This document shows positions 1 to 64,000 of a DNA stretch of 64,000 nucleotides, in pieces. Origin of the DNA: Utricularia gibba. Lineage: Eukaryota > Streptophyta > Magnoliopsida > Lamiales > Lentibulariaceae. Within the stretch, counting starts at the first letter, position 1, and the number at the start of each line of letters is the position of its first letter. Made by a program: the position numbers and the translations under genes. The notes below the pieces were generated by a model, which saw only the letters and a program-made list of their open reading frames with translations, did not search any database and was not told the origin of the DNA. Where the stretch lies: NCBI GenBank assembly GCA_002189035.1, contig NEEC01000009.1, positions 2,294,001-2,358,000 on the forward strand, read 5' to 3'.

Positions 1-752
1 AAACTTTTCACTTCTTTTTATCTTCAAGTGTTGTGGCCCGTGGGGGGGAAGAAAAATCATCAGTACACCCTTTATTATTATTATTATTCCTCCACAAACA
101 CCTCATGTGATGCTGCTGTCCATGTCCTCACACCATCGAAGGCATGATGGATTAGGGGATTAGGGGATTAGGGTTTAGGGTTTAGGGTTTAGGGGGGGCC
201 ATAAGGCTACTTGAAAAAACTTCCTATCAAGTTCATGATCTGGGTTCGACAAGCTGAATCCACTCAGTCATCTGCAACTGCCGTACTTCACAAAAAAAAA
301 AAAAAAAAAGAAAAAAGAAAAAGAATTCTGCATCGACATTTTCAGTGCTCGAGGGTAGGAGATAGCTCTTGGCTCCATACGCATCTGCATCGTCATTTTT
401 GGCCGGACATCTTGATGCAGTTATGCAGACTTGCTTGGGGCTCGAGGGCTGCAGCAGTCTATTCGATTGTTGATTTTGGGTGATCGGAATGTGGATATGG
501 ATTTCCTTTTTCGATGTTCCTAGACATCATCGAACGACAAGAAAGTCATGGGAATGTGGTAGAGCAGAGGATCCATCACTGTTGCATCTAACAAGAGTGG
601 AATCATAGGCTGATGATGTATTTAATGTTTAATGTTACACAAAGATTTACATTTGAATGTCACGGATGCTCTCAGCTATCTACTGCAATTTTGATGACAA
701 AGTTCGGGAGCAACCCAACCAAGTATTGAAAGCATCACAGACATACCTTGTG
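1..752. other. Non-coding flank of the first gene
   Basis: No convincing coding sequence was found. The stretch holds the telomere-type tract and an A-rich run near 291-320. The end next to 753 is presumably the 3' UTR of the membrane protein gene on the minus strand. Confidence 0.5.
149..198. repeat. Short interstitial telomere-type repeat tract
   Basis: About three GATTAGGG-like units are followed by three TTTAGGG units, which is the plant telomere repeat, ending in a G run. The tract is too short to be a chromosome end. It lies in non-coding sequence downstream of the first gene. Similar short telo-box runs occur in plant promoters, but no gene starts next to it here. Confidence 0.8.
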
Positions 753-2126
753 TCACCTTGCAGCAGCTTCAAGAAGACCTTCCAGTTCTCTTCTCCCGAA
801 AGATCTTCCATGACGAGCATTATTTTTGTGCTTTGCTGCCAAGTAGAATAGAAGCCAGGCTGCTAGGAAATACACCTCCATCAATGACTGAATCATCAAT
901 GTGGAGAAATCACCAAGGATCCTTCTCAACACCCATCTTCCACACCATCCACATACCATTGCCTCCAACAATCTTATCTTGAAAGCAGGGCCAAACAAAA
1001 GCAGCATAAGATGGTATCCTTCTGCAAGAATCTCTCTGCCGCTTCTTCTTGAGTCGAAGATTGTGACCCAAGAATAGACTGTGAATAGGCATCCTAATAT
1101 CAAGTCACTCAGAAGCCAAAATGCAATGAAGTATGAGCTCTCCGACTCGTGCCCAATGACCCATGGAGCTAAATTTGCAAATGGCAAGAACTTTAACTTC
1201 AAGAAAATCTTGAAAAACACATATTGGTCTTCAATCTCACCAAAAAACAGTATCCCCATCACCTGAGCCATCGCATCCCTGACTGCCCATCTCATAAGGA
1301 TGAAACCTGAAAGCCTCCGGAGTCCGATGAACGATCCATCCCAAATCACCCGAAAGAAAGACCTGCTGTTTCCTAGCAAATGATCCACAACTTTAAGGAG
1401 CGTGATACCACTCACCCATGCGTATGTGATTATGAACCCAAACACAACATACACGTAAGTAGCAGACAGAACGCCCACAAAAAGGAATAAAGAAGTAGCA
1501 TCTCGATGACCCAATTCCAAACTCTTCAACAAGAACCCCAAATCAAACAGTGAGCCACTCTCCTTATCTCGTGCAACCTCCACAATCTCCTCTTTCTGGA
1601 CAGTGGCATTGATCCTGAACTCCGTCTTAAACCCAAACGCTCCCGGTTTCACCCTCTGGGCGAAAGAAATCCCGTCATCCGCAATGGAATCGGAGAAGCC
1701 AGAGTCCAATTTAAAGTTGGAAAGAAACAATAAAGTGGAATTGGGCGCAGGCTTCCTCGACTCCGAGTGAAAGAGTGACCGTTCAAAATCAGAATCCCCG
1801 GTGGAGAAGTCATCATCGAGTGCCCCCACACGAGACAGGTGAATAAAGGCGCGGCGGCGTGGCCGGGGGCCGCGCACATCCTGTATACCAGCGGACAGAT
1901 CGAGGCGAGAGAGAATCGATTTAAGCGAGGGATCACCGTCAATGAGAGAAGAGAGGTAATGAGACGCAGAGTGGACGTTGGAGCGGAAGGCAAGAACCAG
2001 AGTCCCGAGGAGGAGGAAGGTGACGAAGTGAGAGCAGACGATTGCACTGGCCTGCTTCAGTATCTGGCCGGCGGTCGTATGGCTGATCGGCGGTGGCGGC
2101 AGCGGCGTCGGATGGTCTTGGCTCAT
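753..2126 (-). CDS. Multi-pass membrane protein of unknown function
   Basis: A single exon encodes about 457 residues from the methionine of MSQDHPTPLPPPP. The frame stays open 44 codons further upstream, but that extension looks like untranslated sequence, so I chose the proline-rich start. Hydrophobic segments lie at about residues 27-48, 210-238, 331-356, 370-381 and 414-431. The loop between the first and second is long, polar and acidic. The C-terminus is basic and ends in EGLLEAAAR. It resembles the many uncharacterised plant transmembrane proteins; I recognise no catalytic motif and assign no function. Without an intron the model is simple, and the length of the open frame makes it very likely a real gene. 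Confidence 0.8.
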   Translation of the reverse strand: MSQDHPTPLPPPPISHTTAGQILKQASAIVCSHFVTFLLLGTLVLAFRSNVHSASHYLSSLIDGDPSLKSILSRLDLSAGIQDVRGPRPRRRAFIHLSRVGALDDDFSTGDSDFERSLFHSESRKPAPNSTLLFLSNFKLDSGFSDSIADDGISFAQRVKPGAFGFKTEFRINATVQKEEIVEVARDKESGSLFDLGFLLKSLELGHRDATSLFLFVGVLSATYVYVVFGFIITYAWVSGITLLKVVDHLLGNSRSFFRVIWDGSFIGLRRLSGFILMRWAVRDAMAQVMGILFFGEIEDQYVFFKIFLKLKFLPFANLAPWVIGHESESSYFIAFWLLSDLILGCLFTVYSWVTIFDSRRSGREILAEGYHLMLLLFGPAFKIRLLEAMVCGWCGRWVLRRILGDFSTLMIQSLMEVYFLAAWLLFYLAAKHKNNARHGRSFGRRELEGLLEAAAR

Positions 2127-2396
2127 CTGCGGAAAATGGAACCCGTGGAACACTGGAACGAGAGAGAAGAATAAATGATCGAATTGGATGCAATCGCACC
2201 CTAGAAATTGGGGTTCTGAACACAAATAACAACAAGTACTTTTGTCTTTCCCCTTCAATAATCAAACCATTTTCGTTTAGAAAAAATAGGTTCCGAATTC
2301 CGACACGATTCATGTGCTCGATGAATGTAATAAAAGCCCTTGAAGTCCAGGTATTTTTCTAGCTCGGAATGGTAAAGTTGACGTGGGAGATTCGAT

Positions 2397-4774
<2,378 letters not shown>

Positions 4775-4950
4775 TCAAACGATCTGAGATCTAAAAGTAG
4801 GTTGAGGAGTAGAGCACTGACGTCTAGACGATGGAAATGCATGCGTGAAGAGAATTTATAGGCGGTAACCCGGTTGTCGGCGAATGAGGTTTGGTGAGGT
4901 AGGTATGCTGATGTTGAGTTTAAGTTTTTATTTCTAATGTTGACATCCCA

Positions 4951-5022
4951 GGGCATTTGGTCTAGTGGTATGATTCTCGCTTAGGGTGCGAGAGGTCCCG
5001 AGTTCAATTCTCGGAATGCCCC
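4951..5022 (+). tRNA. tRNA-Pro (AGG anticodon)
   Basis: A 72-base cloverleaf. The acceptor stem GGGCATT pairs with AATGCCC before the discriminator base at 5022. The D-arm contains TGGTCTAGTGGTATGA. The anticodon loop TTAGGGT, closed by CTCGC/GCGAG, carries AGG, which reads CCU. The T-arm contains GTTCAATTC. It has no intron and no encoded CCA. It sits inside the roughly 390-bp gap between the divergent ADK and SYP71 starts. Confidence 0.95.
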
Positions 5023-5155
5023 TGATTCCCTTTTTGCTTTGCATTCATTCTATATCGTTTTTGTTCTTCGCATTTTCGCATACTCACCCGTTCGTGTAGG
5101 CTGCAGTCTGAATTCCAGTTCCTGGAGCAAGAAATTTCAGAGAAGAGAAGAAAAA

Positions 5156-6810
5156 ATGAGCGTGATCGACATCCTAACTCGAGTTGACGCGATCTGCAAG
5201 AAATACGACAAGTACGACGTATCAGAGAACGGCTCCGCGGCCGTCGTCGGTGACGATGCCTTCGCCCGCCTTTACGCTTCCGTCGAATCCGATATTGAGT
5301 CTCTTCTTCAGGTAATGGCATATGTCACACGACCACCGCGTCTAATTTCCTCCACTTCTCATGGATCTTTGGATTTCGTTTTGCAGAAAGCGGAGACAGC
5401 CGCGGATGAGAAAAATAGGGCTTCGGTTGTGGCTATAAACGCCGAGATCCGGAGGACGAAGGCCAGGTTGCTCGAAGAGGTCCCGAAACTGCAGCGATTA
5501 GCGGTTAAGAAGGTTTTTACTCTTCTGGGTCTCAGCTTGTCGGCTCCGTCTTTTAATGTTGATGGCGATTGGTTTTCATGGTTAGGAGTTGATTCCGTTT
5601 TCAGGTTAAGGGGATCCCTGTTGCAGAGATTGCTGCACGCAGTGATTTGGTCCTGGCTTTGCCTGATAGAATTCAAGCTATACCAGATGGCTCTGCTGCT
5701 CCCCCTAAATCATCTGGTGGTTGGGGGATGTCAACTACTACGCGCACGGAGATTAAATTTGATTCAGGTTCCATGTTTAATCTTGTTAAGATGTCAGTCA
5801 TTTCGATGCTTGCAGTTTTTCCTGTTGTTCCTTGTGTCTTATGAAGTTTGATTTGGTAGTAGTACTGGTTTACTGAATGCTTGAACGATTTTTTCTTTAG
5901 ATGGGCGTTTTGATAGTGAATATTTTCAGCAAACTGAGAGTTCCAGTCAGTTCAGACAAGAGTATGAAATGCGGAAAATGAAACAGGCATGTGGTTTTCT
6001 TGAGTATCTTTCATGTGGTCACGAATCCTGCTTACACTATGTGTCTTACACACAGGACCAAGGACTGGATGTGATAGCTGAAGGTCTTGATACATTGAAA
6101 AACATGGCGCAGGATATGAATGAGGTGTTTTTCTCCTCTAATGTCTTGTTGTCGAACTCATGTTACGCATCATTTGCCTAAAACTGTGAATTTGGTACAG
6201 GAATTCGATAGGCAAGTGCCTCTTATGGATGAGATTGATAACAAGGTCAGGCAGTTGGCAGTACCGCTTTTCCCTGATGTTTTTGCATGTCTTATTGTTA
6301 TCTACTCATTTTCAAAACACTGGTGTCGATCATGATTCCTTTATAAATCAGCTTTATACATTGTTTCTAATATATCAAAGATTGTTCACCGAGCCTTGAT
6401 TATAGGTGGATAAAGCCACGTCTGAACTGAAGAATACCAACGTCAGACTGAGGGACACAGTCAATCAGGTTTGTTTACCTGTCTTCTGTGAGTTACAGAT
6501 ACCGTTGTTCTTAAGAGGCATCAGCATTAATCATGGGGCTGTTTATCTGCAGCTGAGATCTAGTCGAAACTTCTGCATTGACATCATCTTGCTGTGCATA
6601 ATCCTTGGGATTGCTGCGTACCTATACAAGTATGTTTTCCCTCTCCATTCTAAGAACCATTTCGGGTCGTGCATCTTTCGATCAAATAATACTCATAAAA
6701 GCATGTGTTCATGAGTCATTATTGAACTGAAAATCACTTGTTAGTTTTCATAAACCTCTTGAGCTAATTTTTGCTAGAAAATGTTGTCTTGCAGCGTTTT
6801 GAGAAGGTGA
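5156..6810 (+). CDS. SYP71: Syntaxin of plants 71 (Qc-SNARE), 9 exons
   Basis: SYP7 proteins are plant-specific Qc-SNAREs that act in fusion at the ER, plasma membrane and growing cell plate. Exons: 5156-5311, 5387-5512, 5605-5767, 5901-5986, 6056-6124, 6201-6245, 6406-6468, 6553-6629, 6795-6810. They sum to 267 codons (266 residues), the family's usual length. The N-terminus MSVIDILTRVDAICKKYDKY is typical. The SNARE helix spans the exons carrying QGLDVIAEGLDTLKNMAQDMNE, EFDRQVPLMDEIDNK and VDKATSELKNTN. The tail anchor is FCIDIILLCIILGIAAYLY, ending in NVLRR. The intron after exon 4 starts with GC (CAG|GCATGT); the next GT would break the frame. Last exon assigned from phase and the conserved C-terminus. 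Confidence 0.95.
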
Positions 6811-7432
6811 AAAGGGTACTTCCCCACAAAATCGCTCCTGCATCTTCATCATTCCTACTTCCATGTAATTTCTTCACTTCATGAGAAAAAGATTTGGAGT
6901 TTGGATGATGGTTTCATATCTATAAAGTGTTGAATCTCGGCCTCTGATTTTCTTGCTGTTAGAGAGCACCTTACTTGTAGGGTGACCAATTCTATGCCAT
7001 ATTATGACGGTAGACACTCAAGTTTTGAGGGATGAAATTAAGAAAAGACTTCAACTCAAAGCATGTTATTAAATGTCTCTAGTGATGCATCAACGTTGAA
7101 ACCTCCCAGTAGGCTCCCTCCTGGACCCCAATGGCGCATGTCGGGCCAGATTTATGCCATGGGATTTGTTCGTTTTGTCAGTTAGTTGGATATGGTCGTT
7201 TTTTTACACCAAGAGCGGCAAGTAACTGGACGGTTCACTAATGACGAAAGCCTTGAACATATGCTTGGTTAGTTCACTAGTATAACATGGAATGAGAGCG
7301 AGTTCATTGAACTGCAGGAAAAAGATGCCACTGGTGGAGGTCTGCGGTTTATTCATTCAGCTGGAAGTAACGAACGACGATGAAGGGGGAGATCAGTGTC
7401 CGTCCAAATGCGTTCTTCATGATCACCGCTGT
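6811..7432. other. Intergenic, 3' flank of SYP71
   Basis: No coding sequence is supported. This is moderately AT-rich sequence between two genes whose 3' ends converge here. Confidence 0.5.
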
Positions 7433-7675
7433 CTATTGAGGCGACGGTGCGGTGGCCGGAGGTGGTGAGGACGGCGGTGAAGGCGGTGGCGGAGAGGGGC
7501 AAAAGGGCGGCAAGGGAAGATTAGAAAAGGGATTCGGCCACCATGGAAGGATGCTTGGCCAACCAGGAGGCATTGGCAGTGGAGGTTCGCCTCCACAAGG
7601 CCAAGCATGGGTTCTTGCTGCTGCTGCCATGAGAGCAACAGCTAGAAGCAAGATGCTCGAGCACTTGGTCTTCAT
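7433..7675 (-). CDS. Small proline-rich secreted protein
   Basis: One exon encodes 80 residues. Residues 1-24 form a clear signal peptide: basic start, hydrophobic core LLLAVALMAAAA, and an Ala-x-Ala-type cleavage site near THA. The mature part is about 56 residues, rich in Pro and Trp (PPGWPSILPWWPNPF), with two cysteines (WPCGGE and PPFCPS) and a C-terminal run of SPPPP/SPPSSPPP that could be hydroxylated and arabinosylated. This suggests a cell-wall or apoplastic protein. A TATAAATA box on the same strand lies at 7740-7747, about 65-70 bases before the start codon, which supports a real transcript. I do not recognise a named family. Confidence 0.65.
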   Translation of the reverse strand: MKTKCSSILLLAVALMAAAARTHAWPCGGEPPLPMPPGWPSILPWWPNPFSNLPLPPFCPSPPPPSPPSSPPPATAPSPQ

Positions 7676-7739
7676 TGGCCTTCCGGAAGAAGAGGAAACA
7701 GGTTGGTTTTTGATGAGACAGAATGCTCATTTCTTGAGG

Positions 7740-7747
7740 TATTTATA
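7740..7747 (-). promoter_or_regulatory. TATA box of the small proline-rich gene
   Basis: A perfect TATAAATA on the minus strand at a spacing that would place transcription start about 35 bases before the start codon at 7675. Confidence 0.6.
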
Positions 7748-8944
7748 GATTCAGGCAGCTGAGCTTCCCAACTTGGCCTGCAGTTTCCTCAAGGCAAAGG
7801 CGATGATAGTAAGTAGGGAGACAAAACATTAACATCCTAAATAAGCATTGAATCCAAACTCCAATAGAATGACACATAAAGGCTCTTCTTCTCTTAATTA
7901 ATTCCTTGCCAAATTCTGCATATCCTCCCAATCTGGAATGTTTTGGCAACAAATGTGCACTTTCTGTAACAGAATTGTATGATCCCATCTGTTCTCACGA
8001 GTTCTCCTCTGAAGAAGTTTCAGACTTTTCTGATGCGCAAACAAAAGCTCATGAGTCCCCCGGGAAAGGAGGAGAAAAGAAACTGAATGACACATAAAGC
8101 TATCTGAACAGAATGACACACCTCAGGGTCTTTCTCAGAAGGTTGTAGTTGAAGGGAATGCAAATTGGGTTTTGATGTTTCACTTGGAGACTGCCATGGC
8201 AACCAATTCTGTCACTCCGATTTCACAGCGTGGTGATTCCGATATGGTGTCGAGCATTTGACTTTACCTAATGGGTAAGAAGACAATGGTTTGTATAAAA
8301 AATAAATACGTGCTTTCAAAAATCAAGAGCATAGAAACTGAACTAGTTTAGCGCATACACATATATAAAGCCGGAATCTTACAATACCCACCGGAAAAGT
8401 TTCCAGCGATCACGAGATTATCGGATTGGCACCAGCTAGCGGAACACTACCCAAAGAAAAAAAAAATTAAAAATCTTCTACCGAAGAACTGCTGATCCTC
8501 GAATCCAATTGCCTCTTCGAAATGGACACTCTTCTTTGGGCACTGTCCTGGTTCCATTCTTTCTAGCAGACAAGAAATGCCAGAAACTGGGTTCAGTTAG
8601 CGGCGGGTGCCTGTGACTGCCACTTCCGGGAGACGATGCAAATTCGGGGATGAGATTGGGAAAATGTAATTATAATTTCGTTTTTTTATTCGCGAAAAAG
8701 TAATATGAATCAACACAAGTTAGAAACCGGACCTAAACCGGCCGTTTCGCCGGGTGAGACCGGGGTCCGGGGACCGGAGATGGAGTCGAAGCCCAACTGT
8801 AAATGCAGAATCAGATCTGCTTCTTTTATTTCTTCGGGTTGTCTATGCGTTTGAGCTTTGAGAGTTTTCCGCTGGTTGGTTTTCTGCTTCAGCAGTTTCT
8901 CTAATTTCTTCTCGTGCGAAATGTATTTAGCACCCCTGTGACAG
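7748..8944. other. Intergenic, upstream of divergent genes
   Basis: Upstream sequence of the small proline-rich gene (-) and of the GT47 gene (+). No supported coding region. The right end, from about 8800, is presumably 5' UTR of the GT47 gene, ending in a clean donor (ACAG|GTGAGT) at 8944/8945. Confidence 0.45.
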
Positions 8945-9456
8945 GTGAGTAAGGTCAGGGACGGAAATGGATTATCGTTATGCGGTTCTACCTTGGACTG
9001 TTTGCTAATTTCAAATTCCTGCTTTTGGGATCCGTACCCCTTTTCTACTTTTGGGCTTCTATATTTGTACTATGGGATCTCTATTGTTTCCTTTGGAGAG
9101 GTGTTTACAGTTTCCTAGTGTGGTAGATGTGGCATTGGAAAGAAGCAAAGATGACAAAAAATCCTCAGTTTTTACCAATTACTTGAATGGTTGATTCACC
9201 CATCCAGTTTTCACAACCTTAGATTTTCTTGTGTCACTTGCTTAGGCTGCGTTTTCCTAATGCATGGTTTATGCTGAATATGGTGCTATCGTCGGGTTGT
9301 TGTCTTATGTTGCTTGATCATGATCATCGTTTGATTCCAATGTTTTTCGGTTATGCTCCTTGCAGGGGGATATTGTGCAACAAGGCGGCTGCCATTCTAT
9401 TCGTTTCAATTCTCTTCAGTGTATAATGAACTGTTGCTCTAATCCTGATTTTTCAG
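8945..9456 (+). other. Likely 5'-UTR intron of the GT47 gene
   Basis: A consensus donor GTGAGT starts at 8945 and a TTTTTCAG acceptor ends at 9456, 31 bases before the chosen start codon. No coding sequence lies between. Inferred from splice signals only. Confidence 0.5.
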
Positions 9457-9487
9457 GATCTCAATCTGTGTGGGTGAACTAATCCTG

Positions 9488-11119
9488 ATGGCAACCAAAA
9501 CCCCGTCTCTTTTCCTCGTTCTTGTTCTACTTTCCATCGTTTCTTTTATCTTCTTCTACACTGGGTCCAACAATCCCCATCACCCGTCAAGTGTTGCACA
9601 TTCCACTTACACATTCCATAGTTCAATAAAAGTATACATTTTTCCTCTTCCTGAATCCTTTAATTATGGTCTGTTGCAAAAGTACTGGACATTGACGTCA
9701 GACTCAAGGATTGGAAGTGATGTGGACAATGAAATTAGAAGTAGGCTTTCATCTCAAGGTTTCAAGAAGTTCCTTCCATATCCCGAGAACCCCATTATTA
9801 AACAATATAGTGCTGAGTACTGGATTACTGGTGATTTGCTAACTCCCAAGGAGCTAAAAAGGGAGTCTTTTGCATACAGGGTCTTCGACCCAAGGGACGC
9901 AGATGTAATTTTTGTACCGTTTTTTGCCACTTTAAGCGCAGAACTACAGTTGATAGTAAATAAGGGTGTGTTTAGGAAGAGGGTTGCAGAGAACGAGGAC
10001 TACGTGAGGCAGAAGAAGATGATTGAGCAGGTTAAAAACTCAGAAGCTTGGCGTAATTCTGGGGGCAGAGATCATGTTTTTGTGGTCACAGGTACTTGTT
10101 AACATTATCCTTGAATATTTGGATAGGTTGAATTTGCTGATGCTCATGATATGCATAGTTCTTGGAAAATTGATTAATTTCTTGTATGCTTTTATGGCAG
10201 ACCCTGTAGCAATGTGGCATGTAAAAGATGAGATTGCTCCTGCAATCCTCCTGTTAGTGGATTTTGGTGGCTGGTTTCGGGTTGACTCCAAGGCATCAAA
10301 TGACAACTCTTCTGAAGCAATGATACATCATACTCAAGTTTCGCTGCAGAAGGATGTTATTGTTCCTTATACCCATTTGCTTCCTCGGATGGACATAACT
10401 CAAAATAAGAAGAGAGACAAACTTCTTTACTTCAGAGGAGCAAAGCACAGGCACCGGGTTAGTGTCTTACCTCTATTCAACAACACCTCATCACTTTTAT
10501 GTCGCTCTGCTATACTCTTGTGTTGGGGAAGAGTTCTAATTCGAGGGCTCTTGCTTCAAAACATTAGGGCGGCATTGTTAGAGAGAAACTATGGGATTTA
10601 CTTGTGAATGAGCCGGGAGTCATTATGGAAGAAGGGTTCCCAGATGCCAAGGGGAGGGAGCAGTCCATAACGGGAATGAGGACATCAGAGTTCTGTTTAC
10701 ATCCTGCAGGGGATACACCTACATCGTGCAGACTTTTTGATGCCATCCAAAGCCTCTGCATACCAGTAATTGTAAGTGACAACATCGAGCTTCCATTTGA
10801 AGGGATGGTTGATTACTCAAAGTTTTCCGTTTTCGTCGCGGTTGGAGATGCTTTGACACCCAGTTGGCTTGTGAATCATCTGCGTAATTATTCAGCTGAG
10901 CAAAAGGGTGAGTTTCGTAAGAACATGGCTCAAGTTCAAGCAATTTTTCAGTATGACAATGGTCAAGGTGGTGGAATTGGCCCAATACCTCCTAATGGTG
11001 CAGTTAATTACATTTGGAAAAAGGTTTATCAGAAGCTTCCCATGATCAGAGAAGCTATAACGCGGGAGAGAAGAAAACCTGCTGGAGTTTCTGTTCCTCT
11101 CAGGTGTCATTGTACTTAA
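9488..11119 (+). CDS. Exostosin-family glycosyltransferase (GT47)
   Basis: A Golgi type II membrane protein of the GT47 family that builds cell-wall polysaccharides; the closest remembered relatives are ARAD-like probable arabinosyltransferases, but the donor sugar cannot be read from sequence. Exons 9488-10091, 10201-10457 and 10568-11119 sum to 471 codons (470 residues). A short cytosolic tail is followed by one membrane anchor (about residues 9-26, LVLLSIVSFIFFYTG). The exostosin domain carries KVYIFPLPESFNYGL, FDPRDADVIFVPFFA, DVIVPYTHLLPR, LYFRGAKHRHR, and the strongly conserved C-terminal block with SEFCLHPAGDTPTSCRLFDA and IPVIVSDNIELPFEG. The ATG was preferred over an upstream in-frame GTG. 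Confidence 0.9.
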
Positions 11120-11440
11120 TTTGATTCCTTTTATGTTAGTTCTGCTGCGAATCTCGCTCTTTCTTTATACATCAAATGAGAAGTGTTTGAGACAAGGCCA
11201 TGAATTCAGTCCCCACAGGCTCCTAATGAAACAAGAATAACAGGATTAATGGAGGGCATGAAACACAACATAATCCTCGTTCATACACGGAAGTGCCAAA
11301 TAGAGATGATGCAAACTTGTGTATCTCGTGTGCAAGACATCTCAGTACAGAGTATACACAAACAACAGATAACATCAAGGGGCTGGCCCCAGCTACCGGT
11401 CTCCCACAACAAACTGCAAGGGTGGTATTCTCAACAAATC

Positions 11441-12582
11441 CTAGTCCATGCCTGGAATAATGGGGACCATCATGTGCGAAGAGCGGTTCTGAAAGAATAA
11501 AAATCACAACAGTCAAGTGCGAGTACGGAGACTTGGAGCTCATTCTTGCATTTCTATGGATTGAAACATCGAAGGAAGACTTGTGCATGCACAGTTCTTT
11601 CCCACAATTGGCTGATAAACAATAAATATGCCATAGGATCTGCATACCTGAGTGTTCGGATAATTCATGCCCTGTGAAAAAGAACCCTGCTGAACAAGCT
11701 GTGACATCAAAGGTAACCATAATTACATGTCAATATCCTGGAATTGACGCTCCAGCTTAAATGAAACTTCTCAGTGAAATTTTGGATAAGTTAATGCGGT
11801 TGCAAAGAAGCAACCTGGGAACTCTGACCAGTTTGCCCTCCCTCCTTTCTTGCAGATCCATCGGTGCCTTTTGCCGATCCCTTGGAATCACCCTGTGGAG
11901 GAAAGAGAAGCGTCCTCATAAAACAGATCGCTGTGTATCCACAAGACAATTCATTTTTCTATACCTCAATCTGCCAGTGCGTAGACATCGAACGAGTACA
12001 AATCCAGGCAGCAGGGGGAAAACAACAAATGTGTCAGAACTTAGAAAATACTCCCCGTACAAAAGGACAGAACAAAAATAGGCATATACAAATCTCAGTC
12101 ACATATTTCCGAGGAACGAACAAAGCAACAGGATTCACCTCTCGGTAACGAGACAAATACACCTTCAGTGGATCAATGTAATCTTCAAACCCTAGAGTTG
12201 CCATGGCCCATAGCAAATCATCACCGTTGATTGTCTTTCTTTTCTCCCTTTGACACTTATCACTAGCCCTTCATATTATAAGCGAAAAATGAAACCCTAA
12301 GTTTCACATCTAAATCCAAGAATTCACCGTGCTAAAAAAAAGCAAGCTTTAAAACATACTCGCTGGTGATAAAACTAATAAACTCGGAAACGCACTCCTG
12401 AACAGTTTCCTTAGCATCCTTTGCAATCTTCCCATTCGCAGGGAGGGCCTTCTTCATGATACGGCTAATATTAGCGATGGGCAAAAACCTATCCTGCTCA
12501 CGAACACCCCGTGGGCTCTGATCCCCACCACTCTCATTACCCCACCGGCGGGACTTCCCGGAGCACCGTGAGAATCCGCCAT
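11441..12582 (-). CDS. NF-YB: NF-Y subunit B (CBF-A/HAP3), with an apparent 1-base deletion
   Basis: The histone-fold subunit of the CCAAT-binding NF-Y complex; it dimerises with NF-YC before binding NF-YA and DNA. Exons on the minus strand: 12360-12582, 12139-12268, 11815-11892, 11648-11698, 11441-11488. The core has [19 protein letters not shown], the helix ending [14 protein letters not shown], and [20 protein letters not shown], all canonical for the LEC1-unlike class. The C-terminus is Gln/Ser-rich and ends [11 protein letters not shown]. The exons total 530 bases, one short of a multiple of three. The start [14 protein letters not shown] is in a different frame from the domain, and adding one G to the G run at 12540-12543 gives 176 residues. 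Site II elements lie upstream. Confidence 0.9.
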
Positions 12583-12917
12583 CAAAAAAGCAAACTAAAC
12601 CTGCGCAACCCATAATCCAAGATTAACACGAAGAGAAGAAAACAGCAAATTCACAGATCTCCGAAACGCAAAAAAAGATGGATAGAGAGAGCGAGAAAGA
12701 ACTATATACGAGCGCACGAGTTAACGGAAATTTGTATTTAAGCGTGCAATCGGAGGGTGGAGAAACCGTCACGAGAGACGACGACTGAGATCGAGAGAGA
12801 TTGGGGGACTAGGGTTGGAGCTTATCAACACCGTTGGTTTTTCCAACCTGAGCCTAATCTCTCCATCTGGATATCGACGGGTGGCTTCGCCAAACGGCGT
12901 CGTCCTCTCATCACCTC

Positions 12918-12943
12918 GGCCCACGTAGCTAATGGGCTGGGCT
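12918..12943. promoter_or_regulatory. Site II (TCP-type) element cluster upstream of NF-YB
   Basis: GGCCCA at 12918-12923 and two overlapping TGGGCT at 12933-12943 lie about 340 bases before the NF-YB start codon. Such TGGGCC/T elements bind TCP factors in plant promoters of housekeeping and proliferation genes. Function here is inferred. Confidence 0.45.
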
Positions 12944-13285
12944 GCCAATAAACATTGCCGACCTTTGAAAAAGAATAATAAAAATATCATTGTAAATTAT
13001 TCTTCAATAACATTGAAGTAATTCAGAATTAAATATATGTTTAAAAAATATAATTTTTTTAAAAAATAATAATTAATTTTTTTAAGAAAATTCAGATTTT
13101 TCTTATATTATAAAACACGTTTGCTAAATGTATATAACCCCTTAACTAAACACATAAAATTATATTATTCAATTACAAATCTATATATTATGATTTAACA
13201 AAACTCATCTGTAACATGGGTTTAAAAGAACAATTCCGTTGAAGTAATCTGAAAGCTTTCATTCATTTCCTTGTATGCCGATGGA

Positions 13286-16200
13286 CTAGGCTCCGGTTTG
13301 CTGACAGGGAAGGTGGGGAACTCCAAGCTATGTATAATTCACCTGGTGCTGGCTGGCTCTTGGGCTATCCCTGAGGACATGAAAGATTGCGTGCAAAGTG
13401 CAAGAATTGGAACCAGCCGGAGAAGCAGCGGAGAAGCTTACTTTGTACCGATCTCGCCATCCCAACCCAAAGGGGAGGATACTTGTCCTCTTCCCCGGAG
13501 ATTCGCTGCGTCCCGGACTGCACCAAGGAGTTGTTTTTGGTAGAAAATGTGGTTGTTTTGGGTAGAAGAGAATCACCCAGAATGCCTAACCTTGGAGAAG
13601 CTGAGGCTCTGCTTTGCCCGGAGTGATACTCCAGTGTTGCAGCCAGCATTGATTCTGCCATCACAGCTCTTTTCTCCATCTCAGCAACGGTACACATTGC
13701 TTTGTCATACTTACCCTGAGGTGGAGAATAGATGTACAAGAAGCATGTTTGTTTTCCTGAGAAGATTGAGAAAAGAGCAAGTTTCTTTCCTGTTAGTGGA
13801 GGAATACCTGAAGAATCTTCATCGCGCGTCTCAGAACCAAGGCATCGTGTCGTGTGATGACTTGATCTTCTTCAGTTGAGTTCTCTTCCTGCTCCTCTCT
13901 AAGCATAACCTGTAAGCAAGAATTTGTGACTTCTTGACCACCTCGATCACAATTTCCACTACAGCTCAGAGAGCTAAGGTGCACAAGTGGAACCTGAGGC
14001 ATATTATTCTCATCCTCGACTTTCTTTCCAGCCAGCGCTTGCCTCAAGTCTGCAACCTCCTTTCCCAATTTCTCAATCTGAGTGATAGAATTTCCAATGA
14101 AATTTGCAACACAAACTGTGGCTTATTTAAAAAGCACATGGATCACCGTCTTCTAAGTTGCTATAGCACAATCAATTACAATAACGCAGTTCCTGCATGA
14201 ACACAAGTAGGGGTTGAAGTTGTGAAGTACCCTGATATAGAGTTCCCTTCTGTTGTCTTCCTTAACCATCTCCAATAGTGCAGCTTCCAATTCTTCAGCC
14301 CTACAAGAGAAACACCATAATGAGAATGAAAATAGAGAAGATTGGAAGCAACACTTGTAGTTATGGAATAATCAACCTGAGCATTGCAGATCTCTTCTCT
14401 TCTAGCAGCCTACATAGTTCGGCCTTCAACCATATAACCTGGAGAAGATCAGATGAGATGATAGATGAAACCAATCTAAGTTTCTTTGGGGGTTATTACA
14501 AGTTAATATACTAATTGCTATTAGGTAGGAATCACTAAAACAGAAGAAAACTGTTCCACGTTGAACTGATAGAATTATACCTGTTCCTGAAGATCTGGGA
14601 GAGCGTCCACTTCGGAATCAAAACCTATTCCATTTAGAATATTATCCAACTCCTTAGAATGAGAATCTTGATTTGGCATTTCAACTCTGCCGGGCACTGC
14701 CTTGCTCTTGCTTTCTTTTACTGTTAATTCTGGGGCATGCTTGAAACTATACAACTTCGATGCAAGACGTTTTGGGTTTTTGTCAACAAGTCCTTCAGCT
14801 TTTTCATTTGATGCTGCTAGTATAGCTGGCCTATGCTTCTTCCTTATTTCTTGTAGTGTATCTTCATTTACTGTTAGGAAACCCATGGAAGCTGTCAAAA
14901 CAAGTTGGCTGCTGTCAAATGTGGAACCAGCAAGTGTTTGCAACAATGTTACTGCATCACCGGCATCCTTTGTAGCAACAACCGGGGGCCCTGCCAAGTT
15001 GCAATGTAAGCAAATATGGTTGATATGATGATGCTGAAAAATGTTCCCAACACAATACCGTATAGATCCATCAAAGTAAGGGCTGTTCGAAACAACATGA
15101 CACGATTCCCTTCAAATAGAAGCACATCCCAGACCCGAAGTACTGGAGTTCAGAAGGGGATCTTGTAACATTTGCAATTCAAAAAAGGGGATCCTGTAAC
15201 ATTTGCAGAAGGCTCACCACTTTCCCACGGAAGCATATTCACAAAGATTGTCAGAAACCAGGGGCTTGATATCCATGCCACCTCTACACCCAAGTGTTCA
15301 AAATGACTTACTGCAGGTAAAAATGTTAACAGCAGTAACTTCAGAAGATGAAGCACAATTACATAAAGAAAGGAGCATCAAATACAACACAAACCAAGTT
15401 TTGGAAACCTTTCACGAACCAAATCCTCAAAGACAAGCTGATCAACCTAATGCAGAGATGAAGCATTGTTTCTGGGTGGGGTAGAAGGAACATATTATTT
15501 TCAAGAAAACATAAAATCGAAGAACCCAACCTGTGACTCTATCATTTGTTCCGAAAAATAACCTTCAAAATAGTCATCTATAATGCCAACCAGTGTCCTG
15601 TAGATCGGTACAGCTTTTAGGAGTGAACGGGGCAAGGAAGCTCATGAAAAGTGGAATGGCGATTATCTCTATAATAGTAAATTCAGTTTGGATTGATCCC
15701 AAGGGTAATGTTGAGAGCTAAATTTGAAACATACCAAAATGCATTCTCCTCAGGCATCATCAAAAGTAATAAGCCAGCAAAAAAATTCATTGCCTGAAAG
15801 TACAGTGGGCATGAATGAACCCAAAAATGTTAATGATCGATAATGTGAAAAAAGAACTAACTTGCCTCAACTAATCAAAGTTCAAAAATTAAAAAAAAAA
15901 ATGGTAATTGTTGCAACAAGGCTGCGAGGCAAGAGTTGCCACCTGGCAGTATCCCACAGAAGGGTTATGGCGTGCATACGCTAAAAGTACACGCCTTAGT
16001 GAGTTTCTGCCTCTCTCATTTAACGCAGGATGTCCAGGAAAAGTTCGTGGTAGATCCTGCAGAAATCAATGAAAAAAATGAATGTCAAGCAGCAGGGAAA
16101 GGGAAAGGGCATCAGTGTTCATCAAATAAATGATGTAGACCATCAATCAGAGAGAGTGCGTTATGTAAACTAGTATGTGAAAAAAATATGGAAAGTATAG

Positions 16201-17209
16201 ATCAATCGACAACACCCTCTAGGATTTCCCATGGCTTGAAAATCCTCAAAGATAAAAAAAGGAGCTGATGACAGTGAGCTAGAGGCAATGTTGAAGGCCA
16301 TCCTACATTAACCCCAAAAGAAGCAGCACCTACAAAATGACCTTCTCAATCTGCTTTTTCAACTTCACAGGCAACTCACGCCTCTTCTGTTCATTTTGTT
16401 TCCCATTATCCTCTATGCCAATTTCCGTATCCAGCAGATCCTGGTAGTATCTTTCCACTCGACGAGTTTTAACTCCAACAAAGGCTTGCCAAACCTGCCT
16501 CATGATTTACACAGGTATCATTATTCAGGGACAAGAAATTTTAATCCTGTAAATGAACTAAAAGTGAGCTACTTAACCTCTCCTCGAAGATCCTTCGGTA
16601 CTCCACCTTGAACAAGAAACTCAAGCTCTTTCCTCAAATGAGCAAATGCATCTGTTGGCATTTTATCAGCTTCAATTGAAGAATTATTTTTATCATCCTT
16701 CAATGCATATTTTTTCTTCACTCGTACACCCATCATACAGTCAACTACACTAAGGGATCTTCTACTTTCACACCATGTGTGCAACTCCTCACAGCCCTTA
16801 TCCACCCCTCCAGTCACATTTGAAATTGTTGCAGCTTCTCCTAAAACATCTTCTAGGCATTTTTCCGTTAAATCAAGAAAACCACTCCATTTCTTCGATC
16901 TCTCTTCTTCTTCTTCCTGAAAATACATCCCTTGATTTGATCAAACCATAACCCGATATTCACATTTCCTTAATCAACACCAGAAATGGAGAAAGTAGAC
17001 CTTATAGATAGCGGCGTACTCGCGGTACCGGTGAATATGCTGAGGTCTCACAGCAAACCCGTAGGCGTCTCTGTAAAAACAGCAGCCGCCAGCCAGCCAT
17101 CATCAACAGGCACCTATCTGAAGGAGAATTAAAAAAAAAATCTAAAGGGAGCGAAATGTCACCTGGAATCATCGTGCAACGAACGCTTGCTCAACAACGA
17201 CAACAACAT
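13286..17209 (-). CDS. TBC-domain Rab GTPase-activating protein, about 18 exons
   Basis: TBC proteins speed GTP hydrolysis by Rab GTPases and so end a membrane-traffic step. Exons on the minus strand: 17163-17209, 17001-17070, 16578-16916, 16342-16494, 15943-16056, 15735-15793, 15531-15597, 15395-15446, 15218-15310, 15059-15142, 14581-14990, 14377-14438, 14231-14300, 13994-14077, 13808-13909, 13591-13715, 13442-13517 and perhaps 13286-13300. The frame is intact at about 673 residues. The N-terminus reads YGFAVRPQHIHRYREYA. The TBC domain (about residues 143-360) has GVPKDLRGEVW, the arginine-finger region RTFPGHPALNERGRNSLRR, and the glutamine-finger YCQAMN. A coiled coil follows (about 500-630). 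The last exon, encoding only QTGA-stop, is weak; an upstream stop forces the short MLLSLLSKR start. Confidence 0.85.
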
Positions 17210-17698
17210 ACTTCAGTCGACTTCCAATTTCACAACCCATATCTCCTCCTCCGCCTCCTCCACTGTTGGTCAGAAAATCCACCCACCGACTGATAACCTT
17301 TTTCCCACCATCCCCGAATCGAAAACTCCAAAACTGATTCCTATGCGTTGATTTCTCCATTGATTAACTAGCTCCCGCAAATTCCGAATCCACGGTGAAG
17401 AATAACCCATGCACAGCAACAATGCCGCCCCATTCGCCATGTGTCATCTCTCTTGTCTTCTCCGAACTTCCATGCACACTCGACCCGGTTAGAACCATGC
17501 ATCCCCCGTACAGTCGAGTTTCGTAAGTTTCGTCAATACATTTTAGGATATGATAAAAAAAGAAAAAATAAATTACAAAGTTCGCACCCCTCATTTTTCG
17601 TAATTCAAAATACCCCCCCCCCCCCCCCATCCACAAACTAGGAACACTTCAGCAAGGCTGCAAATGCTGAAGAAATTCAGTCACAAACTAGGAACACT
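17210..17698. other. Gap between TBC and DUF4378 genes
   Basis: Promoter/5' UTR side of the TBC gene and 3' flank of the next minus-strand gene. It holds a run of 16 C at 17613-17628 and one copy of a 23-base direct repeat. No coding sequence is supported. Confidence 0.5.
17613..17628. repeat. Poly-C tract of 16
   Basis: Sixteen consecutive C residues, a site where read length is often mis-called. Confidence 0.9.
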
Positions 17699-17704
17699 TC
17701 AGCA
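17632..17704. repeat. Two exact copies of a 23-base direct repeat
   Basis: The 23-base word starting CACAAACTAGG and ending CTTCAGCA occurs at 17632-17654 and 17682-17704, a 50-base period. The right copy overlaps the stop codon of the DUF4378 gene on the minus strand, so the duplication touches its 3' end. Confidence 0.9.
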
Positions 17705-20700
17705 CCTATAGAACTCAAATACAAACTGAGCCAATAAGTCATCTGTCAACAGGGACTCGATCTCGTTACCGATCATGTCTGTAACTCGATTGGAATCTCC
17801 CCATACCGTTTCCGGATCGAACCACAGCCTCTCAGGTAGCCATCCATCCACAGATTCTGTCCGGATCAACTTGGAAAGGGCATTCTCATCTTTATATGAA
17901 CAGGTTCCTGCTAGTCTTGGCTTGACCCAGGGACATGTATCAACTTGTTGCCGGAACCGATCCATGATTGCAATATTTATCCTGTCAAGTATAAGCATCC
18001 GCTCCGACCTCAACCTCGTTGTGCCCTCGTCGCCTTTCTCCTCAGTCTTATCAAGGAGAGATGGATTGCGATGGTAGTCAGGGTATGCCTCCAAAATGCA
18101 AGGATCTTATCCAAACCGGATTTGTCAACACTACATTGAGCCAACGCCTTGAGAGCAAATGGGCTTTCCCATTCATTGGCATTTGGTGACACGCCTCTGA
18201 GAACTTGGAACAAATTTCGGATTGAAGGGAAAGAGCAGGATGAACTTGGACAGCGGGGACTCTGCATGTCGACATGCATTGCAGCTCTTTCATGCAACTC
18301 TGCGCGGTGAGACAGTGCAAGTAGTGAGGAGAGGTAACAGCACCAAGATACAGTATTTTCAAAATGGAAGAATATAATGAAGATTCATTTGAGGAAATAG
18401 TGAGGCTAGCCAAAGGAAGAAGAGAAATCAATCCACTGGTGAGGTAAAGCAATCGGTTCCATGATAATGTAAACAGAAGCCAATAGCTTTTGAATTGATA
18501 AAGAATTATCACTTCCAGAAAAAAAGTATCAAATAAGATAATCCAAATAGATTTTGCACAAGAATATAAACTTCAGATTTCACAAGAGGTAGTTGCTCTA
18601 ACAAAACCGTGAATAAACTACTCAGAGTAATGAAAACCTATCAGGTTACTCATATCCAAACGTAACATGCCTCCCCTTAGAGATACGAGACAAGCCCTCA
18701 TGCAAGGCTAAAGAAGTGCAAATGAAATGTACCATGCATGTCAACAGTGGCATCAACATTCACAATTCCTGATGATGCAACTTCATTGAAAGGCGCCACA
18801 GAACCCAATATTAGATCAGAATCCTCAGTACCATTGGAGTTTTCAGATGAAGTCCTGCCTGTTTCACGAGACTGCAGCAAAGGAAAGGCAAATGATTAAA
18901 AACATCATTGCATGGTCAAAATCTTTGACATATCAAAGAAAACAATGCACGGCAATGTAAGTGAACATTCAAACCTGGATGCACGAATACTCTTTCTCAC
19001 AAGTCAATGCTATTTCTTTTTCTGAATCAGAGGTCAAGTTACAGTCATTTTGTACATCCCTCACACCAGACAGAAGATTTAAGTCAGTGATATCACTTGC
19101 TGGCATCTGCCTCATGCAAGGCTGTTCATTGAAGTCCTTAATACTGGCCTCCATTTTGAGCTCAAATTGAGCAGGTGCAACATCGAAGTGCCCACACTTA
19201 CGAGAAGCAGAGGAGCTTATCCCGGAGCCTGAAGAATACGGAAATGCATGCTTTTCTTTAAGAAATATGCTTTCACTCACATGCTTATCTCTGTCACAAA
19301 GCTGGAGCCTCGAAAGGACTCTGTGCTTATTTCTAAACAAAGCAATGCAAAAGACACCTTTTCTTTGACTCCTCCTGCCTCCTGAAATAGAAAACGACCT
19401 TGATCTGGACAAAATTCTGTGCTTTTTACCATCAGAGGAGCGCATGCCTGAAGCATCTGAGACGCTTCTATTGTATCCAACAAATTGATTTTCATGAGTA
19501 ATATAAAGCTTTGACCTGGAACTACAATGTTCGAAAATCACTCCTCCACCAAATTCCAGCTCACGAAATCTCTCAGTCACCTTCCACCTCTCCAAAACTG
19601 TTTTATTTATCATATTAGGAGCCCTAGCAGTTGAGCTAGAAGATGGATCCCTACACCATTTGCTACAACTTAATGGAGATGGGTGCATCTCTGATTCAAA
19701 TCTGAGTACGCCCGCACGACCACTGAATGAACGTAATACTTTTCGCTCATGTCCAAGTTTACCTTGGGGAGTCGACGAAGTAGAAGGGCATCTACAAACA
19801 TCACAGCTCATCTGCATTTTAAGAACACTCGAGTCAACTCCAGACTCACCATGGTACGACATTACACACACATCTCTTGTTCGCATTGTAGACCCACGAG
19901 CTATCCCACTCGCTTCAAGAGATTCAGACATCTGAAACCCCTCATTACACATCGAGGCTCTCCATCCCATTGGCGCCTTCCCCTCACCTTCCACACCTTT
20001 ATTTTCTTTGAGAAGATTAGGTTTGAGTACCACAAACCCAGTTGCAAGCTTGCCTTCCACATAATTCTTATGCATTTGACATTCCTCTGATCCATTAAAA
20101 GGATTTTCGGTATGGCAACAACCGAGTAGCAACTGATCTTTACGTCTTGGGAGAGGGCAGGTTTGATACTTCCCTGGAGATGTTTTGTCATTCACTATAG
20201 AATTACGGGGCTTCAAGACTGGTCTGGTACTAACAGGATCAACTTTTACATCTAAAAAGTGACCATCAATCAAGGATGTGGGCGAGATTCGAGAGTTGTC
20301 ATCCTCAGAAAGATGTACCCCATCTGCATTTGTCAGAAGATTAGGCAGTCCAGACTTAGAAGAACATGAACTATCCGCCCACTTAGAAGAAACCCTGCCT
20401 ACAGAAGTACAAGATGCCTCCAAATCTTCGGACACATGACGGGATTCTCGTGGGTAGGTAGAGCTTCTGCATGGGCACTGTCCGTCATTTTTGGCTCTGT
20501 TGGATTCATTGCTAATTGCAATGTTTACCCTTTCACCGCTCTTTGATGCCCTCTTACTTTCTCGACGTACATTCCGAAAGATTCGTAATCCTTCAAGATT
20601 CTTTAATCTGGAGACAACACTGGGAACGATTTCCGTCGATTCGATTTCGCGATACAGTTTTTTTCCTTGCAACTTCGCTGGCCGTGTTCCAATTGTTCTT

Positions 20701-20883
20701 CCAGTCGAACTCAACTCCAACACCTGCTTCAGGCATATCAACGGCTACAACTAGAACAATGAATATATACGAACCAACCCGAAAAAAATAAAACCTCTTC
20801 TTCGGCAATGCCTCCATCATAATCAAAGCAACGACCCCAAAGGAATCCAGCGAAAGCTTTATGCCTTTTAATCTGTTCAATAC
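17699..20883 (-). CDS. DUF4378-type protein (TRM/LONGIFOLIA-like), 1-base deletion, 5' end open
   Basis: A large hydrophilic plant protein resembling the TON1-recruiting-motif family, which act on cortical microtubules and cell shape; that role is inferred. Supported exons on the minus strand: 20795-20883, 18975-20723, 18733-18871, 17699-18299. The N-terminal region has VPSVVSRLKNLEGL, a relative of the VARLMGL motif. The middle is a long Ser-rich exon of 583 codons. The C-terminal part matches DUF4378: DYHRNPSLLDK, RSERMLILDRINIAIMDR, and the end IGNEIESLLTDDLLAQFVFEF. Between SGLDKILAF and LEAYPDYH the frame is broken; one extra T in the run at 18093-18096 (A run on the plus strand) restores it and makes the exon lengths close. 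The exon with the start codon was not identified; it must lie above 20883. Confidence 0.75.
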
Positions 20884-20889
20884 CTGTGA

Positions 20890-22755
20890 ACAAAATCCGA
20901 AACCGAAAGCCTCAAGATAGGTTTACGAGGCCGGCTTGACCCCCAAAGCAATACATTCGCTACCCAAAACTCCAATAAATCTACTCATCAATCGGAAACC
21001 CACGCCTTTTCGTTACTGTGTGCTGAGAGATGCATCTCCTCCGAGGAACAAAAAACGAAAAATTGAAAACCCATCGGAAACCCACACAGACCAAGAAGAA
21101 TATTGAACAAGCCCCACAAAAAATCTTCTAGAAAAGGCCCAATAAAATCTTCAAAAAAATTTGCCGCTCAACTCTTTATCGCTATTATTGTCATTATAGT
21201 TATTTCAGCAATTTTTGTTTAAATAATATGCACACAAATGCGCAAAGAAACACACATTAAAAAAATGCCATTAAAATAAACAGGACACAAAACGAGGTGA
21301 ATAATAAACACACGAGAGCAGAATCTTGGTTTATTCTTTTTCTTTTTGTTCTTGATAAAATTAAAAGGGGAAACAATTCAAAAAGAATGAGTGGTTACAC
21401 GGTAGTTCATTTGTGTTTGGCTTTTTAGAAGTTGGGCAATGCACACACATCGACCCAACGACCAACCGCCCCAGGAGAGTTATTACAATAAATGGTGCGT
21501 TTTTAACATTTAAAAAGTAGTTGTAGTAAAGGACGGATAACTTCTTTGTCTCTTCTAACCGTTTGTTAAACACCTCTATTAAAAAAATACATGTTTCTTA
21601 ATTTTAACAAAAAGCTAAATTCTATTTTATTAGAAAATACTTTTCTAAAAGGATAATTAAATATTGCAGCCCTACTTATTCTTTTTTTTCAACATTGAGA
21701 AATAATATTAAATACTTTTATTAAAATGATGGGGAAAAGGTAGACTAAGAAAATCGCGAGGCTGTTGGAATAGTAAATACAATAAGCACAGCATTTTAGG
21801 AAATCAACGGGAACGCCCAGAAGTGAAAAGGTCATCAAAGAAAAGGGGAAAAGCCATCTCTAACCTCGAATGCCGTTATCGTCTGGCGACTTCTCCTGTG
21901 GAGCTCCAGTCATGTCCCCTGTTTCCCCGAGATACTCGTGAGAAACGAAATACCATGAATACGGAAAAAAGCGGAAGCGTATGCAGATTAGTGAATTTTG
22001 AGTACCGTTACACGAATTCTCCAAAATCATCAGCAGTAGAAGCGTGAAAATCGCCGAACATCGAAACTGGATCAGATCGTCAACAAAAATGTTCTTCGAC
22101 TCCCATAGAAATTATCAAATAACAAGTAACCCAAAACCGCAAGGATCAGGAACCGGTCCCAACCAAAAGGTGAGTACCTTTCTTCGATTTTAACGAAAAT
22201 CATCAAAATGAGGAGCAGGAGAACCGCGAGCACAGCGGAATCGGAAATCCAAAACTCCTATCAGGTGCCGATCCTACACACAAGGCATCGATTGGGTATC
22301 AGGTATCCGAAATGCCGCTGAAAACGCAAGGAATTCCTGCTTTCCACATGCAAAGTTCACTTCCGGCGATTGCGAAACAGAATTCAAAAATCCTGCTAAT
22401 AAGTAGCAGATTACACAGACATACAGCGAAAAATGCCAGAAAGCATCTGCGACTTCGCGAAGAGAAAACCGACCATCGAAAACCGAGGAAAACTTTGTCG
22501 ACACCTGTGCGAGGGATGGACACGGGAATCAGTGCACCAGGCACCGAGAGGGAGAAGAAATACGAGCTAATTTCAAAATAACCGACTCTTCAATTTTGAA
22601 AATCATGCATCTTAATAAAAATATTTTCAAAATAACATATTCTTCAGCATTACTATTTAAAATCCATTTTTTTAAAAAATAGATTTTCGTAGCTTAAAAA
22701 TTTTTAAACTAGATTTGTCTCAAATTAGTAAATCTTCTCATTGTTGGATTTTTTT
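20890..22755. other. AT-rich intergenic sequence with unplaced 5' exon
   Basis: The first exon of the DUF4378 gene should lie in the lower part, but I cannot place it. The rest is AT-rich with no open frame that looks coding. Confidence 0.4.
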
Positions 22756-23223
22756 TTAAAAAAAATGTATTTTTATTTCACATGTAGCGAATTTATGCAC
22801 TACCAACCCCTTTCTGCTACGCATGAGTTGACATATTTGTGGAAGCTTGGAGGCCATGGTCCCTGCCCCTGAGACTTGGAATGAATGTTGCCGTGGCGCC
22901 GCTCTCTCGCTCCTGTGGGGAGTATGAAGCCACGCCAGCTCTGGAAGAGAAGAAGACCAGGACTCAGAATCCATCTCACACTTAGTCCATTGGCGTACGG
23001 GTTCGGGCCTGTAGGCGGACGGCCCATGGAGATAGCGGGATGTCATCATCATCCTCCTCCTCCTCATCCTCCGCTTACTACGCCTTATCGGAATCCATCC
23101 GACGCGCCCTTCGAAACTACCGGTTGAATCCGCGAGGATGAGGTCGCGAACCGGGGCTGGATTGAGGACCAGCGGCACGAAGATGATCCGACCCGCCACG
23201 TCGCCGGAGGCGGGAGGGCGCAT
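22756..23223 (-). CDS. Hypothetical protein, GC-rich open frame
   Basis: An open frame of 155 codons in a GC-rich island surrounded by AT-rich DNA. The protein starts MRPPASGDVAGR, has a hydrophobic/acidic stretch (LILADSTGSFEGRVGWIPI) and then a basic cluster (RRSKRRMRRRRMMM). I recognise no family. A TTATAAG element on the same strand near 23276-23285 is about 55 bases before the start, a plausible TATA position. Other frames are also partly open in this island, so the open frame may be a compositional accident. Confidence 0.3.
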   Translation of the reverse strand: MRPPASGDVAGRIIFVPLVLNPAPVRDLILADSTGSFEGRVGWIPIRRSKRRMRRRRMMMTSRYLHGPSAYRPEPVRQWTKCEMDSESWSSSLPELAWLHTPHRSERAAPRQHSFQVSGAGTMASKLPQICQLMRSRKGLVVHKFATCEIKIHFF

Positions 23224-24113
23224 TTTGGGAGCGCCTGAGAGAGAGACGGAAGTTCGCCGGAGCGGTTGTTAAAAGGTCTTATAAGGGACGACAGGTGGCA
23301 CTCGAGACGTGCAGGATCCGAATTCTTGCATGTGAACACGTCTGAGGGTTGGCGGATGTTGGGCTCTAATTAGTAACCAGTAAAAATTGTATCCATGAGC
23401 CCGGTTCCGGAAAGAGTGCCGTCGGTTCTCGTTTCGGGTCTCCATTAAAATCCGGAATTGGAACGAATTTTAACATAAAATAATTATTCGTAATAACATT
23501 TAATATAAAATCATATCCTTTATTAATTTATCATGTGGGCCCCACTCAATTGCAAAAACCAAAGGCCGAGTTGTTGGGTGGGCCCGACTTAAAGTCCGAT
23601 TGACAACATGGATCCTTACCCATTCCTTGTACTTGTTGATCAGTCTTCGCCATGTGCTTTTTATTAAAAAAATCGGTACTACAAAAGATTTGTTCAATGA
23701 GAAATTCCCCAAGAAACAAAAGTATTATTATGATTTTTAAAAAACTATTTAAATATCATTTAATTTAATTTTTTTTACTCTATTCATAATTGATGTCATG
23801 AGAGATGCGGGTGAATGGTAATGAATAGAAATGGGAGTTGTGGGGTTTGTAATGCAACTCTCCTGCCACGCCAAATGTTACGCATCCATGTCATGACACA
23901 TTTGAAATTCATGGCATGATGGACTTTATTACAGTCCGTACAGAATAATGGCATACTTGGTGATGTAAGAAACAATTTGTTTATTGATTACGTGTTTCCT
24001 GATTTTCCTGGAGCACGCCTCAACCGTCTGAGGGGGCTTCACCTTTTTCCGTTTATAAAAAAACCCAAGGGTCCCTTGTCTGTTTCACTCCACCAAGTTC
24101 CCGATCGCCGAAA
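23224..24113. other. Intergenic, AT-rich
   Basis: No supported gene. A possible TATA (TTTATAAAA, about 24054-24062) near the right end would serve the small plus-strand open frame that follows. Confidence 0.4.
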
Positions 24114-24326
24114 ATGTCGAACAACAGCACTGCCCGCCACCGCCGCCGCCTCTCGCAGACCTTCTTCGACTTGCCGGAAGATCTCTCCGTGCCTCCTCCT
24201 GAAGCAAGTGCGGGTCCCCCGCCGCCCGCCAGAACTCCGCTTCCGCCGCCTAATAAAACCACTCCTCAGCCGCCGGGGAAGAAAGACGAGGGAATGCCGC
24301 TTCCCCGCCGCCCTGCCGGAGCCTGA
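24114..24326 (+). CDS. Hypothetical small Pro-rich protein, 70 residues
   Basis: The frame starts MSNNSTARHRRRLSQTFFDL, is basic at the N-terminus, then rich in proline (VPPPEASAGPPPPARTPLPPP) and ends with a basic PLPRRPAGA. A TATA-like TTTATAAAA about 55 bases upstream, and a GC-rich island confined to the frame, support a gene. I do not recognise the family. The final residues are uncertain because all three frames stay open for part of the island. Confidence 0.4.
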   Translation: MSNNSTARHRRRLSQTFFDLPEDLSVPPPEASAGPPPPARTPLPPPNKTTPQPPGKKDEGMPLPRRPAGA

Positions 24327-25100
24327 TCTATGATTCCGCCGCCTTGGAGGTGAAATAATCTAGGTTTATAATATGGAATTCCTCGGTTTTACCCCTACAG
24401 CAATGGCGCGATATTTCCAATAAAAAATTCAGTTTTCTGCGTCTTCCGGCGACTGACCGGTTCTCTATCTATGTGTATGTGTGTGTGTGTTAGATCCTCT
24501 CCGGCTCGGAGCTTCCTCCCCCTTTTCCCGTTTCTTCTCGGGAAGAAGCTCTGTTATCTTGTTTGTTTAATCTCAGCCGTTGTTTGCTCCTCGTCCTCTT
24601 GTGCATTTAATAAACAATATAAAAAATCATTTTCTACCGAATTTCCTTTTAACGGTCAAAACCAAACCCTAATCTCATGAGATTGTGGAATCAAAATATC
24701 ATGGCTTTCTCATATTTTAGTTACAACGTCAACATTCATTCCATCAACCTCCTATGTCACTCCTCATTAATAAAAAATCTTATATCGAAAAATTTAAAGT
24801 AAATTATTAACAATAAATTGCATCTAATCTTTTTAAACATAATTTATATTTATTGTGTATTCAAATTTTATATACATGTTTTTTCAATTTATGGTATTCT
24901 TAATTTCAACATATTGAATGAATGTCTACTAATAATAAAGGGGCATTTTAATTTATCCTATTAATAATTTCAATTCATCAAATCAAATATAATATAAAAT
25001 TATTACAAAAACATGTGTTCATAGATGATTGGTTGATTTCCTAGAAAGTGACTAAACTACTGAAAATGATTCATGTTTTTTTAGTACAAATGGATCCGTG
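24327..25100. other. Intergenic, AT-rich, with a TG repeat
   Basis: Contains a short TG microsatellite near 24473-24490 and otherwise AT-rich sequence. This is the 3' flank of the CHX gene on the minus strand. Confidence 0.5.
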
Positions 25101-27654
25101 TTAGACCATCTCAGGAGTGTAGTCCATCTTATTCTCCTGCTTCTCCGCTTGCACCACCAAGACTGAAGAGACGATCCCCTTCCCCGATGCGGCTAACAAG
25201 TCTCCGGCAGCGCCGAGTGAAGATTCCGTTTCTGATGTCCCTTTTCCCACAACTATCAAACTGTAAGCGCCGCTCTTCCCGACGCCCACAATTTCCTCTG
25301 AAACATCCGCCCCTGTTTTCTCCACAATCTCCCCTGTTTCTCCGCATCGCATTTCAAACTCCCTTATTGAATTCTCATCTTGCTCTTGGTTTGCGCTGTC
25401 GCTTGCTTTCTGTTTCAATCGGATGACGGTGACTTTTACGGCCGCCTTCTTTGCCATCCTTGTTGCAATTTCCAGGGCTTTCCGATCATCCGCCCCACCG
25501 GAGAACAGCACGCAGATGTTTTGGACATCTGTAGGTTCCTCGAGACTGCGACGATCGACGAGGACGCCGACGGCGGTTTTAGTCTCCTGCAAGACAAGTT
25601 GATTCACGTCTCCCCAGCCGTGTGCCACGATCTCCTCCTCTTCGCTCCTCCATTTCTTGTGGAAGGGGAGTAAGACCAAGGACACATTGTTCTCGTTCAC
25701 CACACGACAAATGTCCTCGTGCATTGTGGCTAATGGCGACACCGCCGTCACCAGCATCGTCCTCGCCCTCCCCACTTTGCCGTACACCTCGAACGCGGTG
25801 GCGACATTGCTGCGGGGATCGACAGAGCGCCCAGCCAATCGGCGTATCAGGGGGATTCCGTTTCTCCTCCATCGCTGGAATTTGATGATCGAGGACGAGA
25901 GATCAGTGAGCTGCGTCAAGTGCATTATGAAGAGATTCATTCGTGAGGATTTTTCTGTGGGACGAGTCAGCTCGATGAGATTGATCATTGCCGGCACGTC
26001 TTCCGGTCCGTGAACGCAGGCGAGAACCGCCTGTTTGTCTGTTTTTGTCGACGGCAGCGACGGTTTCGCGTCTAGGTCGTCGGCAGGGGAAGGCCTGTAG
26101 ATCGCCATCACTGTGGGCGTTGTGAGGAATGTGGTGAAGATCGCCATGATCACGAGTATAGTGAAGGCTTCATCTCCGATGACCTGGTCATAGAATATTC
26201 CGTTAACATCCCTTCCGATAGGTTTAAAATTGGAATACCAAAAGACTAACCTGCGCCTCTCTGCCGATGTTGAGAACAATCAGCTCAACCAATCCTTTGG
26301 TATTCATCAAGAAACCGAGCGTCAGCGATTCCCTCGCCGGAATCCTGCAAAGCATCGAGACGGCAAAGGTTCCCAGTATTTTACCGGTGCACGCCGCCGC
26401 GATCGCGAGCACCAGAAGCTCGACATCTTGGCTGCTGCTGATCCTCGACACATCGGTTTTCAGTCCACTGGAAGCGAAGTACAATGGGAGTAGAAGGCCG
26501 GAGACGAAGTCTTCGATCTTCTCCGTTAGTTTGGTAGCAAAGTCGCCGTCTTTCGGGATCGTTAGCCCGAAAACAAAAGCACCGAAGATGGAGTGGATTC
26601 CGATCATATCCGTCATGAATCCGGACGCTAGAACTCCGGCTAGAGTCAAGCAGATGTAGGCCTCCTCTGCAACCGTGTACTCCGATGAGCACTTCCGGCC
26701 CACCCACCTCATTGCCGGCTTGACTGCCACCATCATGAAAACCACGAACCCGACGCCGGAGAGGAGGATCCACGCCGGAGTTGCCGGACTTTTCTTTGGG
26801 CCATCACCACCGTCCCCTACAAAGTAAACAAATAAAATATAAAATAATGAAACTATTTTATTATGTTTAAAGAAGCTGTTTGACTTCGCGCATGTAGCAA
26901 TTAAAACAGGGGAGAAAGTATTCACCAGCAAGAGCCACGACGACGGCCAGGAAAACCCAAGCAGCGACGTCGTTTAGGGCGGCTGCGGCCATAGCGGTTT
27001 CTCCGATGCGGGTCGTGAGGAGCTTGAGCTCGGCGAGGATGCGAGCCAGAACAGGAAAGGCGGTGATCGAAATCGCCACTCCCATGAAGATCGTGTAATT
27101 CGCATAGCTAGCCGATGTGCCGCTATCCACCGTTTTATGCAGTACGGCAGCCAGAGCAGCCCCACACCCAAAGGTAGTCGCGATTCCCGTGACCCCAATG
27201 GCGGCGGCGCGACGGCCACTCCGCCGTATCGATGTCAAATCGAGCTCGATTCCGACGAGAAAGAGGAAGAACACCAGCCCCAGATTGGCCACCGATCCAA
27301 GAATGGGACTACTCCAACTCGGAAAAATCACCTTCATGTACTCCTGGTTACGTCCCAAAGCCGACGGTCCGAGCAAAACCCCACCCTAGAAATCCAACAA
27401 AAAAAATGAATCTACATGATCCCCGAAACGTGTTAAAGAAAGGAGTTAAACTGAGATTCGAGTTGCAAACGTACCAGTATTTCTGCAACGACCCTGGGCT
27501 GACGAAGGGGCTTGAAGATGAAGGCCAAGGTTCTAGTAACAGCAAGAATGAGAATGGTTTGGATGATGAGCAAAGGAAATGCACAATGCAAAGGGTTATC
27601 CCCAAGCCAAACTCCACTAGAGGAGATTTCAATGGAGGTTATGTTCACAGCCAT
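25101..27654 (-). CDS. Cation/H+ antiporter of the CHX (CPA2) family
   Basis: CHX proteins exchange K+ and H+ across endomembranes or the plasma membrane and affect pH and pollen or guard-cell function. Exons on the minus strand: 27475-27654, 26926-27385, 26251-26816, 25101-26183; together 763 codons (762 residues), intact. The Na/H-exchanger domain (about residues 30-420) has [59 protein letters not shown] with LNDVAAW, and MNTKGLVELIVLNIG. About 12 hydrophobic segments are visible. A hydrophilic C-terminal half of about 330 residues contains two USP-like stretches (QAVLACVHGPEDV; NICVLFSGGADDRKALEIA). It is closest to the CHX16-20 group by these motifs. A TATA box lies at 27762-27769. Confidence 0.93.
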
Positions 27655-27761
27655 CTGATCCTTTTTTCCTTTTCTTTTGAAGAGTAAGAATCAGATGATT
27701 CCTCACTGTGTAGCTGTTGCTCTGGTTGCTGTGCTTGGATCAGGAAGGGAACAAGATGCAT

Positions 27762-27769
27762 TATTTATA
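27762..27769 (-). promoter_or_regulatory. TATA box of the CHX gene
   Basis: TATAAATA on the minus strand, about 108 bases before the start codon at 27654, giving a 5' UTR of roughly 75 bases. Confidence 0.55.
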
Positions 27770-30403
27770 GGGTTTCAATCCACCCCTTCAGCATATGCTC
27801 TTCATTTAATCCAAATCTCCCAAATGGGCAATATGCTCCTGATTCTTTTCCCATATTACAATAATGAAACAGTAGGTCAAAAGTTCACATAAATCCCTAC
27901 ACAGCTTAGGGACGATACAGTACTGTCCGCCCTAATTCCGAACAGCCATCTACCCGAAACCAGTGCCAGTGGTAGCCCAAACTTCCGATCTTGTTCATGG
28001 TTGGGTTCGATAAATCTGAGTTATGTGCATTGGGGATCATCTTCAATAGGGTTTCGATGAATTGCTGAGTGGCATCATCTTCGGGTGCCCATTTCGATTA
28101 TCGGGTTCCTCGATTGGAAAGATTGAAGCAGGAAGAAGCAGTGAACAGTGAGGAAATGGGGGCCATTTAGTTATCCAAAGAATTCATCTTTTTTGCCTTG
28201 AAAATGTGCTATGACTTTGGAGACCGATTGAATGTTAGAAAACGACGGTTACAATCTCATCCAAGTAGTATCATCCTAGTGGCTTGAAAAACCAGGCTAA
28301 CTATCAAACTAGCCTCAAAAGTCAACCAACTCCCACCATCATTGTAATAACACACCAAAGGGAAAAAAAAATCCCCCTTTATTCAATTGTAGGCCTCTAG
28401 TTCCTTTTAATTTTGCCCTAATTTTAGACATTAGATACAAGCACCCAAGAAAGTTCACAAAACACCAATGACGCAAAAAACACGAAAGAAAATACAACAA
28501 AATACGTTGAAATGTTGCACAAGATACTCCATGACTGCTCAAAGTTAATGAAATAAGTGGGTATGAATCCAATCTTACCAAATTCGAGTTCAACAATACT
28601 ATACTTAATTAAGAAACTCGTATATTTGCATGTAAAAATACGTATTTTACGAAATATCGAACCAAATAACTCGATTCGGATCCAAATGTTTGTTGTAAAT
28701 ATGGTTCATACTAACAAGTGAAGTTGTTTGGTAGTCCTATTTGTTGGTGGCTCCAAGGTCAAAGCTTGTTTTTTTCCCATCAAGTTGCCCATGAGATGCA
28801 ATGGATATGATCCCTGGAATTAATCAATTCTACACCAACATGTACATAGATGTAGCTCTAGAAACACTTCTTTGCATAACATTTTCATATTATACCAAGG
28901 ATTCGTTTTATAGACGGACTTAATTGCGACAATTATTGAATTACACACAAGTCCAAGCCCTACCATACCCTCTCCCCAAAAATTATTCATTATTGAAAAT
29001 ATAATTTATTAAGTATAAATTATCAAGATATTTGATAATTTAAATTGGGATAAATGTATAACTAATTTTTTTAATCAAAATTAAAAATATATTATTTTTT
29101 ATCTTTAAAAAAAAGGCATGTGATCCGGGGATTAGATTAATTGCGGGAGACAAAGGAGCAGGTAGGTGAAACGAAGTCAATTAAGATGATTAATTAAGCG
29201 GTAATTAGTAATCATAATCCCAACACAATCATGATCAATGCATTTTTCAACCAACTTGCTACAAGCATCACTTTCTTCCTCCCTTCTGGCTTTAATGCTT
29301 CTTCAAGTGGGGGTGATTGCCCCCTTTTTTTCATTAGCAAAAATATCTGCATTAGTATCATATTTGTTTAAAAATCTCGATCATAAAGGGAATTATCATA
29401 AACTTTATAATTACTATAACTTGCATCAAATACAATCGTGTGATGCATATTCATGGGTACCAAGAATCATGGATCGTTGGTGGTACGAATACGCATGAGG
29501 TTTCGGAATCAAAACCGTACGGTTTCGGATCGATTTTAATCGTGGAATGGATGGATTATGTGTGTAGTATGGTGTTTTTCTATTGTATTCGAATTCTTCT
29601 GATGATTTAGATTTGAAGGAGCATGACCACATGAGATAGAGTATAGTTTCAGCACAATCTTAGGATGTTGAGTTTGAAAAAATCAATATTTATTAGTGTT
29701 ATGTGTAATTATATTAATATTAAATAATAAATATATAATATTAATAAAGTCACGAACCAGGGGATTATAATAATATTGGGTCAAAAATTGATCTGACGAG
29801 GGAGGTTACGGGTTGGGCCGGCCCATATTCACCACCTCATGTGAATGACGATTTTGAAAAAATGAAGTGATTTTCTATCTTTTGTTTTGGAAAAAAAATT
29901 ATAATTTGTGATTCACGGGGCTCTTAGGGAGAAGTTGTACTTGAATAAATTCGGGAACTCCGGACGAGGAATTGAGGCGGCTCGGTGCGGGTGGAGTGAT
30001 CGCAGCATTCTGAAGATTCGAAAGTGCATGGTTTCGGTTGTGTTTCAATGGCAGATTCAAGATCAGAGAATTCTCCTGAGCGGGGGATAAAGAACTCACG
30101 TACGTATGCGAAGGATTTATGATGCTGCTTTTGCTTGTTTATAGTTGTCTTGAACCTCGGCATTAGAATATCGGTGATGAATCATTTAGTTTTATGAATC
30201 GCTCGCGGTGGGTTCGATCTGAGCCGAAATGCTTGGTATGTGGTTTTGGAAAGAGAATTGGCAGAGTTGTGTGATCTTCATACGAATGAAACGTGATGAC
30301 ATATGGAAGAAGTTCAGAGTTCATGAGTGTTTGATTGTCTAGATTTATACAAGAGAGTTCTTCTTCATATATGATTGTATTTTTAGGTCCGGGTGTGTGA
30401 ACA
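27770..30403. other. AT-rich intergenic sequence and promoter of the SEC22 fragment
   Basis: No supported coding region between the CHX promoter and the SEC22 fragment. The middle (about 28950-29100) is very AT-rich. Near the right end lie a site II palindrome (29814-29825) and a TTTTTAG acceptor at 30386, 17 bases before the fragment's start codon, suggesting a 5'-UTR intron. Confidence 0.5.
29814..29825. promoter_or_regulatory. Palindromic double site II element
   Basis: TGGGCCGGCCCA is a perfect 12-base palindrome made of two TGGGCC elements. It lies about 590 bases before the start codon of the SEC22 fragment, a normal place for a promoter if a 5'-UTR intron is present. Confidence 0.5.
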
Positions 30404-30650
30404 ATGGTGAAGCTTACTATGATTGCGAGCATTACGGATGCCCTAGCGCTAGTCGAGGGACTGTCTGATGGCCGTGATGTTCCTGATGCTGAATTTTATA
30501 AGCATCAAGCTAAGTCTTTGTTTAAGAGGCTGTCTGTGGGGCAGAATGAGCCATCAAGAATGTCGATCGAAACAGGACCTTGCATGTTTCAGTATTCTAA
30601 GGTACAGTAGATGGGTTTATTACATTGTGGATCACTCATATTATAAATGA
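30404..30650 (+). pseudogene. Decayed 5' fragment of a SEC22-like R-SNARE gene
   Basis: SEC22 is an R-SNARE of ER-Golgi traffic with an N-terminal longin domain. The start MVKLTMIASITDALALVEGL, then DGRDVPDAEFYKHQAKSLFK and SRMSIETGPCMFQY, match the first 60 or so residues of plant SEC22. After that the frame is broken: the frame used so far stops at 30610, while the matching continuation (RWVYYIVDHSYYK, against the family's RVCYLTLCDRSYPK) is in another frame with further small losses and stops at 30650. The rest of the longin domain, the SNARE helix and the anchor were not found downstream. A truncated short peptide could still be made. Confidence 0.75.
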
Positions 30651-30815
30651 CGTTTATTACATTCCTTCCGATCCCCATCTTTGGCAGTTTGTATCATGAA
30701 TATTGAAGTGGATGAGAAGAACACTTAAGGAGCAAGGAAGCGGCAGCAGGCCTTGGAAGCCTTGGGAAAAGCTCAGACAGAGTGGGAACATATCAGTATC
30801 TCATTTGTGCATGTC

Positions 30816-30823
30816 TATAAATA
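30816..30823 (+). promoter_or_regulatory. TATA box of the Dof gene
   Basis: TATAAATA on the plus strand, about 150 bases before the Dof start codon at 30970. Confidence 0.55.
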
Positions 30824-30969
30824 CAGAAAGCATAAAGCAGTCTCCCTTGCTTTATCTCTCTGGTTCCATATTCCCATCTCCACTTTTCTCTGCCCCTTCG
30901 ATTCTCCACTACAATCTCAAAGAACCATATGATCTTTTACAAAGCACAGAATTTCTTTGGATCCAAGCC

Positions 30970-32081
30970 ATGATTTTTTCTTCTCTGCCTGCTTATCTTG
31001 ATACTACATCAAATTGGAACCAGGTTAGGGTTTCTGCTTTTGCTTTCCTTTTTTTTTTGTGTGTGTGATCTTCCATGGCTAAAGCAGGACTTTCAAAAAG
31101 ATAAAGAAGATATTCCTTCTTTCTCTTTATCTTTTATCTGTTGTTGTTTTGATTTCTTGAGCTTCAGAGTCACCAGGTTATTGGAAGTAGCAGTGGAAAC
31201 AGCAGTTTGATCCCTTCTCTGCAAGCTTCCCAGCCACATGGCGGTGGTGGCGCGGCGGTTGTCCGGTCGGGATCTATGGTGGAGCGTGCCCGTCTCGCTA
31301 ATATTCCGATGCCCGAATCGGCTCTCCGGTGCCCTCGGTGCGACTCCACCAACACCAAGTTTTGCTACTTCAATAATTACAGCCTTTCTCAGCCTCGCCA
31401 CTTCTGCAAGTCTTGCCGAAGGTATTGTTGGAATATTTTCCAGGGAGTGTTCCAATAAAATAATCATAGTGTTCAAACAGGTATTGGACCAAGGGCGGCG
31501 CGTTGAGGAACGTGCCGGTAGGAGGCGGTTGTCGAAGAAACAAAAGAAGCAAGACAAACGCCTCCAGGGCTCAGACAAGAAGTGAACGCCCAAACACAGC
31601 CACCGCTTCCGGATCTCTTCCTGCTAACACCACCGGCGGTGGCGGCAACGGTGGCTTGACACCCCAACTGCCCCCTCTACGCTTTATCCCGCAACTATCG
31701 GAAAACTTCAACACCGCTCACGAAATGGTGGGAAGCGATCTGCTCAACGGTGGCTCACTGGCGCCACTCTTCTCATGCAGCGACGGTAGCCTCGAGCAGT
31801 GGCGGTTTCACCAAGCGCCGCAGCTCAGCTTCATGGATCCATCGCCGGAGTTCCAGCACGGCGAGCCGCCGTTTATCGTGGCCGATATGCTGCAGCCTAC
31901 CAAGCACTCCGAGCGATTCTTCCCTCAAGGCGAATCAGTGAAAACGGAAGAAAACCCTCAAGTGAATCCACCAAGGCAAGCGATGGGAGCAAAGCTACAT
32001 GGAAATGATCATGATTGGAGCAACGCACCCTCTTCATGGACTGAGTTTTGCTCACCCTCTACCACCACCAACCGCATGTAG
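30970..32081 (+). CDS. Dof zinc-finger transcription factor with a 59-bp intron inside the finger
   Basis: Dof factors bind AAAG sites through a single C2C2 zinc finger. Exons 30970-31023, 31168-31421 and 31481-32081 sum to 303 codons (302 residues). The N-terminus [16 protein letters not shown] and the pre-finger [12 protein letters not shown] resemble the OBP3/DOF5.1/DOF2.4 group. The finger has [28 protein letters not shown], then [19 protein letters not shown]; the four zinc cysteines are present. The codon for the second Arg of CRR is split by a 59-base GT-AG interval containing an in-frame stop. Dof introns usually lie before the finger. The C-terminal half is Gly/Ser/Pro-rich and ends [15 protein letters not shown]. 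Without removal of the 59 bases the protein would end inside the finger. Confidence 0.9.
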
Positions 32082-33112
32082 AAAAACCCTAATCATCTTT
32101 AGTCTGGAGACGTGAGAGTGTTCGGAGTTCAATTCTTGCGAGTGTCGTGTGTTTAGGGTTAGTTGGTATGACCGAAAAAACCCTAGTTGCCACTTCATCG
32201 TGTTGCTCTTGTTCTGAAAGTTGAGCTAGGGATGGCTTCTGGGGTGTAATTCCTTTCCATAATGGACGTCAATGGCGTTGCCTGTAGAAGCTCTTGAAAG
32301 TGCTTGTAACCTGCACATGCCATCGCCATTGATCGATCTTGGACATGGGTCTTGTGAAAGTGTTGGGATTCTCTAAGCAAATCGCGTTTGGGGCACTAAA
32401 CAGTTAGAAAGATGAATGGTGCTGTCTCACCCCTTTTTCAAACCCTACTGCAGTGGATCATTACACTTCTATTCCATCGCTAAGGACGCGGGTAACCTTT
32501 GAAAAAAGCAGTGGAGTAATTGGTCCTCTGTTGAGAATCAGGGCGCCTTCTAAAATAAAGCAGCCCATCAGAAAAAGGCACCCACCCATCCAGATCTATC
32601 TCAGTTTACCTTTACTCATATAAACTAGGGTTTCTTTCCTTGGTGTAATCAGGGGAGGAGGATACCGCATCGCTGAATGAGTGAGTAAATGGCCCTAATC
32701 ATTATCATGGAGATTTTCCTGTGAGTTTGCTGGACCCTCCAGGCTTCAGACACCCAATGGAAAAACATGGCGTCCACAGCTTTAAAGGACCACATGCCTA
32801 CCCCACCACAGTATCATTTCCCAATGAATAAAAGCAGTTTCGCTTGTCTGGAATGAAACACCAAATATCATTTCCATATTCAATTTTTCAGGATCCGTAC
32901 GGAAAATTTTTTGGTATAAGATCCACATCCAAACTTTCAAACAATTTCATGTTCAATATTAAATAAATGCCCAAAGCTCAAAAACTCCTTTTTTTTTGTT
33001 TTTGCTTTTTCTTTTTCTTTAGGGTTTGGGATAGACGCACAAGCAATGTTGAGTGTCAGAGATGTGTAGGCATGCATACATGTAACATGCATCTGGTTTG
33101 GGTCCAAAATGA
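32082..33112. other. Intergenic, between converging Dof and WD40 genes
   Basis: 3' flanks of both genes. Nothing coding is supported; a T-rich run lies near 32990-33020. Confidence 0.5.
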
Positions 33113-36100
33113 CTAGAAGAGAGAAGACTGACGGCCAACTTTGAGGGGAAGCCCGAAGTTCTGGTAAACTCTGATATCACCCTCTAACGTCGCTGTAACT
33201 ATGACCTGTCCCCATGCTGTGGCTTGCACGGTTTGAGTTCCACCGCCATTGTCGAACAAGGACCAGGAGGATGACCAAGACGATGACGGGGAAGCGGCGG
33301 AATTCGAAATCGAAGCCGGGTCGTTGTAATTGAAGGACCCAGAAGATGAACCGAACGAATCGCTCGCCCCGATTCCGGGATCAGTTTTTGCACCATCTTC
33401 GTCGCTGCAGGTGATTGAGCTCTCCGGTAATTGGGTCTGGTTCTGGTTTTTTTTGGGTAGAGGGGGCAAGCTTCTTCTGCCGCTTGTGCCGATTGCGGCT
33501 TCCTGCCTCGGGGATTGGGTCTGCGGTGGGGGGACTGAGCGTTTTGAGTGTCTCTTGGAGTGTATTTCAACTACTGGCGGCTCGTTTCTGGTGCTTCCAG
33601 GCCAGGGGATTGCAATGGATACATCTTTGCACTGGAAATTCTCGTGGGCTTGAACAGTGATTCTGCTTTTCCTTCGTCCAACACTTGGATTTTTGGATTC
33701 CTCCACTTTCCATATGTAGACGTGCGAATCTTCACTTGCACTGATTACATGTTTACCATCTGGAGTAAAAGAAGCCGATATCTGGCTACTTGTGTTGCGG
33801 TACCCTGTTTTTGGAACATATGCATTTGGTGTTAGGGATCACGGGGGTTACAGAACGTTAGAGAACTGAAGTGTATGATGATGTGCACCTCTGTATTTTT
33901 GGATGAGCTCTGTCTCGTTGTATAGGCGGATTCGAGAATCGTTGGAGGTAATAAGAACTTCAGATGGGCTCCATGGAGCAAACTGCTGGATGTAAGCTTT
34001 TAGGAATCTGGAAAACTTTGGCATCCCTGAAAGTCATGAGAAGGAATACCTGAAAGCCAGTAACCTTCTTGGGTTGAGGCTGAGATTGGAATCCTGGAAG
34101 CTTTTTGGATTGTGATCTCCTGATGTGAATATCTTCCGTGTGCTCCAACTTGTTGTCTGTTCGTGCAAGCACTAAGATCACGATTTGCTACATTGCACAC
34201 AGAGGATGAAAAGATATTCACGAAGTCGGTATGTTGGTAGCATTTCGCACCTTCGATGCTGTAGAGTCGACAGACCCCTGGTGAGAACCGATGATAGCAC
34301 CCTTCAAGGTGAAAGAAATAAGATGAGTATTAGTACATGACCTTTTCTTGTTTGCAGCAATACATGTTCTCTGACTACCTGGCCATCTGGAGTGTAGCTT
34401 GCTGCAGTAACCATTTCATGGAGATCTATCCATTCAACGACATGGCGGCCAGGTATGCTCCAGATACGAACTTTTGAATCTAAAGAACCGCTCAAAAAGT
34501 AATCCTCGTCCACTGGACTGAACTGTATGCAAGTTACTGCCATATCATGGGAATGGTTAGCTGCACTTGCCCACAAAATGCTGTGACATGTATGGAAAGG
34601 TGAAGTTAACTGCTATATCACCGTAGCTATTGTGTGCAAACATCTTCAAGCAGCTCTTTGTTTCCACGTCCCACAACCTGACAGTGTTGTCCATTGAAGA
34701 CGAGAGCAGTAGCTGTACACAAGAGCAATCTTACCGTTTGATGCTTAGTCTGAATGCTTCATAGAAATGCTACTGTTCACGTTTTCAGCTGACCTGAGAT
34801 TTTGACCAGCACAGATCCAGGATTTCATCTTGGTGACCTTTTAAGGTGCAGTATGGTTTTTCTGAGAGAGCAAATACTGTCTCTGGAACGTTTACATAAC
34901 TCGGGATCGAGTTTTCCTTTTTCTTACTGTTTTTTCTCCCTTTCTTCTTTTCAGGTGGTGCCGAAGTGATTTCAGCAAGAAGTGGACGATCAGAAGCAAG
35001 TCCGGACATGGAATGCACAGGGGTACCGGCAGCAGAACTGGCATCATCCCTTGTAGCCATAACATCACACTCCTGGACTTCCCACACATGGATCACCGTG
35101 TCTTCACCTGCGCTTGCTAGTGACCGTCCATCTGTACTGAATCTAACTGCCCAAATCGATCCATCGTGAGCCTGAATTTCTTGAGACATGTACAATGCTG
35201 TGAATTCCTTATAAGATTTGCCATGTTGGTGTGCTCGTATCCAGGGTGATGGTGATGACTTGTGCCTCTGCTCTTCTTGTGGGGCGCTGTGCTCTTGCTC
35301 CTTGTTTAATCCACTCACTGACGTTGCTACTTCCTTGATATTCTTCAGGATTGCAGCCCCTCTTCTTTTACTGTTTCTGAAACTCTTTGAGAAATTCGGG
35401 AACTTTTTGCTGTCACAGTTGGAATCCATGGCTCCCCTGTCCTGCCGGCACATCAACTCCTTTACTGCCGGCGAATACCCGACGGACTTCTCGAACTCCT
35501 CCACAGTAAGTTGCTTCCCTGTCTGAACATCATTAAGCTTCTTCCACAACCCCTGTTCATTATACTCTTTAACTACAAAGTCTTTTCCTGTGTCAAGATT
35601 CTTTATCAAGAATAACGAAGCAAATCTTGCATCTGTGGCCAGAGCTTGCAACATGTTATTCGGATATGATCTTGTTTTTGAGGCATCACAGTCCGCGTAT
35701 CGAAGCACCCCGAAAGTCGGAAGCACCAACCCTGATGACGTCCTGGTAAGCCTATGCTTCGGCTCCTGGCCTATCAACTCCTCTTCCCTTTGCTTGGTTT
35801 TCACAGAAAAGACGTAAATGTCTCCCTCTGATCTTGATCTCACCAGCACGATCGCTGTCCTTTGCGAAGACGAAAGCGGAGAAGGAGTCGATGGTCCGTC
35901 TCTTGTCATCCCATCCGTTTTAGTGTGTACGCCTGGAGAGGGCGAAGAGAACGAAGAAGAAGCAACCTCTGCCTTCTGCTTGGGACTAGAAGCAGAAGCA
36001 GAGGCTGAGACAGTAGCCTTTTCTTCTTGAGGGGTAACAGCAACATTGCTGCCGGTACGAGGCTTTGCGACCGGTCCAACGATCTTCGAACTGACGAGCC

Positions 36101-36466
36101 TTAACATGTCCTTACTGCTGGCTAATCCATGCCCTGCAGGAGACGTTTCCGACGCTCCCTGACGTCCCCGGGCTCCTGCATCCACATGTCGTAGCCGGTT
36201 CCGCCGGAAACGGAGGAAGGCTTGTTGGCGCGAATGCTCTTGATGGTGGCGGAGGAGATTGTGGAGGCGAACGACATGCGACTGTCCTGGAAACCTTCAT
36301 CTTCTTCGTCGGATCCGGAAGACCCTAATTCGAGAGGATCGAAGGACGATATTCTTCCCTGGGAGTCGAAGAACCGGTCGTCGTCGTCTTCGTCGTCGCC
36401 GCCTAGGCCATCCCATGTCATCGTCAACGTCCTCCGACTCATCGCGCCGGATTTCATGATGCACAA
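33113..36466 (-). CDS. WD40-repeat protein (WDR44-like), two apparent 1-base deletions
   Basis: A plant WD40 protein of the WDR44-like group; the animal relative binds Rab11, while the plant role is unknown to me. Exons on the minus strand: 34794-36466, 34622-34712, 34379-34536, 34251-34301, 34050-34156, 33889-33982 (or -33985) and 33113-33804. An acidic N-terminus (GGDDEDDDDRFFD) is followed by ERRKRLLQGM, a Ser/Pro-rich region, then WD repeats: IQAHDGSIWAVRFSTDGRSLASAGED, LKGHQDEILDLCWS, LLSSSMDNTVRLWDVE, TCIQFSPVDEDYFLSGSLD, and HVISASEDSHVYIW. Two breaks occur: after LLQGM (one G missing at 36127-36128) and inside GAIIGSHQG/VCRLYSIE (G run at 34275-34278). With both restored the exons give about 955 residues. 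Start chosen as the first ATG; MSRRTL, eight codons in, is possible. Confidence 0.88.
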
Positions 36467-36847
36467 AGTGTAACAAGGAGAGACGGCGAGGAAGGATTTT
36501 GGTGAAAAAGGACGGGGGAGGAAGGGAGGAAAACCAGGGACGTGAAATGCGAAACAGCAGTTCGTTTTGGAAGAAAAGGAGGGAGGGCGGGCATCTCAAA
36601 GCAGTTATGCAGTTATTTTTGCTTTTTTTTGAAGAAAAAAATTAACATATACTAATTTCTTTTAAATACTTCGCTAATGACTATCAGCATGATTCAAACT
36701 GTAATAATTAAAATAAATTGAAGTGTAATTTTAATATTTTAAGAAGGCAAAAAAAGGAGCTAAATTTCTCTTCAACTGACTGACCACGTGGAAGCTTGGC
36801 GGCGTTGAAATCAAAGCTCCTTCGATCCGCTAGTTCCAATTCAAGTG
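36467..36847. other. Promoter of the WD40 gene / 3' flank of the SMR gene
   Basis: AT-rich from about 36610 to 36770; no coding sequence is supported. Confidence 0.45.
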
Positions 36848-37291
36848 TCAAGAAATCAGATCCGCCGGAATGTCATCGAATTGAAGTCTCCGCCGGCATC
36901 GGGGAGATCCGGCGGTCTCTAATCTCAACCGTGTCCTCGCGAGTTTCTTCGGTCGCGGTGCCGGCGGGCAAGTTAGGATCGCCGGGATTTTGCAGTCGGA
37001 TCGAATCGGTGTTCCGAATCCGCCGTCTTCACAGAGAGTGCAACATGAAGAATCCGTTGAGTCGTCTTCAGAGGTATTCCGCTTTTTCTCCTGGCGACGA
37101 TGATTCTCTTCAGAGTCGGATGTGAAATGGACAGTCGATCGCGGCTCGCATTTGAATCCGTCCGCTCTTTGTTTCCCATCGGTTTTCTCGGGGAATTGCT
37201 GTACGCTGGTGTGGCTTGACATGGGTGATCCGGGTGGGCGAAAGGAGAAAGTCGCTTGATATTTCTTCCGAAGACACCCCACGCTTTTCAA
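36848..37291 (-). CDS. SIAMESE-related cyclin-dependent kinase inhibitor (SMR)
   Basis: SIM/SMR proteins bind CDK-cyclin complexes and push plant cells from division to endoreduplication. This intronless frame encodes 147 residues. The family's central motif is clear: CTLCEDGGFGTPIRSDCKIP followed by CPPAPRPKK. An acidic/Ser stretch (SEDDSTDSSCC) precedes it, and a basic tail (RCRRRLQFDDIP) follows. The protein is longer than most SMRs I know (about 80-130 residues), mainly because of the N-terminal part before the motif; translation may start at a later ATG. SMR genes are typically intronless, in agreement. The call rests on the short motif alone. Confidence 0.75.
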   Translation of the reverse strand: MKSVGCLRKKYQATFSFRPPGSPMSSHTSVQQFPEKTDGKQRADGFKCEPRSTVHFTSDSEENHRRQEKKRNTSEDDSTDSSCCTLCEDGGFGTPIRSDCKIPAILTCPPAPRPKKLARTRLRLETAGSPRCRRRLQFDDIPADLIS

Positions 37292-37871
37292 AAATTTTGT
37301 TTAGATATTTAAATTCGAGAAAGAACACGAAAAAAAAACAGGTTTTATTTCTTATAAGGTATAAAAAGCAATCTTATTTTCTAATATATTAATTACATTG
37401 TAATTATAAGATAATTAAATACACACACTTGTATTATTTCGAAATTTATACGTATTATTATTTTATTATTGAAGTCAAGATGTTTATAAAAAAAGGTGCG
37501 TTCCAACGGTGCAGTCACAGTACAATATTTCTTTCTCTTTTGTTTTCTGCATCATCTCCCTTTCCTCCCCTCAGCTTTCGCTAGCTGTCTATCCTTTGTA
37601 TTTTCGTCTTTGAACAGTTTGTTTATGTCTCTCTCTGCACGCAGATCGGTGTTTTGGCTTCCAAGAATTCTCATTCGCGTCTCCGATTAGGCGTTTTCTC
37701 GCATTTGATTGGCGATGTTGTTGCCTCATCGTGCGGCGATCGTCCATCAGCATTCTGTATACTTTTAGCGGATCCGACAATTTTTAGTCGTCCTTTTTTA
37801 TGGACTGCAGATAAATTAAATTTTGAGTTTCGGGAACTTGGGTTTGGGGCATTTTGATCTGATTGGTTGAT
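37292..37871. other. Divergent promoter region of SMR and casein kinase 1
   Basis: AT-rich from about 37320 to 37490, then a C/T-rich stretch that is probably 5' UTR of the kinase gene. No coding sequence is supported. Confidence 0.45.
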
Positions 37872-41334
<3,463 letters not shown>

Positions 41335-41755
41335 CAGGGTAGGAACTCAACAAAACTCCATGTTTAACAAATTGTAAATGTGCAACAACACTTTCCATAA
41401 GAGCTCAACAAGCTCTGAGTTCCAAATGTCTTTTCTAGAGTTCTTGTGAAGGTGGGCTCATTGAGCTCCCGATTTTTCATCTTTAGGGCATTTTCTCAAT
41501 CTTGGATTGGCCCTACAGTATGTCGAATTCGATGTTATGAATATTTGTTGATGTAAAATAGACAACTGCTGGTACATGTACCATAAAGCGTGTTTGCTAA
41601 TATAGTTGAGTGCAATGGAAGGTGTAAATCAAGTCGAGATATCAGTCTTTACACCTACTTCATGTAACAGCTCAAAATCAAAATTCCATTTGCTTGAGAA
41701 AAAAAGATCACACAGATGGGGATGTGAAATCAGCAACCATCAAAGAATGCGTTAC
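41335..41755. other. 3' flanks of casein kinase 1 and RPL14
   Basis: The two genes converge. No coding sequence is supported. Confidence 0.5.
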
Positions 41756-42692
41756 TCAAGCTGATGCTTTCTTGAGCTTAGCAAGCTGAAGCCTAACAGC
41801 TCCAGCCTTCTGCAATGTGGAAGGAGTAGAAACATGCTATCAGGACAGGAACAGAAACCGAAAACACCAATCGACAAGCACGTACAACTGTTGGCTGGTT
41901 AAAAATGTTGGCAACTTTTGCATACCTTGATCTTTGCAAGCATTAGCTTGAACCGGTCAAAATCATTCAGGGAAGCTCTCCTCTTGTGCACAATGAGCTT
42001 CCTGCCCCATGAACTGTTTTCCCACTTCCCCTTCACATCTGTGCAAATGGTGTATGTTAAATGCAATGTACAAAATCTCAACCCAGAGAAACTATATAAG
42101 AAAGCACACCAGCAGCTTCCATGGCATCGATAAGAGCCTTCTTTTTTGGAACCCTTTTTATGTCAATCTTGATGTCGGTTAGGGAAAGCCTCTTGAAGTT
42201 CATTTGGCTCCTTACCATGTCAGGAGCATCCACAAGTGCCTAATTGCATCAACCTTTTTATTACTTCATAGGAGTAATAAATAACGCGGGAAATGTTAAA
42301 GGACATTTCTTCTAGCTTAAAGAAAAAACCACAGGGGCTTTATTTTCAGGGTTCAGAGCAATATAGAACAATATTCCATAATCCATAGATGAGAAAGTAA
42401 AACCTTTTGACTTAAAACTATAATTAAAAACAAACCCATGAATAGAAGAAGAAAAGGAAATAAAACCAGCAAAGAACGAAGTATGCACCCTGTTCTGATC
42501 AATGACATCAACAATGACCACCAGCCTCCCATACTCCTTCCCGTAGTTAACGAGGGCAACGCGCCCGATCTCGACGTACCTCTTGAACGGCTGAAAATTG
42601 GAAACCAAGAGAAATTTCAACCAACGGGAACCTCGAAAAGAAGAGATCAGAAGGGTCAACAGAATCCTTCATCATTCACCCAGACCAACCAT
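41756..42692 (-). CDS. RPL14: 60S ribosomal protein L14 (eL14)
   Basis: A structural protein of the large cytosolic ribosomal subunit. Exons on the minus strand: 42690-42692, 42489-42590, 42110-42239, 41926-42038, 41756-41809; 134 codons (133 residues), the normal length. Motifs: [61 protein letters not shown] and [21 protein letters not shown]. The first exon contributes only the ATG: it is followed at once by a GT donor, and codon 2 comes from the next exon. The promoter has a telo-box and site II elements, the classic combination of plant ribosomal protein genes. The gene is divergent from the G3BP-like gene, with start codons 475 bases apart. Confidence 0.95.
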
Positions 42693-42776
42693 TGCTGCAG
42701 CAGACGAGGCGGCGAGAATTCTGAACGAGGAAGAGAAAGGGAAGGATAGGACTTCGGGCTGTACAATATTAGACTC

Positions 42777-42863
42777 TAGGGTTTCCTTTCGGTGACCCTG
42801 AAGCACTGGATTGGGCTTCATCGGCCCAAGTTCGTATTCAAGTGTTTGCACATTTGTTGGGCT
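42777..42863. promoter_or_regulatory. Telo-box plus site II elements, shared RPL14/G3BP-like promoter
   Basis: TAGGGTTT at 42777-42784 is a telo-box. TGGGCT at 42812-42817, GGCCCA at 42823-42828 and TGGGCT at 42858-42863 are site II elements. The pair telo-box/site II is known to drive ribosomal protein genes in dividing plant tissue. All lie between two divergent start codons, so both genes could use them. Confidence 0.7.
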
Positions 42864-43166
42864 TTAAGACCTAACCAACCCACTACTATGCGAGGTGCAG
42901 CGCCATGTAGGCTTTCTGAAAACATGGTGGGCCCCTAGAGGATCGCAGCCGTTGAGAAATAGATCAGTGTACGGTCATGATCGCAAGAAAATTTAAGAAT
43001 GGAGAAATTTCACAGTTTCTTAAGGGTTTTTCGGGGAACGTCACTGGAGAATGCACTGCTGCCGTCTTCGATTTTCCGCGCTGTAAGAATTGGAAGCTCT
43101 GAACTTGAAGGAGCAGCTCCGTGGATTTGCTTCTTGGTCTAGGGTTGGGCTTGTCGCGTGGCAAGA

Positions 43167-45722
43167 ATGGCCACTAAGGTTTCCGCGCATCAGGTGAGTT
43201 ACGATCTCGTGTGTGATGCTGCTTAGTCTTGGAGAAGTTATGCAGGTTCTTGCGGTCTCTTGATGGACGATTTGTCGTTTTGGGTATTCTAGGTTGGGTT
43301 GTACTTCGTTCAGCAATATTATCACGTGTTTCAGCAGCAGAGGGATTGTGTGCATCAGTTTTATAATGAATCAAGCGCTATGGTTAGAGTTGATGGTGAG
43401 ATTAGCCAGTCCTCGACTGATCTGATGGTAACGACAACGGCGTCCATTTTAAGACTAAATTTTGTTTCTTTGCCAAAGCTTTTTTGTGATAGATCTTTGG
43501 TTATTGATCCACAGCCTTATCAGCAACTACGCAACTGTGGGTTTAGCTTTGTTCCTGCGTTTTTAAAAAGGATTTTACTGATGGCTTGGATAGATTTATA
43601 CTCGAATAATCCTTAAATTAGTTATTATTTATGTGCAGAAAATTCATCAGGAACTCATGGCGTTGAATTTCATAGCAATTGAGATTAAAACTATTAACTC
43701 CCTTGACTCCTGGAATGGAGGAGTTCTGGTAGTTGTTTCTGGAGCTGTCCAGTCAAGAGATTTTGTTGGTTGGAGGAGATTTGTCCAGACCTTTTTTCTT
43801 GCCCCTCAAGGGAAAGGCTACGTTGTTCTAAATGATGTGTTTCAATTTGCTGATGAGGAGGCACAACACCATCCTTCAGCTCCACTTGCAGATGAGATTC
43901 CTGTTGTTGACTATAAGGGCACTGTTCCTACCGAGTTTTCTGCTGCAGCAGGTGGACATCGTAAGTATTTGGTTGTTCCTTTCAGTTCATGAACTCTAGA
44001 AGGTCTTTACCTTTCAGAACATTTCTCCCATCTTTCATGTTCTGGGTTGCGTTCCCGTAAGTATTAGTTTTGGGGCATTGAGTTTTAGGAAATGTTAATA
44101 GTGTCCAACCTAATGCTGTTTGTTGTGCAATAGAACCTGATTTTGCCTCAGATGAGGAAGCTGGGGAATATGGTAATTCAGATCATATTGTTGGCGAAAA
44201 TCCTGCTCAAGAGTATAGTTATGAAGATCATCTTCAAGAGGACACTGATCAAGAGCCCGATCCAGAGCTAGACCTCGAGTCTGCAGCAAAGGGATTAGGG
44301 GAAGAAAAACGCTTTGGTGATCACAATTCCTTGCATCAAAGTGCCGCTTCTCATTTTTATGAGTCTCAGCATGCGGCTGAGCAACCTTGTAGAGAACCAG
44401 AGAAGCTGTCCTATGCCTCTATAGTAAGCTATTTTTCTATGATGCACAAAATATTCCTCATCCCACCTGTGATAGTTTTTCCCTTTTCTCATTATCATTT
44501 TCCAGATGAGCATCTTCTTTATTTTGTGTATTCTCTTCAGTTACGAGCTAAAGGGAAGGCACAACCATCAAGTACATATCAGCAAACGTTTAGCCAGAGC
44601 ACATCATTTGTATCTGATTGGAACGCTACTTCAGAGATTCTGCCTCAACAGTCGAACACAAGTCTTCCAAGTTCCGAAGTTGATGTTGCAGAAGAAGTTG
44701 TTCCTTCACAGAAAGGTATAGCTTTCTACCTTCATGCTTGTCACCTATTTCTAAAAGTCAAGGCATGTTGTCCGTCACTCAGCCTCAATATTTGTGTGTG
44801 TTTCATAGGATACGGCTTTGTGTGTGGTTAAGTTCTGATTTAACCAAAATTTTGTTTATCATTACCGTCATCCCTTATCCCTAAGAAGCTGAAATGTTTG
44901 AATGTGACTGGAATGCTGTAAACGTTCCTGCTATAAAAGATCCGTTTTTTCAGGGGAATCATTATCTGTGTACGTGAGGAACCTGCCATCCTCCATAACG
45001 ACAACAGATATTTTGCAAGAGTTTGAGAACTTTGGTAAAGTCAAGCAAGATGGTATCTTCTTGAGGAATATAATGGTTTGTCTCCTCCGTAATTTCCTTT
45101 TATTTGTGCCCCAACTACATTTTCCCAAGATCTCTAATTCTGGGAATGGTACACAGGACACGGGAGTCTCCTATGCCTTTGTCGAGTTTGAAAGTATTCG
45201 AAGTGTTCATGATGCTATCAAGGTTTGTATTTTGACAAATAGAAGCCTACTCTGGTTTTAGTTTATTGATTCTGGTCCCAGCTAATCTTGCCTTTTGGGA
45301 TTAAAATTTTTCTTGTGTTTCTTCAGGCATCTCCTATTCAGTTAGCTGGAAGGAAAGTGTACATCGAGGAGAGGAGACCCAATAACAGCCTTTCTTCTCG
45401 CGGTGGAAGTATGTACCTTTTGTTTTCCTGCGTTTTAAAGTTCGGTCATTTATTCCCCGATAGTTGCCTTCCCGGAGTTGATAACGAGCTTGTTCTTTGG
45501 CAACTCAAGATGGTTTTGTTCCACACACACTCACTAATGCACACAAAATGAGACTCAAACAATTTATCATCTCCTTTCTTTCCTCTCAAATGATGGCAAT
45601 CTTGCTGTTCCAGCATCCTCCCTCATTAACATGACCCTGCTTTTTCGATATTTGTCTGGTTAGGAAATGCTGGAAGAGGCAGAGGTGGGCGCGGTGGAAG
45701 ATCCTACGGCAGATCAACTTGA
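43167..45722 (+). CDS. NTF2-domain and RRM protein (G3BP-like), 9 exons
   Basis: Plant relatives of G3BP are RNA-binding proteins linked to stress granules; that role is inferred. Exons: 43167-43193, 43293-43427, 43639-43960, 44134-44423, 44541-44715, 44954-45075, 45157-45222, 45327-45408, 45664-45722; 426 codons (425 residues), intact. The NTF2 domain (about residues 9-125) has VGLYFVQQYYHVF, LMALNFIAIEIKTINSLDSW and FFLAPQGKGYVVLNDVF. An acidic linker follows (EDHLQEDTDQEPDPELD). The RRM (about 320-395) has RNP2 VYVRNLP and RNP1-like SYAFVEFE. The tail is a short RGG-type GRGRGGRGGRSYGRST. This order, NTF2-acidic-RRM-RGG, is the G3BP plan. Confidence 0.93.
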
Positions 45723-46307
45723 AGCAACAACCCTGGCGTCAGCCACCATTGCCTTGGATATCAAGTAGCAAGTCAAGTATCAAGATTTTCTTTACAGCGG
45801 CTTGGAAACACCATTCAGCTCATGTACTCACTCCCATCGTACATGGGAGAGACTTGACTGATAATCACCTTTCTTTTCCGAGCATGAGCGCCGGGTTGTG
45901 AGTTTCAGATACTTGTTTTTAAAACTGTCTTTTTTTCCCAAGCCTTTTTTGATGGTGAAGTCTGGTAACTTCGAAAGCAGGCACTGGACGTGCTTCCCAA
46001 AGGGAATGGCTCCAGCTTGTCCAAAAAGGAAAAAAGAACTTCATCATTTGGCAAATTTAATACCAAAGAAAATTTGAAATGGAAATTTGTTGGAAAATAA
46101 TTAAAGTTTATTTTCGAATATAAAAGAAGCAGACGATTGTTGACTGCAGTGAATGTATATCAGTTTTCGAGGTTTAACGCTTTCAAGTTTCATCGACGGG
46201 CAGTGCCACTCCAGCCTTGCGGTTCCTTCTTTTTCCCGGTTTTCGGTCCCAAGGAATCCACATCGCATCGCAGTTCCCTGCAGGCGGATCCGATTCTGCA
46301 TTCCGCC
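45723..46307. other. 3' flank of G3BP-like gene and promoter of CLASP
   Basis: No coding sequence is supported. The right part, from about 46130, is probably the CLASP 5' UTR. Confidence 0.45.
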
Positions 46308-49300
46308 ATGGAAGAGGCACTGGAGCTTGCGCGTGCCAAGGACACCAAGGAGCGGATGGCCGGAGTTGAGCGTCTACATGAACTGCTCGAGGGATCTAGG
46401 AAGCCGTTGTCCTCATCGGAGGTCGATTCTCTCGTCGATGTGTGCTTGGATCTTTTGAAGGACAATAACTTCCGAGTGTCCCAAGGGGCGCTGCAGGCGC
46501 TTGCTTCGGCGTCTGTGCTCTCTGGTGAACATTTTAAGCTTCACTTTAATGCCCTTGTTCCGGCGGTAGTTGAGAGATTGGGTGATGCTAAGCAGCCGGT
46601 TCGGGATGCCGCCAGGAGGTTTTTGCTTACGCTTATGGAGGTACTGTTTTCCGCATTTGATTATGTGGTGCATTTCATTTCATCATTGCGATGAGTGAAC
46701 TTACTGGAGTGGCCTAGGTTTAGCTTTTTGAGTCTTGAATTTGTGCTCTAGGTGGAATTTGTTTTTTTTCTCCACCGACACTTTTGGCCTTTTTTGAGGG
46801 GCGGGTGTGGGGATGTTGATTTATTAACCTCCAGCGGATATCTTGCAAGCCTAGTTGTTCAGTTTTCCTCCACATTTGGGCTGCAGGTGTCTTCCCCTAC
46901 GATAATAGTTGAAAGAGCAGGATCGTACGCTTGGACACACAGAAGTTGGAGAGTCCGTGAGGAGTTTGCTCGTACTGTTACATCATCTATTGGATTGTTT
47001 GCGTCTACAGAACTACCACTTCAACGAGCTATTCTTCCGCCTGTATGTTGATTTTGTCTGTCATTCTGATGAATTTGGAGAATGCATAATACCATATTCA
47101 ATTTTGCCGCCAGTTTAAGGCCTCATGCGTTTTTATCCTGAATCAGATTTTGCATATGCTTACTGATCCAAATCCTGCTGTGAGGGATGCAGCAACCTCG
47201 TGTATTGAGGTTAGAGAAATCCATGACAGATTTTCTGCCCATACCTTGCATTTCTCCTATGTTTTGAATGATCATTATATACCGCCGGTTATTAAAAACA
47301 AAACTATTTAGAGGAACATTGGTACAGCATTAGGGAGAGAAAATTCAAGCAGATATTTTGAGATATTTGGGTATAGAAGGGGCAATGTTTTAGTACAACC
47401 AAAAAACCTTGCTGGACGTTGAGAATTAGAAGGATAGGGTGAGGGAGTGTAATTTATCTGAGAGAAAAGAAATCGAACGTGACAAAATTGGATAGCCCGA
47501 AGGATTATGGTATTTGATTTAAATTGGTACGAGATTATTAGTAATTTAGGTGGTAATATCAGATGTTATTAATGGTTCTGGTTGACTGGCTGTAGAATTT
47601 CTTTATCATTTGCCATTTTTTGTTGGCACTTGCTACTTGCTGTCAGTATTCATTCTCCGTTATTTTTTATATCCTCTAGGAGATGTTCTCTCAGGCTGGT
47701 CCTCAGTTTCTTGAAGAACTGACTCGACATAACATAAGCATGCCACTGGTAATATTAGTGCATTCAGTTCAATTCCTGGAGGTTTCTTTTATCTTCTGCT
47801 CTTTTTTTGCATTTTGATAATGTTGGTTATTTTCCCCCCCTACTACAGTTAAAAGATATTAATTCAAGGTTAGAGAAAATCGAACCAAAAGTTCAATCTT
47901 CCAGTGTGATGTCGGTTAATCATTCATCTAGTGAGGCAAAACCTGCTCTTGTGAACCCCAAGAAGAGTAGCCCCAAGCCTAAGAGCAATGCACGAGAGGT
48001 TGCACTCCTTGCTGGTTAGTCCACATTTAGATATTATATCTGTTGGTGGAATTAGCATTTGCATTTTAACTTAGCTCCTTTTCTATGAGCAGCAGAGGGA
48101 GATATCACAGAAAAACCAATTGAACCAGTTAAGGTATACTCAGAGAAAGAGCTTACAAGAGAGTTTGAGAAGATTGCTTCCACTCTTATACCTGAAAAAG
48201 ATTGGCCAATACGCATTGCCGCCATGCAAAGAGTTGAAGGCCTTGTTGTTGGAGGTCTGTTGTGTAGTCATAAAGGATTTTTGGTGCAATGATTTTATGA
48301 AGTGGGTATATGTATTACCTACGTTAAAATGGTTTTTTTGGTGCTGTAGCTCAACTATTTCTTATAAATTTTGTGAACAGGAAAGAAAATTTCTGAAATA
48401 TTTCTTGTCTTCTAGGTGCCACCGATTACCCCAGTTTTAGAGGACTTCTAAAACAGCTTGTTGGTCCCTTGAGTACACAGCTATCTGATCGACGTTCTAG
48501 CATTGTTAAACAGGTTTGAAAAAAGAGATGCAATTGTCTTTTCATTTGAATATGTAGGAAGGCAAAAATGTTACCACGTAAAAAAAAAAAAAAAAATCTC
48601 AAGGGTCAACTAAAATGCAATCATCATGATTTTAAGTATTCATCATGTAATCATTTCACTTCTACAAGGCATGCCATTTGCTGTGCTTCTTATCAAAAGA
48701 TCTATTGGGGACTTTGAGGCATGTGCCGAAATGTTTATTCCGGTGAGAACAATTTTTTTTCGTATTTGCATGACTTGCTTTTATTATGTATTAACTTGAA
48801 AGGTATTTCCTGTCAACGTAGGTTCTTTTCAAGCTTGTTGTGATAACAGTTCTTGTGATTGCAGAATCCGCTGATAACTGCATAAAGACGGTAACATTTT
48901 TTTTCCTGTTTCAAGAGATTATTTTTTCTTCATCACACAAGTCCTCATTTATATTCCACATTTAGATGCTACGAAACTGCAAGGTCTCCCGTGCACTTCC
49001 TAAGATTGTTGATTGTGCGAAGAATGATCGTAATGCAGTGCTTCGTGCTAGGTACCATTCGTCTCTGAATTGCATTGTCCCTAGTTTTGTAAAATGTTAT
49101 CTTGTTGCTCCATGGAAAGCCCTTTTTTTTTTTAATTTTTTGTGGTGCTATGCTCCAGGTGTTGTGAGTATGCACTTCTAATCCTTGAATATTGGGCTGA
49201 TGCACCAGAAATACAACGTTCACCTGACCTTTATGAAGACCTTATTGGATGCTGTGTGGCAGATGCAATGAGCGAGGTATAAAAATTGTTTCCTAGATTT

Positions 49301-52300
49301 TCCTGTTGTAATCTTTTGGATGCCTTGTGGTATTTACTCTTCTGTATGTTCCATGAAACATATTCTCTTCGTCTTTTTACCTGTTCTATCATCAGTACTG
49401 GTACCAATCCCGCATTTTGCAATTGAATGTGACAGGTGCGTTCTATTGCAAGAACTTGTTACAGGATGTTCGCAAAAACATGGCCTGATCGCTCTCGGCG
49501 TTTGTTTTCATCCTTCGATCATGTTGTTCAAAGGGTATTGCATGCATATTGAATGCTTAATTCCCCTTTGTATACTAATGGGCTAACAGACTCTTTTTAG
49601 GTGATAAATGATGAGGATGGAGGAATGCACAGAAGGCATACGTCCCCTTCCATACGTGAAAGAGTTTCAAATCCATCTTTTACTTCTCATGTTCCTGGTT
49701 ATGGAACTTCTGCAATAGTAGCAATGGATAGGACTTCTAGTATGAGTTCAGGAACACCTCTGACCACCGGGCATCTACTTTCACAAGCAAAATCTTCTGT
49801 AAAGGGCACAGAACGCAGTTTGGAAAGCGTTCTGCAATCTAGCAAACAAAAGGTTTCAGCAATAGAAAGTATGCTTAGAGGTTTGAATGTGTCAGAGAAA
49901 AATAGTTCCTCCAGTTTGGATTTAGGTACTTGCAAGCATATTGACTTGCTCGTGCATCCTAAATATATCGAATCTCATGTGAATAGCATTTATATATTGC
50001 ACTTTCCTTTGTGCAGGGGTTGATCCTCCCTCTGCTCGTGATCCACCACTTCCCCTGGCAGTTCCAGCTTCAAACAGCATGACAAACTTCCGTTTTGATC
50101 CAGTTTCTGGTACTTCAAAAGACAGCAGTCGAAATGGCAGCTTAGTTCTATCTGAAATAATGGCACAAATACATGCTTCCAAAGAGTCTGGTATTCTCCC
50201 TTCCCAGAATACTATGGGAAGTAATCTTTTATCAGTGCATTCTTCTTTCTCCAGTCGAAGAGTTCCTGAACAATTACGAGGTATGGGGTTAGGTGAAGAA
50301 AATGCTGATTTTAGGGAAATGCGGCGATATGCAAACACTCATATGGAGAGACAAATCATGGACACATCCGTCAAAGATGGTAACTCTAGGGATGTACCAA
50401 ATTTCCAGCGCCCTCTTCTAAGAAAAAATGTGGTAGGACGGATGTCAGCTCCAAGGAGGAGCTTTGATGAAAGTCAGCTTCCACTGGGAGATTTATCTAG
50501 TAATCCAGATGCTCCTGCTTCTCTTAATGAGGCTTTAAATGAGGGTCTCAGTTCTAGGTCAGATTGGAATGCTCGGGTAGCTGTATTTGACTATATTCAT
50601 TCCTTGCTTCAGGAAGGTACAAGAGGGGTTCAAGAAATAATACAGAGTTTTGAGAAGGTCATGAAACTATTTTTCCGGCATTTGGATGATCCACATCACA
50701 AGGTTGCTCAAGCAGCCTTGTCGACACTCTCGGATCTTATTCCAGTGTGTAGAAAGCCATTTGAAAGTTACATGGAGAGAACTCTCCCTCATGTATTTTC
50801 TCGACTAATCGACCCAAAGGAATCAGTAAGGCACCCTTGTTCAACCACATTGGAAGTTGTAGGTAAGACATATGCAGCAGATTCTCTTCTGCCAGCTTTG
50901 TTACGATCACTAGATGAACAGCGGTCTCCCAAAGCCAAATTGGCTGTGATTGAATTTGCTATTGGATCCTTCAACAAGCATGTACCAAGTTCTGAAGGTT
51001 CTACAAATGTCGGCATCCTTAAGCTATGGCTTGCGAAATTAAACCCACTTGTGCACGATAAGAATATAAAGTTGAAAGAAGCTGCTGCAACATGCATAAT
51101 ATCAGTATACACCCGTTTTGATTCTGTTGCTGTATTGAATTATATACTTAGCTTATCAATTGAAGAACAGAACACATTGAGGCGAGTTCTCAAGCAGTAT
51201 ACTCCTCGGATTGAAGTTGATTTGATGAACTTTCTTCAAAACAAGAGACGTGGCAAGTCTACCTATGATCCTTCTGATTCAATTGGAACCCAGTCAGATG
51301 ATGGTTGCATTGGGTCTTCAAAGAAGGGCCCTTCTATTGGAAGGTATTCATCTGGTGTTATTGATGTGGACGGTGCTAGAAAGTGGAGCTCTCCTCAGGA
51401 TGAACCCCTGTATGGCTCAGCCGGAACATTAAAATCTGATGATGGTCGCCAGGGTCTACAATTTCAAGTAGTGGATGCTCACTTAAGCTTGGATGCTCTC
51501 AAGTCTAGTTATGATTGTCTAAAATATGTACCTTGCGCGCCTGGTATTACCGATGGAACTTGGGAAAGAGACCAGCCAAGCAACGAGTTGTCTTCAACAC
51601 CGGAATTGGATATCAGTGTGTTGGTTGGGTCTGATCACCTGCAGAAGTCTAGCGAACTTGGAGATGAAAAGGAGCACTCAACTGAAGTAGTCCTGAATTA
51701 TTCTGAACTTTCGGGTTTTAAACTGAATGCAACTGCAGAAACAGAGCCAAGTATTCCCCAGATTCTGCATTTGGTCAGTACTACCATAAATGCTCTTCTT
51801 TCGAGAAATCATCTCGTATTTTTGTTTGGGGGATGCAGTTTTTTCTTTAATTATTTGTGTATCCATCTTTTTTGTATTCATCCTCTTTTAAAGATATGCA
51901 ATGGTGATGACGGAAGTGTGATGGAAAACAAGCGCGGTGCACTTCAGAGATTGATTAATGTATCTACATCTGGTGATCACTCTGTCTGGAAAAAGGTTCA
52001 AGTTACCTATGCTTTTCCTTTTTGCAAATTCATGCGCTTCTTTTCTCCTTTAGGATGCACAGCAGTGGTCACTACATTTTCCTTTACTTATTTAGTGTGT
52101 AACTGTAAGAGGATTAAATGCGTGATGGTTGATAACTGGCATGTGTGCTTCAGTATTTCAATCAGATATTGACGGCTGTGCTTGAAGTGTTGGATGATAC
52201 TGAGTCATCAATCCGTGAGCTAGCCCTTGCACTGATCCTGGAAATGTTGAAGAATCAGGTTCTTATATATAGATATGATATGATGTTATCGTTAAGGAAG

Positions 52301-53340
52301 TTTTATACCGTATTGATGGATATGTGCCTTTTTTGAAATTATCCAGAAGAATTTCATGGAGGATACATTTGAGATTGTCATTGAGAAGTTGCTTCACGTG
52401 ACCAAGGATAGTGTTCTAAAGGTAAGTAGCAACTCCTGAATCTCAATGGCCTCTTCCAAGATTTTTTTTTTTCTATTTGTTTCTGCCATTGAATTCAGGT
52501 TGCAAATGATTCCGAACATTGCTTGACTGCAATTCTGTCACAGTACGACCCATTTAGATGTCTAAGTGTAAGTAAAATATTGAAATATAATCATGTCCAG
52601 ATGTGAGTAATCTTGGTTTTTCTGCTTGGCTCAGTCTTTCCTAAATATTTTACTCATGCAATGATTTAGGTTATCGTCCCATTGCTTGTGGCTGAAGATG
52701 AGAAAACACTGGTGACATGCATCAACTGTTTGACTAAGGTATCCTTTTATTGACAGTGGATTTTAAATAAACAACAACTACATCTGGATATTATTGAGTA
52801 TAATAATGCACTTCTCTGTTGCATACAGTTGGTTGGCAGGCTCTCTCAAGAGGAACTGATGACTCAGCTGCCCTCATTCTTGCCTGCACTTTTTGACGCA
52901 TTTGGGAATCAGAGTGCAGATGTTCGCAAGGTATCAAACGGTTACCAGTTTCTTTTGAGAAAGTAATGCATAATAAAACTCCTGAGTTGATGAAGTGAAA
53001 TCTTGATTCTGAAGCTGAACCTTTGAAGAGTTACTGATATTAGCTGCTATTGTTTTCCCTCTTCAGTATTATCATTCATACGACGAGTCTGATATTTTTG
53101 CTTATGATTTGGGTGCCGTCTACTTACGATTAACCACTGTCCTAATTTGTCCTGATACTTGTATTTTCCTTTTTGCTACAGACTGTTGTCTTCTGCCTGG
53201 TTGACATTTACATTAAGCTCGGAAAAGCATTTTTGCCGTACTTGGAGGGCCTTAGCAGCACTCAGCTACGGCTGGTTACAATATATGCGAACAGGATATC
53301 TCAAGCTAGAAATGCTGTGCCACTCGATGCCAACCAATGA
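46308..53340 (+). CDS. CLASP: CLASP microtubule-associated protein, 21 exons, one apparent 1-base deletion
   Basis: CLASP stabilises microtubule plus ends and guides them round cell edges in plants. Exons: 46308-46640, 46887-47042, 47147-47209, 47680-47748, 47849-48014, 48093-48254, 48416-48513, 48669-48742, 48822-48890, 48966-49051, 49159-49276, 49436-49534, 49601-49925, 50017-51773, 51894-51995, 52154-52258, 52347-52421, 52499-52567, 52670-52738, 52829-52930, 53182-53340. About 1418 residues with the break corrected, near the known plant length. N-terminal TOG domain (MEEALELARAKDTKERM), second TOG (PEKDWPIRIAAMQRVEGL), Ser-rich linker, third (SDWNARVAVFDYIHSLLQ), and the C-terminal HEAT domain ending TIYANRISQARNAVPLDANQ. 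Exon 8 needs one more G at 48707-48710 to read LLGDFEACAEMFIP. Exon 6 may use either of two tandem acceptors. Confidence 0.93.
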
Positions 53341-53736
53341 TTTCCTGCTTGATCGTACGGCATCGAGATGGTTGTATACTCATTGCTGATACTAATCATT
53401 CTTTTATAGCTTGTGCATATCTGTGCAGAAGTGTCTTTTGGAATGATTTCTACGACCACGAAGGTCATTTTGTTGTGCATGGTTTCTTGAACTCCTGCAA
53501 AGGCAGAGGAGCATATTGATCCTGTTGCAAATGGTGTTTTATCTACTGTATAGGATATGGCTTGCTGAACATCATTGCCTATGTGGTGCTTGCTGCCCAA
53601 TAGCCTCAACAAGTCAGCGGGCATTAAAATAAACTTGACACAAACTGCAGATTAGGTTAAACCTGTTTCTTGTAATCCCAAGAACCTTAACTGAAATTTG
53701 GGAACAGTTATATATATGAATCCACTTGCTCTTGGA
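53341..53736. other. 3' flanks of CLASP and MED4
   Basis: The two genes converge. No coding sequence is supported. Confidence 0.5.
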
Positions 53737-54948
53737 TCAATCTTCAGCATCCGAGCTACCTCCATCCGTGCTGTAACCACTGCTGCTATCATCCTCAATG
53801 TCAAGCTGCACATGGCGTACCTGGATAGTATCTGGTGGTTTGGCCAAGCCAGGGGCCAGCACAGGCCTTAACTGGGGTTGTTCGGCAATGGTCCTCGGTG
53901 GAACAGGAAGAGAATCCACCGGCAATGTGATCGGATCACCAGGCTTCCACCCCGGTGGGGGAAGAGGCAGTTCCACAGGCATGCCGGGTTTCCATCCTGA
54001 TGGCACCGAAATGTTTGGAGGAATCAGGCCCTGAAGAGCCTTCACAGCATCCACGGCAGCAGTGGTTTCAATCATCGGTTCTATTAGCAATGGCTGCTCC
54101 TCTTTCTCCTTTCCTGTACTGGGCAACCCGATGTCAGCTTCTGCAAAGGTGTACAACTGAGATGCACGCATCTGCTCCTCCTGTGGAGCAGGAGGCAGCG
54201 CTCCACGGAGTGGGGCTTGACCTGCACCGAATTCTGGAGGAGCAAAGGTTGTGTAGCTAATCTTGTGAGCATATGACATGATATCACTTAGGTTTAGCTG
54301 CGTTGCAACAGTGGTTGTTGAGGAATCATCTCCATCATTCACTGTCTTGGTTCGTTTAGGGCGATGATAGTCAGAATAATCATCAACGAGTATGTCTAGA
54401 ACATTCTCTGTCTCTTTGAGTTTCTTGGCGAAGGCAAGGATGGCAGAATCTTTCAACCGGATTTCACGGGAAAGCTTCTGTTTAGCATCTTGAAGATCAA
54501 GGATCTCTTTTAGTTCCGCAACAGCTTCAAAAAGTTGAGTCTGAAGTGTTGTAAACTGAGCAATAATTTCTTTGGCACTGGACGGAAGGGACTCCGACGG
54601 TGTTGAAGCTGAGGACTGCATTTGCGAAGACAGAAATGAGGGCAGAGACCCTCTAAATGCACTCACCCAATGGGCACGGTTTGGTGAGACATGAAACAGC
54701 TTAGAGGCAAGAGAAGCCATTTGCAGTAGAAGAGATTGAGCTCTCGGTAGAGGTGGTAGAAGAGGAAGGAGGGTCGAAGAAAAGACTGGAGCACCCGACT
54801 GGCTTCCAGAAGAATGGGGCTGAACTGTTTGCGGACTCGGAGATGAAAATTTAGGCACATTCGAGCTGGGAAGAGATGGAGAGTTGGGATTTGGCAGGAC
54901 GAGCCTCCCTGGAGACTGCAGGATCTGGTGTGGCACATTTTGTAGCAT
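53737..54948 (-). CDS. MED4: Mediator complex subunit 4
   Basis: MED4 belongs to the middle module of Mediator, which links activators to RNA polymerase II in the nucleus. One exon encodes 403 residues, close to the plant length. Visible are the N-terminal MLQNVPHQILQSPGRL, a Ser/Pro-rich spacer, SPNRAHWVSAFRGSLPSFL, the helical core with LFEAVAELKEILDLQDAKQK and ILVDDYSDYHRPKR, the hallmark YAHKISYTTFAPPEF, the repeated GWKPGMPVELP/GWKPGDPITLP, and an acidic tail (DDSSSGYSTDGGSSDAED). A donor signal at 55738 on the minus strand suggests a 5'-UTR intron of roughly 770 bases. The gene is divergent from the DUF1644 gene. Confidence 0.95.
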   Translation of the reverse strand: MLQNVPHQILQSPGRLVLPNPNSPSLPSSNVPKFSSPSPQTVQPHSSGSQSGAPVFSSTLLPLLPPLPRAQSLLLQMASLASKLFHVSPNRAHWVSAFRGSLPSFLSSQMQSSASTPSESLPSSAKEIIAQFTTLQTQLFEAVAELKEILDLQDAKQKLSREIRLKDSAILAFAKKLKETENVLDILVDDYSDYHRPKRTKTVNDGDDSSTTTVATQLNLSDIMSYAHKISYTTFAPPEFGAGQAPLRGALPPAPQEEQMRASQLYTFAEADIGLPSTGKEKEEQPLLIEPMIETTAAVDAVKALQGLIPPNISVPSGWKPGMPVELPLPPPGWKPGDPITLPVDSLPVPPRTIAEQPQLRPVLAPGLAKPPDTIQVRHVQLDIEDDSSSGYSTDGGSSDAED

Positions 54949-57146
54949 TTTGAATACCAGAACCCTTCATCACAAAAAAAAAAAGCAATGAAAAAGAGAT
55001 TGAAGACACCACTGACGGTTAAGTACATTAACAACAACAGCAGCAGCAGCAGCATTGGACGACCGCAAACCCAAAAAAGAAAGAAAAAAGCTAAATCACA
55101 GGAACTACCAAAGACAGGTGCAGCAGTTGACAACAGGAATGCAGGAGCAAGCCAAAGCAGAACAGAAAAATATACCCGCAATCTGTTGGGATGGAGTTGT
55201 GGTTAAATAGCTATCACCAGCAGTCATTCAAGATACTAAGAAGAATGTTCTTTAATCTTAATTGTCCCTTATCCGTACATAATTTGTTTCATTATTCACA
55301 TCTAATAGTTCAATTCGAGGTCGAAATTCAGTTGAACCCGTCACAGGTATGCTTGATCTTAACATTCATGGAAACAAACATCAAGAACATCCCTGAAGAA
55401 GGCTCACCGCGTGCCCCAAATTTAATCAACCCCACACCTTTAAGATCTTCTCTTAACACTTCAATTTCAAGAAATGTAAAATAAATTAACACTCAGCAGT
55501 AATACTCCTATTCGACCTTTTGATTCATCATTGCAGTGAAAAAAAATAAAAAAAACGACTCTTGCTCTGGGTAATTTTATGTACTTTTCAGAAACGATAA
55601 TTAACTAGGGAAGATCCTACACTCAATTATACTTCCCATCACGTGTTACATGTTAGCAAAACACAATCCAGAACCACATAGGAGAACCAGGAACTATAGT
55701 CTCATATCATGCACGGTTGAAACAGCAAATGGCATACCTGGATCCAAAATTGAAAAATCAGAAATTGTGCGGAACTTCCGATCCACCAACTAATCGATAA
55801 GCTAAATTCTTGGGCGAAATCGAGGAGGCATTTCCGTGCAGAGATAGAGTTGAAAAACCACGAGCGAAAGGGTTTCCAGTTTGAATTGGGGAAAAAACTG
55901 TAGAAGGTTACCCGCCGGGCATCGAAGCACAAAGGCCCAAAGTGGCCCAGCGGGCTAAAAAATTTAAATAGGCATTGTGCTGAGGCGGACTTAATTACTG
56001 GGCCCCAAGCGGATACGGGCCATATATAAACGGGCTTCATTTTGGCTACTTGAGCCTATGATTTTTGGCCCACCGAAGGCTACATTTCGCTTGTCGTTTC
56101 TGAAAGTAGGAAAGATAAATAAGAACACATCAACTTGTCACGCAACTTTTCCTCCATTTTAAATTAAACGTGGGGGAATAATACGGAAATCCATCTTGCG
56201 CTAGATGTTTCTACCCAGTTTCGGCGGAAGATTCCTCATCAACCTTGACTTATCGGACAGCCGGATCGGCGGGAGAATTTTGAACGATTTCTGATTTCTC
56301 AAAAGTGTGAATTTGCGCCTTAAATTTTTTTTTTCATATGTTTATGTTGAATTGGTGTGAAATAACTTATCTCTGTTTTCCTGAATTTGGTTCATGAGTT
56401 TCTGGTTTTCTAGGGATTATGTTGCTGCCCTAATTTGGTGTGCTGGTTGTTATTACCCTAAAATATGAGGAAAAGAGTGCATGATAGGGTTTTTGAAAAA
56501 TTCTGGATCTTGATTCCCGGGTATTGAAAGAAAAAATATGTTTGAAATATCGATCTTTAAGATGGTTTTTTCTTTTAAATTATCCTCTTATGGTAGAATT
56601 TTACTGGGGAAATGTTTTAGTGATGCACCTCATTTATCTGGGATCCTATTTTCTTGAGTTTAGTTGTCCTTTGTATGAATTCTTTTATGTTACTTGAAGA
56701 ATTTTGGAATGCGTTTTTTATGCATGGTTTGCACAGTTTGTAAATGTAACTGGATTCTGCATCATGTTATAGCTGAATCAAGAAAATTAAAAGATTTCAA
56801 ATCCGTTGTCATAGAGCCCCGAAAAGGTTACCAGAAGGACATCGAACGATTGCCTTGCCTTATTCCGGTATGTAACTCTGCAGATGGTGTGTTCACCCTC
56901 CAGAGATGCTACTTCATAAAATTAAGAAATCTGATCGTGTTTTTATAGTTATGGTATGAATTTGTTTTTGCAGCTTGGTCTGTACCCCGTTTTGATCGTT
57001 TATCATATTCATGCTTCAAGTCAAATTTGCGTTTTAGCTCTCAATTTTGGACATATATATCTACCTTGGTTTCTAGCCTTGTTTTCGATTGAAAAATGTG
57101 GTCCTAATCTGTTGGTTATTAGCAACTTCTATCGCAGTGCAAGTAG
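54949..57146. other. Divergent 5' regions of MED4 and the DUF1644 gene
   Basis: No coding exon is supported. On the minus side a spliced 5' UTR of MED4 probably reaches about 55900. On the plus side a TATATAAA (56023-56030) could start a long spliced 5' leader of the DUF1644 gene, with acceptors near 56972 and 57137. A short GCA repeat lies near 55037-55054. Confidence 0.45.
55934..56072. promoter_or_regulatory. Cluster of site II elements in the MED4/DUF1644 divergent promoter
   Basis: GGCCCA at 55934-55939 and 55944-55949, TGGGCC at 55999-56004 and GGCCCA at 56067-56072, with a TATATAAA at 56023-56030 on the plus strand. Four TCP-type elements in 140 bases between two divergent genes suggest a shared core promoter. 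Confidence 0.55.
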
Positions 57147-58223
57147 ATGGCTAGTAGAAAAAGAAGCTTATCAAATGATGCAGATATGCCTGCTCTACAG
57201 AAAGAGTGGGATGAAGCTTTGTGCCCGATATGCATGGACCACCCTCACAATGCTGTTCTCATCATTTGCAGCTCTCATGGAAAGGGTTGTCGGTCGTTCA
57301 TTTGTGATACAAGCTACAGGCACTCAAATTGTTTGGACCGGTTTAAGAAACTGAAACAAGAAACTATAGAGGCCTTTTCTGCGACAAGTTCTACGCCAGG
57401 AAATGATCATGATCCTGCTGACTCCTCGAGTAGGAATTTGGAATTCGGGGGAAGAGCAGGAACGTTGTTGGTAGGAGCCAATTCAGGGCACCAAGATGTA
57501 GAGGAGCCAATCAAACATGTGGCCTCCTTGAAATGTCCACTATGCCGTGGAGAAGTACTGGGCTGGAAAGTTGTGGAAGATGCGAGAAAGTACCTCAACC
57601 TCAAGTCTCGTAGCTGCTCCCATGAATCCTGTTCGTTTACTGGGAATTATGATGAGTTGCGCAGGCATGCTCGAAGAGATCACCCTACAGTACGCCCAGC
57701 TGATGTGGATCCATCCAGACAGAGAGAGTGGCATCGCCTGGAGGACCAGAGGGAGCTGAACGACATTGTTAGTGCCATTCGATCAGCGATGCCCGGTGCC
57801 ATTTTGGTTGGTGACTATGCTGTTGAAAGTGGGGATAGACTGTTGGGTGAAAGGCTTAGAAATGGCAGCGGTGCTGACCGTGGCAGATTGTTGAGCACCC
57901 TTTTCTTGTTCCAGATGATCAGTTCCTTGGATGATGGAGCCCCCCGACGGAGGAGTGGGAGGTCCAGAAGGGCGTTAGGGCGTCGCAGCAACTCGATTCC
58001 GTCGTCCTCACGGCGCACCCGTCGGTATCTCTGGGGTGAGAATCTGTTGGGACTCGAAGCTGAGGTGATCGAAGAGGAGGACGACGACGACGACGAAGAA
58101 GAAGAGGAAGAAGATGGGGATGACGAGCAGGATCTCAATGTACCCAGCGACCTCGGTTATCACCGGAGGAGACGAGCAAGGCTTTCCCGCCACCATCCTC
58201 AATCGGATGAAGATCGTGGCTGA
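57147..58223 (+). CDS. DUF1644 zinc-finger protein
   Basis: A single-exon gene of 358 residues. The N-terminal DUF1644 region has LCPICMDHPHNAVLIICSSH, then CRSFICDTSYRHSNCLDRFKK, and a second cysteine block KCPLCRGEVLGWKVVEDARKYLN followed by C-x4-C-x-F and RRHARRDHP, a zinc-finger-like arrangement. The remainder contains DIVSAIRSAMPGAILVGDY, Arg/Ser-rich stretches, a run of Asp/Glu of about 20 residues, and a basic end. DUF1644 proteins are plant-specific and linked to stress responses, but the biochemical role is unknown. The acceptor at 57146 falls just before the start codon, so the upstream leader is spliced. Confidence 0.9.
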   Translation: MASRKRSLSNDADMPALQKEWDEALCPICMDHPHNAVLIICSSHGKGCRSFICDTSYRHSNCLDRFKKLKQETIEAFSATSSTPGNDHDPADSSSRNLEFGGRAGTLLVGANSGHQDVEEPIKHVASLKCPLCRGEVLGWKVVEDARKYLNLKSRSCSHESCSFTGNYDELRRHARRDHPTVRPADVDPSRQREWHRLEDQRELNDIVSAIRSAMPGAILVGDYAVESGDRLLGERLRNGSGADRGRLLSTLFLFQMISSLDDGAPRRRSGRSRRALGRRSNSIPSSSRRTRRYLWGENLLGLEAEVIEEEDDDDDEEEEEEDGDDEQDLNVPSDLGYHRRRRARLSRHHPQSDEDRG

Positions 58224-58963
58224 GCACCGATCAGCCGCCTCCGTCGCATGCAACGGCGTTGACTGGTAGTCATGTTGGGCCACGCCGGCTGAAGAACCAA
58301 CGAAAGCCGCCGCCTTGAAGACTGAATTTGATGTGGGGTTGACGGAATGACTGATTGGCGGTGGCGGGGGCGTAACTCACTTGCATGCTTGCTTTGTATC
58401 GTCTTCTTGTTGATGGATTGGATGCACCGGCACTTCCATGGCTTCCTTCTCTGTGGCCTGGCTGGGTTCCCGGCAGGAATAAAATATTTAAAACATTTAA
58501 TTTTATTATGGGGTATTATTTGGGCTCATCTTCATGGCCCCATTTCACAAGTCCATTGGACCGAAAACCGTGTAGTGTAGCCCATTAATTTACTACAAAT
58601 TCACCCCCATCATTTTCAAGTATTTGTATTTTCAATCCAATTTTATAAACGACAATTATTTCACATATTTTAAAACTATAAATTCAATTTCATTCAAATC
58701 TATAATTCATTCAGAGAAATAGATTTCATTTTTATTTAAATAATCTTTTCGCGGGTTAAAATGGTCTTTTCGCCCGGGGAGGGGGGGGGGGGGGGCCGAG
58801 GCCGACAAATCAAATCCTGGAGAGGGAAAAGAGATCCCTTCCAGGGTTCTGCACACGACACAAGTAAAAAAAAAAAAGGGAATCCCAAACTCCAACACAC
58901 TGTCTATTTCACTCATCCACTCCGCCTCGGATTCCCTTTTTTCTTCCTCTCGCAGCAGAACAA
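58224..58963. other. Gap between DUF1644 and KRP genes
   Basis: 3' flank of the DUF1644 gene and promoter of KRP. Contains a run of 15 G at 58781-58795 and an A run at 58866-58876. No coding sequence is supported. Confidence 0.5.
58781..58795. repeat. Poly-G tract of 15
   Basis: Fifteen G residues about 170 bases before the KRP start codon. Confidence 0.9.
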
Positions 58964-59916
58964 ATGGGGAAATACACCAAGAAGAAGGCGAGGATCGACA
59001 CGGCCGTCGCTTCCGCAACCGTGTCCGATGCCGGCGCCGACTTCCTTGAACTCCGTTCACGCCGCCTTCACAAAACTACGTGCCAACCCAACTCGCGCCG
59101 AAGGACTCGCTCTCCATGCGCCGCCGCACTGGAGATGAGCCGCCTCCTATCCAGTGGCTCGGGAAAAGATTCGGGAAGGTCCGAGGTTTCCTTTTTTACT
59201 TTTCACCGAGCTCGTGTTTTCTTGTGATGATGGGATTGACTCGTCGGGCCTCCTGTTTGCCTTCCCTGTTTCTCTTGGCGACAAGTTCGCAGATCCGGGT
59301 CCTTTCACCTTGCACGTATCCGTGCTTCTTTTGGGTTGAGGTTCATCCTTCATTTCCCATTCACCTTTTTTATTCCATTTCGATCAGAAGCGGGTACGTT
59401 CCCTACAGTAGATGAATCCCAACACCGCGTCGGGACTGGGAAGTTCTTGAATTCAGCTATAGTGTTGTGGACCTCCCTGCTCCCGAGTCAACATTAATTA
59501 ATAGCTATTTCATAGCCTTTGTGAGGTGGGTCACCCCACAAACTAGAATGCGGTTTCAGTTCAATTACCTGGATTTTATGTGCAGGAAGAGGAGCACAAG
59601 AGTGGCCAGACCTTGCACTTCAAGCTCAAGTTCAATCAAGAATCATATCATCTCAACTTCTCCTGCTAGGGATGTAACAGTGCCTCCTCATGTTGAAGCT
59701 GAAGTGGAAGAGTTCTTAACCCATGCTGAGGAGTCACTGCAACGCCATTACTTAGACAAGTAACATGATTTCGAAAGACTTGTCTATATAATGCATTGCT
59801 GCACCACCCCACTTGGTCTACTCACGTGTATGTTATAATGCAGATACAATTTCGATTTCATGAATGGGGTACCTATGCCGAGTGGACGGTATGAATGGAT
59901 AGAAATGAGGCCTTGA
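58964..59916 (+). CDS. Kip-related CDK inhibitor (KRP/ICK)
   Basis: KRPs bind and inhibit CDKA/cyclin-D complexes in the nucleus through a C-terminal motif related to animal p27. Exons 58964-59178, 59586-59759 and 59844-59916 sum to 154 codons (153 residues), intact. The N-terminus MGKYTKKKARID is the usual KRP start; FLELRSRRLHK is the KRP Leu-Arg motif. The C-terminal inhibitory domain reads EVEEFLTHAEESLQRHY, LDKYNFDFMNG and GRYEWIEM, ending ProStop. The exon junctions are supported because only this joining gives the KYNFD motif. At 153 residues it is among the shorter KRPs. Confidence 0.9.
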
Positions 59917-61216
59917 GGGGCTTGTTTTCCAGCAATGACTGTACAGAAGCGGAGGTGGAAGTAGAGATGCACTTTTCAAGCCATCATCAGCAGAAGAAAA
60001 TGTGACCCTGCAGAGAAAAAAAATGTACGATTAATAAACATTCCAATGTTAGTAAATTTAACAGTCAGCTGAAGTTGAATGAATACCCTTTTTTGTGTGT
60101 TGCTTCTTCTGAATTCCCGTAAGAGCTATACTTGAATATCAACAAAGAATGGATAATCCAGATGGAATTTTCAACTTGTTTTTTCGCGATGTGTTCATAA
60201 AGTATCCCACTGTATAATTTCAGGTTCTGACTCGTGTCAGAACAAGGCTCAGCCTCAGGATAGACTGAGGACTCCCGAATGAATACCTTTCACTTCATTT
60301 TTGTAACTAGTGAGAATGATAAACATGTGAAGTCTGTAATGAAAACAGAAGGAGCTAAAGACATGTACAACATGCTAGTGGTCCACAGTCCACAGTATTC
60401 ATGGCACATAGATAAGACTAGAAATCATGTTCAACATTTACGATTGCTTTTGAGTGAAGAACACAAGTACTAGATTCTACTACCATTTTCAAACAATCCC
60501 TTTTGCTGATTGAAAGATTTGACTGCCAATTACAAAAAACATTGCAAGTCGGAAAATTTGTAGGGTAGATAATCTTTTACCTTCCACCAAAGATTCTCCT
60601 CATAATATTATCTGCTTCGGTTTTGACTGAGCATGGTTTTGACTTCATCTTCTGCAGTCAAGCACATCCTTGGTTTGACACCTCCGACCAGTCAAAAGCC
60701 ATCGCAGTCATATTCGTGATCAAACTGCAACATCTTTTTCAGGCGTAATATTAAGTCAGCCGATGTTGTTGATTCGATGCAAGTGTCCACCAATGGAAAA
60801 GAAGACAAACTGGAAGTCCATGACTGCAGAAGACTCTAATAGATCAGTCAAAACCAAAAACTGAATTTGCAAGTTCAATGTTTCAACAAGAAACCGCCCA
60901 CCCTAACAGCCAACCAACGTCAATAGAAACCTGCCATTTGAAGCCTGCGGGGATTGAAAAATAGTGGCCTCCTGAAGCAAGGAAAATTCCAAAGAACATG
61001 ACATACTACGCTATTGTTGGAAAATTACATTCCATTTTGTAGCGAGAGCTGCTATTTCACAGCTGCATCTCATCAGAGCTCTGCTATGAAAAATATACAC
61101 TCCATTTAAGAAATTGAGGGAAGGCAATGGCATAACTCTGCCCCAGAATTTCAGTAGGGATTCATTTCAAGTGAAAGCATGGAGTAGAAAAAACAAAATG
61201 GCATAACTCTTCAAAT
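59917..61216. other. 3' flanks of KRP and BSD genes
   Basis: Non-coding as far as I can see. Two converging genes, AT-rich, with no long open frame of coding character. Confidence 0.5.
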
Positions 61217-62084
61217 CTAAGATGAACTTTTTTGTTCATCTCCCACCGAAATATCAGGCTGCCCAGAAGTCCTAAAATTTGTTTCAAACATTTCAACTTC
61301 CAATCCGCTAACATTAGAAGCACCATCATCGTTCCCACTTCTGATGTCCTTGAGTTTGGCAAGTTGAACAGCACGGAGTTCGCATCTGTAGAATGCCATG
61401 ACAAAGATATGAATGCAGTCAACTACCTCACAAAGAAACTGAAATGCTACACTATCTTCATCTCATGCTTTTAATCCTTTCACTAAAACAGAAATAGCAT
61501 GATTAGAGCTGCACTCACTCAGCGACATAACTCCTGACAAGGGAGAAATATATCCTCCAGAATCGCCCTTCCTTTAAGTAGCGAGGGCACAATCGAAATC
61601 GAAGTTCTACGAGTCCCTAAAGGAGAAATAAGCATGTCCTAAGTTCAATGGGCAAGCCCCCAACAGAGAGATCAATAATCTACCTTCACTTTGGAAAGCA
61701 CGAGCTTAGCATGCATCTCTTGCCATTCCGAAAGATCAGCCCGTACATATCCCTGACTCCCACCATCGCAAATGCTTTCTTCTTCATCTGAATAACCGCA
61801 AAATACGCAACCAATACAACAAGTCTTCGGTAAACACAATGTAACTGAGATTAATCACCTGGGATAGAGAAGTTCCTGAATGTGTCGATTGAAAAGGAGT
61901 TAACGAATTCAAGTAGACGGTCCGTAATTCCGTAGAGCTTTTCCTCTTCATCGTCCAGTTTGATATCAGATTTCGTACTAGTAGAAGCAGCGGAGGGAGC
62001 GGAGACCACGCTAGCCGCCGACGGCAAAGTTGCCCTTCTCAATTTGGAAAGACCTCGCCGGACAAAGGAATAAGCCGCATCCAT
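61217..62084 (-). CDS. BSD-domain protein, 4 exons
   Basis: Exons on the minus strand 61859-62084, 61684-61787, 61519-61616 and 61217-61385 sum to 199 codons (198 residues), intact. The BSD domain is visible across exons 2-3: ADLSEWQEMHAKLVLSKVK, LRFRLCPRYLKEGRFWRIYF and SLVRSYVAE, with the conserved Phe-Trp pair. The N-terminus has a basic SFVRRGLSKLRRA start and an Ala/Ser stretch. The C-terminus (CELRAVQLAKLKDI then an acidic tail) ends in DEQKSSS. BSD proteins include TFIIH p62 and synapse-associated types; the function of this small plant form is not known to me. TGGGCC elements lie at 62147-62152 and 62181-62186. Confidence 0.88.
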
Positions 62085-63625
62085 ATACCCTGCAGCCCCC
62101 CGCGACCTCTCCGGTTTGCCGCCTGCACTTCATTTCACATACTTCTTGGGCCCGTTTTATGGCTGCTGCGGTGTTATCTTTGGGCCCGTCGCTATGTCCA
62201 ACTGAGAAAGAGAATTGAACAGTTGACAGTTGACAATTGACAGACTCAACGATGGTCCAGTCCAGTCCAGGTTTAGGTTGCCCCAGCTACGGCTAGGGTC
62301 CTCAGCCCGGCCGGAAAACAAGCCCCGCAATTGATGACACCAGCAACCTTCCCTCCCCTTTCATCGCCTCTGAATCACTTTTCTAGTCGCATGTCTAGAG
62401 TGGGAATCATCACAAGGTTGCTGGTCCATTGTTTAGAGCGGTCTGAAATCTGATGCAGCAGGCACCAGAAGGGAAGTGAAAACAAAAGGAGGGGACATGC
62501 TTCGTAGCTTTTTGCATCGGGGGAGCACTGAATCAATGGCACACGATCTGCCCAGTTGCAGAAAACCAACACATGTGCAATAAGTGGAGTCTGATGTTTA
62601 AGAAAGTATCATGACAACGCATAGATTCTCATGCGCCTCCCAAGTTTGTTTCTTTGAACATTAATTTCTTCTGCCTGCCCCCTATAGACCGTACACCATG
62701 TCTATACCCTACAAGGATCTGTTGAACAAAATCCCATTGAATTCGTAGCTCTACATGCAAATCTAGGAGAGTCTGTTTGCAACAATGAACTGTTGCCCAC
62801 GGAGGGCTTCTTTTAAAAGTCGAGAACTGTTATGTAATGAGTTGCAGGTTGATGGTTTATGTGCAGATTGCTTTTTGGAATATGGGTCCCCGCACCTAGA
62901 GAGACACTCCTTCACTGCTTTTTTTCTGTACAAGACAAAGGGGAACAAGCAAACTCACCTAGAGACAGGGAAATGTGTTCATGTCATGTGAATATATCAA
63001 TTCATATGCCCTTTGACCAATATCACATCAATCACAGGGATGGAATGGATGCTCTTCAGTGTGTCATTGTAAACATGAAACCAGCCAACAACTCTGGGTT
63101 GATGTGAAGTTTCACATCATTGATGGCTCATGGGATTTCAAATGTTTCTCTTCAGTCTCTAGTTTACTCACAGATAAGATGGAATGGATTAGAAAGCAAG
63201 CATTAAGGAATAGGTTGTTCCCAAAGAGTCATGTGAACACTCTTTAAAAAAGGAGATTCCAAGTAGATATGTGCTGAGTTGTGGATGGAAAGGGGATGGG
63301 GCTGGACTCCAACCCCATCTGTTCAACTCCCCTTGCAATGAGTACTCTTTCCCTTTCTGTGACAAACTTTGCAGGGAATTCTTGTTTGAGGTTTTGTCCC
63401 TTTTGTTCCTGCCATTTGCCATACCTGTTGAACCATTGTGCTTCTTCAATTATTACACATCTTTGGTATATCTCTTCTTCCAAAGAGAGTACAGTGTTTT
63501 ATGCATCGCTGCTCATTATTTATTGCTGCCCACGGGGTCAAAGTAGCAGTGGCCAGAAGTGCTTCCAAAGTCTCCATAAGCCACTACACGTCTTCTTCTT
63601 CCTCCAAATCTTTCAATTTTCAATC
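62085..63625. other. Intergenic, promoters of BSD and WOX9-type genes
   Basis: Site II elements near 62147 and 62181 belong to the BSD promoter. The remainder is upstream sequence of the homeobox gene. No coding sequence is supported. Confidence 0.5.
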
Positions 63626-64000
63626 ATGGCTTCTTCAAAAAGGCACTGGCCAAGCATGTTCAAGTCTAAACCTCATGCACAATGGAGCCATGAAATCAAC
63701 AATTCCAGTAACTGCCATGGAGCTCAATGTTCACCAGGTATGCATGTATGGTTCAAAAATTCTGTGTTTTGTAGTTGTTGATGTATTCTGATGATGGAAT
63801 GATTTGAACAGAGAGAACTCCGGAGCCAAAACCCAGATGGAATCCGAAACCGGAACAAGTTCGAATTTTGGAAGGCATTTTCAACTCAGGAACTGTGAAT
63901 CCAACGAGGGATGAGATTAGAAAAATCAGGATTCAGTTGCAGGAATATGGACAAGTTGGGGATGCCAATGTTTTCTACTGGTTTCAGAACCGCAAATCCA
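63626..64000 (+). CDS. WOX9: WUSCHEL-related homeobox 9-type factor, 5' part only
   Basis: WOX9/STIMPY keeps shoot meristem and embryo cells dividing. Exon 1 is 63626-63737 and exon 2 starts at 63812 and runs past the window edge. The protein starts [20 protein letters not shown], the usual WOX8/9 start. After the intron, [20 protein letters not shown] begins the homeodomain; [11 protein letters not shown] and [20 protein letters not shown] carry the recognition-helix WFQNR. The spacer between start and homeodomain is shorter than in the WOX9 proteins I remember. WOX8 and WOX9 cannot be told apart from this part. The gene is cut by the window, not by mutation. Confidence 0.93.

Follow-up and report, generated by a model that had tools for sequence, protein, structure and literature searches.

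Introns of plant Dof genes have been placed upstream of the zinc finger and, in a few cases, downstream of it (PMC5032028, PMC9370771); in the literature searched, including these two surveys, we found no description of an intron within the finger itself. Dof genes have at most one intron in Medicago polymorpha (PMC10181442) and, reportedly, in Arabidopsis (PMC8067633). Only three Dof genes of poplar have two introns, including Potri.008G055100 and Potri.010G205400 (PMC9281594), both annotated as OBP3 homologues (PMC6770981), and the poplar PEAR1 candidates likewise consist of three exons and two introns (PMC10488302). In the Lentibulariaceae, the median intron of Genlisea aurea is 89 nt (PMC3728226). 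Introns attributed to double-strand break repair in Daphnia are recent and have a short in-register repeat at both junctions (reviewed in PMC3443670).

The Dof gene studied here lies on the forward strand of a 64,000-nucleotide stretch of the Utricularia gibba genome (the window, meaning the whole stretch analysed). It has two introns, and its spliced protein is 299 aa long when the acceptor consistent with its paralogues is used. The features of the gene are:

30970..31023, + strand: exon 1 of the Dof gene (spliced model), with the start codon and a motif common to six paralogues
31024..31176, + strand: the usual upstream Dof intron, GT...CACCAG, from comparison of the six paralogues; this acceptor is the probable choice
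ending at 31166, + strand: alternative acceptor CTTCAG of the upstream intron, from the same six-paralogue comparison
31177..31421, + strand: exon 2, coding for the N-terminal part of the Dof finger including its four zinc-binding Cys; read from the sequence, it ends two bases into the second Arg codon of CRR
31420..31427, + strand: first AGGTATTG, across the donor site (read from the sequence)
31422..31480, + strand: finger intron, from the sequence and from three paralogues with an intron at the identical site
31425..31458, + strand: inverted repeat and predicted intron-RNA hairpin of 15 pairs (folding, -14 kcal/mol, z -3.2)
31479..31486, + strand: second AGGTATTG, across the acceptor site (read from the sequence)
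31481..32081, + strand: exon 3, with the basic C-terminal part of the finger and the C-terminal region, to the stop codon (spliced model; dN/dS 0.27 against the paralogue C411)

By direct reading of the sequence, the finger intron (GTATTGTTGGAATATTTTCCAGGGAGTGTTCCAATAAAATAATCATAGTGTTCAAACAG) is 59 nt long, GT-AG and phase 2, and it splits the second Arg codon of CRR (CKSCR-AG/G-YWTKGG; CRR/YWT) at a perfect protosplice site (AAG/GT). The original prediction had these boundaries correct to the base, and its further description was borne out: the interval begins GTATTG, ends ACAG, is AT-rich (32% GC), is not divisible by three and contains a stop in the read-through frame. The reading frame is open on both sides, and excision of 31422-31480 restores CKSCRRYWTKGG and recovers the exon frame. 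With a 5' GT, a 3' AG and the frame regained after excision, the interval has the marks of an ordinary U2-type spliceosomal intron that would be removed in the plant.

The prediction was also right that a finger intron is atypical for Dof genes, given the positions in the surveys cited above, and that 59 nt is short. For comparison, 27 introns were reconstructed from CCT/chaperonin genes of the Utricularia gibba genome; their lengths are 66-202 nt, with a median of 98 nt. The finger intron resembles U2-type introns of the Lentibulariaceae in its GT-AG ends, AG/G exon junction, AT-richness and small size, yet at 59 nt is shorter than all 27 measured here. Its unusual features are the location within the Dof finger and the shortness.

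When the whole genome (100.09 Mb in 516 contigs) was searched with the Pfam Dof model, about 45 Dof domains were identified, four of them split, all at one identical codon: the window gene, C411:554.6k, C98:2888.3k and C1:1739.3k. Their finger introns (59, 67, 69 and 78 nt) are all GT-AG and phase 2 and occupy the identical site. In the two nearest intronless relatives, C3:1199000 and C414:3052737, nothing interrupts the finger, and its junction reads seamlessly AGRAGGTATTGG (AGRAG/GTATTGG). All six genes have, with small variations, an M.FSS N-terminus, the upstream intron after M.FSS, and RPGSMAERAR.ANIPMPE before the finger. We take the M.FSS...RPGSMAERAR hallmarks to be those of the OBP3/PEAR-like Dof subfamily, of which the window gene would then be a member. 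No Dof relatives were found in bacterial/archaeal or viral contig collections.

Several of the Dof copies showed individual peculiarities. The 69-nt intron of C98 (L031) is a multiple of three and has no in-frame stop, so its retention would put 23 residues into the finger. In the 78-nt intron of C1 (L033), a further acceptor-like TTGCAG precedes the inferred acceptor by 24 bases. The C-terminal regions of C98 and C414 (L019) each contain one frame break next to a C run, possibly reflecting long-read homopolymer errors. Three more Dof genes (L034, L036, L042) go out of frame within the second half of the finger or shortly past it; the breaks lie at or close to G runs and are assembly errors or mark pseudogenes.

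The window and C411 introns are homologous and still alignable (0/500 shuffles), and they lie in collinear segments, each with a SEC22-like gene in identical orientation upstream of the Dof gene. Since both copies carry the homologous intron in such segments, it is older than the duplication that separated them. The SEC22-like SNARE gene is represented in the window by its first exon only (30404-30601; 81% identical to SEC22 exon 1 of C411), while the C411 copy has kept all exons; the truncation is a case of fractionation after duplication. Alignment against shuffles gave no clear sign that the C1 and C98 introns are homologous in sequence to that of the window, as expected at dS above 1; given their identical site and phase, the intron should be older than the deeper duplications as well.

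Protein and codon trees were built on the full spliced CDS of the six genes. The unrooted tree divides them into (C98,(C3,C414)) and (C1,(window,C411)) with 97-100% support. Synonymous divergence (dS) is 0.60 for window-C411 and 0.45 for C3-C414, rising to 1.24 for window-C1 (about 1.1-1.2 for C1 against window/C411). C98 differs from C3/C414 by 1.1-1.6, and genes on opposite sides of the tree differ by 1.3-2.7. One position and one phase are thus common to four diverged paralogues at dS of up to 2.7 (window-C98). On these comparisons the finger intron is not recent but older than two or more duplication rounds. The part of the original prediction that stands is a short intron in the finger, at a site absent from the Dof surveys cited above; its recent gain does not, as three paralogues share site and phase, two of them at dS above 1.

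The reading we favor, with a probability of about 0.88, is an ordinary old U2-type intron inherited by four paralogues and most likely lost once toward C3/C414. The intron would be older than two or more duplications, of genes or of the genome, in this lineage and would have passed to window, C411, C1 and C98; a single, precise loss most likely took place on the branch leading to C3 and C414. Under a midpoint root, the intron is placed in the ancestor of all six genes, with a single loss before C3 and C414 diverged. Loss on this branch is likelier than early gain, although the outgroup Dofs do not fix the root; recent gain is rejected.

The 8-bp direct repeat described in the original prediction is present at both junctions and in register, and would arise, under an old inherited intron, from the splice-site AGGT plus four matching bases beside the invariant Tyr-Trp codons. 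The window contains AGGTATTG five times, where 1.9 occurrences are expected. The in-register repeats of the 27 comparison introns extend over 0-5 bases, which makes 8 an unusual length for any one intron; the repeat is nevertheless only mildly beyond chance. The splice signals account for AGGT, and the Tyr-Trp codons dictate the exon copy GTATTGG, leaving just four intron bases free to match. From donor frequencies counted by hand in the 27 introns (A3 16/27, T4 6/27, T5 6/27, G6 2/27), the chance of the four-base match is ∼0.2% per intron, and a whole genome, with presumably many tens of thousands of introns, should therefore contain many such repeats. The in-register repeat is 8 bp in window and C411, where it is one inherited state, but 5 in C1 and 2 in C98; it can thus not be taken with any confidence for a target-site scar of the founding event.

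The predicted inverted repeat (TTGGAA...TTCCAA) was found inside the window intron, internal rather than terminal, and forms the 15-pair hairpin listed above. The C411 intron RNA has a different predicted fold (z -2.4), and RNA folding of the C98 and C1 introns gave no such hairpin; a conserved RNA structure was accordingly rejected. Window and C411 share their first 16 intron bases (GTATTGTTGGAATATT; window 31422-31437 and, on the minus strand, C411:554692-554708) without a difference despite a dS of 0.60, and the two introns are diverged beyond them. These identical bases and the window hairpin might reflect constraint or conversion.

Among the alternatives to an old inherited intron, the one that survives best, although we regard it as unlikely, is a lineage-specific gain: the intron would have a single origin in the stem lineage of the four paralogues that carry it, after C3 and C414 had branched off and perhaps by insertion at the AG/GT protosplice site, and would then have been duplicated. 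When outgroup Dofs of the same genome are included, the four intron-bearing genes are weakly grouped (56/94), as this scenario expects, but forcing C98 to join C3/C414 comes at a cost of only 2.7 log units (p 0.27), so that the root is not fixed. A gain is also favored by the perfect protosplice site and by the Dof surveys, which place no intron in the finger. Against it, the well-supported unrooted tree joins C98 to C3/C414, to which the dS and dN of C98 are on average smaller than to the other copies; with C98 so paired, a single gain needs the root on the C3/C414 branch. Alternatively, introns may have been gained in parallel at this one site. The poplar PEAR1/OBP3-like genes also count against lineage specificity, as they have a second intron, published without its position. 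Like the window gene, Potri.008G055100 and Potri.010G205400 have three exons and belong by their OBP3/PEAR annotation to the same broad subfamily, a likeness in intron count, since the published text gives no intron positions. This suggests that the finger intron may date from before the divergence of asterids and rosids, with a later loss in Arabidopsis. The limit of one intron in the Dof genes of Medicago polymorpha, by contrast, speaks against the old-intron reading. A single gain after the split from C3/C414 would in any case still precede the later duplications.

More doubtful is a gain specific to the Lamiales or Lentibulariaceae in which a founding 8-bp target duplication was kept in two descendants and decayed in the others. 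That the window gene itself acquired the intron recently, through insertion or repair of a staggered break and with AGGTATTG as the target-site duplication, is very improbable. Such an event would explain why the in-register repeat exceeds those of all 27 other introns, and the finger intron does resemble the double-strand break repair introns of Daphnia in this repeat; the latter are recent, however, whereas the finger intron is common to four old paralogues, with the repeat lost in the deeper copies. The recency of any insertion is refuted by the intron-bearing paralogues, namely the homologous intron with an identical repeat in C411 and the introns at the identical site and phase in C1 and C98. 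Copies of the 59-bp word, for which the original prediction had suggested a search, were limited genome-wide to the window and its C411 duplicate, and no transposon ends were found at the insert.

An origin by tandem duplication of AGGT-containing exon sequence, a documented mechanism (PMC3443670) with which the AGGT of the junction repeat agrees, has equally little to commend it and was rejected, as the intron is no more similar to the 150 exon bases on each side than shuffled sequence is (score 8, shuffled mean 7.9), although the signal could have decayed since the origin. With no further genomic copy and no exon similarity, neither a mobile intron nor tandem duplication is indicated. Finally, a disabling insertion, with the 59 bases retained in a pseudogene, is scarcely credible, since the splice sites are canonical, three paralogues are arranged alike, and purifying selection acts on the codons 3' of the intron (dN/dS 0.27 for window against C411, and 0.10 for the finger part), which would be difficult to account for if the insert stayed in.

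For the study of intron turnover, the locus carries a caution: splice signals and codon constraint by themselves create part of a junction repeat, and paralogues should be checked before recent gain is inferred from one. Were the gain specific to the Lamiales or Lentibulariaceae true, it would provide a datable intron birth at a plant protosplice site. The six-gene family, four members with the intron and two without, is small and clean enough to serve the study of intron loss in a compact genome.
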